Of a DNA stretch of 64,000 nt, positions 1 through 64,000 are shown piece by piece. The stretch lies in contig NZ_SGIT01000001.1 of NCBI RefSeq assembly GCF_004208525.1, positions 1,736,001-1,800,000 on the forward strand, written 5' to 3'. The notes under the pieces were generated by a model. It did no database searches. It was given only the letters and a program-made list of their open reading frames with translations, and was not told the DNA's origin. How positions within the stretch are numbered: position 1 is the stretch's first letter; each line of letters begins with the position of its first letter. The position numbers and the translations under genes are program-made. This stretch comes from Sphingobacterium corticibacterium (GTDB lineage: Bacteria; Bacteroidota; Bacteroidia; Sphingobacteriales; Sphingobacteriaceae).

Positions 1-1118
1 ATGAATAGTGGCGTGGCATCGATTGTCCCGTAATATTGTTTAAAAGGAATTTCACCCGTATTCGCCATCTCTCCATTGCGTGCTTCGTGAAGTATTTTTC
101 CGGGTTCGGCATCCTTTTCCGGAATTAGATCATTAGCCTGGTTTGCTGCTAAAAATAATAATACTCCTTTCGTAATTTCCGGATTGATCCATAAGGTTTC
201 CATCGCCGCAATGATACCATCCCTGCCAAAGGGCGTATTATACCAAGGAACACCTGCATACGGATATTTTCCATGATCGGTCTGGGACAGGAGCGATATA
301 AAATCCTTTTCCGACCGATATAGCCAGTGATTAAATTGAGCATTAGATGTTTTAATATCAGCAAACAGGGTTTTACTTTGATTCAATTCAAACTTGTTTA
401 GTTCACTAGCCTCGGCATAAGAAATAGTTTCTTTTTTTTCTTTCCCCGTCAAAAAATGAATACAATACTGAATTGTTATTACTTTTTTCGGCGTTAAATT
501 AATAAAAAAGACAGCCTGGTTTCTCTCCAATGTATATTCGACATCAGATTGGAAATAGACTTCAAAAGAACGTTCGACACCATCTAATCCCAAGTAAGTA
601 GTTTCAAAATATTCATGGTGATAAACAGGATATACATTATTTGTCTCTACCTTTCTCTTCATTCCACGAATTTCAAAAATATCTCTAAAATCACCATCAA
701 AATCTAGACTCAGATCAAACGAACAGCTTTTGGGTTCATATTGCAGCACCTTAATTTCCTCATAAAAAGCACCTTCCCTTACAAATTGATGTCTTTCAAT
801 ATGGACTGAATTTTCCGGTATGTTACATTTTTTTAGTATCGGGTTTGTGAGGTCTGCTGAATAGATCGCGTTTCCCTCTTTAATGGAACCACTCAATAAA
901 AGTGGTTTTTCTCCATTAACATGCAATATTAATGTATTAATAAAGCGAGTACCTTGATGGTATATTCCCTGAACCATTTTTCCATGAGGATGAATGTTTC
1001 CCGATCGGTCAAAAACTGCAAACGTATTCGAATAGTTTAAAACCATATTGACCTCATCTGAATTAACGGCATCAGATGAGATGTGATATTCTTCTTCTTG
1101 TGCAATTTCTTCTTTCAT
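1..1118 (-). CDS. glycogen debranching enzyme-like protein (amylo-alpha-1,6-glucosidase family), N-terminal part
   Basis: The reverse strand is open from an ATG at 1118 to the left edge (about 372 codons, no stop), so the gene runs off the window. The first 270 residues are a beta-rich region like the N-terminal domain of bacterial glycogen debranching enzymes (GDE_N_bis type). Near the left edge the start of the (alpha/alpha)6 catalytic barrel appears, with the typical stretch PWYNTPFGRDGIIAAMETLW followed by HEARNGEM. The family removes alpha-1,6 branches from glycogen or related glucans. The ATG overlaps the stop of the glycosyltransferase upstream by 4 bp (ATGA), so the two are probably translationally coupled. 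Function is inferred from the family; the catalytic acid lies outside the window. Confidence 0.8.
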   Translation of the reverse strand, partial: MKEEIAQEEEYHISSDAVNSDEVNMVLNYSNTFAVFDRSGNIHPHGKMVQGIYHQGTRFINTLILHVNGEKPLLLSGSIKEGNAIYSADLTNPILKKCNIPENSVHIERHQFVREGAFYEEIKVLQYEPKSCSFDLSLDFDGDFRDIFEIRGMKRKVETNNVYPVYHHEYFETTYLGLDGVERSFEVYFQSDVEYTLERNQAVFFINLTPKKVITIQYCIHFLTGKEKKETISYAEASELNKFELNQSKTLFADIKTSNAQFNHWLYRSEKDFISLLSQTDHGKYPYAGVPWYNTPFGRDGIIAAMETLWINPEITKGVLLFLAANQANDLIPEKDAEPGKILHEARNGEMANTGEIPFKQYYGTIDATPLF

Positions 1119-2230
1119 GCTGGTTTATTTAATATCGGTATACTACTTCGAGGGACGTTTTTGAACGTGTCATCAATTAGGGAATGATACACGTTAACAT
1201 AGTTTTCAGCCATGTGGGCAGCCGTGAAACGTCTTTCAAAAACACGACGTATCCCTCCTCTTGATAAATATTTCAACCGACTTACGGCATCGATAGCTTC
1301 TGCCACCGAATTTACAACAAAACCTGTGACATTATTTTCCATGATTTCTGGTACAGACCCATTTTGAAATGCAATCACCGGTGTACCACATGCCATCGCT
1401 TCGATCATAACTAATCCAAAAGGTTCGGGCCAAGCAATAGGAAACAAAAGAGCTTTGGCTTTACCTAAAAACGTTGTCTTCTGTTGTTCATTTATCTCTC
1501 CAATATATTCTATTAAAGGGTGATCCAGCAAAAGTTTTATGTTCTTCTCATAATAGGCAAAGTCAGCCTTATCGATTTTTGCAGCAATTTTTAGCTTTGT
1601 ATTCGTAGCTAATGCAATTTCGATAGCTCTTTCAACGCCTTTTTCCGGAGAAATTCGGCCTAGAAAGGCTAAATATTCACCCTCTCCGTCTCCTTGATGA
1701 TGAAGATTTTCAGGAAGTCCGTGATAAACCGTTTTAATGAAGTTTCCTTGAGGAATCGGCAAACGTTGGTTCTGGGAAATTGATATTAAGTTTTGGTAAG
1801 GAAAGACATTATAAACATCCTGTAGTTCCGGAATATCCAATCGCCCATGAAGTGTTGTAACTGATGGAATTTTCAACGTATTACTAAACGGGAAATGGAG
1901 GTAATCGGTATGAAAATGTAAGATATCAAATTCATGGACACACGTATTCAACTTTTGCAGTTGAATAATATGATACGCTAATGGATCATTACAGTTTCGT
2001 TTTAACCGCAATCCTTCATCAACACAGGCGATCAGTTTGGCCGTTGTAATAGAATCGCCGGAAGCAAACAACGAAACATCGTGCCCCTGTTTAACTAATT
2101 CTTCCGTTAAATAATGTACAATCCTCTCGGTTCCTCCATATAATTTTGGAGGCAGTGACTCGTACAATGGTGCAATTTGCGCTATCCGTAGAGATCTTTG
2201 TTTTACCGTATCACTTCTATATCTATCCAT
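1115..2230 (-). CDS. GT4-type glycosyltransferase
   Basis: This is a GT-B fold glycosyltransferase of about 371 residues. The N-terminal Rossmann half has the glycine-rich acceptor loop KLYGGTERIVHYL and the stretch GHDVSLFASGDS. The C-terminal half has FLGRISPEKG and the nucleotide-sugar signature PEPFGLVMIEAMACGTPVIA with the EX7E pair. No signal peptide is visible, so it should be cytoplasmic. I chose the ATG at 2230 because AAGGA lies 11 nt upstream; two further in-frame starts (2242 and 2266) would add 4 or 12 residues. The 4-bp overlap with the debranching-enzyme gene suggests a two-gene unit for glucan or trehalose-like metabolism. Donor and acceptor cannot be told from sequence. Confidence 0.85.
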   Translation of the reverse strand: MDRYRSDTVKQRSLRIAQIAPLYESLPPKLYGGTERIVHYLTEELVKQGHDVSLFASGDSITTAKLIACVDEGLRLKRNCNDPLAYHIIQLQKLNTCVHEFDILHFHTDYLHFPFSNTLKIPSVTTLHGRLDIPELQDVYNVFPYQNLISISQNQRLPIPQGNFIKTVYHGLPENLHHQGDGEGEYLAFLGRISPEKGVERAIEIALATNTKLKIAAKIDKADFAYYEKNIKLLLDHPLIEYIGEINEQQKTTFLGKAKALLFPIAWPEPFGLVMIEAMACGTPVIAFQNGSVPEIMENNVTGFVVNSVAEAIDAVSRLKYLSRGGIRRVFERRFTAAHMAENYVNVYHSLIDDTFKNVPRSSIPILNKPA

Positions 2231-2316
2231 CGCTATGGTCATCCTTATAAATAAATAACCTAGCAAAACGTAAATAGTTCAATGAAATTATGACATCGTG
2301 CGAAGCAATTAAACTT

Positions 2317-2823
2317 TTATAGATTCAAATCGCCTTGTTCGCCAGTTTCGATATTTTTTCCGGTAATAGCCCGTGCCGCCACCTTAAAAAAGGTGATCAA
2401 TTTACTTGATTTCGTGTCCCAATAGTGAGCCTCATCCGGAACAACTTTTAGCACACGTATACGAGGATCCTCTTTTCCACGGTCGAACCAACCTTCTACC
2501 ATCTTATTCCAATATTTTTCTATCCGAGCGCTATCTCGGCTAATTTCGGCCGTACCATTGATACTAAGAAAACTGTAATTGCGAACATCCGAATACAACA
2601 AACTAACATTAGTTGTCTCCTGTAAATGTTGATGTGTCTCACTTTCTGAAGAAAATAGAAACCATATATTCCCCTCCTCGTCGACTTCCTGCCGGCTCAT
2701 CGGAATAGCATGAACATAATCGCTATCTTTTGGATATGTTCCTAACATACCGATATCGATCTGGTCAACAATTTTCTTTAACTTCTCTATCGCTTCTTGA
2801 TTATAAAGATTTTCTGTACTCAT
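2317..2823 (-). CDS. pyridoxamine 5'-phosphate oxidase-like / general stress protein 26 family
   Basis: This small protein of about 168 residues has the split-barrel flavin-binding fold: an IDIGMLGTYP strand, the region EGNIWFLFSSESETHQHL, and a strand-turn with NVSLLYSD and SFLSINGTAE. Such proteins (COG3871) bind FMN or F420 or are linked to general stress; the substrate is unknown. The ATG at 2823 is preferred over an upstream in-frame GTG at 2883, which would overlap the next gene and add 20 uncharacteristic residues. It lies 57 bp downstream of the flavoprotein gene on the same strand and may be cotranscribed with it. Confidence 0.8.
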   Translation of the reverse strand: MSTENLYNQEAIEKLKKIVDQIDIGMLGTYPKDSDYVHAIPMSRQEVDEEGNIWFLFSSESETHQHLQETTNVSLLYSDVRNYSFLSINGTAEISRDSARIEKYWNKMVEGWFDRGKEDPRIRVLKVVPDEAHYWDTKSSKLITFFKVAARAITGKNIETGEQGDLNL

Positions 2824-2879
2824 ATTGTGTTGTTTATATATAATATAACAACGAAGAGCCTCTTTTGTTAAGGTTTTTT

Positions 2880-4040
2880 TCACTTTATATTATCCGAGAC
2901 CCATACGCCGGAACTAAAGCAAGCTTGCAATAAATAACCTCCGGTAGGTGCCTCCCAATCAAGCATTTCACCAATACAAAAAACATGAGGATACTTTAGT
3001 AGTTCCAAAGAATTAGATAGTTCGGCAAAAGAAACTCCACCTGCTGTAGAAATGACCTCATCAATAGGTCTAAAGGAAGTAATTTGTATCGGAAAGTCTT
3101 TAATTGCTAATGCTAATTTGCTAGGATTCGTATACGTTTCCTTATCCAAAAATTTCAGTAATTGTATGGCCGTTTGCGAAAGTTTTAATTTCTCTCTAAG
3201 AATAGAAGTTATATTTCCTTCGTTTTCCAATTCCCTTTCGACAGACGCCACCGTGTACGTAGGTTTTAAATCTAAAAACAGCTGGTTTGGAAAAGGCTGC
3301 TGACGGAGGAAACGGTTTAGATAATAGACCGGCGCACCTTCTATACCGTAGGATGTAAATACTATTTCTCCCCATTTTTTATGTTCTGCAAATTTTAACT
3401 GAATGTTCTTTAATACATGGCCGGCAAGCGTAGAAAATTCTTCTTTTGTATTCACACCCGAATTAGCCGATTCAAGTGTATTCACCTGAACACCTTTTGC
3501 CTTAAGCAGATCTACCCATTTTGCATCTGATCCTGTTATGGACCAGGATCCTCCTCCTAAACCTAAAATTAGCTTATGATAAGGGATTCGTATGCGTTCT
3601 TCGTGATAGACGAAGGTCACTTCTCCTTTATCAAAATCCACCATGCGATAGCCGTAGTGAATTTTTACACCGGCATCGGCTAATTTCGTGAGTATTGCTC
3701 GTAATACCTGTATGGGTTTTATTCCTTTGGCTGGAAATATCTTACCCGAGCTACCGATAAATGTCGGAACTCCCAGTTTACCGAGCCAATCAATGGTCGC
3801 TTTGTTATTGAAATGTTTCACGATACGTTGTATCTCGACCTTATCATAATTTTCGATAAACGTATCGATGTCTTCATTATGCGTCAGGTTAAACCCACCG
3901 TGGCCAGCCACTAAAAATTTACGTGCAGCAGCTTTATTCTGTTCGTAGATGTACACGTTGAAACCCTTTATCGCCAGCTGTTGCGCAGCTATTAATCCCG
4001 CAGGCCCCGCTCCAACGATAACGATAGGTGGTTTTGACAT
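2880..4040 (-). CDS. NAD(P)/FAD-dependent oxidoreductase, HI0933/BaiN-like family
   Basis: The protein has 386 residues, close to the family's usual 380-420. An N-terminal dinucleotide-binding motif IVGAGPAGLIAAQQLA (residues about 6-21) is followed by the family signature KFLVAGHGGFNLTHNED. A second glycine-rich segment is LGLGGGSWSITGSD, and the C-terminal FAD-contact region contains FCIGEMLDWEAPTGGYLLQAC. It most resembles the TIGR03862 (PP_4765-like) branch of HI0933 flavoproteins. The true substrate of this branch is not established, so the annotation stays at family level. Confidence 0.88.
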   Translation of the reverse strand: MSKPPIVIVGAGPAGLIAAQQLAIKGFNVYIYEQNKAAARKFLVAGHGGFNLTHNEDIDTFIENYDKVEIQRIVKHFNNKATIDWLGKLGVPTFIGSSGKIFPAKGIKPIQVLRAILTKLADAGVKIHYGYRMVDFDKGEVTFVYHEERIRIPYHKLILGLGGGSWSITGSDAKWVDLLKAKGVQVNTLESANSGVNTKEEFSTLAGHVLKNIQLKFAEHKKWGEIVFTSYGIEGAPVYYLNRFLRQQPFPNQLFLDLKPTYTVASVERELENEGNITSILREKLKLSQTAIQLLKFLDKETYTNPSKLALAIKDFPIQITSFRPIDEVISTAGGVSFAELSNSLELLKYPHVFCIGEMLDWEAPTGGYLLQACFSSGVWVSDNIK

Positions 4041-4085
4041 GCCACAAAAATAAGCAATTCTCTATAATCCTTCAGCCGGCAACCA

Positions 4086-5819
4086 CTACTCCCTTTCCTG
4101 CAGTTTCCGTTTGCTGCTTTCGCTCAAGCCGACCGTTTGTTGTAAACCTTCTTGGAGACTCTTCCAAATAGTTTTAAAGTGAGAATATTCGGGTACGCGC
4201 TTATAATCTACTTCCCCAATGTGGTACACTTCATTTGCATCTGGATTACTATCATTGAGCAAAAGCTGGTTGATTAAAAACGTGAGAATACCGCGCTTTC
4301 CTCTTTTATTTGTTTCCTCATCGGGAGGGTATAAAAGATTCACTTTAAGTTGATCGTAATCAAAATAGAGCTTACCCCAATTCCGGTAATCATTGCCCTG
4401 CATGTCAAAGCGTATACGACGCACATTTCCTGAAGCAAACTCTAGGTTCAGTAACGGTGTAAGTATTCGGTTGAATGCTGATATTTGCATAGGTGTCAAC
4501 GTGCCGCTATAGGAATGGCTACCGTTTTCTTGCACCATATCGAAGCCAAAGAGCGCGTGTAGTTTCCCAGAACCCATTAGGTTTGCCTGCAAATCAGCTC
4601 GCATAAATTTATCACTTTTAAGTTGAATGGTGTCATTGGTCACATTGGTGAGATTGCCATGTGCCTGCTCAAAAGTAATAACGCCTTCGCGAAGATATTT
4701 TCCGCTCATCTCATGATAGGAAATATCGACGTCCTTGACAAAAACGGTATCAAAACAGAAGAGTTGTTTAACAGCCATTATTTTTTGGTGCGGAGCCTCA
4801 CCGATCTTATTTACATTATCTTTCTGAAAACGCTTATCTTTATGAAAAGAAGTCTTACCTCCATCTATATAGGCATATCCAGAAGAAATCCGCTGCCGAT
4901 CAAACAGCTCTCGAAGACGCATCTTCTCCAACCTTAATGTATCAAAGTTCAGATAAATCAACGCCTTATTTTCCTTATCGCTGCGGAAGTAATCTATTTT
5001 GCGTATTCTAGGCGAAAGGGCAACGTCCGTCAACAACAACAAATCCTCCCGGCTATCTACCTTCAGCCGATCAAAACCTACCTTATAAGGACTGTTTGGA
5101 ATCTCGTATTGAAACTTAGGAACATCTACTTGTAGCGCTTTAAAATAATAGATACGTGTAGAATCATGCGCGGCGTTTTCATCTACCAGAATATCATAAA
5201 ATTGGAAATGTGTACTATCCATTTTTATCTCATTTGTGTTACCGCTTTCCGTTTTTGAATATTTGATGTTGAAATGATCTAGACTAATCTCCCCTATTTG
5301 CACTGACTTGACCCTATCTTTAATTCGATCATACAGCGAGCTTGCATTATCATTTTTGACCGTATCGTTATAAGCATGAAATTCATTCAGCACATGCAAA
5401 TCAACGCCGTCTAGTATAATACGTTTGATAGATAATTTTTTACGTACCAACGCTGACCAAACACTTACGCCTGTCACTTCTAAAGATTTTAATTTGATAT
5501 TAAAGCGGGTATCAGGCGCGGTCTTCCCAGCAACCTGCTTACGGTAAATTGCGGAATCAGAAATCAGTTCAGCATTTTTGACACGGACAGTTCCTGTAAG
5601 GATACGCAGGTCCATATCCTCATACTCCAACGTGTAGAGGCCGTTGCTCTTTTGCTGAACCACTTCTTCCAATTTCGCTTTGATTTTAGGCTTCCAATTA
5701 CGCACATAATAGGCGCTTAATGTCAATACGATGAGCAAGACTAATAACAGGATGCCTCCTATCCATTTCCATTTGCGAGGTATCGAACGTACGTTTTTCA
5801 TTATCCGGTCTTTCCTCAT
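4086..5819 (-). CDS. AsmA-like / DUF748-type inner-membrane-anchored protein
   Basis: The protein has 577 residues with a basic N-terminus, one transmembrane helix at about residues 18-40 (WIGGILLLVLLIVLTLSAYY), then a long periplasmic beta-rich domain with AsmA-like repeating strands (for example LEYEDMDLRILTGTVRVKNAEL). AsmA/YhdP-like proteins bridge inner and outer membranes and are implicated in lipid transport; this is inference from general architecture. The ATG at 5819 overlaps the stop of a 32-codon frame by 4 bp, which supports this start. An internal ATG at 5801 has an AGGAAA 10 nt before it and is the alternative. Confidence 0.6.
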   Translation of the reverse strand: MRKDRIMKNVRSIPRKWKWIGGILLLVLLIVLTLSAYYVRNWKPKIKAKLEEVVQQKSNGLYTLEYEDMDLRILTGTVRVKNAELISDSAIYRKQVAGKTAPDTRFNIKLKSLEVTGVSVWSALVRKKLSIKRIILDGVDLHVLNEFHAYNDTVKNDNASSLYDRIKDRVKSVQIGEISLDHFNIKYSKTESGNTNEIKMDSTHFQFYDILVDENAAHDSTRIYYFKALQVDVPKFQYEIPNSPYKVGFDRLKVDSREDLLLLTDVALSPRIRKIDYFRSDKENKALIYLNFDTLRLEKMRLRELFDRQRISSGYAYIDGGKTSFHKDKRFQKDNVNKIGEAPHQKIMAVKQLFCFDTVFVKDVDISYHEMSGKYLREGVITFEQAHGNLTNVTNDTIQLKSDKFMRADLQANLMGSGKLHALFGFDMVQENGSHSYSGTLTPMQISAFNRILTPLLNLEFASGNVRRIRFDMQGNDYRNWGKLYFDYDQLKVNLLYPPDEETNKRGKRGILTFLINQLLLNDSNPDANEVYHIGEVDYKRVPEYSHFKTIWKSLQEGLQQTVGLSESSKRKLQERE

Positions 5820-5914
5820 TTTGGATTACGTGTTTCTTTTTTCTGTTGGCTCCTGATCACGAGGAAAATTCCCAGCGCAATAAATAGAACTGCAAATATT
5901 ATCGGTAATACCAT
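5816..5914 (-). CDS. 32-residue single-helix membrane peptide, coupled to the AsmA-like gene
   Basis: Translation of the reverse strand from ATG 5914 gives a 32-residue peptide: a hydrophobic stretch (VLPIIFAVLFIALGIFLVI) followed by a strongly basic tail with RSQQKKE and a final lysine. The layout predicts one membrane helix with a cytoplasmic tail. Its TGA overlaps the ATG of the 577-residue membrane protein as ATGA, the usual sign of translational coupling. No family is recognised. It could be a small regulator or assembly partner of the AsmA-like protein, or a leader peptide setting its translation. Confidence 0.5.
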   Translation of the reverse strand: MVLPIIFAVLFIALGIFLVIRSQQKKETRNPK

Positions 5915-6002
5915 AATCTTATCTATTTTTAAATGAACATATTGGGATAGTAAAATGTTTTATTGTTAACTTTAAAGACGATGAAACATTAAAATTGAGC
6001 CT

Positions 6003-7121
6003 ATGAATACGAGAAGAGACTTCCTTCAAAAGATTACTTATTCGGTCATGGCACTGCCCTTCTTGCCTTCAACCTGGCAATTTGATTTGGCCTCTTCCGA
6101 CAACAAGCCCTATGACGGTCCTGTCTTGCGTGTTGCTATTATGGGACTTGGTGGATATGGAACACGTGTTGCGGAGGCTATGCAGTCTTGTAAAAAGGCT
6201 AAATTAGCCGGTGTGATCAGTGGCACACCAGCAAAAATCAAAGATTGGCAGTCCAAATACCAAATTCCGAAAAAAAACTGTTACAACTATGAGAATTTTG
6301 ACACATTAAAGGACAATCCTGATATTGATGCCGTATACGTGATCACACCAAATGCACTTCATCACGATCAGGTCATTCGGGCTGCAAAAGCCGGCAAGCA
6401 TGTCATTTGTGAAAAGCCAATGGGACTGAATGCTAAAGAGGGGGAAGAAATGGTTCGTGCATGCGAAGAAGCTAACGTTAAGTTATTAGTGGGATATCGT
6501 ATGCATTTTGAGCCAAACACGTTGGAAGTCGTCCGCATGCGCCAGCATGGTGATTTTGGGAAGATTCTCTTTTTTCAAGGGCAATGTGGTTTCCGGATAG
6601 GAGATCCTAATCAATGGAGGTTGGATAAGACCCTAGCCGGTGGCGGTGCGCTGATGGATATCGGTATTTATGCGATCAATGGTGCCCGCTATATGGTCGG
6701 CGAAGAACCCATATGGGTGACTGCACAAGAGACAAAGACCGATGCCGTTAAATTTAAGGAGGGTGTAGATGAGACCATTTTATTTCAGCTTGGTTTTCCG
6801 AGTGGCGCCGTAGCCTCCTGCCTATCCACCTACAACATGAATCACCTCGACCGCTTTTTTTTAAATGGTGAAAAAGGTTTTGCCGAGATGCAACCCTCAA
6901 CAGGCTACGGACCTATAGTAGGTCGGACACATAAAGGTAAACTTACACAACCGCACATTACCCATCAAACCTTACAAATGGAAGAAATGGCCTCTATTAT
7001 CCTGGAGGGAAAAGAGGCTATTATACCTGTTGATGGGAAAGAAGGCTTAAAAGATTTAAAAATAATAGACGCTATTTATCAATCCTGTAAAACAGGTGAT
7101 AAACTTACTCTAAATCTCTAA
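6003..7121 (+). CDS. Gfo/Idh/MocA family oxidoreductase with Tat-like signal
   Basis: The N-terminus MNTRRDFLQKITYSVMALPF has a twin-arginine motif followed by a hydrophobic stretch, so export as a folded holoenzyme is likely. The Rossmann domain starts at about residue 43 (RVAIMGLGGYGTRVAEAM). The family's catalytic motif is present as CEKPMG at about residue 139, and the C-terminal beta-sheet domain starts near GKILFFQGQCGFRIGDPNQW. It resembles periplasmic glucose-fructose oxidoreductase-like enzymes acting on sugars or sugar acids with tightly bound NAD(P). At 372 residues it is of normal length. It is divergent from the 32-residue peptide gene; the substrate cannot be assigned. Confidence 0.88.
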   Translation: MNTRRDFLQKITYSVMALPFLPSTWQFDLASSDNKPYDGPVLRVAIMGLGGYGTRVAEAMQSCKKAKLAGVISGTPAKIKDWQSKYQIPKKNCYNYENFDTLKDNPDIDAVYVITPNALHHDQVIRAAKAGKHVICEKPMGLNAKEGEEMVRACEEANVKLLVGYRMHFEPNTLEVVRMRQHGDFGKILFFQGQCGFRIGDPNQWRLDKTLAGGGALMDIGIYAINGARYMVGEEPIWVTAQETKTDAVKFKEGVDETILFQLGFPSGAVASCLSTYNMNHLDRFFLNGEKGFAEMQPSTGYGPIVGRTHKGKLTQPHITHQTLQMEEMASIILEGKEAIIPVDGKEGLKDLKIIDAIYQSCKTGDKLTLNL

Positions 7122-7165
7122 GGAGATAACTGTCGCATTTCGATAATACACAAAAAAACAAATTA

Positions 7166-7489
7166 ATGCACACTATGAATAACAAGAACATATCCTCAAA
7201 CGACTCCTATCTTCCCGTGGCATGGGAATACCGGGAGGTTGCGGAGGAGGAAATTGAAAAAGCGCGTCGAGGCAAAATATTCTTTTTCAATCAAGATAAC
7301 CAAGTCGATGAGGTACTGGGTAGCGTTATAGAGCTGGAAGAAAAGAAAGCCGAAGGTGTTTTTCTAGTAGTAGATACTGGAATTAAAATAAGGTTGGATC
7401 GGGTTATTACATTGTTTGGCAAAGTAGGTGCAGCTTACGATGAATATGATGCATATGGAAACTCCTGCATGGATTGTACCGGCGGCTAA
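7166..7489 (+). CDS. small conserved-type hypothetical protein
   Basis: The reading frame encodes 107 residues (104 if translation starts at the second ATG, 7175). It is acidic with a helical beginning (YREVAEEEIEKARRGKIFFF), a beta-rich centre (VDEVLGSVIELEEKKAEGVFLVV) and a Cys-x-x-Cys tail (CMDCTGG). It has no signal peptide or membrane segment. I do not recognise the family. It ends just before a pair of RNA hairpins and may share a transcript with the oxidoreductase 45 bp upstream. Confidence 0.6.
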   Translation: MHTMNNKNISSNDSYLPVAWEYREVAEEEIEKARRGKIFFFNQDNQVDEVLGSVIELEEKKAEGVFLVVDTGIKIRLDRVITLFGKVGAAYDEYDAYGNSCMDCTGG

Positions 7490-7867
7490 ACAAAAACAAA
7501 CGCTCATCCACCCCGCGATTTCCGCGGGGCTTCTGAGCGATCACTCGATTACTAAACAACAAAATGAAACAAACTTATATCCGCTAGAAAAAGCGGATCG
7601 AGATATCGTTGACCAATTTCTTTATTTACAACATAGGGTAGCCCACTTGGCAACAAGCAAGCATATAAACATACAAACAAATTATCATTTTCCCAAAAAA
7701 AACGTATTTTTTTTAACACAAAACTTAAAAAAAAGACATATCGTTAATGAATAACAAATTAAACGGATCAATCGAGGTCTCTATAATAAGGAGGGTGATA
7801 TAATATAATAAAATTTGTTTCATCCGAATTATTACGCTAATTTTAGCAAAAATGAATAATTAAGATA
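7490..7867 (+). promoter_or_regulatory. structured non-coding leader before the DEAD-box helicase
   Basis: No protein-coding gene is convincing in these 378 bp. Two inverted repeats stand out. The first (7501-7539) pairs CGCTCA with TGAGCG around an inner stem CCCCGCG/CGCGGGG with a 5-nt loop. The second (7579-7598) pairs ATCCGCT with AGCGGAT around AGAAAA. Neither is followed by a T run, so they look less like plain terminators than like a folded 5' leader or the end of the upstream transcript. A GGAGGG stretch lies near 7790 and a four-codon mini-ORF (ATG AAT AAT TAA) at 7852-7863 ends 4 nt before the helicase start. Leader control of a cold-shock-type helicase is inference. Confidence 0.4.
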
Positions 7868-9097
7868 TTGAAATTTATTGAATTTGGTTTCTCTCCCACC
7901 TTAGAGGAAGGACTTGATAGTATGGGGTTTGAAGAGGCTACCCCTATCCAAGAAAAAACAATTCCGGTTATTTTGAACGGAAAAGACATTATCGCTTGTG
8001 CACAAACAGGCACAGGAAAAACAGCTTCTTATCTCCTGCCGATATTGAACAAAATTGCCGAGAATCCTCAAGAAAGGATCAATAGCCTTATCCTGGTTCC
8101 TACCCGAGAACTTGCGGTACAAATCGACCAGCAAATTATGGGATTTGGGTATTTTACGGGGGCTACTTCTATATGCGTGTACGGTGGTGGAGACGGGGCA
8201 GGTTACGAACAACAAAGAAGAGCAATTCAAGAGGGCGTAAACATTATTGTTGCAACTCCCGGTCGACTTATCGCTCACATGGGATCCGGAAAAGTAGATT
8301 ATAGCCATTTAGAGCATCTCGTGCTGGATGAAGCAGACCGCATGCTGGACATGGGATTTCATGACGATATTATGCGTATTATCAGCGCATTACCTAAAAA
8401 GAGGCAAAGCTTATTGTTTTCTGCTACAATGCCTCCTAAAATCCGAACGTTAGCGAAGAAAATACTCTATCAACCCCTAGAAATCAATGTAGCTATTTCC
8501 AAACCCTCTGAGGGCATTGACCAACAGGCCTATTTGGTCTACGATGAACATAAAATGGAGCTCATCAAACATATATTGGATAATCCAGTCTATGAAAGCA
8601 CTATTATTTTTGCTTCAAAAAAAGATATCGTCAAAAGGCTTACGAAAGAATTGATCAAAAAAGGGATTGTTGCAGAAGGTTTTCATTCGGATTTAGAGCA
8701 GGTGCAACGGGAAGATATCATGCAACGCTTTAAGGCAAGGAGAATAAGGGTACTGGTAGGAACTGATGTTATTTCCCGTGGTATTGATATTGTTGGAATT
8801 AGCTTAGTTGTCAATTATGATGTACCTCCAGATCCGGAAGATTACGTACATCGAATTGGACGGACGGCGAGAGCCGCAACTACGGGTACTGCGATCACAT
8901 TCATCAACGAAAAGGATCAGAACCGATTTTCCCGTATCGAGCGACTAATCGAAAGAGAGATACCCAAAACACCTTTGCCAGCTGGTTTTACAGAAGGGCC
9001 ATTATATGCGCCCCGTACGGGTACAAAAAAGAAAAATACGAATCGAAAAAAACCTTTTCGAAATTTTAAACGTGCGAAAGGTAAAGAGAAAGAATAA
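7868..9097 (+). CDS. DEAD-box ATP-dependent RNA helicase
   Basis: All helicase motifs are present in order: Q motif (GFEEATPIQ), Walker A AQTGTGKT, PTREL, DEAD in LDEADRMLD, SAT, then the second RecA domain with ARGID-type SRGID and HRIGRTAR. A basic tail rich in Lys/Arg follows (KKKNTNRKKPFRNFKRAKGK). It is a typical RhlE-like bacterial helicase of 409 residues that unwinds structured RNA during ribosome assembly or cold growth. The start is TTG at 7868: the alignment-typical beginning (MKFIEFGFSP) is reached only there, and an in-frame TGA lies 15 nt upstream, so no ATG is available. Confidence 0.93.
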   Translation: MKFIEFGFSPTLEEGLDSMGFEEATPIQEKTIPVILNGKDIIACAQTGTGKTASYLLPILNKIAENPQERINSLILVPTRELAVQIDQQIMGFGYFTGATSICVYGGGDGAGYEQQRRAIQEGVNIIVATPGRLIAHMGSGKVDYSHLEHLVLDEADRMLDMGFHDDIMRIISALPKKRQSLLFSATMPPKIRTLAKKILYQPLEINVAISKPSEGIDQQAYLVYDEHKMELIKHILDNPVYESTIIFASKKDIVKRLTKELIKKGIVAEGFHSDLEQVQREDIMQRFKARRIRVLVGTDVISRGIDIVGISLVVNYDVPPDPEDYVHRIGRTARAATTGTAITFINEKDQNRFSRIERLIEREIPKTPLPAGFTEGPLYAPRTGTKKKNTNRKKPFRNFKRAKGKEKE

Positions 9098-9132
9098 ATA
9101 AGGAGGAGCAACAGTACTCCTCCTTATTTATT
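9093..9132. terminator. bidirectional terminator between helicase and DoxX genes
   Basis: A perfect 16-bp inverted repeat (9093-9108 with 9117-9132, arms AATAAATAAGGAGGAG and its complement) encloses an 8-nt loop. The AT-rich outer part gives a U-rich end on either strand. The stop codons of both convergent genes lie inside the arms, so the element serves both. Confidence 0.85.
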
Positions 9133-9550
9133 ATCTTCTGCGCTTAAAAAGCAAATAATCCATACTAAATTTACCTGGCCCTAATGCTAGGATGGAAAGG
9201 TATGCGAGAAAAAAAGCTGTACCTAGTTCATATTTTCCAAATAATTCCCAATTATGTACAGAGAAGATAACCAACATCGTTATTAATAACGGAATAGTAG
9301 CCAATCGGGTAAACAGTCCGAGAATTAATAATATCGAACAAAAAAACTCTGCAAATATGGCTAAACTCAACGATACGGTGCTACCTACCCCCAATAAGTC
9401 AAAGAATCCATCTTTACGTTCGTTAAACTCGACCAACTTTACATAACCATGATGCGGAATCATTAAAATACCAAAACCTATCCGCAAGATTAAAGCGGCT
9501 AAATTGCTGGATGTTGTTCCTTTCTGGACGGTTAGAAAAAATTTTTTCAT
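9131..9550 (-). CDS. DoxX family membrane protein
   Basis: The protein has 139 residues with four predicted membrane helices, beginning with the family-typical LAALILRIGFGILMIPHHGYVK and continuing with IFAEFFCSILLILGLFTRLATIP. DoxX proteins are integral membrane proteins connected to thiol/redox homeostasis in some bacteria; most members have no proven reaction. The ATG at 9550 (MKKFFLTVQKG) is chosen over an in-frame start at 9577 because the longer version places a hydrophobic non-homologous piece in front and runs through the probable promoter. It is convergent with the helicase gene. Confidence 0.85.
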   Translation of the reverse strand: MKKFFLTVQKGTTSSNLAALILRIGFGILMIPHHGYVKLVEFNERKDGFFDLLGVGSTVSLSLAIFAEFFCSILLILGLFTRLATIPLLITMLVIFSVHNWELFGKYELGTAFFLAYLSILALGPGKFSMDYLLFKRRR

Positions 9551-9574
9551 ATAAAATACGGTTGTGTATATAAA

Positions 9575-9582
9575 CAAATATA
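9575..9582 (-). promoter_or_regulatory. candidate -7 promoter element for the DoxX gene
   Basis: On the reverse strand the sequence reads TATATTTG, an exact match to the Bacteroidota -7 consensus TAnnTTTG, 25 nt upstream of the DoxX ATG. A TTTG in the terminator arm upstream is too close (about 14 nt) to be a standard -33 box. The promoter abuts the U-tract of the dps terminator. Confidence 0.45.
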
Positions 9583-9587
9583 AAAAA

Positions 9588-9637
9588 ATAGAGACGCAAA
9601 TCTCAAGGGTTCATCCAAGATAAATTTGCGTCTCTAT
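9588..9637 (-). terminator. rho-independent terminator of dps
   Basis: A 14-bp perfect stem (arms ATAGAGACGCAAAT at 9588-9601 and its complement at 9624-9637) with a 22-nt loop lies 18 bp downstream of the dps stop. On the reverse strand it is followed by a run of seven T. This is a strong terminator for dps. Confidence 0.8.
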
Positions 9638-9655
9638 GAAAAATAATCTCGCCGA

Positions 9656-10183
9656 TTAACGTAAATGAGCACGCAGCATCCATGCTGTCTTTTCGTGTGC
9701 TTCCATGATTCCGACTAAGAAATCTTCTGTTCCGGCATCATTATGCTTTTCAGCAACTGTATCTAGCTGCTCGCGAATAGATACGATGATGGCTTCATAA
9801 TCTGACAACAGCTCTTTGATAAAACCTTTGCTATCATTTTTTTGATAATGCATCTCTGTCAATTGTGTCAATTTTAAGAATTCTTTCATGGTGCCCACTG
9901 CGTAATGGCCAATCGAACGAACACGTTCTGCAATTTCATCAATGGTTTCTGCCAATTCACCATACAAACCTTCAAAAAACAGATGTTGTGCATGAAAATC
10001 AGGCCCTTCCACATTCCAATGTGCATTACGAACTTTCACATACAACACATGTTCATCGGCCAATAACTTATTCAGAATAACAGCAATAGCATGTGTATCT
10101 TTTTCTTTAATACCTATGCTGGATGAGCTCGCTAAAGCTTTTTCAAGTGCTGTTGTGTCTGTTTCTTCCATATTCGTTTTCAT
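9656..10183 (-). CDS. dps: Dps-type DNA-binding ferritin-like protein
   Basis: The protein has 175 residues with the Dps ferroxidase signature HWNVEGPDFHAQHLFFEGLY followed by ELAETIDEIAERVRSIG. These supply the intersubunit iron ligands (His, the following His and the Asp/Glu of the second motif). The C-terminal helix ends EAHEKTAWMLRAHL. The dodecamer oxidises Fe(II) with hydrogen peroxide and protects DNA under starvation or oxidative stress. The N-terminal 25 residues are a variable tail. It has its own strong terminator and appears monocistronic. The start could also be the second ATG four codons in. Confidence 0.94.
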   Translation of the reverse strand: MKTNMEETDTTALEKALASSSSIGIKEKDTHAIAVILNKLLADEHVLYVKVRNAHWNVEGPDFHAQHLFFEGLYGELAETIDEIAERVRSIGHYAVGTMKEFLKLTQLTEMHYQKNDSKGFIKELLSDYEAIIVSIREQLDTVAEKHNDAGTEDFLVGIMEAHEKTAWMLRAHLR

Positions 10184-10257
10184 ATTATAAAAATTTAAAG
10201 TAAAAATTATGTGTTATTGAGTTTAACACAATTTACGGTTTTTTGTTGGGTTTTTTC

Positions 10258-10265
10258 TATTTTTG
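10258..10265 (+). promoter_or_regulatory. candidate -7 promoter element for the pseudouridine synthase gene
   Basis: TATTTTTG matches the Bacteroidota -7 consensus TAnnTTTG and lies 22 nt before the chosen ATG at 10288. The TTTG box at 10242-10245 is closer than the usual 19-21 nt. It supports the later start, because an ATG at 10243 would precede the promoter. Confidence 0.45.
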
Positions 10266-10287
10266 TCGCACAAAGTTTATCATCCAT

Positions 10288-11973
10288 ATGGTTGTCGACA
10301 ATCCCATCTTTTTTCATCACTTTCAATCGGATATTGCGGGGATACCGAAACCCAAAGTCTTCACTTTTCCTTTTTGTTATGAACCTGATGAACTGAGTAA
10401 AATAGCTGTTGTAGAATTACAGCAATATCTCGAGGAACAACGAGACTTTGTCCATAATTTTGGTTTACAAAATTTAGAAGGTTTCGCTCTCGGCAAGATG
10501 TTTGGGGTACTGGTCGTGGAAAGAGAAAATGGCCAATTAGGCTATCTGGCAGCCTGTTCAGGAAAGCTGGCCGGCACCAACCAACACACCTATTTTGTTC
10601 CTCCCATTTTTGATATGCTAACGAAAGAGAGTTTTTTCCTCCAAGAGGAAGAGCAAATCAACGCATTGAACCGACAAATTGAAGACCTGGAAAAAGCACT
10701 AGATCTTCCCGAACTCATCCAGCAGCTTAAGGAAATACAACAACAGGCCGACGATGCGTTAAAGATTTATCGTCTCTATATGAAAACCGAAAAAGCAAAA
10801 CGGAAAAAGATAAGAGCTGAGCACAGAGACATCTTGTCCGAAACGGATTATCAGCTATTGGAAACAGATCTTATCAAACAAAGTTATCGTGACCAACATG
10901 AATATGCTGTTCTTAAAGGTAAATGGAAAACACAGCTCCAATCTATCGAAGAACTGATTCACAATAGACAGCAGGAAATAGAAGATTTAAAGAACACACG
11001 AAAGCTAAAGTCCGCAGTACTCCAACAACGCTTATTTGAGCAATATCAATTTTTAAATGCGCGAGGAGAGACGAAAAGTTTATTAGCTATCTTTGCAGAA
11101 AGCAAGCAACCTATCCCCCCCGCTGGTGCCGGTGAATGTGCAGCCCCGAAATTGCTCCAATATGCCTATCAGCACAAACTGAAGCCTATCTGCATGGCCG
11201 AATTCTGGTGGGGAGTTTCTCCAACTTCTGAGGTCAGGAAGCATAAAAATTTCTATCCTGCCTGCAAAAGTAAGTGTGAACCTATTTTATCACATATGTT
11301 GAAGGGGCTCGATGTCACTCCAGATCCTATGCGCATAAATCCAGCACAGGGGCGGACATTTGATATTATTTATGAAGATGATGATATTATTGTCATTAAT
11401 AAACCCGCAGAGTTTCTTTCAGTGCCGGGCATCCATGTAACTGATTCGGTCTATACTAGGATATTGGGACAATATCCCGAGATTTCCGGCCCTGTAATCA
11501 TTCACCGATTAGACATGTCAACTTCCGGCATTTTGATATTAGCAAAGCATAAAGCAGCTCATCAGTTTATTCAAAAACAATTTATCCAACATACCGTTTT
11601 AAAACGCTACACCGCGATATTGGATGGAATATTAACACCACAAACTGGAATTATAGATTTGCCCCTTCGCGTCGATTTAGATGATCGCCCGCGACAAGTG
11701 GTATGTTATCAATATGGTAAACCTGCAAAAACGAAGTTTGATGTACTTGGATATGAAGATGGATATACGCGTATACATCTTTTTCCGTTGACCGGACGAA
11801 CACATCAGCTTCGTGTGCATGCAGCTCATCACCAAGGATTTCATATTCCCATACTGGGTGACGATTTATATGGTCGACGGGCGGATAGACTACACCTCCA
11901 CGCTGGGTATATTCAATTCATCCATCCCAGAACGGAAAAACATATAGCCTTTACGGCAGAAGACCCTTTTTGA
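10288..11973 (+). CDS. RluA family pseudouridine synthase with long N-terminal extension
   Basis: The C-terminal 220 residues are a complete RluA-type pseudouridine synthase: IYEDDDIIVINKPAEFLSVP, the catalytic HRLDMSTSG (Asp nucleophile), KRYTAILDG and LTGRTHQLRVH. It isomerises specific uridines in rRNA or tRNA. Ahead of it lie about 330 residues found in Bacteroidota homologues: a domain with FALGKMFGVLVVE and a long charged coiled coil (about residues 125-260, rich in Gln, Glu and Lys). A Cys-containing stretch YPACKSKCEPILSHML precedes the catalytic domain. The start at 10288 follows a promoter-like TATTTTTG. The RNA target is not deducible. Confidence 0.88.
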   Translation: MVVDNPIFFHHFQSDIAGIPKPKVFTFPFCYEPDELSKIAVVELQQYLEEQRDFVHNFGLQNLEGFALGKMFGVLVVERENGQLGYLAACSGKLAGTNQHTYFVPPIFDMLTKESFFLQEEEQINALNRQIEDLEKALDLPELIQQLKEIQQQADDALKIYRLYMKTEKAKRKKIRAEHRDILSETDYQLLETDLIKQSYRDQHEYAVLKGKWKTQLQSIEELIHNRQQEIEDLKNTRKLKSAVLQQRLFEQYQFLNARGETKSLLAIFAESKQPIPPAGAGECAAPKLLQYAYQHKLKPICMAEFWWGVSPTSEVRKHKNFYPACKSKCEPILSHMLKGLDVTPDPMRINPAQGRTFDIIYEDDDIIVINKPAEFLSVPGIHVTDSVYTRILGQYPEISGPVIIHRLDMSTSGILILAKHKAAHQFIQKQFIQHTVLKRYTAILDGILTPQTGIIDLPLRVDLDDRPRQVVCYQYGKPAKTKFDVLGYEDGYTRIHLFPLTGRTHQLRVHAAHHQGFHIPILGDDLYGRRADRLHLHAGYIQFIHPRTEKHIAFTAEDPF

Positions 11974-12068
11974 TAACAACAGTAAGTAACATACTCCCCA
12001 TTTTATCAAGAAAACGTCACATTCTATCTACAGTTAATTTCTCCCTTCAAAATCAGTTAAAGTATTAT

Positions 12069-12076
12069 TACTTTTG
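12069..12076 (+). promoter_or_regulatory. candidate -7 promoter element for the DUF5686 gene
   Basis: TACTTTTG matches TAnnTTTG and lies 62 nt before the ATG at 12139. No clear -33 TTG is seen at the expected distance, so this is a weak call. Confidence 0.35.
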
Positions 12077-12138
12077 TCCGACCTCATAAACTGACTAAGT
12101 TGGTTTAAAAGTCAGATGGGTTTATAAAGAGAGACATT

Positions 12139-14742
12139 ATGTCAAGTTATCGCACAACATCAACTAATAACGGGCTGCTAGCATACGGATTAAAGTTTGG
12201 AATATTTAGCTTACTTTTCTTGTTTTCAGTGTTATCATTCGCACAGTCCCTTCATTTAAAAGGGAAAGTAATGGATGTCACCAATAAAGCACCGATTGGC
12301 TATGCCACTGTCGCGGCTATAGGATCCACTAACGCATCATCTACTGATGACGACGGAAATTTTATATTAAAAGTCGATCCGGTTTTTTCTAAAGTCCGTA
12401 TATCCTTTGTGGGGTACGAGTCCCAAGATGTGAGCATAAATAATGAAACCTATCAAGAATTAACCGTTTATTTAGTCCCGGAAGAACATACCATTGAAAC
12501 AATAGAAATTACTGCTCCGAGACGTGCAAGATATTCGAACAAGAACAACCCGGCGGTCGAACTTATCCGTCAGGTTATCGCACATAAAGATGAAAACCGA
12601 ATGGCATCCTATGAATACGCCGAATATCGCCAGTATGAGAAAGTTTCTTTAGGATTGAGCAATTTATCGGAGAAATTTAAAAACAGAAAAGTATTCAAAA
12701 ACTACCAATTCTTGTTTGAAAAAGAGGACGTAGAAACGGGAGGTCGTACCAGAGGTTATACGCTTCCTGCTTATATAGAGGAACGATTATCGCAAATATA
12801 TACACGTAAAAAGCCAAACACGACAAAACAGCTTATTCTAGCAGAACAGCGGGCGCAATTCGACCCAAAATTTGTAGATAACGACGGCTTAAGCGCATAC
12901 TTTAATAAATTATACCAAGATATTGACATCTATGAGAGTAATATCGAATTGGTGACGAATCAGTTTTTAAGTCCAATTGCCGGTTCATCGCCTACGTTTT
13001 ATAGGTTCTACATTACAGATACGGTTAAAACAGAAACCCCATATTTGGTAGAATTGAGTTTCTTCCCGCGTAATAAAGCCGATCTTCTTTTTCAAGGAAA
13101 ATTATATATCACCTTAGACGGGAAATATGCGGTCAAGCGTGCTGATCTCAGTGTAGCCGATGATATTAATCTAAATTTTGTTCGCGATCTCGATGTAAAG
13201 CTAGATTTTGAGCAGGATAGCAATAATCGCTACTACCTAAAAACAAGTTCATTAGGCTTGGATTTTTCTTTAACGGATAAAGGTACAGGCATTAAGGGGA
13301 ACCGTACCGTAACTTTTGATGGCTTCAAAACAGACATCGTCCAGCCGGATAGTATTTATGCAGGTCCATCTGTTGTAAAAATTGTCCAAGAGAATGATAC
13401 TGCATTGGATGAAACCTATTGGGCAACCCATCGTCCCATTGCGCTGAAACCCAATGAACAAAACATATATCGTAATATTGACACGCTACAGCTTATCCCC
13501 TCTTTTCAGCGGTTTATGGATATCAGCGCCCTGGTTCTTTCTGGTTACAAACAAGCCGGCCCTGTGGAGATTGGCCCTGTCAATACTTTTTATAGCTTTA
13601 ACCCCGTAGAGGGCTTTAGGCTACGTATAGGTGGACGCACTACAGATAGATTAAGCAAACGATTTTACGCAGAAGCTTATACCGCTTATGGATTTAAAGA
13701 CGAAAAATGGAAATATTTCTTGAGTGGAACGTATGCGCTCAATAATAAGTCGGTATACACCTTTCCACAGCATTACTTACGGGCATCCATTATGCGAGAC
13801 ACCAAAATTCCGGGCCAAAATTTAGAGTTTGTTCAGGAGGATAATTTTTTGCTATCGTTTAAACGAGGGGAAAACGAGCGTTATCTCTACAATGATATTT
13901 ACCGGTTGGAGTATAAACGTGAATTTGAAAACAATTTCTCCTACCTCATTGGTTTATCGAAATGGAGACAACAGCCTGCCGGTATATTGACATATCAGAT
14001 GTTGGACGATCAAGGCAACAATAGACTATTTAATGAATTAAACACAACCGAACTCTCGGTAAGTCTGCGGTATGCGCCTCATGAAGAATTCTATCAAGGT
14101 AAACTTTACCGAACACCGATATACAATAAATATCCTATCTTCTATCTTAATTATGTCGCCGGCCTTAAAAATGTGTTAAGCGGAGAGTATGATTATCACA
14201 ATTTTACGTTGGGTGCAGATAAGCGATTTTATTTTTCACAGTTAGGTTATGCTGATGTAAATATAGAAGGAAATTATATTTTGGGAGACCATATTCCTTT
14301 CCCATTTTTAAATATCCATCGCGCAAACCAAACGTATGCTTATCAGCTACGATCTTATAATCTCATGAACTTTCTGGAATTTGTGAGCGATCACTCCGTA
14401 TCTGCAAACGTACAGTATTATATGAATGGATTTTTGCTGAATAAGATACCGTTGATAAAAAAACTCAAATGGCGTGAAGTATTCAGTGCTAAAGTTATTT
14501 ATGGCGGTCTGCGCGACGAAAACAATCCAGCTTATACCAACGACGTATTCCAATTTCAAAAGAATGATGACAATGAGCCGATCACCTATGGATTTAGTGA
14601 CAAGCCTTATGTAGAAGCTAGTGTAGGCTTAACGAATATCTTTAAATTTATCCGGGTGGATTACGTTAAACGACTGAACTATCTTGATCAACCGGACGTA
14701 CCCAAACACGGGATTCGGGTCAGAGTGAAGTTTGATTTTTAA
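12139..14742 (+). CDS. DUF5686 outer-membrane protein with carboxypeptidase-regulatory-like plug domain
   Basis: The protein has 867 residues. A signal peptide (FGIFSLLFLFSVLSFAQS, cleavage near residue 36) is followed by a CarboxypepD_reg-like beta sandwich (LHLKGKVMDVTNKAPIGYATV to about residue 120). The long DUF5686 domain then ends in strands alternating polar and hydrophobic residues, as in a C-terminal beta barrel, with terminal GIRVRVKFDF. Such proteins are abundant in Bacteroidota, probably sit in the outer membrane, and have no proven function. The C-terminal Phe fits insertion by the BAM complex. The downstream Crp-like gene begins 53 bp after. Confidence 0.85.
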   Translation: MSSYRTTSTNNGLLAYGLKFGIFSLLFLFSVLSFAQSLHLKGKVMDVTNKAPIGYATVAAIGSTNASSTDDDGNFILKVDPVFSKVRISFVGYESQDVSINNETYQELTVYLVPEEHTIETIEITAPRRARYSNKNNPAVELIRQVIAHKDENRMASYEYAEYRQYEKVSLGLSNLSEKFKNRKVFKNYQFLFEKEDVETGGRTRGYTLPAYIEERLSQIYTRKKPNTTKQLILAEQRAQFDPKFVDNDGLSAYFNKLYQDIDIYESNIELVTNQFLSPIAGSSPTFYRFYITDTVKTETPYLVELSFFPRNKADLLFQGKLYITLDGKYAVKRADLSVADDINLNFVRDLDVKLDFEQDSNNRYYLKTSSLGLDFSLTDKGTGIKGNRTVTFDGFKTDIVQPDSIYAGPSVVKIVQENDTALDETYWATHRPIALKPNEQNIYRNIDTLQLIPSFQRFMDISALVLSGYKQAGPVEIGPVNTFYSFNPVEGFRLRIGGRTTDRLSKRFYAEAYTAYGFKDEKWKYFLSGTYALNNKSVYTFPQHYLRASIMRDTKIPGQNLEFVQEDNFLLSFKRGENERYLYNDIYRLEYKREFENNFSYLIGLSKWRQQPAGILTYQMLDDQGNNRLFNELNTTELSVSLRYAPHEEFYQGKLYRTPIYNKYPIFYLNYVAGLKNVLSGEYDYHNFTLGADKRFYFSQLGYADVNIEGNYILGDHIPFPFLNIHRANQTYAYQLRSYNLMNFLEFVSDHSVSANVQYYMNGFLLNKIPLIKKLKWREVFSAKVIYGGLRDENNPAYTNDVFQFQKNDDNEPITYGFSDKPYVEASVGLTNIFKFIRVDYVKRLNYLDQPDVPKHGIRVRVKFDF

Positions 14743-14794
14743 ATGGTATGTGTTTTGTTTTAAAAAAACTCTATTTTTAAAACAAAAAGCTGCT

Positions 14795-15376
14795 ATGTAC
14801 CCAGATAAACTTCATTTAGTTTACCAATATCCGTCCATGTCCTATACGGATATTGAGCGCATTATAGAACAACATGAAAAAGTCTCTTTCAAGAAAGGCG
14901 ATCTTCTATTGCACGAAGGGCAGATTAGTGATTGCTACTATATAGTTGAGGAAGGTATCGTTCGTGCTTTCGTCCATGATTACGAAGGTAATGATATCAG
15001 TACTAACTTTTTCTGCCCCGATGACGTTGTTATCGAAGTAGCATCTATGTTCCATCATATTCCTACACAAGAGAATATTGTATGCATAACGGATTGTACA
15101 TTGTGGAAAATAAAACTCGAGCAATTTCAGGGATTGTTTGAGACCATTCCGGCGCTAGCAGAATGGGGTCGTGCTTGGATGGCTTATCAACTACTTATCA
15201 CTAAAAAAAGAGCCATAGATATTATTAGTCTGTCAGCAATAGACCGTTATAAACAACTGCTCGCAGAGAAACCGCTTATCTTTCGGCAAGCACCCTTAAA
15301 ACATATTGCCACTTTTTTAGGTATTACCGATACATCTCTTAGTCGCATTCGCAAGGAACTGGTGGGAAAAAAGTAA
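14795..15376 (+). CDS. Crp/Fnr family transcriptional regulator
   Basis: The protein has 193 residues. An N-terminal cyclic-nucleotide-binding-like beta roll (VSFKKGDLLLHEGQISDCYYIVEEGIVRAF) is followed by a long dimerisation helix and a C-terminal winged HTH (APLKHIATFLGITDTSLSRIRKEL). The roll lacks the Arg/Ser pair that binds cAMP in Crp and has no Fnr cysteine cluster, so the effector is unknown. I use the ATG at 14795 rather than an upstream in-frame start that overlaps the previous gene. It may regulate nearby genes; this is unproven. Confidence 0.85.
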   Translation: MYPDKLHLVYQYPSMSYTDIERIIEQHEKVSFKKGDLLLHEGQISDCYYIVEEGIVRAFVHDYEGNDISTNFFCPDDVVIEVASMFHHIPTQENIVCITDCTLWKIKLEQFQGLFETIPALAEWGRAWMAYQLLITKKRAIDIISLSAIDRYKQLLAEKPLIFRQAPLKHIATFLGITDTSLSRIRKELVGKK

Positions 15377-15640
15377 GGGCCGAACTATGAAATTCGACCC
15401 TACATCTACCTATGAAAAACATGCCCTTTGGGAGGGCTATTACAAAAGTAAATTTTAAATTAACAATACCGCAGCATTTTAACAAGTTTATTAGCAAATG
15501 TCGAAATATAACTACGTGCAGAATAGCATATAGGCTATTCCTTATGATATGCTTATTTTTATAAACACATCAAATCTTATTCACATTTCATCCATTTTTC
15601 ACAAAATTTTATTTAATTCGTAAACTTCAAAAGATATGTA

Positions 15641-16294
15641 ATGAGCTTATATAAGTTAGAAGAATATATAGAGACCGGGAACCACCATGATTTGGAGATA
15701 TTGTTGAGAGCACAACCGGAATTATTGAGAGAGCAGACAAGCCATGATATATCTCCTTTATTACTCGCCTGCTATTACCATAAAGACCAAGTTATCAAAA
15801 CGATATTAAATCATTTAACGGCTATTACGATCCATGAATCTTGCGCCATTGGTCTAGCCCAACAGATCGAGAATATGCTTAAACAAAAACCAGAAGTGCG
15901 CGATGAGATTTCCACACATGGCTTTACACCGTTAGGTATTGCGACACATTTCGGACAGGAAAAAGTGGTTCAAACACTCTTAGCAAAAGGTGCAGATCCA
16001 AATATATGTTCACAAAATGGTTACTATGTATACCCATTGCATACGGCACTTACCGGAGGATATGACCAAATCAGTAAAATGTTAATTGAAGGTGGTGCAA
16101 ACGTAAACGTAGCTCAACATGCCCGTATCACCCCTTTACACATTGCAGCACAACAAGGCAATATCGACCTGATTATTGTTTTACTGGAAAACGGAGCAGA
16201 TGTTTCCGTAAAAACAGAAATGGGCATGACTGCTGCTGATCTGGCGCTTGAAAAAGGACATAAAGAACTTGCCGAAATATTGCGGGTAGCTTAA
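15641..16294 (+). CDS. ankyrin-repeat protein
   Basis: The protein has 217 residues without a signal peptide. About six ankyrin repeats are visible, the best being HGFTPLGIATHFGQEKVVQTL, then LHTALTGGYDQISKMLIEGG, and TPLHIAAQQGNIDLIIVLL, ending with MTAADLALEKGHKELAEIL. It is a protein-interaction module with no catalytic part. Its stop overlaps that of the convergent DUF2851 gene by 4 bp. Confidence 0.88.
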   Translation: MSLYKLEEYIETGNHHDLEILLRAQPELLREQTSHDISPLLLACYYHKDQVIKTILNHLTAITIHESCAIGLAQQIENMLKQKPEVRDEISTHGFTPLGIATHFGQEKVVQTLLAKGADPNICSQNGYYVYPLHTALTGGYDQISKMLIEGGANVNVAQHARITPLHIAAQQGNIDLIIVLLENGADVSVKTEMGMTAADLALEKGHKELAEILRVA

Positions 16295-17568
16295 CTCTTG
16301 AGCAAAGAGAGCCCGATATTACATTGCAAGCATTTCTTTTGATCACAATAATTTTGTTTTAACTGCAGCAATCCTTGCGAATCCGCGGCAGATATTGCGG
16401 ATAACGTCAATTCACTGAATTTCCGTGTAATTTTATTTTGCTCTGCATTCAGTTTCTCCAACCATGCTAATGCTCTTGTTTGCAATTCGTCTATTCCCAT
16501 ATACTTACCATACGAAAACAGGACTGGTATCACCGCATTTATGGCAATATGTTCTATAAAACGCTGTGACAGATCGGTGGTATGTATAGATGTTGTTTTC
16601 CCCAATACAAAGTGCGTCTTCCAAAAAGACGACAATGATACATTTGTCAATATCTGATTTAAATCCGTCATGTTTTTACAGTGTATAAGCGTCTCAAAAA
16701 GAAAAGGAGTCCGACCATACAAAGCCAGTAATTGTGCCAAACGAAACGTAGGAAAATTATATGGACGCATACGCATAAACTTCCATTCAAACACTTTCAA
16801 CTCTTTTAGACTGTGGATAGTTTTCAAATAACGATACTCCTCCGCCAGCTTCTTCGTGTAACCCTCGTTCGGTACATCAGCAAGAAAACCAGCCTGACCA
16901 AATATCATTGCTTCCATTTTGAAAATATCATTCCGATATTTTCTTATCAGGGATAAGTCGGCCAATTTTCCTAATTGTAAAAATGGCTGGGCGTTAACCT
17001 TCATTCCAAAGCTACGACAAAGCTGCAAAAACAACACTTTTTCCCAATCATCCAATGTTTCGTCCAAAAGATCTTGTATCTGTCTGTATCGCTGCTCTAA
17101 CCGTATTGCAGCCATGCGCTGCATAGCTTGCGTTTTATGTAAGATATCTACCTTATGCAGGTGTTTTTCGCAAGGAATCCAGTGTAGATTCTGCATAATG
17201 CCTCTGTAACGCTCCAACAAACCAATATTTATGAGAGGAGCGAGTTCGAAACAGGGAATGACCGTGCCATCTTCCCGAAATGCGGGAACGGCGTTTTGGT
17301 AAACAACATGAAGTATAACACTATTGTAAACCGCATCAAGATGGTGTTGGTGTTTAAACCAATCGGCACCATCCACATGGATTTCTACATGCCCTCTCCA
17401 TTCTCGACCATCAATTGATATTTGACTGAATAAAAAATCGGGACCGGCGTCTTCGTTACATTGTCCAACCTGAATAATCTTGATTTGTTCATCATCTGTG
17501 CTATAAAGTTCTAATTGGTTAAAAAGCCTAAATTGCCAGACGAAGTGTAATAATTCTTCTGCAATCAT
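16291..17568 (-). CDS. DUF2851 family protein
   Basis: The protein has 425 residues of the Bacteroidota-specific DUF2851 family. Characteristic stretches are the start EELLHFVWQFRLFNQLEL, AGPDFLFSQISIDGREWRGH with VEIHVDGADWFKH, the central FLQLCRSFGMKVNAQPFLQL, and a C-terminal Cys pair NYCDQKKCLQCNIG. A structural resemblance to restriction-endonuclease-like folds has been suggested for such HVExH-type segments, but no function is established. It is cytoplasmic by absence of signal sequences. Confidence 0.85.
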   Translation of the reverse strand: MIAEELLHFVWQFRLFNQLELYSTDDEQIKIIQVGQCNEDAGPDFLFSQISIDGREWRGHVEIHVDGADWFKHQHHLDAVYNSVILHVVYQNAVPAFREDGTVIPCFELAPLINIGLLERYRGIMQNLHWIPCEKHLHKVDILHKTQAMQRMAAIRLEQRYRQIQDLLDETLDDWEKVLFLQLCRSFGMKVNAQPFLQLGKLADLSLIRKYRNDIFKMEAMIFGQAGFLADVPNEGYTKKLAEEYRYLKTIHSLKELKVFEWKFMRMRPYNFPTFRLAQLLALYGRTPFLFETLIHCKNMTDLNQILTNVSLSSFWKTHFVLGKTTSIHTTDLSQRFIEHIAINAVIPVLFSYGKYMGIDELQTRALAWLEKLNAEQNKITRKFSELTLSAISAADSQGLLQLKQNYCDQKKCLQCNIGLSLLKS

Positions 17569-17688
17569 GTGTTAAAGATACGAAATGATCCTATAAGTTC
17601 CATTTTAAATCTCAAAAAATACAACCATTATTTTGGGGTATATTTTTCTTTTTATTATCTTTAAAGTAGATTATAAACTTCAACAGCT

Positions 17689-18069
17689 ATGCACACGAAA
17701 ACGGAATACCTTATTTGGGATAAAATTGTCAATAGTGCTAAGACGAGAATAGACTTAAGTAGTTACGGCGAAAAAGCGACCAAAATCAGCCCTGAAATTT
17801 TGGACAAGTTGGTATTACATATCATTGCGGCTTTTGCATCAGGAGAAGATCACTGCGCTATTTCGACCAATCTGCACAACGAATTACATCATATTGGGAT
17901 CGATGTGAATGAAGACGTAATCGATAAAATAGTTTCGGATAAACACGTTGTATTTAGTGCAGAGATATATGCTGCATATCTCACCTTTTCCATGTTGGAA
18001 GACGGCCATACTGAGCAGGAAGTATTAGGTTATGTAACGGATCTTTTGGATACACCAAAGGTCCACTAA
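17689..18069 (+). CDS. hypothetical protein
   Basis: The frame encodes 126 residues, mostly helical by composition, with no signal peptide, membrane segment or known motif. Stretches such as KISPEILDKLVLHIIAAFAS and EIYAAYLTFSMLEDGHTEQE suggest a compact all-alpha fold. It overlaps the end of convergent ribD by 4 bp. I do not recognise the family. Confidence 0.55.
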   Translation: MHTKTEYLIWDKIVNSAKTRIDLSSYGEKATKISPEILDKLVLHIIAAFASGEDHCAISTNLHNELHHIGIDVNEDVIDKIVSDKHVVFSAEIYAAYLTFSMLEDGHTEQEVLGYVTDLLDTPKVH

Positions 18070-19127
18070 GTATTCCTCCCGTTAAGATAAATGTTTAAGT
18101 CGTCATTACCCACCTTTTGCACATTAGCTGCTGATTTTTTTAACAGAGGCGCAGGTTTACCCCGTCCCCAACGTTGCCGAGAAACAAAAACACGGGCTTC
18201 GTCCCATATCCCTGCGTCAATAAACGACTGTAATGTTTTCGCCCCACCTTCTACTATTAAGGATTGCACATCCATCAGATAGAGCTGATATAACATCTGC
18301 TGCGGCAGATAGAGATCAAAATGTTCTAATGCGATTAATTTTTTGTTTTTCTGCCAATCTGTTTGGTTTGCATTGAAGACAATAGTATCAGCCTCTTCAT
18401 CGAAAATAGCAGCATCTGCGGGTACTTTTAAGGATTTGTCGATCAATATACGTTTGGGATTTTTCCCATTCCACAAACGCGTCGTCAATCCCGGATTATC
18501 GATCAAGGCAGTCGATGTACCTATCAATATCGCATCCTCCTCCCCTCTCCACTTATGCACAAGTTGTTTACTGGCATTATTACTTATCCACTGCTGTGCC
18601 GCATCCTCTGGCGAAAAAAAACCATCGTCGGTCTGTGCCCATTTTAAAATAACATAGGGACGTTGTTGTTGAATACGGGTAAAGAATCGTCTGTTCATAA
18701 ACGTACAAGCATCTGTTAGCACGCCTACCGTAGTATCCATACCTGCGTCTTGTAATTTTTTAACCCCTTGCCCATTAACTTTTGCAAAGGGATCCAGACA
18801 ACCAATAACCACCCGTTCGAATTGCAATTCGACCAACTTGTCGGCACAGGGTGGGGTCTTTCCGAAGTGCGAACAGGGCTCTAAGCTGACATACATCGTG
18901 GATGTACGAAAACGGATTTGGGCTTCTGCTTCACCTAACTTCTGATAGGCGTCCTGTATGGCGTTCACTTCAGCATGAGGTCCGCCATAGGGCGATGTAT
19001 AACCTTCACCAATGATGCATCCATCGTGCAAAATGACAGCGCCAACCATGGGATTTGGGCTCACCGTACCTGCTCCCAGAATCGCCAAATCCAGGCAACG
19101 TTGCATATATCTCTCGTCTTGTACCAT
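18066..19127 (-). CDS. ribD: bifunctional riboflavin biosynthesis deaminase/reductase RibD
   Basis: The N-terminal cytidine-deaminase-like domain carries the zinc motif HAEVNAI (about residue 50) and PCSHFGKTPPC (about residue 83). It deaminates 2,5-diamino-6-ribosylamino-pyrimidinone phosphate. The C-terminal dihydrofolate-reductase-like domain (from about residue 150, PYVILKWAQTDDGFF) reduces the ribose with NADPH and includes LIGTSTALIDNPGLTTR and LIVEGGAKTLQSFI. The length of 353 is normal. It stands alone here, divergent from prmC, as is usual for dispersed riboflavin genes in Bacteroidota. Confidence 0.95.
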   Translation of the reverse strand: MVQDERYMQRCLDLAILGAGTVSPNPMVGAVILHDGCIIGEGYTSPYGGPHAEVNAIQDAYQKLGEAEAQIRFRTSTMYVSLEPCSHFGKTPPCADKLVELQFERVVIGCLDPFAKVNGQGVKKLQDAGMDTTVGVLTDACTFMNRRFFTRIQQQRPYVILKWAQTDDGFFSPEDAAQQWISNNASKQLVHKWRGEEDAILIGTSTALIDNPGLTTRLWNGKNPKRILIDKSLKVPADAAIFDEEADTIVFNANQTDWQKNKKLIALEHFDLYLPQQMLYQLYLMDVQSLIVEGGAKTLQSFIDAGIWDEARVFVSRQRWGRGKPAPLLKKSAANVQKVGNDDLNIYLNGRNT

Positions 19128-19224
19128 ATTATTACAAACTTAGCATTTACCAAAGAATATCAAAAGTGTAATCAGCTTTTGTAAGTTTGTAGTTTATTAC
19201 CACTTTAAAAGACAATTTATTAAG

Positions 19225-20097
19225 ATGAAAAATTTCAAAGATATAGCGGAAATTTATCGAGAAGCTTTATTACCACTATATTCTCCAGCCGAAATTAAAC
19301 AACTGTTTTTGATGACCTACGCTTTTGTAATGAAAAAAAACAGTATGCACTATATGTTAAACAGTACAAGCGAAGTTAAGGAAACGGTATTGCCACAATT
19401 TTTAAATATACTCGAGGAACTGCAAACGGGGCGCCCGATACAACATATCCTGGGAAAAGCAGATTTCTATGGCCTTTGTCTTTCCGTAAACGAACACACA
19501 CTAATTCCGCGTCCGGAAACCGAAGAGTTAGTGGAATGGATTGTTAGGGAACATCAAAATAACGAACAGATGTCCATACTCGATATCGGTACAGGGTCGG
19601 GCTGCATCGCGCTAGCACTTAAAAAGCAGTTTCCTCATGCACAGGTTGATGCTATTGACCTGCAAAGTCCGGCTATAACGGTTGCTCGTACAAATGCCAC
19701 AAATCTAAATCTTTCTGTAAACTTTATCGAAGCGGATATTTTGGAATGGGATAGCTTTCTACAAGAAAACCAGCAATATGATATTATCGTCAGCAACCCG
19801 CCCTATATTACACCAAGTGAGCAAAAAGACATGCACCAGAATGTTTTACTTTACGAGCCACATAGCGCGCTTTTTGTGGAAGAGCAGGCTCCTCTTCTTT
19901 TTTATGATGTCATCGCTGAAATGGGGAAGAAACATTTATCACCTGGCGGTAGTCTTTATTTTGAAATCAACCAATATTTGGGTCGAGAGACATATGATCT
20001 TCTATTAAAGAAAGGGTATGAGCAAGTCACATTACGTCAGGATCTAAACCAAGTAGATCGAATGATAAAAGCGAGTTTCAAAAAATTATTTTCATGA
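19225..20097 (+). CDS. prmC: release factor glutamine methyltransferase PrmC
   Basis: The protein has 290 residues. An N-terminal helical domain with PIQHILGKADFYGL is followed by the SAM-binding domain with PRPETEELVEWI, LDIGTGSGCIALAL (glycine-rich loop) and the catalytic VSNPPYI. It methylates the Gln of the GGQ motif in peptide-chain release factors RF1/RF2. It is divergently transcribed from ribD across a 97-bp gap. Confidence 0.95.
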   Translation: MKNFKDIAEIYREALLPLYSPAEIKQLFLMTYAFVMKKNSMHYMLNSTSEVKETVLPQFLNILEELQTGRPIQHILGKADFYGLCLSVNEHTLIPRPETEELVEWIVREHQNNEQMSILDIGTGSGCIALALKKQFPHAQVDAIDLQSPAITVARTNATNLNLSVNFIEADILEWDSFLQENQQYDIIVSNPPYITPSEQKDMHQNVLLYEPHSALFVEEQAPLLFYDVIAEMGKKHLSPGGSLYFEINQYLGRETYDLLLKKGYEQVTLRQDLNQVDRMIKASFKKLFS

Positions 20098-20200
20098 AAA
20101 ACAGTCCGTTAAAGGCTTGTACAAAAAATAAACAAGCAGTCATTTGGCAAAAGTGAACATTTTTTCTACCTTTGCAACACTTCAAACACAAATGAAGTAA

Positions 20201-20273
20201 GATTCCGTAGCTCAGCTGGTAGAGCAATACACTTTTAATGTATGGGTCCTGGGTTCGAATCCCAGCGGGATCA
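20201..20273 (+). tRNA. tRNA-Lys (anticodon TTT)
   Basis: A complete cloverleaf can be drawn: acceptor arms GATTCCG and CGGGATC with discriminator A, D arm GCTC-AGCTGGTAG-GAGC, anticodon stem ATACA/TGTAT with loop CTTTTAA (anticodon TTT), and a TpsiC arm CTGGG-TTCGAAT-CCCAG. The CCA is not encoded. It marks the left border of an accessory zone and is probably the original target of integrating elements. Confidence 0.96.
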
Positions 20274-20278
20274 CAAAC

Positions 20279-20309
20279 AAAAGCAACTCAAAAAGGGTTG
20301 CTTTTTTTG
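20279..20309 (+). terminator. rho-independent terminator of tRNA-Lys
   Basis: The 8-bp stem AAAGCAAC/GTTGCTTT with a short A-rich loop is followed by TTTTTG. A near-identical hairpin recurs at 32,268-32,296. Confidence 0.85.
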
Positions 20310-20312
20310 TTA

Positions 20313-20344
20313 TAGCTGGGATGAGGACCCAAGGGTTCGATTCT
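20313..20344 (+). repeat. degenerate tRNA-3'-end-like repeat (copy D)
   Basis: The segment around GGGATGAGGACCCAAGGG followed by TTCGATT matches 33,400-33,425 (GGGATAAGGACCCAGGGG then TTCGATT) with two differences over about 25 nt. Both look like scrambled copies of the tRNA T-arm and 3' end. Confidence 0.6.
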
Positions 20345-20388
20345 TGAAGGCTCAGGGAAGAGTTGGAGCCTTGCGGGGCTGAGCCAAT

Positions 20389-20637
20389 CCCAGTGGCCAA
20401 GTCGTTTAATCTACGTTCCAAAACCTCCATCTTTCCTTTGGTCAATTTCTTTACTTCTTGGAAATCGTCATCTGCCATTTCTCCATCCGCATTTTTCAAT
20501 AGCGCATTTTGATAGCGTTTGTTCAACGCATCGATCTCACCTATGATATTTGCTCGTTCCGTGTTTTGGGCTTTGGTTTTGTTATTGAAGTCTTTTATAA
20601 TCGAACTTGGGTAAGTTAAGTATTGAAGAAATAGAAA
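20389..20637 (-). pseudogene. C-terminal remnant of a large serine recombinase
   Basis: Read from 20637 leftward on the reverse strand, the frame gives IIKDFNNKTKAQNTERANII, then GEIDALNKRYQNALLKNADG, EMADDDFQEVKKLTKGKMEV and LERRLNDLATG. This is the Bacteroidota serine-recombinase coiled coil that links the zinc-ribbon to the C-terminus. An in-frame stop at 20638-20640 and absence of any start or catalytic domain show it is a fragment. Beyond the glycine near 20389 the frame runs into the antisense of tRNA-Lys and is meaningless. It is the only recombinase trace in the window and sits against the tRNA, as expected for a decayed integrative element. Confidence 0.7.
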
Positions 20638-20660
20638 TTAGCATTTCACTTGTTTTTTAA

Positions 20661-20822
20661 CTCAGTTTAGCGTTAGCGGTTGTGTCCAAAATTGTTGATA
20701 TTGATGAACCGCCCAAGAAAATAATCCTCGGGGGCACTGCTTATGATCAAGTATTAGGAATGAATGATGCTAGATTAAATGAATATAGAAAATGGGAATA
20801 TTTAAGCCGTGAAGCTGATTAA
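20661..20822 (+). pseudogene. C-terminal remnant of a short-chain dehydrogenase
   Basis: The frame ending at TAA 20820-20822 reads IVDIDEPPKKIILGGTAYDQ, then VLGMNDARLNEYRKWEYLSR and EAD. This is the typical tail of Bacteroidota SDR oxidoreductases. The catalytic Tyr-Lys region and nucleotide-binding domain are missing, and a TAA at 20658 closes the frame upstream. Confidence 0.65.
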
Positions 20823-20842
20823 GTAGACTACACCAGAAGTCT

Positions 20843-20944
20843 GTTTTTAATGAAAATTGGGAGTTTGACGAGAACGGTTTTATGAAGAAACGATATGCAA
20901 GTATCAATGATCTCGAAGTAAAGGAGACTGACAGGTCTTTATAA
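20843..20944 (+). pseudogene. C-terminal remnant of a DUF1348 (NTF2-like) protein
   Basis: The frame reads [20 protein letters not shown] then [13 protein letters not shown] and stops at 20944. DUF1348 proteins carry this [10 protein letters not shown](L/F)M(K/R)(R/K)R.ASIND ending. The preceding bases look frameshifted relative to the expected YRS(F)GNENW, so the remnant is both truncated and frameshifted. Confidence 0.6.
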
Positions 20945-20977
20945 TTACTATATTGTAAACGAAAACGGAATACCTAT

Positions 20978-21562
20978 ATGGTCGAAAATACTTTATTAAA
21001 AAACATCTCGAAATATATAAATCTTACGCAGGATGAAATTTCTACTTTCCACCGTTTTTGGACGGAGAAGACATTGGAAAAGGGAGACTATCTCTTACGT
21101 AACGGCGATACCTGTCGTTATGATAGTTATGTCGTTTCCGGGGCATTGAAGGCGTTTTACATCAACGCTGACAAAGGTAATGAGGAAATCTTGTTTTTTG
21201 CCATTGACGACTGGTGGGCCTCTGACTTAGATAGCTTTTCCAAGCAGAAGCCCTCCATATACAACATACAAGCCATAGAAAGAACGACCGTTTTACAGAT
21301 TAGCCATTATTCTTTTCAGCAATTACTGGTTGAAATTCCCCGTTTGGAGCGGTACTTTCGGTTAATATTGGAAAGTTACCTGGGTGTATTGCAAAAGAGA
21401 ATTATCTATAACAATGTGTTCGATGCCGAAAGTAGATATTTTGCCTTTTTGGAAAACTACCCAAACATAGCGTCCAAAGTACCCCAATATCTGATTGCAT
21501 CGTATTTGGGTGTGTCAGCTGAATTTATAAGCCGCATTAAGAAAAAAAATAAACCGTCTTGA
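20978..21562 (+). CDS. Crp/Fnr family transcriptional regulator
   Basis: The protein has 194 residues with a cNMP-like beta roll (TLEKGDYLLRNGDTCRYDSY, then VVSGALKAFYI) and a C-terminal HTH (IASYLGVSAEFISRIKKKNK). It belongs to the short Bacteroidota regulators of this superfamily, in which ligand residues are not conserved. It is 60 bp upstream of the OYE gene on the same strand and probably controls it or the whole redox cluster. Confidence 0.85.
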   Translation: MVENTLLKNISKYINLTQDEISTFHRFWTEKTLEKGDYLLRNGDTCRYDSYVVSGALKAFYINADKGNEEILFFAIDDWWASDLDSFSKQKPSIYNIQAIERTTVLQISHYSFQQLLVEIPRLERYFRLILESYLGVLQKRIIYNNVFDAESRYFAFLENYPNIASKVPQYLIASYLGVSAEFISRIKKKNKPS

Positions 21563-21622
21563 CCTAGGTCAATTTTTTCTCCATCAATTACCGACAACTT
21601 TGCTTCATAATATTAAGAAGCA

Positions 21623-22714
21623 ATGAAACATCATCCTATTTTTCAGAACGCCATTATATGGCAAAGAGAATTGATTAACCGGACGGTAGTTGCCCCCATG
21701 TCACGTGTGAGCGCTACCGCGGACGGCTTGGTTACGGACGAAATGAAGGACTATTATTCCGCATTTGCAATTGGAGGATTTGGAGTTATCATTACCGAAG
21801 GCATCTATACCGATGTATACGGTAGCCAAAGTTATAACAACCAACCTGCACTTGTAAACCAAGCGCAAAGCACTTCATGGGAAAAGGTAACCCGCGCAGT
21901 CCATGAGTCGCCTACTCTTATATTCGCTCAGTTGATGCACGCAGGTGCTTTATCACAATATAGTGAGAACACCTTAGCTCCGTCTGCCCTAAAACCTATT
22001 GGCACAAAGATGTGCTCCTACGGTGGCCAGGGGGCATTTCCTACCCCTAAAGAAATGGACTTGACGGATATTGAAAGAATGAAACAGGGCTTTATCAATG
22101 GAGCTGTAAACGCTTATAAGGCAGGCTTTGACGGCGTAGAAATTCACGGGGCAAATGGTTATTTGTTAGACCAGTTCCTCACACCGGAACTGAACCACAG
22201 AAACGACCAATATGGTGGCACTATGCAGAACCGTTTCCGTGTTATTGCTGAAATTATTGCTGGTATAAAGGCTTCCGTGCCACAGAGTTTCATTGTCGGT
22301 TTACGGGTTTCAGAGGGGAAAGTAAATGACCTTACCTACCGTTGGAAACATGGTATTGAAACAGCTAAAGAACTGGCAGAAGAAATAAAGGTGAGCAAAC
22401 CCGATTTTGTTCACGTAGCGGTGCAGACGGGCCAATGGGAACGGGACAGCTTTTTTGGAGACGGAATATCATTGGCATCGGTTATCCGGCAGGCAACGGG
22501 CATTCCTGTAATCGCCAACGGTGGTTTCCACAATCTTGAAAAGGCAGAAGTTGCCTTGAAGGACAACCACGCCACGCTGGTTGCTATCGGAAAAGCAGCC
22601 TTAGCAGATCCCCATTGGGTGATGAAAACCATGAACGGACTACCCTTGATTTCTTTTCACCGTGAAATGTTATGGCCGGAGGCAACCCTTAGCCATACCC
22701 GGAAAATCGTCTAA
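21623..22714 (+). CDS. NADH:flavin oxidoreductase, Old Yellow Enzyme family
   Basis: The protein has 363 residues of TIM-barrel OYE type. The FMN-binding start RTVVAPMSRVSATADGLVTD is followed by IFAQLMHAGALS, the substrate-binding HGANGYLLDQFL (His/Asn pair in the form EIHGAN) and NHRNDQYGGTMQNRFRVIAEI, with GIPVIANGGF near the C-terminus. It would reduce activated C=C bonds or nitro groups with NAD(P)H. The neighbouring Crp-type regulator, RidA and AraC-type regulator suggest an electrophile-stress or detoxification role. Confidence 0.9.
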   Translation: MKHHPIFQNAIIWQRELINRTVVAPMSRVSATADGLVTDEMKDYYSAFAIGGFGVIITEGIYTDVYGSQSYNNQPALVNQAQSTSWEKVTRAVHESPTLIFAQLMHAGALSQYSENTLAPSALKPIGTKMCSYGGQGAFPTPKEMDLTDIERMKQGFINGAVNAYKAGFDGVEIHGANGYLLDQFLTPELNHRNDQYGGTMQNRFRVIAEIIAGIKASVPQSFIVGLRVSEGKVNDLTYRWKHGIETAKELAEEIKVSKPDFVHVAVQTGQWERDSFFGDGISLASVIRQATGIPVIANGGFHNLEKAEVALKDNHATLVAIGKAALADPHWVMKTMNGLPLISFHREMLWPEATLSHTRKIV

Positions 22715-22748
22715 GAATTAAATCTTGAAAATAGTTAGAAAGAGAACA

Positions 22749-22853
22749 ATGAAAATGAACAGATTCTTGATAATCGGCACTTTACTTTCAGTATAGGCCA
22801 TCACAGGAAAAACGTTCGCACAAAGGAACACATCTATAACTTCAAATAAATAA
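22749..22853 (+). pseudogene. signal-peptide fragment with internal stop
   Basis: The frame MKMNRFLIIGTLLSV then TAG then AITGKTFAQ looks like a secreted protein's leader with a cleavage-like TFAQ, broken by an in-frame TAG at 22794-22796. It ends after ten more residues. It is either the remnant of a deleted exported protein between the OYE and RidA genes or a chance frame. Confidence 0.4.
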
Positions 22854-22945
22854 AAAATGAAACCTGCTTGTCTCACCATTGAAAAAAGGATACATAAAAA
22901 TCAACTCAAGCAAGCTTCATTGCCATTAAAAAACAAATTATTATC

Positions 22946-23353
22946 ATGAAAATTTCACAGATTAAAATTACGCCGGACGCTTATGAACCATTCCGTCTGG
23001 CACAGGGACATCGTGTAGGCGATCTGTTGTTTATTTCGGGACAGACCGCTATTGGCAAGGAAGGAAATCTGATAGGCATAGGTGACTTTGATGCACAGGC
23101 AAAAATGGCTTTTGAAAATCTGGACAAGGTATTGAGAGCTGGAGGTTCAAGTCTGAAAAACGTGGTTAAGGTCACTATCATGCTCCGTGACATGAAGAAC
23201 TTTGAGAAGATTGTCGAATTGAGAGGCAAATACTTTACCCCCCCTTATCCGGCAGATACTATTTTTGAAGTATCGTCATTGTTTTCGCCTGATGCATTGA
23301 TTGAGATTGAAGCCATTGCTGTGGCTGATGCGCTGGCAGATTGGGAAAAGTAA
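22946..23353 (+). CDS. RidA family protein
   Basis: The protein has 135 residues of YjgF/YER057c/UK114 fold: RVGDLLFISGQTAIGKEGN, then AFENLDKVLRAGGSSLKNVV, and PPYPADTIFEVSSLFSPDAL, ending in IEIEAIAVAD. The family hydrolyses reactive enamine/imine intermediates. The usual active-site Arg in the RxxxE-type position is not clear (TIFEVSSL replaces the RxxVEV form), so this is probably a RidA-like paralogue rather than canonical RidA. A truncated second copy lies at 27,547. Confidence 0.85.
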   Translation: MKISQIKITPDAYEPFRLAQGHRVGDLLFISGQTAIGKEGNLIGIGDFDAQAKMAFENLDKVLRAGGSSLKNVVKVTIMLRDMKNFEKIVELRGKYFTPPYPADTIFEVSSLFSPDALIEIEAIAVADALADWEK

Positions 23354-23377
23354 TACGAAAATTAAACCAGTCACAGT

Positions 23378-23406
23378 AAGGAGTGGATAAGCAGTATCTA
23401 CTCCTT
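23378..23406 (+). terminator. terminator after the RidA gene
   Basis: The arms AAGGAGTGGATA and TATCTACTCCTT form a 12-bp stem with one G-T pair and a 5-nt loop, 25 nt after the stop. GTTTATT follows. Confidence 0.75.
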
Positions 23407-23599
23407 GTTTATTCTGGACATTTATAGACAACGAAGTATAAATAACCATACATTATCAAATGATAATAATTGCGTATTTTAGTATTTTCTGATATACTAA
23501 GTTTGACATGAGAATAAACTTCACATTTCATAATTATCATTTTTCAATCTGGACGGAAAAGCATTCCCAGGACTATACTAATTTTTAGACATCTTCCTT

Positions 23600-24475
23600 A
23601 TGATACAAAAACATTCAGACAACTTTGATCTGCTCAGATATTTAAGGTCTCAAAAAAATGATGGCAATATAGCGCCTTATTATCTGGCATCAAAAGCGTG
23701 TCTTGAAGACTTGAAAATCACCAATCCCTTTAAAAACTACTTTTATACTATAGGTCTGTATTATGGTGAAGGAGCCCGCATCAGGATAGGCACTACCGAT
23801 TATGATTTAACACGAGGAAGCCTGTTGACGATTGGCCCCGGAATGACCTGTCAATGGCTCAATACCAGTTTTCCCTCAAATGACACGTTATTTTTTTATG
23901 ATGATATTTTTGTAAATAATTTCAGCAGGTCATTTTTCTATTCCCTCGAATTTTTTTGCCCCGATGAAAAGAGTGTAATGCAACTCACCGACAGGCAATT
24001 TGAGGAAATGCAGCAGCTATTCAGCACACTTCGGGCAATAGCTGATAAGCCCGAAGCAGTATCGGGAATACTATATTCGATCCTGATCATTTCACAGAAA
24101 TATTTCTGGAACCTGTACCGTGGCAATAAAAAGGAACTCAACGGTAAAGAACATACCGTTGTAAAGTTTAGAGAATTAGTTTCAAAGAATTTCTCGCAGT
24201 ATAAAGATGTTGCTTTTTATGCGGAACAGTTACATATATCGCCAAAATACCTGAGCGAAATATTAGTTGAATACACCGGGCTTTCGGCGAAAAAATGGAT
24301 TGAGTTTCATATCATGCAGGAGGCAAAGTACCTGTTGAGCTTTTGGAATATGTCTGTCAAGGAAGTGTCCTATCAACTTGGCTACACAGACTCTTCCCAT
24401 TTTTCCCGTGCATTCAGAAGCTACGAAGGTCAGCTCCCCACTGAGTTCAAAAATACAATTGAAATTCCTGCATAA
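23600..24475 (+). CDS. AraC family transcriptional regulator
   Basis: The protein has 291 residues. A cupin-like N-terminal ligand domain (YYGEGARIRIGTTDYDLTRG) is followed by a C-terminal double HTH with the AraC signature: YAEQLHISPKYLSEILVEYT, then VKEVSYQLGYTDSSHFSRAF. The ligand is unknown. It sits among the small redox genes and likely regulates one of them. Confidence 0.88.
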   Translation: MIQKHSDNFDLLRYLRSQKNDGNIAPYYLASKACLEDLKITNPFKNYFYTIGLYYGEGARIRIGTTDYDLTRGSLLTIGPGMTCQWLNTSFPSNDTLFFYDDIFVNNFSRSFFYSLEFFCPDEKSVMQLTDRQFEEMQQLFSTLRAIADKPEAVSGILYSILIISQKYFWNLYRGNKKELNGKEHTVVKFRELVSKNFSQYKDVAFYAEQLHISPKYLSEILVEYTGLSAKKWIEFHIMQEAKYLLSFWNMSVKEVSYQLGYTDSSHFSRAFRSYEGQLPTEFKNTIEIPA

Positions 24476-24516
24476 TCGCAGGTTCTATATCAAAAACAGA
24501 AAAAACTACATTTTTT

Positions 24517-24542
24517 GCCGTCATACTTACAGTATTGACGGC
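24517..24542. other. inverted repeat, possible operator
   Basis: The arms GCCGTCA and TGACGGC are separated by 12 nt and lie between the AraC-type gene and the secreted protein gene. No T run follows on either strand, so this is not an obvious terminator. It could bind the AraC-type regulator. Confidence 0.35.
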
Positions 24543-24765
24543 TAGGCTCCTTCATATCTTCGTATGGTATTACATAAAACGTACAATGAAGTTTAGATAA
24601 GATGTATTTCTTTCGTTACGAAAAGACAAGACAAATCACCAACGGAAGAAAATATCCTGAATAGGTTGTCACGTTTTCTGCACTTCATGTGTCCATATTT
24701 TAAACAGTGGTTGACTGTAATAATTATCCGACCACAGCCTAACAAAAAGAAATTTGAAGGGAACG

Positions 24766-25407
24766 ATGAAAGAAACAACGAAAATAAAATACTTGCTGGC
24801 CTGCTTGTTTTTCAGCATGTGCTACTTGCACAGCCGGGCGCAAGTTCCTGTAGAAATCACTGCAGGGCATTCGAGTTACTATTATCAGCATATGTTTTCC
24901 GGTAAAATCATAGCGGAAAAGCCGTTTGGATTTTTTAATACGTCTTCTATTTTGCTTCCTTACGACAAAAAACGCGGAATTGAAGTGATGAGCCAATCGT
25001 ATCTTACTTACGAAATAAATAAACGCTGGGCAACCGGTTTCGGTTCTATCTATGCACCGGGAAATCGGTTTGTGCCTTCGGCTTTTGTTTGGTTTTTCAA
25101 TAAAAAAAATGATTTATCGTATCTCATTTTTACGAGAATGGATGTTTGGTCTAAACCCAGTCTTGAGCTGTTCGGTTCTGTGGAATATCAAGGAAGCAAA
25201 AATCAGGATTTTAATCTTTATGCGCGTTTGCAGCTTCAATATATTACTTCAATGCATGGGAACGGGCACTTAAAGAGCGTGCAATATGCAAGATTAGGAG
25301 TGGACAATAAAGGTGTACAATATGGTTTGGGTATAAACTTTGACCAATACGGGCCAAATACTGAACACTACAGCAACTTTGGACTTTTTGTGCGAAGCGT
25401 ATTCTAA
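24766..25407 (+). CDS. secreted beta-rich protein, unknown
   Basis: The protein has 213 residues starting at the ATG 24766 (GGGAACG just upstream; an earlier in-frame TTG is rejected). The signal peptide is KYLLACLFFSMCYLHSRAQ with cleavage after Ala-Gln type residues near 26. The mature part has alternating hydrophobic/aromatic strands (RWATGFGSIYAPGNRFVPSA, LELFGSVEYQGSKNQDF) and a terminal Phe, resembling a small outer-membrane beta barrel. No family name is recalled with certainty. Confidence 0.7.
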   Translation: MKETTKIKYLLACLFFSMCYLHSRAQVPVEITAGHSSYYYQHMFSGKIIAEKPFGFFNTSSILLPYDKKRGIEVMSQSYLTYEINKRWATGFGSIYAPGNRFVPSAFVWFFNKKNDLSYLIFTRMDVWSKPSLELFGSVEYQGSKNQDFNLYARLQLQYITSMHGNGHLKSVQYARLGVDNKGVQYGLGINFDQYGPNTEHYSNFGLFVRSVF

Positions 25408-25432
25408 AAGAACTTTTAAAATACAATTAAAT

Positions 25433-26335
25433 ATGAATATAGATAACATCAAAACAGAAATACCTCACAACAAAAGGAAGAGCGTAACGGTACTTGGATT
25501 GGGTAATATGGGAGCCGCAATAGCCCATACATTTATCAATCAAGGTTATGATACGGTTGTGTGGAACCGTAATGCGGAAAAATGTAAACCACTAGTTGAA
25601 GCAGGTGCAGCGGGTATAGAAATACTTAGTGAGGCAGTTGTTGCCAGTAATCAGATTGTGATCTGCTTGTTAAACAATACGGCTGTGGATGAAGTACTCA
25701 AACAGGTAGCTGGTGCGGTTGCCGGAAAAGTATTCATCAATTTAACGAGCGGCACACCTGCTCAGGCTCGTGATTTTGCTGAGTGGGCTGAAAAACAGAA
25801 CGCTTCCTATATCGATGGCAAAATATTGGCTGACCCAATAGACATCGGAACCGCCAAAGCACAGTTATTATTCAGTGGTAAGCCAACCGTTTTTGATGCA
25901 CAGTATCCGCTGTTGGAAAAGCTAGGTGCCATTACTTACTACGGAGAAGACGCAGGAGCCGCGGCTGTAGATTTTTTAGCGCAGGTAGCTATTGGCTATG
26001 AATTTTTAATAGGTTTTTTGCATACCCTTCAATTGGTGCATCAGGAAGGAGTGGATTTGGCCGCTTTTGCACATCGGGTTGCGGGCACGCTACAGGGCTA
26101 TGGCCCGCTGCTGTCCCTAATAGTCAATGAAATTAAGTTGGGTACATACCAGCCCGACTTGGGGCCGCTTCAGGTTCAAGCCGCGATGTTTGATGACCTC
26201 ATCAATCATCGAAAATCAAAAAATGTGGAAACTCTGCGCATGCAAGAAATCAAAAACCTCATGGACCGTAGAATAGCTGATGGGCATGGAGCGCAGGGAT
26301 TTTCGAGTTTATTCGAACTACTAGGGAAACAATAG
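25433..26335 (+). CDS. imine-reductase-like NAD(P)-dependent oxidoreductase
   Basis: The protein has 300 residues of the 6-phosphogluconate/beta-hydroxyacid dehydrogenase superfamily. The Rossmann motif VLGLGNMGAAIAHTFINQGY and VVWNRNAEK indicate NADP binding. The stretch NLTSGTPAQARDFAEWAEKQ and the C-terminal GHGAQGFSSL are hallmark IRED-like features. The C-terminal helical domain (AAMFDDLINHRKSKN) would swap in a dimer. The natural imine substrate is unknown. The ATG 25433 is used because an upstream in-frame start overlaps the previous gene. Confidence 0.82.
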   Translation: MNIDNIKTEIPHNKRKSVTVLGLGNMGAAIAHTFINQGYDTVVWNRNAEKCKPLVEAGAAGIEILSEAVVASNQIVICLLNNTAVDEVLKQVAGAVAGKVFINLTSGTPAQARDFAEWAEKQNASYIDGKILADPIDIGTAKAQLLFSGKPTVFDAQYPLLEKLGAITYYGEDAGAAAVDFLAQVAIGYEFLIGFLHTLQLVHQEGVDLAAFAHRVAGTLQGYGPLLSLIVNEIKLGTYQPDLGPLQVQAAMFDDLINHRKSKNVETLRMQEIKNLMDRRIADGHGAQGFSSLFELLGKQ

Positions 26336-26404
26336 CAATTACCAGCATTGACCACAATATTTAAAGGGGATACAAACAAGATATAACTAGAATAATAAAG
26401 GAAA

Positions 26405-26860
26405 ATGATGAAACAGAAATTTTTTAATACGCACAATGATTATACAGGTCTGATCATTCGACTGACAATCGGTATCGTTATGTTTCCACACGGAGCGCGG
26501 GCTATGTTGGGCTGGTTTGGTGGCTTTGGGTTTACCCAAACTTTGGAGGGGCTGCAACAGATGGGACAGCCGTGGCTGGTGGGGTTATTAGTTATTTTAA
26601 TAGAATTCTTTGCACCCATTTTTATAATAACAGGCTTTGCCTCCCGTTTTTGGGCGATCGCAATGGGAGGTCTTTTTACAGGGATAATTTTATTGGGAGG
26701 ACATCTTGAGCATGGCTTTTTTATGAACTGGTTTGGCGATAAGGAAGGTGAAGGATTCGAATATCATTTACTGATGCTCGGCTTATGTCTGGCGCTATTC
26801 ATTCAGGGAAGTGGAAAATATTCACTGGACAATTTGATATCCAAAAAACTCACAGCTTAA
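26405..26860 (+). CDS. DoxX family membrane protein
   Basis: The protein has 151 residues with four predicted helices: LIIRLTIGIVMFPHGARAML, then WLVGLLVILIEFFAPIFIIT, AIAMGGLFTGIILLGGHL, and LLMLGLCLALFIQGSGKYSL. It belongs to the DoxX/YphA branch often found near small redox enzymes. It follows the IRED-like gene by 69 bp. Confidence 0.85.
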   Translation: MMKQKFFNTHNDYTGLIIRLTIGIVMFPHGARAMLGWFGGFGFTQTLEGLQQMGQPWLVGLLVILIEFFAPIFIITGFASRFWAIAMGGLFTGIILLGGHLEHGFFMNWFGDKEGEGFEYHLLMLGLCLALFIQGSGKYSLDNLISKKLTA

Positions 26861-26885
26861 ATTTAAACAACGATGCGCTGCAAAA

Positions 26886-26996
26886 ATGGCTGCTTTTCTT
26901 ACAAAAAATCCACTTTGGGTAAGGGTTCAAAAATGGTTTATGGCCAGTGTATTAACTTTTTTAGCAATAAAAATGGTGCTTTCAAAAGCTAAGTAA
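26886..26996 (+). pseudogene. C-terminal remnant of a LysE-family exporter
   Basis: A 36-codon frame reads MAAFLTKNPLWVRVQKWFMA then SVLTFLAIKMVLSKAK, which matches the last loop and helix of LysE/RhtB-type amino-acid exporters. The other five helices are absent. Confidence 0.5.
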
Positions 26997-27008
26997 CAAC
27001 AGAAAAAT

Positions 27009-27521
27009 ATGGCAAATACAATATCAATAAAAGAAGCAATTTGGAATCAATTCGGTGCAAGCCTTGATATGCTTGAAAATGCAATTATTATGTGTCCGGA
27101 CGAGCATTGGGATACAGAAATAGGCTTTTGGTATGCTTCCTACCATTGCACCTTTTGGACAGATTATTATTTAACCACGGATCCAGGTAAATTTGCTCCG
27201 CCACCACCTTTTGATTTGTCAGAGTTTGACCCAACAGGTAAAATGCCTGACAGGACCTATTCAAAAACCGAAGTTCTTACATATTTAGCGCATTGCCGAC
27301 AAAAAGCAAATCTATTCATATCTGAGCTTGATACAGACAAATTAAACAAGCGATGGATTAACGAATACAAAAACTATTCTTTTCTTGAAATATTGATCTA
27401 TAACATAAGACATATTCAACATCATTCAGCTCAGTTAAACTTATTGTTAAAGCAAACTACTAATACTGCACCAACTTGGATAAGTCAAGCTAAAAATTTA
27501 AATACGAAAAATAAGGAGTAA
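27009..27521 (+). CDS. DinB-like superfamily protein
   Basis: The protein has 170 residues forming a four-helix bundle of DinB/YfiT type. Candidate metal ligands are His in SYHCTFWTDYY and the His pair in IRHIQHHSAQLNLLL. Such proteins act as metal-dependent thiol transferases or have unknown roles. It begins 12 bp after the LysE fragment. Confidence 0.78.
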   Translation: MANTISIKEAIWNQFGASLDMLENAIIMCPDEHWDTEIGFWYASYHCTFWTDYYLTTDPGKFAPPPPFDLSEFDPTGKMPDRTYSKTEVLTYLAHCRQKANLFISELDTDKLNKRWINEYKNYSFLEILIYNIRHIQHHSAQLNLLLKQTTNTAPTWISQAKNLNTKNKE

Positions 27522-27546
27522 TAAAGCAATCGATAATTTTATAAAA

Positions 27547-27613
27547 ATGAAAAATTAAGGTAACACCTGACGCTTACAGACCGTTTCACTCTTCACAAGA
27601 TCGTCGTGTAGGC
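27547..27613 (+). pseudogene. N-terminal remnant of a second RidA-like gene
   Basis: The bases align with the start of the intact RidA gene at 22,946. In the right frame they read IKVTPDAYRPFHSSQDRRVG against IKITPDAYEPFRLAQGHRVG. The ATG is out of frame by one base and the remainder is gone. Confidence 0.6.
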
Positions 27614-27636
27614 TTCAATACAAACAAAAAATAAAT

Positions 27637-28074
27637 ATGGAAAAGAGAATTGACATACAGCAGCTTGAACCGGATGCATTCAAAGCAATGCGTGTTCTGG
27701 AAAACTACATTCAACATTCAGGACTTTCGAAAACGTACTTGTACCTGATTAAGATCCGTGCATCGCAAATCAACGGTTGTGCTTTTTGCATCAACATGCA
27801 CACTTCGGACGCATTAAAGCAGGGCGAAACCGTACAGCGAATTTTCCTGCTCAACGCTTGGAAAGAAACCGGATTATTTACCGAAGAAGAGAAAACAATT
27901 TTAGCCATAACCGAGGAAGTAACCTTAATCAGCCAAAACGGGTTAAGCGATGAAACGTACAGACTGGCCGAAAAACTTTTTGATGGAAATCAGATTGCAC
28001 GGATCATAATGGTGGTTGTTACGATAAATGCATGGAATAGGATTGTAATCAGCACCAAGAAAACGGTAGTATAA
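27637..28074 (+). CDS. carboxymuconolactone decarboxylase / AhpD-like protein
   Basis: The protein has 145 residues with the AhpD-type redox motif in KIRASQINGCAFCINMHTSD (CxxC followed by His). This indicates peroxidase-linked or alkylhydroperoxidase-like activity rather than decarboxylation. This family is a frequent genomic partner and target of ECF41 sigma factors, one of which is encoded 1.2 kb downstream. Confidence 0.88.
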   Translation: MEKRIDIQQLEPDAFKAMRVLENYIQHSGLSKTYLYLIKIRASQINGCAFCINMHTSDALKQGETVQRIFLLNAWKETGLFTEEEKTILAITEEVTLISQNGLSDETYRLAEKLFDGNQIARIIMVVVTINAWNRIVISTKKTVV

Positions 28075-28106
28075 AAAGAATAATGAACTAAAAATTATAC
28101 TCAATT

Positions 28107-28544
28107 ATGCAAACAAACATTAAAACCATCATCTTTATCATGCCTATCCTTATGGCGGTGAATACTTTTGGTCAACATAAAAATCAAGGCAAAATGGAAC
28201 AGAATAACAGAAAAGATCATACTATTACAGAACAGGTCGCCATCATTGATAAAATCAGCATTCCCCAAAAAGCTATCACGGCGTATTCCGAAAAATCGCT
28301 TTTCATCAGGAATACACTTCGGCAGCAGCCCGGCTTTGTGAAATATGAAATCTTTCAACAGACAGGCGATAGTGGAGACCTTCGGGTCATTACGGTTGCC
28401 ACTTGGGCAGACCGACAGCGGATGGACGACGCCAGAGTGGTTATACGGGAGTTGATGAAAAAAGCAGGGATTAATATGCCCGCCTTTTTAGAACAAAATG
28501 GCATTACGATGGAAAGGGATATTTATCAGGTCGTAGAGGAGTAA
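28107..28544 (+). CDS. exported antibiotic-biosynthesis-monooxygenase-domain protein
   Basis: The protein has 145 residues. The signal peptide TIIFIMPILMAVNTFGQ is followed by an ABM ferredoxin-like fold with QPGFVKYEIFQQTGDSGDLR, VITVATWADRQRMDDA. ABM domains are cofactor-free oxygenases or heme-binding proteins. Its role may be quinone or ROS-related, like its neighbours. Confidence 0.75.
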   Translation: MQTNIKTIIFIMPILMAVNTFGQHKNQGKMEQNNRKDHTITEQVAIIDKISIPQKAITAYSEKSLFIRNTLRQQPGFVKYEIFQQTGDSGDLRVITVATWADRQRMDDARVVIRELMKKAGINMPAFLEQNGITMERDIYQVVEE

Positions 28545-28727
28545 GCGGATGGATTTAAAACAGATTTAAAAATTATCTTCAAGAAAGTATAAAACAGTGA
28601 TGTCTTAAAGTCTATAAGAAAAACTTGGCTGGATTCCACAAGAAGCGGATTTTAATAGATGTAGGATATCGTTAATTTTACAGAAAACATAAAAGTTGAA
28701 TAAAGAAATCATTAAAGATATTATAAT

Positions 28728-29096
28728 ATGCATATTAAAAAGAATGAAATTTTAAATCTCGAAAACACACTTTACGAGGCCATCAAAAATAGTGATACGG
28801 AAGTACTCGACAAGCTATTGCATGCTGATTTACTTTTTGTAATTCCCAGTGGTCAGACCATAACCAAAGAAATGGATTTGCAAACTTATCGTGCGGGAAA
28901 CTTAAAAGTAAACGAAATCATTCCCAAAGTTGAAAAACTGAACATCATAGAGGATTTGGCTGTCATTACTTTGCAGATGGAGTTAAAAGGAGATTATAAT
29001 AATGAGCCTTTTGAAGCTAAATATAGATATATCCGTTTTTGGAAAAAGTTTCCCGAAGGTATAAAAGTAGTTGGTGGAAGTGGAATGGCTATTTAA
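28728..29096 (+). CDS. NTF2-like (SnoaL/DUF4440) protein
   Basis: The protein has 122 residues with the cone-shaped NTF2 fold: ENTLYEAIKNSDTEVLDKLL, then HADLLFVIPSGQTITKEMD and FWKKFPEGIKVVGGSGMAI. DUF4440-type proteins are small enzymes or ligand binders without an assigned reaction. Confidence 0.75.
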   Translation: MHIKKNEILNLENTLYEAIKNSDTEVLDKLLHADLLFVIPSGQTITKEMDLQTYRAGNLKVNEIIPKVEKLNIIEDLAVITLQMELKGDYNNEPFEAKYRYIRFWKKFPEGIKVVGGSGMAI

Positions 29097-29243
29097 TCAA
29101 ACGGCGGCAAATTTGAAGAGGGAAAATCGTCCTGTCATGAATAACAGAAGAAGGAAATCTTGCGAACGAACAAAGTATTTTTATGTGTATGCTGCAGACA
29201 TAATATCTCGACAGCGAGATAATTCAAGAAAATTTTAAAACCA

Positions 29244-30092
29244 ATGCAGAAGAACTATAATAAACTCCTGACCTATGCCTATAATATCGTTGGTTCTTAC
29301 GAAGATGCCAGAGATTTGGTACAGGATGTACTTGAAAAATACATTACATTGGATAAATCAGACATTCGCCACGAATCCAACTTTTTGATTAAAAGCACGA
29401 TTAATCATGCCATAAATTTTAAAAACCGTCAAAGTAAAAAGGAGGTTTTCGGCGAATGGCTCCCCGAACCTGTTTCGTTTGAAAATGCTGATACAAAACT
29501 CATAAAAGAAGAAACTGCCACTTATACCATGCTCGTATTGCTCGAGTACCTAAACCCAAAAGAAAGAGCGGCTTTCATATTGAAAGAGGGCTTCGATTAT
29601 TCCCATGCAGAGATAGCCGAACTGCTTGAAATAAGCGCAGAAAATTCACGCCAGCTATTAAGCAGGGCCAACAAACAATTAAAAGATAGTAAATACACAA
29701 ATTATATCCCCCATTCGGGTCAATCATTTGAGAGCCTGGGCAAGTATCAGAAAGCATTAGCTCAAGCTGATATCCTAGAATTGCAAAACTTATTGGTAAA
29801 CGACATAAAACTAAGTGCGGACGGGGGTACTAAAGTGCAGGTAGTGAGCGGTTCGGAAATAGGAAAAGCGGCTACAGCCACTTTATTGGTTTATGTACAG
29901 CAGCATTTTCTGATGGGCAAAACATTTACCTTTCAATTTTTCAATCATCAGCCTGCTATCTGTTTTTGGGAACATGAAAAGCTCCATAACTGTCATATCC
30001 TCCAATTAAGCGCAGATGGATTAATACAGAAAATATATTCCATTGTAGACCCGGATAAGCTAAAAAATATTACCAAGTTGTCACATATTTAG
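29244..30092 (+). CDS. ECF41-type RNA polymerase sigma factor with fused C-terminal SnoaL-like domain
   Basis: The protein has 282 residues. Sigma region 2 (residues about 5-65, YAYNIVGSYEDARDLVQDVL) and region 4 (about 90-145, GFDYSHAEIAELLEISAENS) are followed by an NTF2/SnoaL-like domain (about 165-282). The three ECF41 markers are visible: WLPEP in the linker (residues 72-76), DGGTK in place of DGGGK (193-197) and DPDKL (269-273). In this group the C-terminal domain replaces an anti-sigma factor and both activates and restrains the sigma. Known ECF41 targets are neighbouring carboxymuconolactone decarboxylase, oxidoreductase or epimerase genes, which fits this locus. Confidence 0.88.
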   Translation: MQKNYNKLLTYAYNIVGSYEDARDLVQDVLEKYITLDKSDIRHESNFLIKSTINHAINFKNRQSKKEVFGEWLPEPVSFENADTKLIKEETATYTMLVLLEYLNPKERAAFILKEGFDYSHAEIAELLEISAENSRQLLSRANKQLKDSKYTNYIPHSGQSFESLGKYQKALAQADILELQNLLVNDIKLSADGGTKVQVVSGSEIGKAATATLLVYVQQHFLMGKTFTFQFFNHQPAICFWEHEKLHNCHILQLSADGLIQKIYSIVDPDKLKNITKLSHI

Positions 30093-30127
30093 CAATCAAA
30101 CTGTCTTCCATAGAAAGAGTAAAAAAG

Positions 30128-30712
30128 ATGAAGACATTATTGCGAATTGACAGTAGCTTACGTTTAAAAAACTCCTATTCCCGCAATGCGGGAGACAATT
30201 TTGTACGGGCATGGAAAGAACTAAATCCGGGAGGGAGCATCAGCATACGGGAAGTCGGCACCTCCCACATTCCCCATCTTGAGCAGGAAGTACTTGAGAA
30301 ATTTTATACTGCCGGGGATACTTCAGACCGCCTAAAATTGTCTGACCAGTTGATAGCAGAACTATTCGGATGTGATGAAATCCTTATCACAGTGCCTATG
30401 TATAATTTTGGTATTCCCTCTTCGCTGAAAGCATATTTCGACTTGGTGTTGCGTACAGGTAAAACTTTCAGATACGACGAGGACAAAGCAATCGGATTGC
30501 TGCAAAATAAAAAAACATACATTCTCTCCACTATGGGGGAACTGGATTCAGCTTTGCCCAATCTAGTAGAAATGCATCTACAGCAGATATTAAACTTCAT
30601 TGGCATTAGGGATATTTACTACTATTCATTGAACGGAACGGATGATAAAGAATCTGCCAAACAACAACTAAACCATCAAATAGAATTATTTACGAACATC
30701 TTAAACAAATAA
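30128..30712 (+). CDS. FMN-dependent NADH:quinone/azoreductase (AzoR-like)
   Basis: The protein has 194 residues with a flavodoxin-like fold. RIDSSLRLKNSYSRNAG binds the FMN phosphate, VPMYNFGIPSSLKAYFDLVL forms the isoalloxazine site, and STMGELDSALPN follows. It would reduce quinones or azo dyes by two electrons, countering quinone stress. It is followed 2 bp later by an NTF2-like gene, so the pair is an operon. Confidence 0.88.
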   Translation: MKTLLRIDSSLRLKNSYSRNAGDNFVRAWKELNPGGSISIREVGTSHIPHLEQEVLEKFYTAGDTSDRLKLSDQLIAELFGCDEILITVPMYNFGIPSSLKAYFDLVLRTGKTFRYDEDKAIGLLQNKKTYILSTMGELDSALPNLVEMHLQQILNFIGIRDIYYYSLNGTDDKESAKQQLNHQIELFTNILNK

Positions 30713-30714
30713 AA

Positions 30715-31071
30715 ATGGAACAGGCAGAAAAAGTAATCGAAGCATTTGTAAAAGCTGGCGACAATCGTGATGTAGCAGCATTGGAAAGTATCTTACATCA
30801 CGGCTTTCAGAATATACAGGACGGGTTTTTCGATGAGAGGGGGATTTTTGTATTCTCAAAATCTGACTATATCGAACTCATCCGTACCAAGCGATTCGGA
30901 GGAAGCCCAAGGAGCTTGATCATAAACAACATAAAGCAATCAGACAATATGGCTATTGCACGAGTAATTTTGGAGAGTCAGTTTCTTATCTTTCATTCAT
31001 TGATAATATGCATTCGGGATAATGGACATTGGAAAATAATAAATAACACACCTACGATAGAAGTAAAATAA
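30715..31071 (+). CDS. NTF2-like protein (azoreductase partner)
   Basis: The protein has 118 residues of NTF2/SnoaL type: VIEAFVKAGDNRDVAALESI, then HHGFQNIQDGFFDERGIFVF and CIRDNGHWKIINNTPTIEVK. It starts 2 bp after the azoreductase stop, indicating joint translation. Function is unknown. Confidence 0.72.
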   Translation: MEQAEKVIEAFVKAGDNRDVAALESILHHGFQNIQDGFFDERGIFVFSKSDYIELIRTKRFGGSPRSLIINNIKQSDNMAIARVILESQFLIFHSLIICIRDNGHWKIINNTPTIEVK

Positions 31072-31170
31072 CAGAAATCTGTGATGGGCATCAACATGCA
31101 TGGTTAATCTTCCTCATTGGCATGGGGCTACTCCCGATGAGGCGGAGCTTTGGTTTATTGTTTACGAATG

Positions 31171-32136
31171 CTAATTGCTTTCTTTTGTTAAGGCAGGTAT
31201 TACTTTTATGTATATCAGTTCAAAGAAAATTTCAACGATTGTCTGTGTGACAATTACGACCGCTACCAATTGATTTTCGGGAGCAGGTAAAGCAAGAGCC
31301 AAAGGCAAGACGACTAATGAATTCCTTGTACTTGTGGAAAATGAAATTGCTCTTGACCCATAAAAATGAACCCCGAATATTTTGGCTGACAATTTTCCGA
31401 TAAATGGTGCGATAACCGCAAACGCTACATAAATAGGAACAACGTTTAAGATTGGTTCGGGATTGTTATACAATACTCCGATTTGAGAAGCAATGATAAC
31501 AAAAAAAGTCAGCGCCATAAACGGAACAGGCAACCATCCCGAAAAATCTAAAATTGCATTTCCGGCTTTGTTGTTTGATTTTGATACCACTTGTGTTATA
31601 ATCGAAAGCAGAAACGGAATGACGATTAAATAAAGAAATGCTTTTAAGAATGGTGTTATCTCAATGATGTGTATTGTTTCTTTTCCAAGAAAAAGCCATA
31701 AGTATAAAGGCAACAATAACATCTGAAAAATGAACAGTAAGGGAGTGGAAGCCAAAACAGCTTTGGAGTTGCCTTTTCCCAAATGCGAAAAAACAATTAC
31801 ATAATCAATGCAGGGCGTAAGCAGAACCAAAAGTATTCCGAGCGTTACTATTGATGTTGTTGGAAAAACGCTTATTAAAACCCAAACCAATAGAGGGATT
31901 AGCACAAAATTCCCAAATAACAAAGCCTTGAAAAAAGAACGGTCTTTTAGTGCTTGCTTCAACTCTAAAAACGGAATTTGGCAAAACATACTGTAAAGCA
32001 AAATTCCGATTATAGGTTCGATGGTTTTTTCGAGGATGTTACTATTGTTCCAATATAGCCCGACAAAGGCACTTATTATGAGTGTGATAATGTATATGCC
32101 GATTTGCTTTTCTTCAAGTACTTCCCTGCTAATCAT
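31171..32136 (-). CDS. arsenic-resistance-like transporter (ACR3/BASS superfamily)
   Basis: The protein has 321 residues with about ten membrane helices. The ACR3-like motif TPCIDYVIVFSHLGKGN (TM4 region) and the helix-breaking STSTRNSLVVLPLALALP (TM9-type region) place it with arsenite/bile-acid-type permeases. No arsR or arsC lies nearby, so an arsenite substrate is only a guess. It is transcribed against the redox cluster. Confidence 0.78.
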   Translation of the reverse strand: MISREVLEEKQIGIYIITLIISAFVGLYWNNSNILEKTIEPIIGILLYSMFCQIPFLELKQALKDRSFFKALLFGNFVLIPLLVWVLISVFPTTSIVTLGILLVLLTPCIDYVIVFSHLGKGNSKAVLASTPLLFIFQMLLLPLYLWLFLGKETIHIIEITPFLKAFLYLIVIPFLLSIITQVVSKSNNKAGNAILDFSGWLPVPFMALTFFVIIASQIGVLYNNPEPILNVVPIYVAFAVIAPFIGKLSAKIFGVHFYGSRAISFSTSTRNSLVVLPLALALPAPENQLVAVVIVTQTIVEIFFELIYIKVIPALTKESN

Positions 32137-32220
32137 TTAAAGTCCAAGTTCTGAAATAATAAAGTCTGACTATTGCTGTTTCCTTACGCTTTTGAAGTTC
32201 AACTGATTCAACAGCCTCAA

Positions 32221-32300
32221 ATCTTCCAATAAAAGGTTCGAGTTTCGTACCAAAGGGTTCACAAAAAAAGCAACTCTAAAGGGGTTGCTTTTTTTGTATT
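32221..32300 (+). repeat. degenerate tRNA-3'-end plus terminator repeat (copy B)
   Basis: AATCTTCCAATAAAAGGTTC followed by GAGTTTCGTACCA matches copy C at 33,366. It continues into CACAAAAAAAGCAACTC and GGGGTTGCTTTTTTTGT, almost the terminator behind tRNA-Lys at 20,275-20,310. It is therefore a mosaic of the two, probably left by past recombination at the tRNA 3' end. The stop codon of the OmpA-like gene lies inside. Confidence 0.65.
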
Positions 32301-32827
32301 TCTACCCGCCGATTTTGTTCCCTCCCACTTTCTGTATCGTTGGATGCGACCGGTTTGGAAGCACCAAATCCTCTAGCGCTAAGATTTTCGGATGGTACTC
32401 CGGCGTTGACGATATAAAGCTTGACCGCATTGGCCCTGTCCTCAGATAGCGATTGGTTGTATTGGGCCGTACCCTCGACGGATGAATGACCATTGATGAT
32501 AAAATTGGCCGACGGATCTTTCTGCATTTCTCGGACGATATTATCCAACACCATATACGACTCAGTTTTGAGTACACTAGAATCAAATTCAAACAGGACG
32601 TTCTTGAAATTGAAATTCGGTTTTTCGACCACAGGTTCAGGGTCTCTACGTGGTTCTTCCTGAGCAATGACAGGTTCTTCCACTACCTCTACAGGTTCTT
32701 CCCGTACGGGTGTCTGTTCAATCTGGCTACTTGGATTAACCATGATTTTTTTGGACTTGCAGGCAGACAGGTGTAAGACTAATAGCACGCAACTTGTTGC
32801 TAAAAGGCTTTTTATTATACGCTTCAT
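32276..32827 (-). CDS. OmpA-family peptidoglycan-associated lipoprotein
   Basis: The protein has 183 residues. A lipoprotein signal with lipobox LHLSAC (Cys 23) is followed by a Pro/Glu-rich linker (residues 35-72, repeated EEPV) and an OmpA C-terminal domain: NVLFEFDSSVLKTES, then FIINGHSSVEGTAQYNQSLS, EDRANAVKLYIV and NRRVEI. It would tether the outer membrane to peptidoglycan. The last codons (QKKQPL) are read from the tRNA-terminator-like hairpin, so the native 3' end may have been replaced by recombination. Confidence 0.85.
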   Translation of the reverse strand: MKRIIKSLLATSCVLLVLHLSACKSKKIMVNPSSQIEQTPVREEPVEVVEEPVIAQEEPRRDPEPVVEKPNFNFKNVLFEFDSSVLKTESYMVLDNIVREMQKDPSANFIINGHSSVEGTAQYNQSLSEDRANAVKLYIVNAGVPSENLSARGFGASKPVASNDTESGREQNRRVEIQKKQPL

Positions 32828-33016
32828 AGTATGTTCCTTTATTAACGTGTATACTCCAAAGATACTATATATTCTTTTATCCTCCCTAGCAAAACGTATG
32901 ATTTTGGCTGTATGCTATACACTTGGAGGTAAACTGTCCTTTTATTGCTCCGTGAATAAAACTAGCCGCAATCACAGAAGTGGAAAAGCTAAATCTTTTG
33001 GAGCAGCTATTCCTAA

Positions 33017-33283
33017 TTATAACTGCTGTAAGGCCTGTTTTACATTATGCTTGTTAGGTTTAGAAATGGGTATTTTTTCACCGGATAATAAGAGTAGAAT
33101 ACCGCCGTCTTCTCTTAACCAGCTCTTCACATATCTTGGATTTACCAAGTGGCTTTGATGCGTTCTTAAAAATCCGTTGGGACACAGTAAATCTGCATAT
33201 TCTTTAAGTGATTTAGAAATGTTGGGTTTAATTTTCATCAAACTTGCCACAATAATAGCAAAACTAAAACCATAAAACAGCAA
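33017..33283 (-). pseudogene. LytTR DNA-binding domain remnant
   Basis: The frame contains SKSLKEYADLLCPNGFLRTH, QSHLVNPRYVKSWLREDGG and ILLLLSGEKIPISK, i.e. most of a LytTR domain as in AlgR/LytR response regulators. No receiver domain precedes it; the first 15 residues are unrelated. It is probably the surviving 3' end of a regulator gene cut by the recombination recorded at 33.4 kb. A functional stand-alone LytTR protein is less likely. Confidence 0.6.
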
Positions 33284-33365
33284 AGGCAGTGTTTGAATTA
33301 GTAAATGTAATATTCTATGCAGTATTTGAAATGTAGACTATCTTTCAATTGGATTAACCTTCTTA

Positions 33366-33428
33366 AATCTTCCAGTAAAAGGTTCGAGCTCCGTACCAGC
33401 GGGATAAGGACCCAGGGGTTCGATTAAG
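33366..33428 (+). repeat. degenerate tRNA-3'-end-like repeat (copy C)
   Basis: AATCTTCCAGTAAAAGGTTC then GAGCTCCGTACCAGCGGG is shared with copy B (32,229 on). The following GGGATAAGGACCCAGGGG then TTCGATT is shared with copy D beside tRNA-Lys. The composite structure links the two ends of the 20.3-33.4 kb zone. Confidence 0.65.
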
Positions 33429-33434
33429 AGAAGT

Positions 33435-33462
33435 ATTAGAAATAAAAGGTGTATTATTTCAT
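33435..33462 (+). repeat. 28-bp direct repeat, left copy (putative island border)
   Basis: The first 24 bases (beginning ATTAGAAATAAAAGGTGT) are identical to 51,211-51,234. One mismatch and CAT follow in both. The two copies enclose 17.7 kb of transport and defence genes, so they may be attachment sites or homology arms. Confidence 0.65.
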
Positions 33463-33545
33463 TATCGTGGGCAAAGATGAAATGGGAATCTTATATTCGA
33501 TGTACAAGAAACTCTCCCCAACTTTTTCTATTTCCTTAAATAGGG

Positions 33546-33920
33546 TCAATCAGCCTTTAGTTTTACTATTCCTGCTTTATAAAGGTTAATTGCTTTTTGT
33601 AAGATTTCTTCAATTATTTCAATGGGCAAATCTTTGTTTGGATTAACCCTGAAAATCTTCATTCGGGAACGGTTGCCTTCTTCCAGTGCGTAGTGGTCAA
33701 GAAGCTTTCCTTCTACCATAAGGATATAGGGTTCGTCCGTCTTTTTATCTGTCCATAGATAGCAAAACATTTTTTTCTTATAGCAGAAGCAGGGCATTCC
33801 CCACTTCTGCGTTTCCGTAATGTCTGTGTCGTGATTAAGAATAATGTCTCTTAATGCAAGCAAGCAACTCTTGTTCGGTTCTTCTTTGCTCAGATAGTAA
33901 TTGTGAAGTTCTTCTCGCAT
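33546..33920 (-). CDS. DUF1801/YdhG-like protein
   Basis: The protein has 124 residues: LRDIILNHDTDITETQKWGM then PCFCYKKKMFCYLWTDKK and PYILMVEGKLLDHYALEEG. This fits DUF1801 (iron-chaperone-like YdhG/frataxin-like fold). It ends a three-gene reverse-strand cluster with the effector-binding protein and WYL regulator; the gap to the former is 7 bp. Confidence 0.75.
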   Translation of the reverse strand: MREELHNYYLSKEEPNKSCLLALRDIILNHDTDITETQKWGMPCFCYKKKMFCYLWTDKKTDEPYILMVEGKLLDHYALEEGNRSRMKIFRVNPNKDLPIEIIEEILQKAINLYKAGIVKLKAD

Positions 33921-33927
33921 TCTCTAC

Positions 33928-34386
33928 TTATTTTACAGCAATTAAAAAGTCAATCTCTGCATCTGCTGGATTCTGAGCTTTTTCTCCAAAAACTTCAAAG
34001 TCAGCGGTAAAAGTCCTGTCTAAATTCATTTTCCAAATTTCTGTCCATTTGTCCACAATTAGCCTTTTCATTAAATCCCCTTTGGCAGATACTTTTACAT
34101 AGCTTCCACCGTCAAACGATTTGCCAATCATTCCGTTAGGAATCTCGTTTATGTTTACTACTTTGCAACCCAAAATTGCCGTATAAGGCTTTGCATGGTT
34201 GCTTTCATAGTCGGTGTATATAGAATATACTGTATTGTCAATTTTGTTCGGAATTGCTTCCAAAATTTTTTCATTCATAAACCTGCCCCACAAATCTGCA
34301 ATTTCCTTTTCAGCCTGTCCGTTTTCGTTTGTAGTTCTTACCGAAATTCCAATTATATTGAATGGCTCAATTTTTACTTTGTTCAT
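33928..34386 (-). CDS. GyrI-like effector-binding domain protein
   Basis: The protein has 152 residues, beginning with KIEPFNIIGISVRTTNENGQ and continuing AILGCKVVNINEIPNGMIG then FDGGSYVKVSAKGDL and DRTFTADFEVFGEKAQNPAD. It is a stand-alone AraC-effector-binding (GyrI/SbmC) fold that binds small molecules. It lies between the regulator and the DUF1801 gene. Confidence 0.8.
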   Translation of the reverse strand: MNKVKIEPFNIIGISVRTTNENGQAEKEIADLWGRFMNEKILEAIPNKIDNTVYSIYTDYESNHAKPYTAILGCKVVNINEIPNGMIGKSFDGGSYVKVSAKGDLMKRLIVDKWTEIWKMNLDRTFTADFEVFGEKAQNPADAEIDFLIAVK

Positions 34387-34444
34387 TTTTATTGATTTTT
34401 AGTGTTACACCACAAAATTAAAATCAAGTTACGACAACAGTATG

Positions 34445-35164
34445 TCAAGGGTTTGAAAAATATTTTTCACGACACATTTCAAAATATTTTTCCAAAGTAA
34501 TTTTGTGGGGTTTAAACGTCTCGCTAACTACATGGATCTTTTTTATTCTGTCAAGTCTAAAAGCCCTATATTCCTTGCGTAATCGGCAAAATGCAATAAG
34601 CAACCAATTCTCCTGTGTACTGTACAAGGCAAAAGGCTCAATCATTCTACTTGTATTTTTATTCTTTTCGTCGAAATATTGTATTTCTGCCAAACGGAAG
34701 TTAGTTAGCGCGAATTGTAAATCCGATAAATAATTACTTGTTTTTTCATTTCCGTTGTTTTGTCTAAATTGAACCCTTTCAGAAAGCAAATTGGCTTTAT
34801 CTTTTATACTGTATTTTAGAACCGCTTTTATTTTGTGAATGGCTTCTGTATAATCTTTAATGAACGAAGTGTCCTTATTTTTTAAGACTAATTGTTCTGC
34901 TGTAATTAACGCGTTGGCTTCACTCTCTGTAAATGTAACAGGTGGAAGCCTATAATGTTCCATTAGAGTATAACCTCTCCCGTCCTCCGTTACAATAGGA
35001 ACTCCAGCTTGTTCCAAAGCTCTAATATCACGATAAATTGTGCGTTTACTTACCGAAAATCTGTCTGCAAGTTCGGAGGAGGTTAATAGGCGTTTAGTCT
35101 GCAACTGTGTGAGTATTGCAGTTAGTCGTGAAATTCGTTTTGTATCGTTGTCATTCATTATCAA
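34445..35164 (-). CDS. WYL-domain transcriptional regulator (YafY/DeoR-type HTH)
   Basis: The protein has 239 residues. The N-terminal HTH_11 is LTILTQLQTKRLLTSSELAD-like (ILTQLQTKRLLTSSELADRF, then SVSKRTIYRDIRALEQAGVP). The WYL domain follows (IEPFALYSTQENWLLIAFCR, then EYRAFRLDRIKKIHV). WYL proteins sense ligands and often regulate stress or defence loci. The start may be the ATG two codons later (35158). It leads the three-gene reverse cluster. Confidence 0.86.
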   Translation of the reverse strand: MIMNDNDTKRISRLTAILTQLQTKRLLTSSELADRFSVSKRTIYRDIRALEQAGVPIVTEDGRGYTLMEHYRLPPVTFTESEANALITAEQLVLKNKDTSFIKDYTEAIHKIKAVLKYSIKDKANLLSERVQFRQNNGNEKTSNYLSDLQFALTNFRLAEIQYFDEKNKNTSRMIEPFALYSTQENWLLIAFCRLRKEYRAFRLDRIKKIHVVSETFKPHKITLEKYFEMCREKYFSNP

Positions 35165-35239
35165 TACTGAAATTACAAAGGTATTAATAAAGTTTTTGCA
35201 CCGTTCTTTTAACTCAATAACATTTTCTACTAATTTTTA

Positions 35240-35329
35240 GTAATATTATTGTGGCTCGCAATTATTTTGGTAGGATGCAACAACTCCTCTTCCACTGAAA
35301 AGGCAGAATCGGCTAATATAATGAATGGC
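35240..35329 (+). pseudogene. lipoprotein signal-sequence fragment
   Basis: The frame VILLWLAIILVGCNNSSSTE then KAESANIMNG reads like a lipoprotein leader with lipobox LVGC. It has no ATG and is closed upstream by a TAA. After residue 30 it enters DNA that is coding-like on the other strand. It appears to be a truncated lipoprotein gene at a junction. Confidence 0.35.
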
Positions 35330-35476
35330 AAGCTCCACCGCATTTTTGAGAACTGCCCTTGCAGGGTTAGTTTTCATTTTTTCTATGGACTGTTCAAAAT
35401 ATTTTTGCAGTTGGGCAATCCCTGTATCTTTTCCGAAAAGAGACGCTTTGAACGGATTCCTGTTTTTAACCTTTGA
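35327..35476 (-). pseudogene. unassigned coding-like fragment
   Basis: Read on the reverse strand, the frame gives SKVKNRNPFKASLFGKDTGI, then AQLQKYFEQSIEKMKTNPAR and AVLKNAVELA. The composition looks like genuine protein, but there is no start and both ends are abrupt. It could come from a mobile-element protein; I cannot name the family. Confidence 0.35.
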
Positions 35477-35492
35477 TATATTTACTAAAAGT

Positions 35493-36029
35493 TTATTTTA
35501 TAATCGGAACATTATGCTTTTCGGCATAAGGTATGGCGTAGCTGTCCAATCGCTCGAACCGGATCTGCATTTCTCCATCGTGTTTTGCAAACAGGTTATC
35601 AATAGCAACTTGAATTTCTTCCGATGGCTTTTCCTCATCGATCATCGCCGCAATTTCAAGATATTCGTTTTCAAAAACGCTTTTGCTGTATCTGAATACT
35701 TCCAACGATGCTTCTATCAGTTCTTTATTATCTCCTTTTGCCGATAGACCTTCAACCTTTTTTAAGTTTTCGTCAATGGTTGCAATGACATATTGCTGGA
35801 CATACGCTACCGCAGTTCCCTTTGTTACCGCGCCATCTTTATAAACGGTGATATTGTTCTTTGCTTTCTTCTCCATCAGTTCGTTAAAGAACTTTGGCGA
35901 ATAGTACGTTGTAATATTGTTGGTATTCAGCCAGGTCTGTGCGACCACCTTTTTGGGAGAGGGTCCGCAGGAAACCACACCGGTCAAAGCGACCAATAAC
36001 AGGCATTTTATGTAATATATTTTTTTCAT
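35493..36029 (-). CDS. lipoprotein of unknown function
   Basis: The protein has 178 residues with a lipoprotein signal (CLLLVALTGVVSC, lipid Cys at 21), then a helical domain rich in Lys/Glu with YSPKFFNELMEKKAKNNITV, VTKGTAVAYVQQYVIATIDE and a C-terminal IRFERLDSYAIPYAEKHNVP. No enzymatic motif is seen. It is adjacent to a membrane protein gene on the same strand (116 bp gap). Confidence 0.65.
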   Translation of the reverse strand: MKKIYYIKCLLLVALTGVVSCGPSPKKVVAQTWLNTNNITTYYSPKFFNELMEKKAKNNITVYKDGAVTKGTAVAYVQQYVIATIDENLKKVEGLSAKGDNKELIEASLEVFRYSKSVFENEYLEIAAMIDEEKPSEEIQVAIDNLFAKHDGEMQIRFERLDSYAIPYAEKHNVPIIK

Positions 36030-36145
36030 TTGAATAATTATTTATACTCAGGTGTTTTTTAATGGAAATGAAGCTTACACAAGCCATTTATTTATATCCT
36101 TTTTTGAGCGGTAGCTTATGCAGGACAGTGGCAAGTTTTCGGGGA

Positions 36146-36532
36146 TTATATTTTCGGACCTTTATAGACGGATTTCACCAATGTATTGAATTCTTTTTTT
36201 ACTTCTTTAAACGGATAGTTTTGAACGTCTGCCATAGTTTCCAGCTGATTTTTTACGCTCCTTTTTTGTTTGATGAGCTTATAGCCAATAACAAATAACC
36301 AAATGAGTAAAACAGCCATCACTACAACAACGAGGGCAATCAACTGATTTCTGGGTATACTATCCTGTAACATGCGAAAAATCCCTATCGTACCCAACAT
36401 AAAGAATCCCGGTATCCTTACCGAGCTGCTCTGTTTCAGGTACTGCTCGTACGCTTTTAAAAGACTTTCCATCTCTTCTTGGTTGAAGTTGGGCAGATAA
36501 TCAAAATCCAATTTTTCCGTGTTGCTGTTCAT
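36146..36532 (-). CDS. two-helix membrane protein of unknown function
   Basis: The protein has 128 residues. An acidic N-terminal segment (FNQEEMESLLKAYEQYLKQS) precedes a short hydrophobic stretch (IPGFFMLGTIGIFRML) and a strong membrane helix (LIALVVVVMAVLLIWLFVIG), then a basic coiled C-terminus. It could be a membrane anchor acting with the neighbouring lipoprotein. No family is recognised. Confidence 0.6.
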   Translation of the reverse strand: MNSNTEKLDFDYLPNFNQEEMESLLKAYEQYLKQSSSVRIPGFFMLGTIGIFRMLQDSIPRNQLIALVVVVMAVLLIWLFVIGYKLIKQKRSVKNQLETMADVQNYPFKEVKKEFNTLVKSVYKGPKI

Positions 36533-37152
36533 TTATCGTGCGATTTTATTAAAATGTCGGTAAAATGCGTCCATTAGGCCTATCTCATATCGATATTCAG
36601 CTTTGGCATCAGTAGTTATCATTTCATCTATTTAAACTTGCTTTTTTCTGTGATGAAGCTATCAGATTTTTCACCAGTGTATACAACGGTGTTCAAGACC
36701 TCGCAAGCTCGGTTTATTCAGCCTCTGTGTGGTCTGAAAAATCATGATGGTTTCATTTCCTCCGCAATTATTCAATCTGGTTCTTCCAATATGTGCATGA
36801 ACCATGTGAAATTCCGTGTACTCTTTAATCCCGGATAATGTGTCTTTCTATATTTTATGTTCTAAAACGAAATTCGCTATAAAAATCAAAGTACAATAAT
36901 TCAGCGTATAACATAGTGTATACAGGAATATTTTTGTATATACAAAACATCTACATCGAATTCATATTACTGACATTCAAGCACCTACACAATGCTTGGG
37001 TTGATATGCACGATCTTAGAAAGTGCTGTAACCTTACTATATTATCCCGGCCGTGGAGGCCGTAACGATGTGCTTCAGTTCCAAGATAAAATTAAACCGA
37101 ACAAATAATTGTCTCATCTGTTCTGGTCATATATAACAAAAATTTTAACATT
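36533..37152. other. 620-bp gap without recognisable gene
   Basis: Short frames exist on both strands but none has coding character or a known motif. One small GC-rich inverted repeat is visible near 37,050 (CGGCC/GGCCG with a 5-nt loop). The last 60 bp probably hold the promoter of the Cys-rich protein gene. Confidence 0.5.
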
Positions 37153-37494
37153 ATGATACAGACAAAATTTCAAGATTGTATAGAAGCATGTGGAGAATGT
37201 GCCGTGTTCTGTAGCCAGTGTGCAGCTGCCTGTTTAAATGAAAAAGATCTCGAACACCTTAAAAAATGTATCCAATTGAATCTGGAATGCACTATCATCT
37301 GTGATGCTGCTGTAAAAGTTATGAGCATCGATGGACAGTTAAGTACAGAGCTCTGTAAAATATGTGCAGATATCTGTGAACGATGTGCAGACGAATGCGA
37401 AAAGCATGCAGGTATGGGCATGGAGCATTGCCGTGAGTGTGCTGAAGCTTGCCGCGTCTGTGCCAAAACATGTAAGGAGATGTCGGCGGCTTAG
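37153..37494 (+). CDS. Cys-rich four-helix-bundle copper-storage-like protein (Csp/DUF326)
   Basis: The protein has 113 residues including 19 cysteines, mostly as CxxC and CxxxC pairs along amphipathic helices (CIEACGECAVFCSQCAAAC at residues 9-27; CKICADICERCADEC at 68-82; CRECAEACRVCAKTC at 93-107). This is the pattern of Csp proteins, whose tetramers line the bundle core with Cys thiolates to store Cu(I). There is no signal peptide, so it is the cytosolic Csp3-like type. It is the first gene of the higher-GC transport block. Confidence 0.9.
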   Translation: MIQTKFQDCIEACGECAVFCSQCAAACLNEKDLEHLKKCIQLNLECTIICDAAVKVMSIDGQLSTELCKICADICERCADECEKHAGMGMEHCRECAEACRVCAKTCKEMSAA

Positions 37495-37742
37495 CCTCAG
37501 CCGAGGGATATTGTTTCGATACTTAATTTCAATAGTAGGAAACAGCCGAATCGCATGGCGTGGTGCTCATATGGTATTAATTTTCTATACAAAGCTGCTT
37601 AGATTGTATATCAAAATGAATTTAATTAGGTTTGTACAGTCGTTTCCGTACTTCCCAAATATGGTATTTGGGGTACGAGCAGAACTTCTTTGATTATTTC
37701 TTGAATGCTATTACCAAAAGACCAAGTATTTTAAAATTCCAT

Positions 37743-39758
37743 ATGAAAAAACCTGTAAGAATAAGAACGACACTCAGTAAAGGGGTCATTGTTCCAAGTT
37801 TGATTTTCATTGTGGGAATCTGTCTGTTGTCGGCTATTTTTCCGAACCTTACCGAAGACCTGCTCAGCACAATCAAAGATTTTATCTTTGTGAACCTGAA
37901 TTACGTTTACGTCTGGTCGGTAACCATTTTTGTCTTGTTCTTAGTTTATCTGATGTTCAGTAAATATGGTAATATCCGGTTGGGAAGAAATGACAGCAAA
38001 CCCACCTATTCCTTCTTTTCGTGGATTTCTATGCTTTTTGCTGCCGGTATGGGTATCGGGTTAATGTATTTCAGTGTTGCAGAACCGATGCAGCATTATT
38101 CAAATGAAGTTTTTTCGGGAAATACGGCTGTTCAGCGAGCCAAAGACGCACAGCTTTATACTTTCTTCCATTGGGGTATCCACGCTTGGGCTATATACGG
38201 GATTGTGGGGTTATCTTTAGCCTATTTTGCGTATCGCTATCGTTTACCCCTTTCCTTGCGGAGCTGTTTCTATCCTCTGTTGAAGAATAAGATAAAAGGC
38301 ACATGGGGCAACACCATTGATGTATTCGCACTTTGCAGTACTTTTTTTGGAATTACCACCACATTGGGTTTCGGGGTTGTGCAGATCAATTCTGGTCTGG
38401 AAACACTGAATATCTTGCCGGGAAGCAGCTTTATCTATCAGGTGCTGATTGTCGGTGTATTGGTTTCACTTTCTATTATATCTGCTGTAAGCGGAGTAGA
38501 CAAAGGCGTACGGATATTGAGCAATATCAATATTGTAAGTGTTGTCATACTCTTACTTTTTGTTTTGATCCTCGGCCCTACGGTATATCTGATAGGAAGT
38601 TTCACGGAAGGGATCGGGACATATATCAATGAATTCTTTAGCCTGACATTCAACACGCATGTGTACGAAGAGAACACCCAGCAGTGGTTTTACGACTGGA
38701 CAATACTGTACTGGGCATGGTGGATTTCGTGGTCGCCTTATGTCGGGCTATTTATCGCTAAAATTTCGAAGGGACGAACAATACGGGAGTTTGTAGCGGC
38801 GGTCTTGATTATCCCTACGTTGTTTAATTTTATCTGGATGACTGTTTTTGGAAACAGTGCGATATGGTTTGATGCTAACGTTGCCGACGGGGCGTTGAGC
38901 CAACTTGCTGGCAATCCGGATGCCCTGATGTTCCGTTTCTTGGAATATCTGCCATTAACCGAAATCGCCAGTTTTTTGACGATTGCTATTATCATTATCT
39001 TCTTTGTCACTTCTGCCGATTCGGGTATGTTCGTCATGAATAGTATAGCGACAAAAAACGCCCGGATATCTCCGAAATGGCAGACCATCGGCTGGGGTGT
39101 GCTGCTTGCCGTATTGGCACTGATGCTATTGAACGCTGGCGGACTGACGGCCCTGCAAAGTATGACATTGATTACGGCGTTGCCGTTTTCGATTATCATG
39201 CTGCTGTTCATCGTCAGCCTGATAAAAGCACTGTCCATTGACAGAAGCTATTACGAACGTGATTTTTCAGCAACGACCATACCTTGGTCAGGCGAGTTTT
39301 GGAAAGAGCGTCTGAAACAGATCGTCTCCTTCAGTGATAAGAAGTCTGTCGTTGGTTTTATCAATACAACAGTTAGAGATGCCTTTATGGAATTGCAGGA
39401 GGAGTTTTCCAAAAATGATGTCGAGGCTAAAGTTAATCTCTATGAAAATCCCCATAGAATAGAGATAGAGATTAAATATGATGTTGTAAATAATTTTTTG
39501 TACGGGGTAAAAGGAGAATCGAGAATTGTATCCGATTACCTGCTGAATGAAGAAAACTTACCGGATATAGAAGGAAACCAAACTTTTTTTCCTAAATCCT
39601 ATTTTGGCGATGACCGCGAGGGATATGATGTACGGTTTTTTACCAAAAACGAATTGATTTCCGATGTACTGAAACATTACGAGCGGTTTATAGAGATTAT
39701 TTCTGAAGAACGCAATGAAATGTTTATCAGTAGCAATACCAACCGTAGGTTCAGATAA
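37743..39758 (+). CDS. BCCT family betaine/choline/carnitine transporter
   Basis: The protein has 671 residues with twelve membrane helices. Key BCCT segments are FAAGMGIGLMYFSVAEPMQHY (helix 3 region), the signature around WTILYWAWWISWSPYVGLFI (substrate box in TM8) and AKISKGRTIREF. A C-terminal cytoplasmic domain of about 170 residues, as in BetT-type osmosensing members, follows. It imports compatible solutes with Na+ or H+. The ATG 37743 (MKKPVRIRTTLSKG) is used; an upstream in-frame start would add 37 untypical residues. Confidence 0.9.
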   Translation: MKKPVRIRTTLSKGVIVPSLIFIVGICLLSAIFPNLTEDLLSTIKDFIFVNLNYVYVWSVTIFVLFLVYLMFSKYGNIRLGRNDSKPTYSFFSWISMLFAAGMGIGLMYFSVAEPMQHYSNEVFSGNTAVQRAKDAQLYTFFHWGIHAWAIYGIVGLSLAYFAYRYRLPLSLRSCFYPLLKNKIKGTWGNTIDVFALCSTFFGITTTLGFGVVQINSGLETLNILPGSSFIYQVLIVGVLVSLSIISAVSGVDKGVRILSNINIVSVVILLLFVLILGPTVYLIGSFTEGIGTYINEFFSLTFNTHVYEENTQQWFYDWTILYWAWWISWSPYVGLFIAKISKGRTIREFVAAVLIIPTLFNFIWMTVFGNSAIWFDANVADGALSQLAGNPDALMFRFLEYLPLTEIASFLTIAIIIIFFVTSADSGMFVMNSIATKNARISPKWQTIGWGVLLAVLALMLLNAGGLTALQSMTLITALPFSIIMLLFIVSLIKALSIDRSYYERDFSATTIPWSGEFWKERLKQIVSFSDKKSVVGFINTTVRDAFMELQEEFSKNDVEAKVNLYENPHRIEIEIKYDVVNNFLYGVKGESRIVSDYLLNEENLPDIEGNQTFFPKSYFGDDREGYDVRFFTKNELISDVLKHYERFIEIISEERNEMFISSNTNRRFR

Positions 39759-39833
39759 CGATCGTAGGACGATAACTTAAACGCATTTTTCTTTTTCCTA
39801 TATTTACTTTTCTATAAAAACACCCGTCAGAAT

Positions 39834-41147
39834 ATGAGCAAAATCCTTCGTTTCTTTGACCTTCATAATGGGGAAGACAAAAAGGAAACCGTACTGGAGA
39901 GTGTTGTCAGCAACATTTCCTTCCGTGGTGCCAATGCCTGGATACTGGCCTGTGCCATTGTTATTGCATCCATTGGCCTGAACGTCAACTCCACCGCAGT
40001 GATCATCGGCGCTATGCTGATTTCCCCGTTAATGGGGCCGATCGTAGGTGCGGGATTTGCATTGGGAACGTTCGACTTTGCCCTGCTTCAGAAGTCGATC
40101 AAAAATCTCTTGATTGCAACAGGTATAAGCCTTTTGGTCTCGTTCCTTTATTTTTCCCTGAGTCCGTTCAAGGAGGCACAGTCTGAGCTTTTAGCCCGTA
40201 CTTCACCGAATATCTATGATGTACTGATAGCTTTTTTTGGAGGTCTGGTCGGTGTTATAGCTACTACGCGCGTGAACAAAGGTAACCCAATACCGGGAGT
40301 AGCGATTGCCACGGCATTAATGCCTCCTCTCTGCACGGCCGGCTACGGACTGGCTATAGGGAACATAAATTATTTCGCAGGCGCATTGTATCTGTATATC
40401 ATTAATTGCGTGTTTATCTGTCTGGCGACATTCGTCATCGTTAAGTACCTCCGCTATCCCAAAATGCACTATGTGGATAAGCAGAAAGAGAAGCGGATTA
40501 CGCAGAGCATAACCATTATTACGCTTATATTGGTATTGCCTAGTCTTTATTTCGCATACAAACTGCTACAGGAGAGAAAATATACCTACAAGGTACATGA
40601 TTTTGTCCAACAAGAACTCACCGAAAAGGGCTATACGGTGATTTACGAAAGATTATTACAGAATACCTCGCCAAAGCGTTTAGAACTCGCCTTTTTAGCA
40701 AAGAAATTCAGCGAGAGCGAAATAAATAGCTTGGAGAGATCTATGCAGACCTTTGGCATAGAGAATACCGAGCTCATCATACGACAGGACAGTCTGGACC
40801 TTAGATCGAGTATTCTGAATGAGATTAATCAGAGCAATACTTCTGTAAATGAAAAGGACCTGACGATCCGTGCATTGAACAACAGGTTGGCGAAATATGA
40901 TATGATGGATGACAGGTTACGTAGCAATATGACGATTCTTTTTCCCGAGGTCAATAAGTATAGCATCGGCATCCAAAACCAATATGTAACGCAGGATAGC
41001 CTCGCCAAATATATTGCCTTCATATACTCCACAACGGAAGCATTCACGGGAGAACAGGATAACAAACTTCAAGAATGGATAAAAAGTCAGTTTCCGCAGG
41101 ACAGTTTAGAATTTATTAAGAAGACATCCGGCGAAGAAAGGCCGTGA
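39834..41147 (+). CDS. DUF389 domain membrane protein
   Basis: The protein has 437 residues. Six helices carry the DUF389 signature: VNSTAVIIGAMLISPLMGPI, then GVIATTRVNKGNPIPGVAIA and TALMPPLCTAGYGLA. A soluble C-terminal part (from about residue 245) has beta-alpha repeats. The function of the family is unknown. It lies in the ion-transport block, on the same strand as the BCCT gene (75 bp gap). Confidence 0.88.
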   Translation: MSKILRFFDLHNGEDKKETVLESVVSNISFRGANAWILACAIVIASIGLNVNSTAVIIGAMLISPLMGPIVGAGFALGTFDFALLQKSIKNLLIATGISLLVSFLYFSLSPFKEAQSELLARTSPNIYDVLIAFFGGLVGVIATTRVNKGNPIPGVAIATALMPPLCTAGYGLAIGNINYFAGALYLYIINCVFICLATFVIVKYLRYPKMHYVDKQKEKRITQSITIITLILVLPSLYFAYKLLQERKYTYKVHDFVQQELTEKGYTVIYERLLQNTSPKRLELAFLAKKFSESEINSLERSMQTFGIENTELIIRQDSLDLRSSILNEINQSNTSVNEKDLTIRALNNRLAKYDMMDDRLRSNMTILFPEVNKYSIGIQNQYVTQDSLAKYIAFIYSTTEAFTGEQDNKLQEWIKSQFPQDSLEFIKKTSGEERP

Positions 41148-41208
41148 ACTTATTGGCTCGATAATAATGATCGCGCGTGAGAAAGTAAATCATGGTTGCG
41201 TCTTTCTA

Positions 41209-41886
41209 TCAAAGAAAAGCTTTGATATGGTCGTTGTAACCATATATGGCGAGAATATCTCCCTCTTCCAAGACCGTATCGGGCTGCGGTACGCCGTGCA
41301 GCACGGTCGTTACCATATTTTTTCCGAACGAGGTACGCTGTTCGGTACTCTTTAAGATCGTGAGCACCAACAGTTCATACTTTTCCCGGAAACCAATCTC
41401 CTGTATGGACTTGCCTACATATTTTTGGGGAACGACAACCTCGACAATGGAATAGTTGCTGTTCAGTTCGAAAGAATCAACAAGACCGGTCATACAGAGG
41501 CGCTTTGACCAGCGTTCGGCAGATTCCTCCTCGGGATGGGCAATCTCGGAAATACCCAGCGCTCCCAGTACCTTTTCATGCAGCCGGTTGACGGCCCTGC
41601 TGATCAGACGCTTGACCTGGGCCTCCTTGCACAATGCAGAGACCATGATATTTGCTCCTTCATCTTCTCCGATCGCCACCACTACGACATCCGTATTCTT
41701 CAGCGGCAAGGTATAAAAAGCGGTTTCATCGGTCGCGTCCAGACAGATGGTATGGGTGATTTTCTCCTTCAACGCGCTGATCTTTTCCATACGCTGATCG
41801 ACACCGACTACCTCATTGCCCTGCATCGTCAGCTTTTCCGCCAGTGATGCGCCAAAATTCCCCAATCCTACAACGATAAACTTCAT
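41209..41886 (-). CDS. TrkA/KtrA-type K+ transport regulatory subunit
   Basis: The protein has 225 residues. The N-terminal RCK Rossmann domain (KFIVVGLGNFGASLAEKLTM, acidic pocket VGVDQR) binds NAD or ATP/ADP. A C-terminal RCK_C domain is YSIVEVVVPQKYVGKSIQEI then EEGDILAIYG. With TrkH, which ends 8 bp upstream, it forms a gated K+ uptake system; single-RCK size fits KtrA. Confidence 0.92.
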   Translation of the reverse strand: MKFIVVGLGNFGASLAEKLTMQGNEVVGVDQRMEKISALKEKITHTICLDATDETAFYTLPLKNTDVVVVAIGEDEGANIMVSALCKEAQVKRLISRAVNRLHEKVLGALGISEIAHPEEESAERWSKRLCMTGLVDSFELNSNYSIVEVVVPQKYVGKSIQEIGFREKYELLVLTILKSTEQRTSFGKNMVTTVLHGVPQPDTVLEEGDILAIYGYNDHIKAFL

Positions 41887-41894
41887 AACATTTC

Positions 41895-43325
41895 CTAATA
41901 GATAGTAAGCTCTTCCTGAGCATACCTGTAATGTGTGTATTTTATTTTTTTGATAAAAGCGATAAGTACGGATAGCATCGTTACCCGCCCCACGAACATG
42001 ACAATGATCAGCACGATCTTGCTACCGGCCACAAAACCACTTGTTACGCCAAGGGACAGCCCTACGGTGCTATACGCAGAAAAACACTCGAATGCAATTT
42101 CAAGCAATGGACGGTTTGGTTCAAAAAATGAAATTGAAAAAATAGCTACGCCAATAGTAAACAGTGACAGAAACATCGTTGCAAAAGCTCTTTTTATAGA
42201 TATAATTCCTATCTCCCGTCCGAAAACCTCGGTACGGTCCTTTCCCCTGGCAAGGCTCAACACATTCATGACGGCCAAGGCAATCGTACTTGTTTTGATC
42301 CCTCCCCCGGTGGAGTTGGGAGAAGCGCCTATCCACATCAGCAGCATGACAAAGATGATCGTTGAGAACTGCAGTGCGCCGAAGTCTATGCTGTTGAATC
42401 CTGCAGTCCTTGGTGTAGTTGCTGTAGAAAAGGCGATTACTAATTTTCCTATACCCTGATGGGAAGAGAGGACGTGGCCATACTCGTTTACGTAGATTAT
42501 CAAAGTCGCGAAGAAGGTTATAATCCCCGTAGTAACCAGGTTAATCTTGCTGTTGATGTTCAGTACCCAAGGTCGGTGGAAGCTTCCCTTCAATGTCCAT
42601 TTTCCGATCAACCTTCTATAAACATGCCTGCTATACTGGAGTACGTTTACCACGATAGGGAATCCCAGCCCTCCGAAGATATAAATGAGGGATATAACAA
42701 ACTGTAGGCTATAGTTATGTACAACGGTGCCTTCCATCAGGCCGTTGGACAACGTAGAAAACCCTGCGTTGCAGAAAGAGGAGATGGCGTGGAATAACGA
42801 AAAAAATATCCGGTTGCCCAGGGACATCCCGTTCCCATCGCCCAAGCTCCAGAAAACCCCCAATGCGCCGACCAGTTCAATCCCCAATGTGATCCAGACC
42901 ATCCGACGGAGCAGCACAAAGACCTCCGACATCCGTTCGGTATTCGAATAAGCGCCTACGGTCAGCTGGCTTTCGTAAGTGCTGCCGCCCTTCAGGAAAT
43001 AGGTGAACAATGCGGCGAAAGAGAGGATGCCTATCCCGCCGGCCTGGATGAGCAGCATGATGATCAGCTGTCCCCAGAACGTAAAATGGGTTGCCGTATC
43101 GACCACGATCAATCCCGTGACACAAACCGCGCTTGTTGAGGTGAAAAGGGCATCAATCCATGACAACGGTTGGTTCAGTGCCAGCGGCAGCTTCAAAAGA
43201 CAGGTGCCGGCTGCGATCAGCAGCAAAAAGCTGGATATGAACAGCTGGGCCGGATTATAGAAACGTTTTTTCACCACTATTTTAGAAATGCGGGGTAAAG
43301 CTAACGGTTTTTCTTTTATTCCCAA
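41895..43325 (-). CDS. TrkH/KtrB-type K+ transporter membrane subunit
   Basis: The protein has 476 residues with four M1-P-M2 repeats. Selectivity loops are visible as STSAVCVTGL, SSFCNAGFS, ATTPRTAGFNS and SAYSTVGLS, each with the key Gly. It takes up K+ coupled to Na+ or membrane potential, a first response to osmotic upshift. It is followed by the regulatory subunit gene with an 8-bp gap. Confidence 0.93.
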   Translation of the reverse strand: MGIKEKPLALPRISKIVVKKRFYNPAQLFISSFLLLIAAGTCLLKLPLALNQPLSWIDALFTSTSAVCVTGLIVVDTATHFTFWGQLIIMLLIQAGGIGILSFAALFTYFLKGGSTYESQLTVGAYSNTERMSEVFVLLRRMVWITLGIELVGALGVFWSLGDGNGMSLGNRIFFSLFHAISSFCNAGFSTLSNGLMEGTVVHNYSLQFVISLIYIFGGLGFPIVVNVLQYSRHVYRRLIGKWTLKGSFHRPWVLNINSKINLVTTGIITFFATLIIYVNEYGHVLSSHQGIGKLVIAFSTATTPRTAGFNSIDFGALQFSTIIFVMLLMWIGASPNSTGGGIKTSTIALAVMNVLSLARGKDRTEVFGREIGIISIKRAFATMFLSLFTIGVAIFSISFFEPNRPLLEIAFECFSAYSTVGLSLGVTSGFVAGSKIVLIIVMFVGRVTMLSVLIAFIKKIKYTHYRYAQEELTIY

Positions 43326-43351
43326 AAAGGGAAAAACAGTATTTCTTTCCC
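43324..43351 (-). terminator. possible terminator after putP
   Basis: The arms GGGAAA and TTTCCC (43,329-43,351) with an 11-nt loop are followed, on the reverse strand, by five T. The stem is short, so strength is doubtful. Confidence 0.4.
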
Positions 43352-43374
43352 CATATTTAAAGGTTTTCTATCAT

Positions 43375-44883
43375 TTATTTTTCGCGCCCGACGATCTCCC
43401 GCACCTTTTCAAATTCTCCTTCGACCTCCCCTGGGACACGTCCGGTTATCAAAGAGACCACCACGGTAGTTAGAAAACTCAGTAAAAAGCCGGGAATAAT
43501 TTCATAGACGTCCTTATAGGCGTGCGGTACATAAACCCATAGGAGTACCGTCGCTCCGCCTACCAGCATGCCGCTCAGTGCACCCATTGCTGTTGTACGC
43601 TTCCAAAGCAATGAGAGGATAACGAGCGGGCCAAAGGCCGCTCCAAATCCCGCCCATGCATTGCCAACAAGACCCAGGATACTTTCCTGTGGATCCAGCG
43701 CCAACAGGAAGGCTACCACGGCAACAACAAGCACCGATATACGGCTCATGATGAGCATATTTTTGGCCGTAGCATGTTTGTTGAAAAAAGTTTTATAGAT
43801 ATCCTCTGTCATCGAACTGGAGGTCACCAGAAGCTGCGAAGATATCGTGCTCATCACTGCCGCCAGGATAGCGGAGAGCAAAAAGCCACCGATGAGCGGA
43901 TGGAAAAGCGCTTTGGACAGGTATATGAATATCGTTTCGGAAAGTTCCCGTGAGGCATCAAATTTCAACATGGTATCCGTGTCAAACCGCTGGAGGTAGG
44001 CGATCCCAAAAAAGCCGAGTAGCAGGGAACCTAGAACAGTTCCGATCATCCATGTCATGCCCACACGTCTGGCTTTTTTAATGTCCTTTACGCTATCGAT
44101 CGCCATAAAACGGACGAGGATATGCGGCTGACCGAAATACCCCAGTCCCCAGGCCAATAGAGAAACAATGGATATAGCGGTAGTTCCCCGTAGCATGTCC
44201 ATATAATTGGTGTCCTTGGTATAGATGGTGTCCATCGTTTCCCCTATACCACCCAATTGAAAAATAACAACGGTGGGTATCAGCAACAGCGCTATGACCA
44301 TGATCGTTCCCTGCACGGCATCCGTCAGGCTTACGGCCATAAAGCCACCGATGAATGTATAGAACACCACGACAAGCGAAGTAACCCAAAGGCCGATACT
44401 GTAATCCATCCCGAAAGCCGATTCGAACAACCTTCCGCCCGAAACCATTCCGGCAGAAGTATACAGTGTAAAAAACACCAGAATAAAGACGGAAGATACC
44501 AGCTTCAATAGCTGCGACTTATCACGGAAGCGGTTTTCAAAGAAGACAGGCAGCGTTATGGCATTTTTTGCAACTTCGGTATATACCCGCAGGCGCGGCG
44601 CAACGATAAGGTAGTTCAGGAACGCGCCGGTGGTAAGCCCGATGGCGAGCCATGAACCCGATAGCCCCATCATGTACATGGCACCCGGAAGCCCCATCAG
44701 GAGCCATCCGCTCATATCGGATGCCCCGGCGGACAGGGCGGTCACGAAGGGTCCCATCTTGCGTCCACCGATCAGAAATTCCTCCGAGTTACTCGTCGAC
44801 TTTCGGTATCCGTAGATACCTATCATAATCATGATCAGTACATATAAACCAATAGAAATCAACTCATAAATATTCATGGGCAT
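43375..44883 (-). CDS. putP: Na+/proline symporter PutP-like
   Basis: The protein has 502 residues of the SSS family. Hallmarks are SAGASDMSGWLLMGLPGAMY (Na+ site in TM2), FLNYLIVAPRLRVYTEVAKN and GYFGQPHILVRFMA (GxFGQPHI, characteristic of PutP) with ATISSQLLVTSSSMTEDIY. It imports proline as osmolyte or nutrient. The start may be the ATG two codons in (44877). It is 49 bp upstream of trkH on the same strand. Confidence 0.92.
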   Translation of the reverse strand: MPMNIYELISIGLYVLIMIMIGIYGYRKSTSNSEEFLIGGRKMGPFVTALSAGASDMSGWLLMGLPGAMYMMGLSGSWLAIGLTTGAFLNYLIVAPRLRVYTEVAKNAITLPVFFENRFRDKSQLLKLVSSVFILVFFTLYTSAGMVSGGRLFESAFGMDYSIGLWVTSLVVVFYTFIGGFMAVSLTDAVQGTIMVIALLLIPTVVIFQLGGIGETMDTIYTKDTNYMDMLRGTTAISIVSLLAWGLGYFGQPHILVRFMAIDSVKDIKKARRVGMTWMIGTVLGSLLLGFFGIAYLQRFDTDTMLKFDASRELSETIFIYLSKALFHPLIGGFLLSAILAAVMSTISSQLLVTSSSMTEDIYKTFFNKHATAKNMLIMSRISVLVVAVVAFLLALDPQESILGLVGNAWAGFGAAFGPLVILSLLWKRTTAMGALSGMLVGGATVLLWVYVPHAYKDVYEIIPGFLLSFLTTVVVSLITGRVPGEVEGEFEKVREIVGREK

Positions 44884-45150
44884 TGTTTTTTAGTGTGTTT
44901 TATGAAATAAAAACCTATTTCCACAAAAACGTGAACAAAAATAAAGTTAGGGGATTAAAGGTCACATCTTGTGCAAGCGGTTCGGGTAAAGGTATAAAAA
45001 AAATTATGCCTGACATGACCGGAAGACATGGTATTGTTTAGGTATAAACAAAATATATAATATTAGAAAAACAGATAGATACGCCCTATAATCTATGTTT
45101 TAGTGCCCGTTTTTTCCTACCTTAGTTCGATTGAAACCAAATACCATTAG

Positions 45151-46584
45151 ATGCAGCAATTCATAGACCAGATCTATAACATCGTATGGAGCGATGCCCT
45201 CGTTTATCTCTGCCTTCTCGCAGGAATCTATTTCACCTTACGTTTCCGGTTTCCGCAGTTGCGCTATCTTCGGCATATGGTGCAGCTCCTGTTCACGGGT
45301 AACAGTTCAAAACGGGGAATATCTTCGTTCCAGGCTTTTGCCCTGGCGATATCCGGACGGGTCGGTACCGGTAATATTGCAGGTGTAGCAACAGCTATCG
45401 GCATGGGCGGTCCCGGAGCGGTATTCTGGATGTGGGCAATTGCTTTTCTCGGTAGTTCGTCCGCCATTATTGAGGCCTCCCTTGGACAGATGTACAAAGA
45501 AGTGAAAGATGGTCAGTATCGCGGTGGCCCGGCATTTTATATACTGAAAGGTCTCAACTCCAAAGTTTTTGCATGGACCTTTGCCATTGTCACGATTATC
45601 AGCACCGGCTTTCTTTTGCCAAGTGTTCAGAGCAACAGTATCTCACTGGCCGTCCATTCTTCTTTCGGTATCTCGCACCATATCATTGCTATTGTCCTGG
45701 TGTTACTTTTAGCGTTTATCATCATCGGCGGTGTCAAGCGTATAAGCCGCGTAGCCGAATATGTCGTACCGTTCATGGCGGGCGCCTATATACTGATGGC
45801 GGCCGTGATCATGGCACTCAATTTCTGGCAGATACCCAATGTCATTGCCCTGATATTCAATGCTGCTTTTAATACGGAATCAGCATTTGGCGGTATTATC
45901 GGTATGGCTATTTCTTGGGGTGTAAAGCGCGGCATTTACAGCAACGAGGCCGGGCAGGGAACAGCCCCCCACGCCGCATCGGCAGCAGCGGTAAGCCATC
46001 CCATCAAACAGGGGCTGGTACAAGGCTTCTCGGTTTATGTGGACACCCTTTTTGTCTGTACGGCAACAGCGTTCATGATCCTGTTCACGGGGCAGTTTAA
46101 CGTCGCAGATCCCGACGGAGGTTTCATTGTCCAGAATTTAGGAGAGAAAATACAGGCCGGACCGGAATATACACAACTTGCCGTAGCAAGGCATTTTCCA
46201 ATGATAGGCGATAGTTTTGTGGCGATTGCCCTTTTCTTTTTTGCCTTTACGACGATCATGGCCTACTATTATATTGCCGAGACCAATGTCAGTTTCGTAA
46301 TGGGCGCTAGCCGGAATAAACTGCTGATATGGGCATTGCGCCTGCTTATCCTCGCATCGGTATATATGGGCTGTATATCCACGGCGGAATCGGCATGGAC
46401 ATTGGGGGATATAGGTGTAGGCGTTATGGCTTGGCTGAACGTTATCGCCATTATCTTCCTGCACAACAGGGTGCTGGTATTGCTGAAAGACTATGAGGCG
46501 CAGAGGCGCGAAGGGATAGACCCTGTATTCGACAGCTCAAAATATGATTTCCGTCGTATGGATTTCTGGAACCGAAAAAAATAA
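45151..46584 (+). CDS. alanine/glycine:cation symporter (AGCS family)
   Basis: The protein has 477 residues with about eleven helices. The family signature is AISGRVGTGNIAGVATAIGM then GPGAVFWMWAIAFLGSSSAI. EASLGQMYKE and GIYSNEAGQGTAPHAASAA also fit AGCS. It imports alanine or glycine with Na+. It is divergent from putP across a 267-bp gap that shows no clear gene. Confidence 0.93.
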   Translation: MQQFIDQIYNIVWSDALVYLCLLAGIYFTLRFRFPQLRYLRHMVQLLFTGNSSKRGISSFQAFALAISGRVGTGNIAGVATAIGMGGPGAVFWMWAIAFLGSSSAIIEASLGQMYKEVKDGQYRGGPAFYILKGLNSKVFAWTFAIVTIISTGFLLPSVQSNSISLAVHSSFGISHHIIAIVLVLLLAFIIIGGVKRISRVAEYVVPFMAGAYILMAAVIMALNFWQIPNVIALIFNAAFNTESAFGGIIGMAISWGVKRGIYSNEAGQGTAPHAASAAAVSHPIKQGLVQGFSVYVDTLFVCTATAFMILFTGQFNVADPDGGFIVQNLGEKIQAGPEYTQLAVARHFPMIGDSFVAIALFFFAFTTIMAYYYIAETNVSFVMGASRNKLLIWALRLLILASVYMGCISTAESAWTLGDIGVGVMAWLNVIAIIFLHNRVLVLLKDYEAQRREGIDPVFDSSKYDFRRMDFWNRKK

Positions 46585-46629
46585 TCTGTCCTTGAAATGC
46601 CCCTGTATGCCCGATATGTGCGGAATAAC

Positions 46630-46660
46630 TTGTCAAAGCCACTGCGGCTTTGTATTTTTG
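46630..46660 (+). promoter_or_regulatory. promoter of the universal stress protein gene
   Basis: TTG at 46,630-46,632 and TATTTTTG at 46,653-46,660 are spaced by 20 nt, matching the Bacteroidota primary-sigma consensus (TTG, 19-21 nt, TAnnTTTG). The -7 box ends 55 nt before the ATG. Confidence 0.65.
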
Positions 46661-46715
46661 GTAGAATAGCCTGTACAATGGAAGTGTAGGGGCATCGGAT
46701 ATAAAACAATCAGAT

Positions 46716-47561
46716 ATGAAGCAGACCATTTTGGTACCCACAGACTTTTCGAACAACGCCCTGATAGCAGCACGCTATGGTATAGAACTGGCGCGGAAGA
46801 TGCAGGCACACGTACATGTTTTCCATGCCTACCGGCCGTTTACCTCCGCTTTCCAGAGCCCCCTGGCCAATCAGACGGACGAACAGCGGGCCAAGACCGG
46901 AGCTGAAAAAGGACTGGATGAGTTTATCAGTAAGCTGGGAAAACATGGGGACGTACAGTTGACCTCAAGCACGGCCAAAAATAGTCTCGTGGAGGCCATC
47001 AACCATTATATAAAAGAGGACAATGTCAGCCTGGTCGTTATGGGCGCGCATGGCGCCTCGGGCACGCGGAAGGATCTGCTCGGCAATAATACCTACGACG
47101 TCGCTAAGGATGTATCCCGTCCGCTGTTGATCGTTCCGGAGCACACCAACACTTTTAAACTGGAAAATGTGGTCTTTTTTACGGACTACCAGCAGGGCGA
47201 TATCAAGAGTCTAACCAGCTTTAATTCGCTGTTTGGCAATATACGCCCTTCCTGTACACTGGTGCATATCCATGAAGGAAAAGACGCGCCAACAGAGGAT
47301 AATCTACAAAGTCTGCAGCAGTGGAAAGCGACGCTGGAAAAAGAAACTCCGGTGAAGGATCTGTCTGTGGAAATGGCACACGTCCCGGAAAATGTAGAGG
47401 CAGTTAACGAAATTTTGGATCGTATGAACACTGACATGACCCTGATTACCCTTATTGATTCCCGGGGATTTTTTAAAAAACTGGTGCACAAAAGTCTGGC
47501 AAGGGCTATTGTCCTCAATCCCCATACGCCTGTCCTGCTGACTTCCGAAGATACGGAGTAG
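46716..47561 (+). CDS. universal stress protein (tandem UspA domains)
   Basis: The protein has 281 residues with two UspA domains. The first (residues 1-145) has TILVPTDFSNNALIAARYG and the ATP-binding-type end VVMGAHGASGTRKDLLGNNT. The second (about 150-281) is degenerate. Such proteins accompany transporters and stress responses; a cytosolic sensor role near the ion transporters is inferred. Confidence 0.88.
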   Translation: MKQTILVPTDFSNNALIAARYGIELARKMQAHVHVFHAYRPFTSAFQSPLANQTDEQRAKTGAEKGLDEFISKLGKHGDVQLTSSTAKNSLVEAINHYIKEDNVSLVVMGAHGASGTRKDLLGNNTYDVAKDVSRPLLIVPEHTNTFKLENVVFFTDYQQGDIKSLTSFNSLFGNIRPSCTLVHIHEGKDAPTEDNLQSLQQWKATLEKETPVKDLSVEMAHVPENVEAVNEILDRMNTDMTLITLIDSRGFFKKLVHKSLARAIVLNPHTPVLLTSEDTE

Positions 47562-47592
47562 CAACAGTCATATAGACGGTGCGATCATTTTG

Positions 47593-48867
47593 CTAGGGCT
47601 CGACACTGTCTCTACTTGACCTGTTCATCAATAGCGCTACCATGGCGTCACCGGATATATTGGTTGCTGTGCGGAGCATGTCCAATGGCCTGTCTACAGC
47701 AAAGATCAGCGCTATTCCGGCAGGACTGATACCGATGGATTCCAGTACGATCACGAGCATCAAGATGCCCGCTCCCGGTACGGCTGCCGCGCCGATGGAG
47801 GCCAGGGTTGCCGTCACGATGATACTAAGCTGCTGGGCAGTGGTTAGATCGTGCCCCATCACCTGGGCAATAAAGACCGCCGCAACACCTTGGTACAGAC
47901 AGGTACCGTCCATATTGATGGTGGCACCTATGGGTAGGACAAAGCTCAGAACATCTTTCCGTATATGCAGGTTTTCTTCCGCACATTCCATCGTTACCGG
48001 TAGGGTGGCGGCACTCGAGCTGGTCGAAAAACCGAGGAGCTGTGCCGGAAGGATGGCTTTGAAAAACCGGAAAGGATTCATCTTGCCGAAGAAATAAACG
48101 AAAAGTGAATAAACACCGTATACAAGTAATAATAGCCCCAATACTACGGTAAAAGCGTACATGCCCAAGGCTTTAAATACATCAAAGGAAGGTGCTTCCG
48201 CGATGAGTGTGGCAATAAGCGCGAACACACCATAAGGAGCGAACAGCATCATCAGATCGACGATCTTCAACACAATGGCATTTCCGGCATCCAGTACCTT
48301 TTTGAATGCCTTTATCTCGCCAAAGGGCAAAGATATCATGGCAACACCGACCAGCAGACTGAAAAAGATGATCTGCAGCATATTGCTGTTTACCGACATC
48401 GAATCGAAAATGTTTTCCGGCACGATATCGATAAGGGCCTGTAAAGGGCCTCTGGTTTGCTGTACCTCGGCTGCCTCATCTACCTTCTCCTGAACTTCAC
48501 CTCCGAAAGATCGTAACATTTCCTGTCTGGTGTCTTCAGAAATAAAGCTGCCGGGCTGTATGAGGTTGACCAGGCCAAGACCTATGGTGACTGCGACAAC
48601 GGTCGTCAGTATATACATACCGAAGGTACGTAGGCCGAGGCCGGAAAGCTGGGTGGTATCCTTGAGATCGGAAACGCCTTTGACCAGCGATACAATAATC
48701 AGCGGAATAGCGATCAGTTTAAGCAGGTTGATGAAAATCGTTCCAAAGGGTTTGATCCAGTCGATAACAAATTCTTTTCCGCCGGTAAACTGAATGCATA
48801 ATAGCCCCACGATAATGCCCACTAAAATACCGATCAATATCTGCCAATGTAACGCTATCTTCTTCAT
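47593..48867 (-). CDS. dicarboxylate/amino acid:cation symporter (DAACS, GltP-like)
   Basis: The protein has 424 residues. The serine-rich hairpin is SSSAATLPVTMECAEENL and the substrate/Na+ helix is FVLPIGATINMDGTCLYQGV (NMDGT motif). GAAAVPGAGILMLVIVLESI and the final DRPLDMLRTATNISGDAMVA are also family marks. It imports glutamate, aspartate or C4-dicarboxylates with Na+/H+; glutamate is the counter-ion of K+ in osmoadaptation. It starts 1 bp after the nhaA stop. Confidence 0.94.
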   Translation of the reverse strand: MKKIALHWQILIGILVGIIVGLLCIQFTGGKEFVIDWIKPFGTIFINLLKLIAIPLIIVSLVKGVSDLKDTTQLSGLGLRTFGMYILTTVVAVTIGLGLVNLIQPGSFISEDTRQEMLRSFGGEVQEKVDEAAEVQQTRGPLQALIDIVPENIFDSMSVNSNMLQIIFFSLLVGVAMISLPFGEIKAFKKVLDAGNAIVLKIVDLMMLFAPYGVFALIATLIAEAPSFDVFKALGMYAFTVVLGLLLLVYGVYSLFVYFFGKMNPFRFFKAILPAQLLGFSTSSSAATLPVTMECAEENLHIRKDVLSFVLPIGATINMDGTCLYQGVAAVFIAQVMGHDLTTAQQLSIIVTATLASIGAAAVPGAGILMLVIVLESIGISPAGIALIFAVDRPLDMLRTATNISGDAMVALLMNRSSRDSVEP

Positions 48868-48868
48868 C

Positions 48869-50047
48869 CTACGTTTTTTTTTCGTTATCGTTCGATGGTG
48901 TTGCCACGCGATTTAACAGGATATATCCCGTTACACCCGAAAGAAGCGAAGCGACCAGTATGGAAAATTTTGCCTCGGCAATAAGCAGGTTGTCCGAAAA
49001 GGACAGCAGGGCAATAAATATGGACATGGTAAACCCGATACCCGCCAAAAGTCCTACGCCGATAATCTGTGCCCAGGATGCCCCCTGCGGCATAGAACCT
49101 ATACGCAGAAGGATCGCCAGTTTGGTCATCAGGTAAACGCCAACAGGCTTACCCAACATAAGCCCAACAATGATCCCTATCCCCAAAGGTGAAATCAATC
49201 CCTCCAGCATTCCCTCTTCAAAACGGATAGCTGTATTCGCTAAAGCAAACAAGGGAACGATCAAAAAGTTTACGGGCGTGGTAAGGGCATGTTCGAGTTT
49301 TAGTAGCGGCGGTTCTTTTTGCCCTTTGGTAGCCAATGGGATGGTCATGGCGGTCAGCACGCCGGCTATGGTGGCGTGGATACCCGAATGGTGGACAAAA
49401 TACCAGATAAAAAGGCCGGGAATGAGGTAAAAGATCAAGGATCGAACGCCTAACCTGTTAAAAATGAAGAGTAGTGCCAATATAGCCGCAGCATAGCCAA
49501 GATATATGGTGTGAAGTTCTGCCGAATAGAAAATGGCAATAACCAGAATGGCGATGAGATCGTCCACAATAGCCAGTGCCGCTAAAAACACTTTTAATGA
49601 AGCGGGTACTCGTTTGCCAAGCATGGCAATCACGGCCAAAGCAAAGGCGATATCCGTTGCCATAGGGATTCCCCAGCCACTAACGGTTTCCGTCCCTTGA
49701 TTGACCGCGAAATATATACCAGCGGGTACAATGGCTCCGCCGAAGGCACAAAATATCGGGAGAAGGGCCTGTCGGGGAGTAGACAGTTCCCCACTCACCA
49801 ACTCTCTTTTTATCTCCAGTCCGACCAGAAGAAAGAAAATAGCCATCAGGCCGTCGTTGATCCAGAGGGCGGTGGTATATCGTAAATGTACCGAAGCTGT
49901 CTCAAACCCCAGCGGTGTGTTCAGTATATTTTCAAATGTAGCACCGAGCGGAGAGTTGGCAATAGTCAAAGAAATAAGCACACATATAAACAGGATTATC
50001 CCTCCGCTTGTCGGTGAATCAGTAAAATTTTTAAGGATTTTCAGCAT
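48869..50047 (-). CDS. nhaA: Na+/H+ antiporter NhaA
   Basis: The protein has 392 residues with twelve helices. Typical are INDGLMAIFFLLVGLEIKRE, the pH/ion-binding MATDIAFALAVIAMLG and AALAIVDDLIAILVIAIFYS (the essential Asp pair). It extrudes Na+ for H+. The ATG 50047 (MLKILKNF) is chosen; an upstream in-frame TTG would add eight residues. The DAACS gene follows 1 bp downstream, so the Na+ exporter and a Na+-coupled importer form an operon. Confidence 0.94.
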   Translation of the reverse strand: MLKILKNFTDSPTSGGIILFICVLISLTIANSPLGATFENILNTPLGFETASVHLRYTTALWINDGLMAIFFLLVGLEIKRELVSGELSTPRQALLPIFCAFGGAIVPAGIYFAVNQGTETVSGWGIPMATDIAFALAVIAMLGKRVPASLKVFLAALAIVDDLIAILVIAIFYSAELHTIYLGYAAAILALLFIFNRLGVRSLIFYLIPGLFIWYFVHHSGIHATIAGVLTAMTIPLATKGQKEPPLLKLEHALTTPVNFLIVPLFALANTAIRFEEGMLEGLISPLGIGIIVGLMLGKPVGVYLMTKLAILLRIGSMPQGASWAQIIGVGLLAGIGFTMSIFIALLSFSDNLLIAEAKFSILVASLLSGVTGYILLNRVATPSNDNEKKT

Positions 50048-50102
50048 AACTAGTTCCGTAAAAGGTGACAAGTTTCAAAGATAATATAACCAAATAGATT
50101 AG

Positions 50103-50669
50103 AAAAGGAAAATCGGATATGATTGCCAAAACCGTCGTGTTGCACGTGTTCCCATCAATTTTCTCTCAAATAACCGTGACCTTTATATTGAAGAGGATTA
50201 TCAAAAGCAATTTACCGTTTATTTTGACAGGGCGCGAAAGCTTGAACTTATAGACTTTGCACTTCAAAATCCTCCTTCTGATGAAGTGATTAAGGGCGAA
50301 GTAAACATTCAACCCGTCTATCTTCAGCATTTAAATTACATTTCCGTTGATGAAGATAATGTTATTGAAGCTGTTACCGACTATTTAAGAGCAAAAGTTA
50401 ATCGTAATCAATGGATTGAGAATGAAATTATTGAAGAAGAAGTTGCTGTAGATTTAGAAAATCGCCTGACAAAATTTTGGCTGACACGTCAAAAAGCGAT
50501 CAATCTAACAGAAAAGAATCTCGATAAACCAGATCGTGGAAAGCTTCTTTATTGCGAATGTAAAATACGCAATGAAGTTATTAGGGACATTGTGCCACAT
50601 GTAGGTACAATTGCAGGAACCTATCATGCTTTGGTTGTAGCAAAGTCATTGGGCTGGCATCCTCGATGA
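50103..50669 (+). pseudogene. 5'-truncated component of an ABC-three-component (ABC-3C) system
   Basis: The frame is open from 50103 (an in-frame TAG at 50,100) to 50669 with no start at the left. The peptide contains VPINFLSNNRDLYIEEDYQK and ISVDEDNVIEAVTDYLRAKV, then LENRLTKFWLTRQKAI and the ending VGTIAGTYHALVVAKSLGWH. An ending of the type G(S/T)YH...(V/L)GWHP is typical of C-terminal domains of ABC-3C effector components. The stop overlaps the start of the middle component by 4 bp, as in intact operons. The missing 5' end lies next to nhaA, marking a recombination junction. Confidence 0.6.
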
Positions 50670-51052
50670 AATACATTTTAGAAACTATGGGTGAGGTATT
50701 AGAAGAGGTAAAGGTCTGGAATACTCCGATTATTGGAGCGTGTTTATTATGGAGATTTACGAGTGGATATACATCTAACCATCCTAATGGTGATGGACCG
50801 ACAGGATTGTTGCATTTTATTGCAACAGCTATTTTGACAAACCAGCGATTATCAACACCAATATCGAATAAAAGGGCAGATTTGCAATCTTATGTCAGAA
50901 GTTTTGAAGAAACTAAAAGTTCAGATTTGTTACTTAGTATCCATGAAAGAGTGAAGGATAAAATGTCTTATACGATGAAAGCTCTATCAGCAGACGGAAC
51001 GGTTAAAATAATTGTTTTTATTTCGAATAGGAGGCTTTTTTGTCTATCCTGA
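50666..51052 (+). CDS. ABC-3C middle component, probably 3'-truncated
   Basis: The frame of 128 residues reads VKVWNTPIIGACLLWRFTSG, then GLLHFIATAILTNQRLSTPI, SNKRADLQSYVRSFEETKSS and DLLLSIHERVKDKMSYTMKA. This matches the helical middle component of ABC-three-component systems (type not assigned). The last 20 residues (VKIIVFISNRRLFCLS) diverge from what is expected and the ABC ATPase gene that should follow is absent. The intact middle component plus truncated neighbour indicates a dead operon. Confidence 0.6.
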   Translation: MKYILETMGEVLEEVKVWNTPIIGACLLWRFTSGYTSNHPNGDGPTGLLHFIATAILTNQRLSTPISNKRADLQSYVRSFEETKSSDLLLSIHERVKDKMSYTMKALSADGTVKIIVFISNRRLFCLS

Positions 51053-51210
51053 CTTGAATTTAACGTCTAAATTCTTTATCTTATAAATTATAAAGCAATT
51101 GCAGCTAAAATGTATGTCAAACCAGTGAGCGATTCGGTGAGTAGGGAAAACGAAGGTTTGTAAAGTACTGATAAAGAGATTAATTCTCGAAGGGTGTTAT
51201 TCCCCTCCGG

Positions 51211-51238
51211 ATTAGAAATAAAAGGTGTATTATTCCAT
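51211..51238 (+). repeat. 28-bp direct repeat, right copy (putative island border)
   Basis: It matches 33,435-33,462 in 27 of 28 positions. It stands 16 bp before the 21-bp array. Confidence 0.65.
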
Positions 51239-51254
51239 GATCTAAGCGGTAATC

Positions 51255-51653
51255 TAACGTTACTTATATTTAAAATAACGTATCTATAATTTAAATTAAC
51301 GTTGTATTTATTGAAAAAAACGTCTTTTTATAAGATAAAAAAGATACTACTTATTATTATATCGTTTATTTATTTAATATAAACGATATAGTATTTCTAT
51401 GAAACGGTATTATTTATTTTCTAATCGTTTTATTTAATTGGCATATCGTTTATATTAATCATCATATCGGTCTTATATTTTCATTTAACGTTTAAATTAT
51501 TTAAAATATCGTTTGTTATTTAGAATAAAACGTAAATATATTTTATATAAACGTTATTAGTTTTATATAGAACGTCATATTAAATATATATATCGTTTAT
51601 ATCAATTTTAATACCGTTAATATATAATTATATAACGGTAAAATTTGAAATTT
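51255..51653 (+). repeat. array of nineteen 21-bp units with invariant CG register
   Basis: CpG dinucleotides fall at 51258, 51279, 51300, 51321, 51363, 51384, 51405, 51426, 51447, 51468, 51489, 51510, 51531, 51552, 51573, 51594, 51615 and 51636, every step 21 (one grid point, 51342, carries AG instead). No other CpG occurs in the array. Aligned on the CG, the base two before is A in 19/19, the base just before is A (12), T (6) or C (1), the base after is T (14), G (3) or A (2), and the next is T in 15. The core is thus A-W-C-G-D-T, close to a palindrome. The remaining 15 positions are unrelated between units and about 91% A/T (25 G/C in 285 by hand count). The frame is full of stops. It ends 43 bp before an FN3-protein gene. 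21 bp is two helical turns. Confidence 0.9.
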
Positions 51654-51696
51654 AGATAACTAAATCCTAAATTAGATATGTCTAATATCATTAATT

Positions 51697-52347
51697 ATGA
51701 ACTATATACGTGTGTTAGGTGGCTTCGTCCATCATAAAGACAACAAATTACTTGTAGAAGCAGATATTATCCTTTCTTCTATGAGTGGAAACCCCACATT
51801 CCCCACTCCTACTCCTTCGCTTGAAGAAATCGAAAATGCTTATAATGAGTATGCGACGTACTTAGCGCGTGCAAACTGGACTCATGGACGTATAGATAGG
51901 GAACTAAAACGTGAAAGTAAAGTTAAGCTGTCACAATTGTTAGGCCAACTGGCAGGCTATGTCAACTATGTGGCAAAAGGCGAGCTGTCCATCTTGTACT
52001 CATCGGGATTTCCAGTATTTACAGGAAGAAAGAAAGGGACTGTTCCAGAGGTGCCCACTGGGGGTCGACTTTCGGATGGGCGAGTTAGCGATGAACTATA
52101 CTTCGATTTCAATTCGTTAGGCAGAGATATGACCTATGAATATACCTATGCAATATGGATATCACGTGAAGATGCGCCACCGGAATCTTCAGAGCTTCAA
52201 TGGGAGCAATCACTTTTTACTACCCGTTCCCGAAAAAACTTGATTAAAAGCGTACCATCCCGATCTACAGTCTTTGCAAAAGTGCGTGCAATAAATCGCC
52301 ACGGCGTTGGGGATTGGAGTGCGGTCGTGAGTTTGCGGGTTCGGTAG
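51697..52347 (+). CDS. FN3-domain protein of a Bacteroidota-specific small family, array-associated
   Basis: The protein has 216 residues without signal peptide or membrane helix. Residues about 1-115 form a helical domain with the recurring family stretch GNPTFPTPTPSLEEIENAY and KVKLSQLLGQLAGYVNYVAK then LSILYSSGFPVF. Residues about 125-216 look like a fibronectin type III domain (YEYTYAIWISREDAPPESSE, SRSTVFAKVRAINRHGVGDW, SAVVSLRV). Similar two-domain proteins occur in other Bacteroidota and have no known role. The gene follows the 21-bp array directly; the leader includes ATTAGA/TCTAAT at 51,673-51,688. A DNA-binding or array-dependent function is speculation. Confidence 0.75.
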   Translation: MNYIRVLGGFVHHKDNKLLVEADIILSSMSGNPTFPTPTPSLEEIENAYNEYATYLARANWTHGRIDRELKRESKVKLSQLLGQLAGYVNYVAKGELSILYSSGFPVFTGRKKGTVPEVPTGGRLSDGRVSDELYFDFNSLGRDMTYEYTYAIWISREDAPPESSELQWEQSLFTTRSRKNLIKSVPSRSTVFAKVRAINRHGVGDWSAVVSLRVR

Positions 52348-52610
52348 TTTTTGTTGGCGTGCAGAAGATCCTGATCATAGAATCCAATAACTATAAAAGA
52401 ATAAAAGTACTTTAATACCTTTATTCACCAATTATTATTTACATTTGTTCTAGATGAGCTCATTAAAACGTTTATACATGCAAACAGGGGGATATGTACG
52501 GCGACAGTTTTACTTGGGAATACCTCCAACAGGGACTATAATGGTTGGGACATTCGGGTAGGCAAAAAATAAGAGAGCTATCAAACGAACAAATAATAAA
52601 TGAATAGAAT
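52348..52610. other. 263-bp gap, no gene recognised
   Basis: Nothing coding-like is visible on either strand. The 21-bp register does not continue here. The right part must contain the promoter of the DUF1858/DUF2249 operon. Confidence 0.5.
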
Positions 52611-53447
52611 ATGTTTATCAATGAACGAACCAAAATTGCAGCATTGCTGAAATATCATCCCGATGCATTGGAAACGATTGTAAAGCTTAGTCCGGATTTT
52701 AAAAAGCTAAGAAATCCCCTTTTGAGAGCATTGATGGCAGGGAGAACAACAATTGCTATGGCTTCAAAAATAGGCGGCTGCAAACCGGAAGACTTTTTCA
52801 AAGCACTGGCTCCTCTTGGTTTTGAAAGGGATTATCCACAAACAGACGATGCTGAAAACAGCGTTGCCAATAATAAGCCGAAGCCAGCTTATCTCCAACA
52901 TATACATCCCAATCAATTGGTCAACTTTGATGTGCGGGAGATGTTAGCGAAGGGAAACGATCCATTGAAAGCGATACAGCAAAAGGTAAAATTATTACTT
53001 CCTGGAGAAGTGCTCGTCATCATCAACAGTTTTGAACCCGTCCCATTAATCAAACTATTGGAAAGGCAAGGTTTTAAGAGTTATGTCAATCCTATTGATA
53101 CAGATACGATAGAAACTTTTTTCTATAAAATAGCTACTGATGATAAGCCAGTAGAAGACGTTCCTGTAGAGAAAAAGAAGCTAATAGCACCGGGCGACTG
53201 GCAAATGTTACTCAAGCAGTATGAGGATAATATGGTTGAAATAGATGTCCGTCGACTAGAAATGCCCATGCCTATGATGACTATACTGGAAAATTTAGAG
53301 ACATTACCTCCGGACAACGCACTTTATGTGCATCACAAAAGGATTCCGGTGTATCTTTTAGAAGAACTGGCAGAAAGAGAATTTGACTACAGAATAAAGG
53401 AAGTACAGGATGGCGAAGTTTACTTGTTGATATTTAAAAATAAATAA
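52611..53447 (+). CDS. DUF1858-DUF2249-DUF2249 protein
   Basis: The protein has 278 residues. The N-terminal DUF1858-like helical domain is KIAALLKYHPDALETIVKLS (to about residue 75). Two DUF2249 domains follow: VNFDVREMLAKGNDPLKAIQ (about 105-170), and VEIDVRRLEMPMPMMTILEN (about 210-278). DUF2249 proteins recur next to nitric-oxide and denitrification genes. It begins a four-gene forward cluster; the next gene starts 7 bp later. Confidence 0.82.
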   Translation: MFINERTKIAALLKYHPDALETIVKLSPDFKKLRNPLLRALMAGRTTIAMASKIGGCKPEDFFKALAPLGFERDYPQTDDAENSVANNKPKPAYLQHIHPNQLVNFDVREMLAKGNDPLKAIQQKVKLLLPGEVLVIINSFEPVPLIKLLERQGFKSYVNPIDTDTIETFFYKIATDDKPVEDVPVEKKKLIAPGDWQMLLKQYEDNMVEIDVRRLEMPMPMMTILENLETLPPDNALYVHHKRIPVYLLEELAEREFDYRIKEVQDGEVYLLIFKNK

Positions 53448-53454
53448 TTACCTT

Positions 53455-54738
53455 ATGATGTCTCCTCTTATCGGCGGATTGCAGAAAACGACAAACTACA
53501 AAGTAGTTTTACCATTTTATATTTATGCTGCGCTCGGCTTTTTATCGGGAACCATCCTACTTTTATGCCATACAGAGACCATTGGAGCACATTATTTTAA
53601 TCCACAAGCTCTTGCTATTACACACACCATGGCGTTAGCCTGGGGCACGATGATTATCTTTGGTGCATCTCATCAACTATTACCCGTATTGGTAGAAGGT
53701 GAACTAGACAGCGATCGATTGGCATACCTGACCTTTATTTTTACAGCTATCGGCACGCCGCTTCTGGTTTATGGCTTCTATATGTTTGATATGGGGCTAA
53801 CACTGCAAATCGGTGCCATCCTGATCAATATCGGTGTCATCTGCTATCTAGCCAACGTCTTAGGTAGCTCCTTTAAAAGCAACAGACGGAATGTACATGC
53901 TTGGTACGTGATCACTTCTACCCTATGGCTGTTTGCTACCACATTTTTCGGGTTGTTATTGGTATTGAATTTTCGCAACCCGATACTACCTAGCAATTCG
54001 GTAGACTACCTCTCCTTCCATGCCCATTTGGGTATTGTAGGCTGGTTTGTATTGATGGTTATCGGTGTGGGATCCCGATTAATCCCCATTTTTATGATTT
54101 CCAAATATACCAATGACAGGATACTATGGCTGATTTTTGCATTGCTCAATATAGCATTGATCAGCTTTTCTATATACTATCTGGCTGATTTTTCGACCTT
54201 CACATTTTATATACCGATAGTTCTGGGTTTATCCGCTATTTTATTGTTCGGAAACCACTGTTACCAAGCTTATAAGGTTAGAATCCGGAAAAGAGTTGAT
54301 CAGCAAATGAAGACTTCCTTGATTTCGGTTGCCCAGATGCTATTGCCTCTTGTAATGTTGATCATTGCTTTGGCAATTTTACCACAAGAACAATTTCCCG
54401 GCGTGGTCATGATCTACGGCTTCTGTATCTTTTTTGGCTGGCTTACGGCTATCATTTTGGGTATGACTTTCAAAACGATGCCCTTTATTGTTTGGAACAA
54501 GATTTATCGTAACAAAGCGCACCAAGGGAAAACCCCGACACCGAAAGAAATATTTAATGATCGTATTTACCAAATTATGTTATACAGCTATCTCGTAGGT
54601 TTTATACTATTTATCCTCGGCATGATCATACGCAACCAAGTTATTTTAAAAATAGGTGCGTTGGCTTTACTCATTGCTGCTATTTTATACGTATACAATG
54701 TGATAATCACCGCTGCACATAAAGCAAGACAACTATGA
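53455..54738 (+). CDS. NO-metabolism-related heme-copper-oxidase-subunit-I-like membrane protein
   Basis: The protein has 427 residues with about twelve helices. Conserved histidines lie in ITHTMALAWGTMIIFGASHQ and SFHAHLGIVGWFVLMVIGVG, positions typical for NnrS/cytochrome-oxidase-I-like relatives. Unlike true oxidases it lacks an evident full copper/heme ligand set, so a role in NO response or heme/copper handling is suggested by family context rather than chemistry. It overlaps the DUF59 gene by 4 bp. Confidence 0.75.
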   Translation: MMSPLIGGLQKTTNYKVVLPFYIYAALGFLSGTILLLCHTETIGAHYFNPQALAITHTMALAWGTMIIFGASHQLLPVLVEGELDSDRLAYLTFIFTAIGTPLLVYGFYMFDMGLTLQIGAILINIGVICYLANVLGSSFKSNRRNVHAWYVITSTLWLFATTFFGLLLVLNFRNPILPSNSVDYLSFHAHLGIVGWFVLMVIGVGSRLIPIFMISKYTNDRILWLIFALLNIALISFSIYYLADFSTFTFYIPIVLGLSAILLFGNHCYQAYKVRIRKRVDQQMKTSLISVAQMLLPLVMLIIALAILPQEQFPGVVMIYGFCIFFGWLTAIILGMTFKTMPFIVWNKIYRNKAHQGKTPTPKEIFNDRIYQIMLYSYLVGFILFILGMIIRNQVILKIGALALLIAAILYVYNVIITAAHKARQL

Positions 54739-55058
54739 ATATCAAAACAAATAATGAAGAAAAATGCGACTATGCGCTATTAGGGCTATCTCATGTGGAA
54801 GATCCGGAAATAGGGTTGAATATTGTCGATTTAGGCCTGATCTATGAACTATATTTTGATGATGCCGACAATAAAATTATATGTTTTATGACTTTAACTA
54901 CACAATTTTGCCCTATGGGCGAAGCTATTACAACCGACACACGTGATTCGCTCACGAAATCCTTCCCGGGTTGGGAAATAATCCTCCACCTGGTCTTCGA
55001 ACCCGCATGGAATTTTAGTATGATCTCTCCCGAGGGAAGAGAATTTTTAGGACGATAA
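54735..55058 (+). CDS. DUF59 (MIP18-like) iron-sulfur assembly factor
   Basis: The protein has 107 residues. VEDPEIGLNIVDLGLIYEL and LTTQFCPMGEAITTD (the reactive Cys) are DUF59/SufT/PaaD marks, and WNFSMISPEGREFLG ends it. Such proteins carry or mature Fe-S clusters. In this operon it may repair clusters damaged by NO. The start overlaps the upstream stop (ATGA). Confidence 0.88.
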   Translation: MNIKTNNEEKCDYALLGLSHVEDPEIGLNIVDLGLIYELYFDDADNKIICFMTLTTQFCPMGEAITTDTRDSLTKSFPGWEIILHLVFEPAWNFSMISPEGREFLGR

Positions 55059-55082
55059 ATAGCTAGCACAAAATCAAACAAT

Positions 55083-55514
55083 ATGTTGAGCTTAACTTGT
55101 AAAATGGCGATTAAAGCTGTCATTTATCTTTCGAGCAAAAGTGAAAATGGAGAAAAATCCAATATCAAAGACATATCCGATAGAATCAATGCCAGTGAGC
55201 ATACAGTCGGGAAGATATTGCAGCAATTGGCCCGAAAAAAGATAATAAATAGCCTGAAGGGCCCTACTGGCGGTTTTTATCTAGATGAGGAACAGCAAGA
55301 ACAAGCTATTATCCATATTGTAGAAGCGATAGAAGGTGATCATATTTTTAAAGAATGTGGTCTTGGTCTGCGCAAATGTTCCGCAGCCCATCCTTGCCCA
55401 ATCCATGATGAATACAAAATCGCCAGAGAACTCATCGAAAAAATGTTCAGCGAGCAAAAAGTCCGAGACCTCTGCCAATCGGTGACCAAAGGATTAGCCT
55501 ATTTGATCGATTAA
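55083..55514 (+). CDS. Rrf2 family transcriptional regulator, NsrR-like
   Basis: The protein has 143 residues. The winged HTH is AIKAVIYLSSKSENGEKSNI, then ISDRINASEHTVGKILQQLA with the wing GPTGGFYL. A cluster-binding loop ECGLGLRKCSAAHPCPIHDE contains three Cys, as in NsrR/IscR-type [Fe-S] sensors. It likely represses its own operon until NO or oxidants destroy the cluster. Confidence 0.88.
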   Translation: MLSLTCKMAIKAVIYLSSKSENGEKSNIKDISDRINASEHTVGKILQQLARKKIINSLKGPTGGFYLDEEQQEQAIIHIVEAIEGDHIFKECGLGLRKCSAAHPCPIHDEYKIARELIEKMFSEQKVRDLCQSVTKGLAYLID

Positions 55515-55578
55515 GACCAAATATTCCATAACCCCTATATATAGCGACGGACCATTCCTTTGGGAATACCTGGAAAAA

Positions 55579-55605
55579 TGCCCTGAAGATCTCATCAACA
55601 GGGCA
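55579..55605. terminator. terminator between the Rrf2 operon and katG
   Basis: The 7-bp stem TGCCCTG/CAGGGCA (13-nt loop) lies between the convergent genes. On the reverse strand TTTTT follows, so it mainly serves katG. Confidence 0.7.
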
Positions 55606-55679
55606 CTTTAAATTTGCAAAACAAAGAGTTTAACAGTTAATTTTAGTATAGGCTCTTCCGTCGGTACCTAAAGCGTGGA

Positions 55680-57917
<2,238 letters not shown>

Positions 57918-57976
57918 TTACGATACAAAAGAGTCAAAAAAAGAATATTAAACAAAACTAAAAATATCTATATTTG

Positions 57977-57993
57977 ATTAGATTTTATCTAAT
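57977..57993. promoter_or_regulatory. candidate OxyR operator in the katG-oxyR intergenic region
   Basis: A 17-bp palindrome, ATTAGA then TTTTA then TCTAAT, ends at the base before the oxyR ATG. Its position suits autoregulation and katG activation. It contains the LysR-type T-N11-A pattern. Confidence 0.5.
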
Positions 57994-58920
57994 ATGAATA
58001 TACAACAACTTCATTACGTACTATCTATAGATGAGTATCGTCATTTTCAAAAAGCTGCGGAAGCCTGTTTTGTAACACCGGCGACGTTAAGTATTATGCT
58101 GAAGAAACTAGAAGAAGAATTAGACATCGTTATTTTTGACCGGTCGAAACACCCTATTATTCCCACTGAAATGGGTAAGATCGTTATTGAAAACGCCAGA
58201 ACCATTTTATCTGCCGTTGACAATATGCAGTATGAAGTAAAATACGCCGCTTCAGAAAATGAAATACAAGGCGAACTGAGAATCGGCATCATCCCAACTT
58301 TAGCCCCCTATCTACTGCATCATTTTATTCCGGGCATGACTGCAAAGTACCCTAGGCTAAGGATACAGTTAAAAGAACTACGTACCCAACAAATCACAGA
58401 CTATCTTCGCAAAGATATAATCGATGTAGGTATAATCGCACTTCAACAGGAAGCCAATGAATTTAAAACGCGTCCACTGTTTAGAGAAAGGTTGCTTGTT
58501 TTTGCACCGGAACCCCAGAGTAAACTCAAAAGCAATTATATTTTGTCTGCTGATATCGATATCAGCAAGTTGTGGTTGCTCGAGGAAGAGCACTGTTTAC
58601 GATCGCAGGTGATGAATTTATGCTCATTAAAAAAGACAAATTCGAAAAATGAACAACTAACGTTTGACGCCGGTAGTATCGAAACGCTAATCAATTTGGT
58701 AGAGATGACCAATGGCATTACAATTATTCCCGAATTAGCAGTTCTCGCTTTCACATCAGAAAGACAGGCTTGTGTAAAGCATTTTGCCGAACCAGAACCA
58801 GCGCGGGAAATCGGCATGATTACTTACCGCCATTTTGTAAAAGAAAAGCTACTGGATATTTTAGAAAACGAAATCCTATCGGCGATAAATCCTATTTTGA
58901 GAGAAGTGTCCACTAGTTAA
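57994..58920 (+). CDS. oxyR: peroxide-sensing LysR-type regulator OxyR
   Basis: The protein has 308 residues. The LysR HTH spans residues 1-60 (HFQKAAEACFVTPATLSIML) and the ligand domain follows. The redox pair Cys201 and Cys210 lies in EEEHCLRSQVMNLCSL, the same nine-residue spacing as E. coli Cys199/Cys208. The location opposite katG supports the call. It senses H2O2 by disulfide formation. Confidence 0.93.
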   Translation: MNIQQLHYVLSIDEYRHFQKAAEACFVTPATLSIMLKKLEEELDIVIFDRSKHPIIPTEMGKIVIENARTILSAVDNMQYEVKYAASENEIQGELRIGIIPTLAPYLLHHFIPGMTAKYPRLRIQLKELRTQQITDYLRKDIIDVGIIALQQEANEFKTRPLFRERLLVFAPEPQSKLKSNYILSADIDISKLWLLEEEHCLRSQVMNLCSLKKTNSKNEQLTFDAGSIETLINLVEMTNGITIIPELAVLAFTSERQACVKHFAEPEPAREIGMITYRHFVKEKLLDILENEILSAINPILREVSTS

Positions 58921-58930
58921 ATCGGTAAAA

Positions 58931-59494
58931 TCATAGCTTCTTTAACACTTTCTCAAACGTGTTAAGATTCCGTGAAGTAAAGGAATCTTTTAGCTTTTTT
59001 CTTCCCAGAATTTTCCCAAATTCAGAATCGAGGGTATTTCCTTTCGAAATCTTCCAGTAGAAATTACGTCCCATCAGCTGCGCCTCTTCCCCGGAAGCCT
59101 TTCTTGATTTTTCAAATTCCGTCATCAATATTTTCGCTATACCCTCCACACCCACAAAAATATAAATATGATATTCGGCATTGGCCTCAAAAGGTGTTTC
59201 ACGGAAGATCGTCTCTATTTCCTGCTGACTTTTTACGAATAAAAAGGCTTCGTATGAAAAGTGTTCTGACATCGACTTTTCCAGTATTCGTTTTAACTCT
59301 TCCTCCTCTTTTTCGGAGGAAAACAGAATATTTCCCGAAGCTAACACGGAGGAAACATCTTTCATCCCCGCTTTTTCAAATACAGCACAAACCTCTGCCA
59401 TTTTCATATTCGTGCCTTTCACATTCACGCCTCGTAGAAAAGCGCAGAATTTACGACCAGAACCGGAAACGCTATCCTTGGATGCTTTCTTCAT
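58931..59494 (-). CDS. DUF1697 family protein
   Basis: The protein has 187 residues with the DUF1697 opening FCAFLRGVNVKGTNMKMAEV, then VSSVLASGNILFSS and the end SFTSRNLNTFEKVLKKL. The family is small and cytosolic, with no known reaction. It is convergent with oxyR (10-bp gap). Confidence 0.88.
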   Translation of the reverse strand: MKKASKDSVSGSGRKFCAFLRGVNVKGTNMKMAEVCAVFEKAGMKDVSSVLASGNILFSSEKEEEELKRILEKSMSEHFSYEAFLFVKSQQEIETIFRETPFEANAEYHIYIFVGVEGIAKILMTEFEKSRKASGEEAQLMGRNFYWKISKGNTLDSEFGKILGRKKLKDSFTSRNLNTFEKVLKKL

Positions 59495-59717
59495 TATATT
59501 TTGTTTCTACTTTCTTGTTTTAGATTTACGGATTTACTATAGACGTTAAAGTTACAAAAGATATGTTGACGACGTCGTTAGAAAAACGAGATATTTTGCG
59601 ATAAATATTTATCTATCAACTTTTAGTCGAAGTAACAAAAAGCTAGATTGATTATCAATATCTTTTGTATATTGTTACACCAATCTAATATATAAGTAGG
59701 TATCTAAAATATAACAT

Positions 59718-60272
59718 ATGAGTTACTGTTCTGCTATAGAAGCAATGCAATCCGAAGAAAAAAAGGCTTTGCACAAAAACTATCACGATAATCACTATGG
59801 TTTTCCAATCCATGATGATAATGAACTGTTTGGCCGATTGATATTAGAAATTAACCAGGCAGGTTTAAGTTGGGAAACAATTTTAAAGAAGGAAATATCG
59901 TTTAGGAGGGCTTATAGCGATTTTAACATCAAAAAAGTCGCTGCTTACACCGAGACAGACAAAGCGAGGCTTTTGGCGGATCCCGGAGTTATCCGTAATA
60001 AGCTTAAAGTAAATGCCGCGATAGAGAATGCACAAACAATTCTTGCCTTGCAAAAAGAATTTGGCTCTTTTGAACAATGGCTGGAGCACCACCACCCGAA
60101 AACCAAAGAAGAGTGGGTAAAACTGTTCAAAAAAACATTCCGCTTTACGGGTGGCGAAATCGTAAACGAATTTTTAATGAGCATTGGTTACTTACAAGGG
60201 GCACATACAGAAAGTTGTCCGGTACATGAGAAGGTTATGAAACAAAATCCGATGTGGTCAAAGCAATACTAA
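59718..60272 (+). CDS. tag: DNA-3-methyladenine glycosylase I
   Basis: The protein has 184 residues. The zinc ligands fit Cys4 (SYC), the N-terminal His of KNYHDNHYGFPIHDD and the C-terminal HTESCPVHEKV. The helix-hairpin-helix region is FGRLILEINQAGLSWETIL and IRNKLKVNAAIENAQTIL. It excises 3-methyladenine from alkylated DNA. Confidence 0.93.
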   Translation: MSYCSAIEAMQSEEKKALHKNYHDNHYGFPIHDDNELFGRLILEINQAGLSWETILKKEISFRRAYSDFNIKKVAAYTETDKARLLADPGVIRNKLKVNAAIENAQTILALQKEFGSFEQWLEHHHPKTKEEWVKLFKKTFRFTGGEIVNEFLMSIGYLQGAHTESCPVHEKVMKQNPMWSKQY

Positions 60273-60338
60273 ATTACGATCTCCGATAACGATCAAGAAA
60301 TGAAAATATATTTTATATAAACGCTGAAGGTTTACATT

Positions 60339-61427
60339 CTACCGAGGTACGACATCAAAAGCAACCAAACTCGCTTGTACTCCAAGGGTTCCAATATTGG
60401 CTGGAACACCATTGACCCAAAGTATAGATTCTATTGCCGACTTGGAATCTATTCTACCCAACACGAGTACATTGCCATTGTAAACTTTTAAATCCAGGGC
60501 ATAGGTATGGCCGCTGTTTTTATCTTCCAGCGGCTCCATAACACCGTCTTTGAAAAGTCTAGGTTCATACTTACTTCCTACTTGCTCATAACCACAAGCA
60601 TAGGTATGTCCATTTTCTACAACAACCTTCCCTCCCCTGATCACAGACCGACCACTAATCAGCTTTTCTGCCCTTCCGTTTTTCCATAATTTGAGGCTCC
60701 TACCTTCTGTCGATAAGTTATCTACATACCCCAATACATAAATATCTGCCCCATCAACGACTATACTCTTAGCGTAGGTGATAACGTCCTCGGTGGACAG
60801 TTTAACCGTTTTTTCGTTTTTCCAATACTTGGATATAATTCCCCCTTGCGTGTTTTCATGACCGACTATATAGATATCATCTCCCGACACAAAAAGATCT
60901 GCAAAAGTAGTGGATTCTTTTCCATCGGTGACTATAACGGGATCCCCATTTTTCCAGACAACCCCTATCCTTTTTTCGCCGTCTGCCGGAACATACGAAC
61001 CCGCTACATAAACATCCTCTCCGCTGACAAATACAGCAGTCGCTTCTTCATATTTAGTTTCCGGAGTATGCAGCTCTGACCGTTTACCGTTTTTCCATAA
61101 TACCGCATTTGAAGGGGAACCAGAAACGGATTCTCCCTTATATTCGGTACCGATTACATATACATCGCCTGATGCTACGGAGATATCCGTAGGAATGATC
61201 TGCGTGTCGGTACTGATTTCCAGTGGAAATTCTCTATTATTTCTAAAATAGCCGGGTATTCCTGCGTTGGTTTCCAAGGAATAGGCAATAAAATAAACAT
61301 CTCCCCAGTCCACTATCTGGCGCTCTTCCACTTCGTCTTTTTCATCATCCCCACCTTTCTTGCAGGATTGAAAAAGATGAATGCTACTAATAGCACAACA
61401 GATCGCAATAATAATTACTTTCTTCAT
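60339..61427 (-). CDS. repeat lipoprotein (propeller-like)
   Basis: The protein has 362 residues. The lipoprotein signal is IICCAISSIHLFQSC with Cys 22, followed by an acidic linker. Seven or so repeats of about 45 residues read like SGEDVYVAGSY...VVWKNG or GADIYVLGYVDN...KLWKNG, suggesting a beta propeller on the cell surface. No enzyme motif is seen. Confidence 0.78.
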   Translation of the reverse strand: MKKVIIIAICCAISSIHLFQSCKKGGDDEKDEVEERQIVDWGDVYFIAYSLETNAGIPGYFRNNREFPLEISTDTQIIPTDISVASGDVYVIGTEYKGESVSGSPSNAVLWKNGKRSELHTPETKYEEATAVFVSGEDVYVAGSYVPADGEKRIGVVWKNGDPVIVTDGKESTTFADLFVSGDDIYIVGHENTQGGIISKYWKNEKTVKLSTEDVITYAKSIVVDGADIYVLGYVDNLSTEGRSLKLWKNGRAEKLISGRSVIRGGKVVVENGHTYACGYEQVGSKYEPRLFKDGVMEPLEDKNSGHTYALDLKVYNGNVLVLGRIDSKSAIESILWVNGVPANIGTLGVQASLVAFDVVPR

Positions 61428-61780
61428 GATACCATAAATGTACAGCTATAAATATAAAAGCTATCGAAACTCCTATATACAAAGCATCTACACACAACAT
61501 ATAATGCTTAAATTCAAATACTTACAAAACAATCCGTAAACAACTGACGATTATAAGGATAACTAAAAATTTAAATAGCTAAATTAGACGAGTATGGACG
61601 ATTTTATTGCGGCTCGATCACAAATGGCGTACGAAAGCAAATTTTATATATGCAATTTTGCTTTTTATTATAAAATTCCTAGATTTAGATTCTAATTGTA
61701 GATAAACCCGATCCTATCTAGTAAATTTCTTGGTTAAGAAAAAAACAGAAGTGATATTTTGAATAGTAACTTGCCCGATA
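61428..61780. other. 353-bp AT-rich intergenic region
   Basis: No gene is recognised. It separates the divergent lipoprotein and ECF sigma genes and must contain both promoters; no perfect TAnnTTTG match stands out. Confidence 0.5.
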
Positions 61781-62374
61781 ATGAATACGGTTCAGAAAGA
61801 AAAAGAGATTCTTCATAAGATTTCCAAAGGAGATCGACGGGCATTTACGCAAATTTTTGACTTCTACCATCAAAATTTAGCTGTTTATGTTTATAAAATA
61901 ACAGCGTCAAGAGAGGCAGCCCAAGAGATTGTTCAGGAGACCTTTATTAAGGTTTGGGAAAAAAGAGAAACACTTTGTAATATAAATAATTTCAAGGGCT
62001 ATCTGTTTACGCTCTCCAAAAATAAAACGCTCGATTACCTTCGTAGACTTGCGACAGAGCGTACACATCAACTCTATCTTTCGAAAGAGCTGTTCGAAGA
62101 GAGCTACATGATTGATACTCCATCCCTCAAAGAACAATATAATTTAATTATTGAAAGAACGGTAAATCAATTACCTCCACAGCAGCAAAAAGTTTATTAT
62201 TTAAGTAGGCATGAAAAATTGAAATATGAAGAAATTGCTGCACAAATGGGAATTTCAAAGGAAACCGTGAAAAAGCATATGCAATTATCACTTCATTTTT
62301 TGAAACAGAATATTAAACTCCAAATTGAGAACAGCGTACTAATCCTTTTGTCAATTTTTGCCTTTTTAAATTAA
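61781..62374 (+). CDS. ECF RNA polymerase sigma factor (FecI-like)
   Basis: The protein has 197 residues: region 2 (GDRRAFTQIFDFYHQNLAVY, AQEIVQETFIKVWEK) and region 4 (RTVNQLPPQQQKVYYLSRHE, YEEIAAQMGISKETVKKHMQ). The C-terminal hydrophobic stretch is typical of Bacteroidota ECF factors linked to SusCD systems. The FecR-type anti-sigma gene follows after 86 bp. Confidence 0.93.
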   Translation: MNTVQKEKEILHKISKGDRRAFTQIFDFYHQNLAVYVYKITASREAAQEIVQETFIKVWEKRETLCNINNFKGYLFTLSKNKTLDYLRRLATERTHQLYLSKELFEESYMIDTPSLKEQYNLIIERTVNQLPPQQQKVYYLSRHEKLKYEEIAAQMGISKETVKKHMQLSLHFLKQNIKLQIENSVLILLSIFAFLN

Positions 62375-62460
62375 TTTATAGCATTCCCTTACCCCTTTTT
62401 TCATTTATAAACGTCTTTACAGTAATCGGCTTAATCAGATGGCCTTTTACCCGATAAAGA

Positions 62461-63732
62461 ATGGACAAACAGCGAATAGAGTGTTTATTTAGGAAGTATA
62501 TTGATAAGTCTGCTAGCTCAGGAGAAATTGACGAGTTGATGCAATATATCGATGGTGCTCCCGATGAGGAAGTATTTTCTCTTATGGAAGCCGCCTATCA
62601 ATCGCTTGAACATACGCCAGAGGCAGACTTCTTTAGCGCTGAACAAAGATCGAATATTTTAAAAGCCGTATTAAAAACGGAGAATGGTTCGGATTCGACA
62701 GAAATCGATGTACCTTCCACAACACGGACACGTTCACTATGGTCAACGTTTTCTAGAATCGCAGCGGTATTGCTGATCGGTTTTGCTATCGGCGGTTTTC
62801 TTTACAAAAGCAAATACGAATCCAGACCACAGTCGGCTGCAATTAACGAATCTGTAGATATTGCGCCGGGAAGTAACATGGCCACCTTGACGTTGGCAAA
62901 CGGTTCTGTGATCGGGTTAAACGACATCAAAGAAGGTGATATCGTTAAGCAAGATGGTTTTATTATCACAAAAACCGACGAAGGCCAGATTAGCTACATC
63001 ATAGACGATATGCAAGACGAACTATCAACGACTGCTGTCAAAGAACCTATTTTTAATACCATTGAGATTCCGAGAGGCGGAAAATATCAAGTTACCTTGC
63101 CAGATGGCACAAAAGTTTGGTTGAACTCGGCGTCGTCCTTAACCTATCCTACTAAATTTAGCAACAATGAAAGAAAGGTAACACTAACGGGTGAAGGCTA
63201 TTTTGAGGTCGCAAAGAATGCCAAGTCTCCATTTAAGGTAATAACAGAAGATCAATCAATTACCGTATTAGGCACGCATTTCAATGTACGTTCCTATGGA
63301 AGAAAAAGTGCTACCCAAACCACACTTCTGGAGGGCAGCGTAAGGGTAAGCCCAATATCAACAACGGATACACAAGGTGCTTCCAGGACATTAAAACCAG
63401 GAGAACAATCCATTTTAAACGCTAAACGGAGATTAGAGGTAAAAAAAGTCAATGCTTCAAATGTAATCTCTTGGAAGGATGATTTATTTTATTTCGAAGA
63501 CACAGATATCAGGAGTGTAATGGAAGAATTTTCAAGATGGTACAATTTTGAATTCGAGTTTGAAGGAAAGATGCCGACTACCAAATTGTGGGGTAAAGTT
63601 CATCGAAACGTCAATGCGTCGGAAGCGCTGGACATTTTAAGTTATTTTAATTTAAAATATCGAATAGTAGATATTAATGCAAATTCCAGAAAAAAAGTAA
63701 TTATTTCTCACTTAACTTATAAACAAAACTAA
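62461..63732 (+). CDS. FecR family anti-sigma factor
   Basis: The protein has 423 residues. A short cytoplasmic N-terminal anti-sigma part precedes a membrane helix (IAAVLLIGFAIGGFLY, about residue 96-111). The periplasmic FecR domain has IPRGGKYQVTLPDGTKVWLN and GEGYFEVAKNAKSPFKV. A C-terminal DUF4974-type domain (FYFEDTDIRSVMEEFSRWYN) contacts a SusC-type signal. It inhibits the ECF sigma until a TonB-dependent receptor signals. Confidence 0.93.
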   Translation: MDKQRIECLFRKYIDKSASSGEIDELMQYIDGAPDEEVFSLMEAAYQSLEHTPEADFFSAEQRSNILKAVLKTENGSDSTEIDVPSTTRTRSLWSTFSRIAAVLLIGFAIGGFLYKSKYESRPQSAAINESVDIAPGSNMATLTLANGSVIGLNDIKEGDIVKQDGFIITKTDEGQISYIIDDMQDELSTTAVKEPIFNTIEIPRGGKYQVTLPDGTKVWLNSASSLTYPTKFSNNERKVTLTGEGYFEVAKNAKSPFKVITEDQSITVLGTHFNVRSYGRKSATQTTLLEGSVRVSPISTTDTQGASRTLKPGEQSILNAKRRLEVKKVNASNVISWKDDLFYFEDTDIRSVMEEFSRWYNFEFEFEGKMPTTKLWGKVHRNVNASEALDILSYFNLKYRIVDINANSRKKVIISHLTYKQN

Positions 63733-63735
63733 AAG

Positions 63736-63797
63736 ATGAAAAAACACGTACAAAAAGCCCCCGAAAATTTCTAAAACATTTTGTAAAAAAAAGTCTC
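63736..63797 (+). pseudogene. frameshifted start of a SusC-like TonB-dependent receptor
   Basis: ATG at 63736 gives MKKHVQKAPENF and then TAA. Shifting by one base continues as FLKHFVKKSL, together matching the typical SusC start MKKH(L/V)QKAP(D/E)NFLKHF.KKSL. A single lost base and no further receptor sequence show the gene is dead or truncated. Confidence 0.55.
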
Positions 63798-63814
63798 TCA
63801 CTGCAATGAGAGAC
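63785..63814 (-). terminator. reverse-strand rho-independent terminator
   Basis: The 8-bp stem GTCTCTCA/TGAGAGAC with a 6-nt loop is followed by eight T on the reverse strand. It would stop transcription coming from the right of the window. The remaining bases to 64,000 show no recognisable gene. Confidence 0.6.
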
Positions 63815-64000
63815 TCAAAAAGAGCTGCCTATATATTAGGCTTTACGGAATACTATTGCGAACAGTTTCAGTATTAACCCTTCATATTTCAAAAGTAATG
63901 AAATTTAACTCATTTTCCATAGGTCAGTTAATCCTATGGCTATTTAATACTTTGATTAAAACTTTATCCTGCTCGATTTGGCGGGGTACTAAATGGGACA

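Follow-up and report, generated by a model that had tools for sequence, protein, structure and literature searches.

A stretch of 64,000 nt of the Sphingobacterium corticibacterium genome, hereafter the window, carries 19 consecutive 21-bp units in front of a gene encoding a predicted FN3 protein, a member of a family that we call fam0. We propose that this array is a cooperative operator, at which one protein dimer would bind each 21-bp site and a filament of such dimers would control the gene, a reading to which we give a probability of about 50%. All of the evidence is comparative. In the proposed mechanism, a dimeric DNA-binding protein would occupy one dyad per two helical turns, with all dimers on one face; neighboring dimers would touch to form a filament whose length would be set by the number of units, and the filament would control the downstream fam0 gene. 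The simplest outcome for an array placed upstream of fam0 would be control of that gene, more likely by repression. The original prediction had offered a cooperative protein filament, a partition-like centromere, and a templated repeat writer as explanations. The filament fits best among these and a partition centromere is possible, with no specific support, but of a templated writer there is no sign, since orthologous arrays share positions and filler by descent and the 42- and 63-nt super-periods of some arrays indicate ordinary duplication of whole units. Text searches of open-access literature, covering listings and the openings of abstracts, returned no description of such arrays.

Architecture and inheritance of the window array

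The regular placement of CpG on which the original prediction rested was reproduced: within 51249-51650, CpG occupies 18 of 19 consecutive positions of a 21-nt grid and none lies off the grid (Table 1), and the filler, predicted to be about 91% A/T, is 91.6% A/T over 285 bases. Across 5,000 dinucleotide-preserving shuffles of 51248-51653, the number of CpGs on a single grid never exceeded seven for periods of 15-30, compared with the 18 observed. No other CpG grid of at least six positions was detected at periods 8 to 63 in the 64-kb window except multiples of the array's own, and a column-information scan of the window gave a single period-21 peak and none at periods 20 and 22. The 21-bp register is exact through all 19 units, and as 21 bp corresponds to two turns of B-DNA, every dyad faces one side. 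The proposed core, A-W-C-G-D-T, holds as a tendency and not as a rule, given that only 13 of the 19 units fit it exactly; position -2 is A in all 19 units, position -1 is A or T in 18, and position +3 is T in 15. The CG at the core is present as claimed but is not in itself the key feature: it is the center of a dyad near TAACGTTA (dyad score, p = 0.013), and the 21-bp grid is shared by sister arrays whose dyads are quite unlike this one.

Table 1. Coordinates of the window array, its surroundings, and period-21 peaks elsewhere in the S. corticibacterium genome
Feature	Position	Strand	Remarks
21-bp array, 19 units	51249..51647	.	CG center at 51258 + 21k (k = 0..18); dyad core near TAACGTTA; A/T-rich filler
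Unit without CG (AG at 51342)	51336..51356	.	CG in the S. micropteri ortholog
49-bp gap, array to start codon	51648..51696	+	Promoter here or within the array is putative only
fam0 gene	51697..52347	+	216-aa protein, helical N-terminal domain and predicted FN3 domain; usual companion of the array
Period-21 peak	C1 616801		In a long coding sequence
Period-21 peak	C4 472676		Setting ambiguous
Period-21 peaks (n = 5)	C1 572681, 690071, 804116; C4 245091, 392096		Between large genes without fam0

As had been argued from the unrelated filler, the array is not a tandem duplication of one unit. Conservation is limited to a few columns around the core, the rest being variable, so that near-identical repeats of the CRISPR type are absent and the units are not alike throughout as in a minisatellite; Tandem Repeats Finder recovered just three period-21 fragments of 2.3-2.6 copies with 77-80% match. 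The array ends ~50 bp before the fam0 ATG. A promoter consensus scan of 50900-52700 returned 14 promoter-like sites, compared with 8.6 (SD 3.0) in shuffles, and the array DNA had no match among phage and plasmid records. Coding heptads were considered as a source of the period and rejected: no ORF of at least 60 aa lies over the window array, and the ORFs over sister arrays are in different frames and on either strand.

The orthologous array of Sphingobacterium micropteri aligns with that of the window unit for unit over 19 units, with no gap in the MAFFT alignment and two compensating 1-nt gaps in that of a second aligner. It keeps all 19 grid positions, 17 of them as CG and two as TG, and contains one off-grid CpG; loss of the register in a related genome, which the original prediction had named as grounds for refutation, was therefore not observed. 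The two arrays differ at 74 of 399 bases, and genes further downstream are ~96.5% identical. Differences are distributed as predicted for a fixed core and spacing with freer filler, affecting 13 of 152 core bases (-3 to +4) and 61 of 247 filler bases (Fisher p = 3.5e-5), so that core changes are about one third as frequent as filler changes. The window array has thus been passed on by descent and is subject to selection.

A model built from the sequence of four units was searched against 93 genomes of the genus, with stricter filters and 48 candidates scored per genome, and led to further arrays of the CG type; others were found beside homologs of the downstream gene. The resulting 15 CG-type arrays come from nine genomes (the window array and 14 others in eight genomes), with CG at 190 of 213 grid positions and seven off-grid CpGs in 4188 nt. 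Twelve of them lie directly upstream of fam0 homologs, at several unrelated places. Another (L073) reaches a contig end, and the contig matching the rest of that locus starts with fam0 (G043); the remaining two, from Sphingobacterium gobiense (G024: L064 and L065), have no fam0 within the fetched stretch. Four of the 12 fam0-linked arrays precede broken or truncated fam0 copies (L067, L068, L070, and L088), with the register intact in three and a slip of one base towards the end of L088; the L067 array is three units shorter than that of L066 and retains the register. Among the 23 grid positions without CG in the 15 arrays, 14 are TG or CA, as C-to-T transitions at CpG on one strand or the other would produce. 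At L068, a 42-bp tandem repeat (5696-6156; 11 copies, 93% match), its period a multiple of 21, lies on the opposite side of the broken fam0 copy from the CG array upstream of it. A view based on CpG only was abandoned, the 21-spaced CpG run at L003 being part of a 63-nt repeat with a different core.

Arrays and dyads across the fam0 family

The fam0 structure model combines a helical domain with FN3 (pLDDT 89.5), the PDB matches shown covering the FN3 part. The window protein itself has no Pfam match; among 27 fam0 relatives, four matched fn3 and none matched replication families. Homologs at E ≤ 1e-10 are present in 40 of the 93 genus genomes, and PADLOC found nothing for fam0. The window array is not an isolated element: it precedes one member of the fam0 family, and the other members mostly have 21-nt arrays upstream as well. 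For each locus we took the strongest self-match among lags 10-69 in the 1.2 kb upstream. Across 60 loci chosen by protein score (a nonrandom set, nearly the next best by E-value after the CG-type loci, with a few near-twins skipped), the strongest lag was 21, 42, or 63 in 48 upstream regions and in 11 downstream regions. Adding 40 loci, which include other genera of the taxonomic family and nine loci from other families, gave a multiple of 21 as the top lag in 85/100 upstream regions, 16/100 downstream regions, and 9/106 control pieces, and together with z > 5 in 76/100, 4/100, and 2/106, respectively; these loci are non-independent, many being orthologs. The 100 include eight CG arrays known beforehand (the window, L101, L085, L089, L071, L066, L069, and L072) and six discovery loci (L002-L007), none of them among the 15 misses, and when these 14 are removed the upstream count is 71/86. 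The top lag was 42 in eight of the nine loci from other taxonomic families and 41 in one, and four further loci outside the taxonomic family (L286-L289) gave 42, 42, 21, and 21.

A 21-column score of at least 120, a threshold of our own choosing, was reached by 68/100 upstream regions and, in a coarser scan, by 2/444 background pieces drawn from 400 kb of the S. corticibacterium genome without fam0. In the same background, the top lag was a multiple of 21 in 41/333 pieces, five of these with z > 5. Thirteen fam0 copies of S. corticibacterium were examined: eight score at least 120 (the window, L002-L007, and L285) and the other five (L280-L284) score 77-92, above the background 99% value of 64, although in L281, L283, and L284 the top lag is not divisible by 21. 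The L004 array is 838-1300 nt upstream of fam0, with ORFs in between; these are two minus-strand ORFs of 166 and 59 aa (G000:C1:264953 region) which, judged by eye only, may represent an insertion, for example of a toxin-antitoxin pair. Gaps were compared in close pairs only, gap lists of diverged pairs being noisy. Four pairs have no gap in the array (L183/L188, 97%, 655 nt; L182/L185, 96%, 750; L144/L146, 85%, 702; and L169/L175, 89%, 747), L174/L181 has a 21-nt gap, and L176/L178 has a 1-nt gap near the downstream end.

Period-21 arrays also occur away from fam0. Seven peaks scoring at least 75 were detected in 800 kb of the S. corticibacterium genome (Table 1), in which periods 18, 19, 20, 22, and 23 gave no peaks and period 24 gave three. 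Some of the peaks without fam0 are overlapped by small low-complexity ORFs, and the motif at C4 392096, CTTT.T..tA.aAAG, resembles by eye that of L006 and L007. In one array without fam0 (G000:C1:804031-804493), TTGCCCG units alternate with CGGGCAA units to give a super-repeat of 84 bp (4 x 21).

Motifs of the sister arrays include TACTGnnnnCAGTA, AAACTnCnnGnAGTTT, TTGTACAA, and GAGGnnCCTC, and they differ between array families and also among arrays of one genome. Dyad symmetry was significant at p < 0.05 in 52 and at p < 0.01 in 47 of the 68 strong arrays. Across these arrays, 3353 complementary pairs were counted between the arms of units and 3324 were expected (z = 1.26); the arms thus vary independently, which favors protein half-sites and disfavors hairpins, and the latter were rejected on this ground. 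Some sister arrays, such as L214 and L224, have units alike along their full length. With the nine loci from other families left out, motif similarity averages 0.94 where fam0 identity is at least 0.9, falls to a mean of 0.70 (tenth percentile 0.30) at identities of 0.8-0.9, and is 0.30-0.32 on average below 0.5. Between L167 and each of L170, L172, L179, and L184, the motif is wholly changed while the 21-bp frame is kept and the fam0 proteins are 82-85% identical, indicating that the code is able to switch completely at that level of protein identity.

Such arrays may be Bacteroidota-wide modules of phased dyads that keep their frame but not their letters, a broader proposal to which we would give somewhat less than an even chance. 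Cassettes with an FN3 gene would each carry a row of dyads locked to exactly two helical turns. The dyad would be replaced wholesale across all units between close relatives (those with FN3 proteins 82-85% identical), a co-evolving winged-helix filament protein would read the new code, and solo arrays would be further docking places. If our reading is right, a single architecture, 21-bp phased dyads before an FN3 gene, has persisted through many rewritings of its recognition sequence. The arrays would then form a natural series for how a protein-DNA code can switch simultaneously at all of its sites and for how far helical phasing alone selects spacing, and they would offer a first lead on the function of a gene family that is present in many copies.

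Candidate binder and competing explanations

A small excisionase/MerR-type winged-helix gene is present within 2 kb upstream in 37/100 loci, mostly directly before the array. Its product has a predicted fold of an N-terminal helix followed by a winged helix, with structural matches that include MerR-type proteins on DNA, RacA, and the centromere-binding domain of pSK1 Par; one member matches phrog_66, "excisionase and transcriptional regulator" (3.4e-4), and the match to HTH_17 is below its cut-off. In one clade, changes in the recognition helix accompany changes in the motif. Covariation across 30 loci (type-A gene ending 400-1000 nt upstream, score of at least 75) did not single out a binder. 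This small winged-helix protein is our leading candidate for that role. No such gene was found in the 2 kb upstream at the window locus, so the binder of the window array is perhaps encoded elsewhere. This missing gene and the negative covariation test are the weakest points of the operator reading.

The RacA and pSK1 Par matches would also suit chromosome-organizing or partition-like sites, where a filament protein would bind many genomic arrays to compact or position the DNA, with the FN3 gene as a passenger. The two arrays in S. gobiense point the same way, as do the five that lie between large genes, with no fam0, in 800 kb of S. corticibacterium. We consider this unlikely given the strong tie of the arrays to the upstream side of one gene family (85/100, against 16/100 downstream) and the different motifs among arrays of a single genome, which mean that one protein would not read them all. 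The excisionase-type similarity of the small protein raises instead the prospect of a recombination directionality factor with the array as its binding region, marking a mobile FN3 cassette, and the fam0-linked CG-type arrays do lie at several unrelated places. Nevertheless, no integrase was noticed beside the loci in ORF lists inspected by eye only, no clean empty site was found (G026 retains a fam0 remnant), fam0 had no match at E ≤ 1e-3 on the phage and plasmid records searched, and many loci are orthologous between species; a role in mobility is accordingly improbable in our estimation.

Two further explanations seem to us very unlikely. The array could be transcribed as a fam0 leader in which self-complementary units pair, or it could be a CRISPR-like array of short repeats. 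The units are indeed self-complementary, and the window array folded as RNA has a z-score of -4.00, with none of 100 shuffles equally stable; against an RNA element stand the lack of covariation between the arms of a unit, the absence of room for a loop in the window-type core, the lack of any Rfam match up to E = 1 in 49900-52700, and the inheritance by descent of the ortholog's filler. A decayed 21-bp tandem repeat, an old satellite with no function, would find some encouragement in the 42- and 63-nt super-periods, which point to recent duplication of whole units in some arrays. Decay, however, would wear all 21 columns alike, whereas core bases change more slowly than filler, information is concentrated in dyad-symmetric columns, and members of one gene family are preceded by unrelated motifs that share a single period. 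A cooperative operator is the explanation that we prefer.

Known systems resemble the arrays in part. Plasmid iterons are direct repeats of ~17-22 bp that precede a gene and are recognized by a protein, and the present arrays are likewise direct repeats upstream of a gene; they differ in that the downstream gene is FN3-like and not a replication initiator, they are chromosomal with several per genome, and only a short dyad is kept per unit. In parC and parS arrays, rows of sites are bound by small dimeric proteins. The present arrays are also rows of sites, and one structural match of the candidate binder is the pSK1 Par domain on centromere DNA, but many arrays with different motifs occur in one genome; no partition ATPase was noticed among the listed ORFs beside the array, family libraries having been run on part of these ORFs. 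CRISPR arrays share a regular period, constant and variable parts, and a partly palindromic constant part that differs between loci. Unlike them, the arrays described here have a short and degenerate constant part, a unit of always 21 bp, and a variable part inherited by descent. Precedents in kind are the cooperative filaments formed by lambda Xis on attR, BldC, and RdfS (PMC7145599 and PMC11963761), small winged-helix proteins that line up next to one another along a run of sites, with three Xis sites in lambda attR and, by the account in the RdfS paper, one BldC molecule per turn of DNA. Two half-sites per 21 bp would likewise give about one protomer per turn. The arrays differ in having ~12-27 units, always of 21 bp, and a motif that varies from locus to locus. 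Their sites are putative binding sites, and no winged-helix gene was found at the window locus.

Sequence to the left of the array

A 171-bp sequence immediately to the left of the array (51040-51210) has matches at dozens of sites in other genomes of the genus, some genomes containing more than one, and looks like the end of a mobile or repeated element. The array lies outside this match, and the idea that it is part of the repeated element was discarded. Between the match and the array, a 32-bp stretch (51211-51242) recurs 18 kb upstream at 33435-33466 with 94% identity, and the pair are possibly attachment-site repeats of an island between them. A tRNA-Lys gene lies at 20201-20274, and from it to the array (20274-51216) S. 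micropteri has a different stretch of ~10 kb instead; by this comparison the interval is a variable region with its right border at the array. Two short ORFs at 50286-51052 resemble components of ABC-three-component systems, one matching CTD7 (3.7e-14) and the other MC3 (6.6e-5, slightly below its cut-off); the CTD7-matching ORF also matches PADLOC LmuA (3.4e-8), and the two look like remnants of a defense locus.
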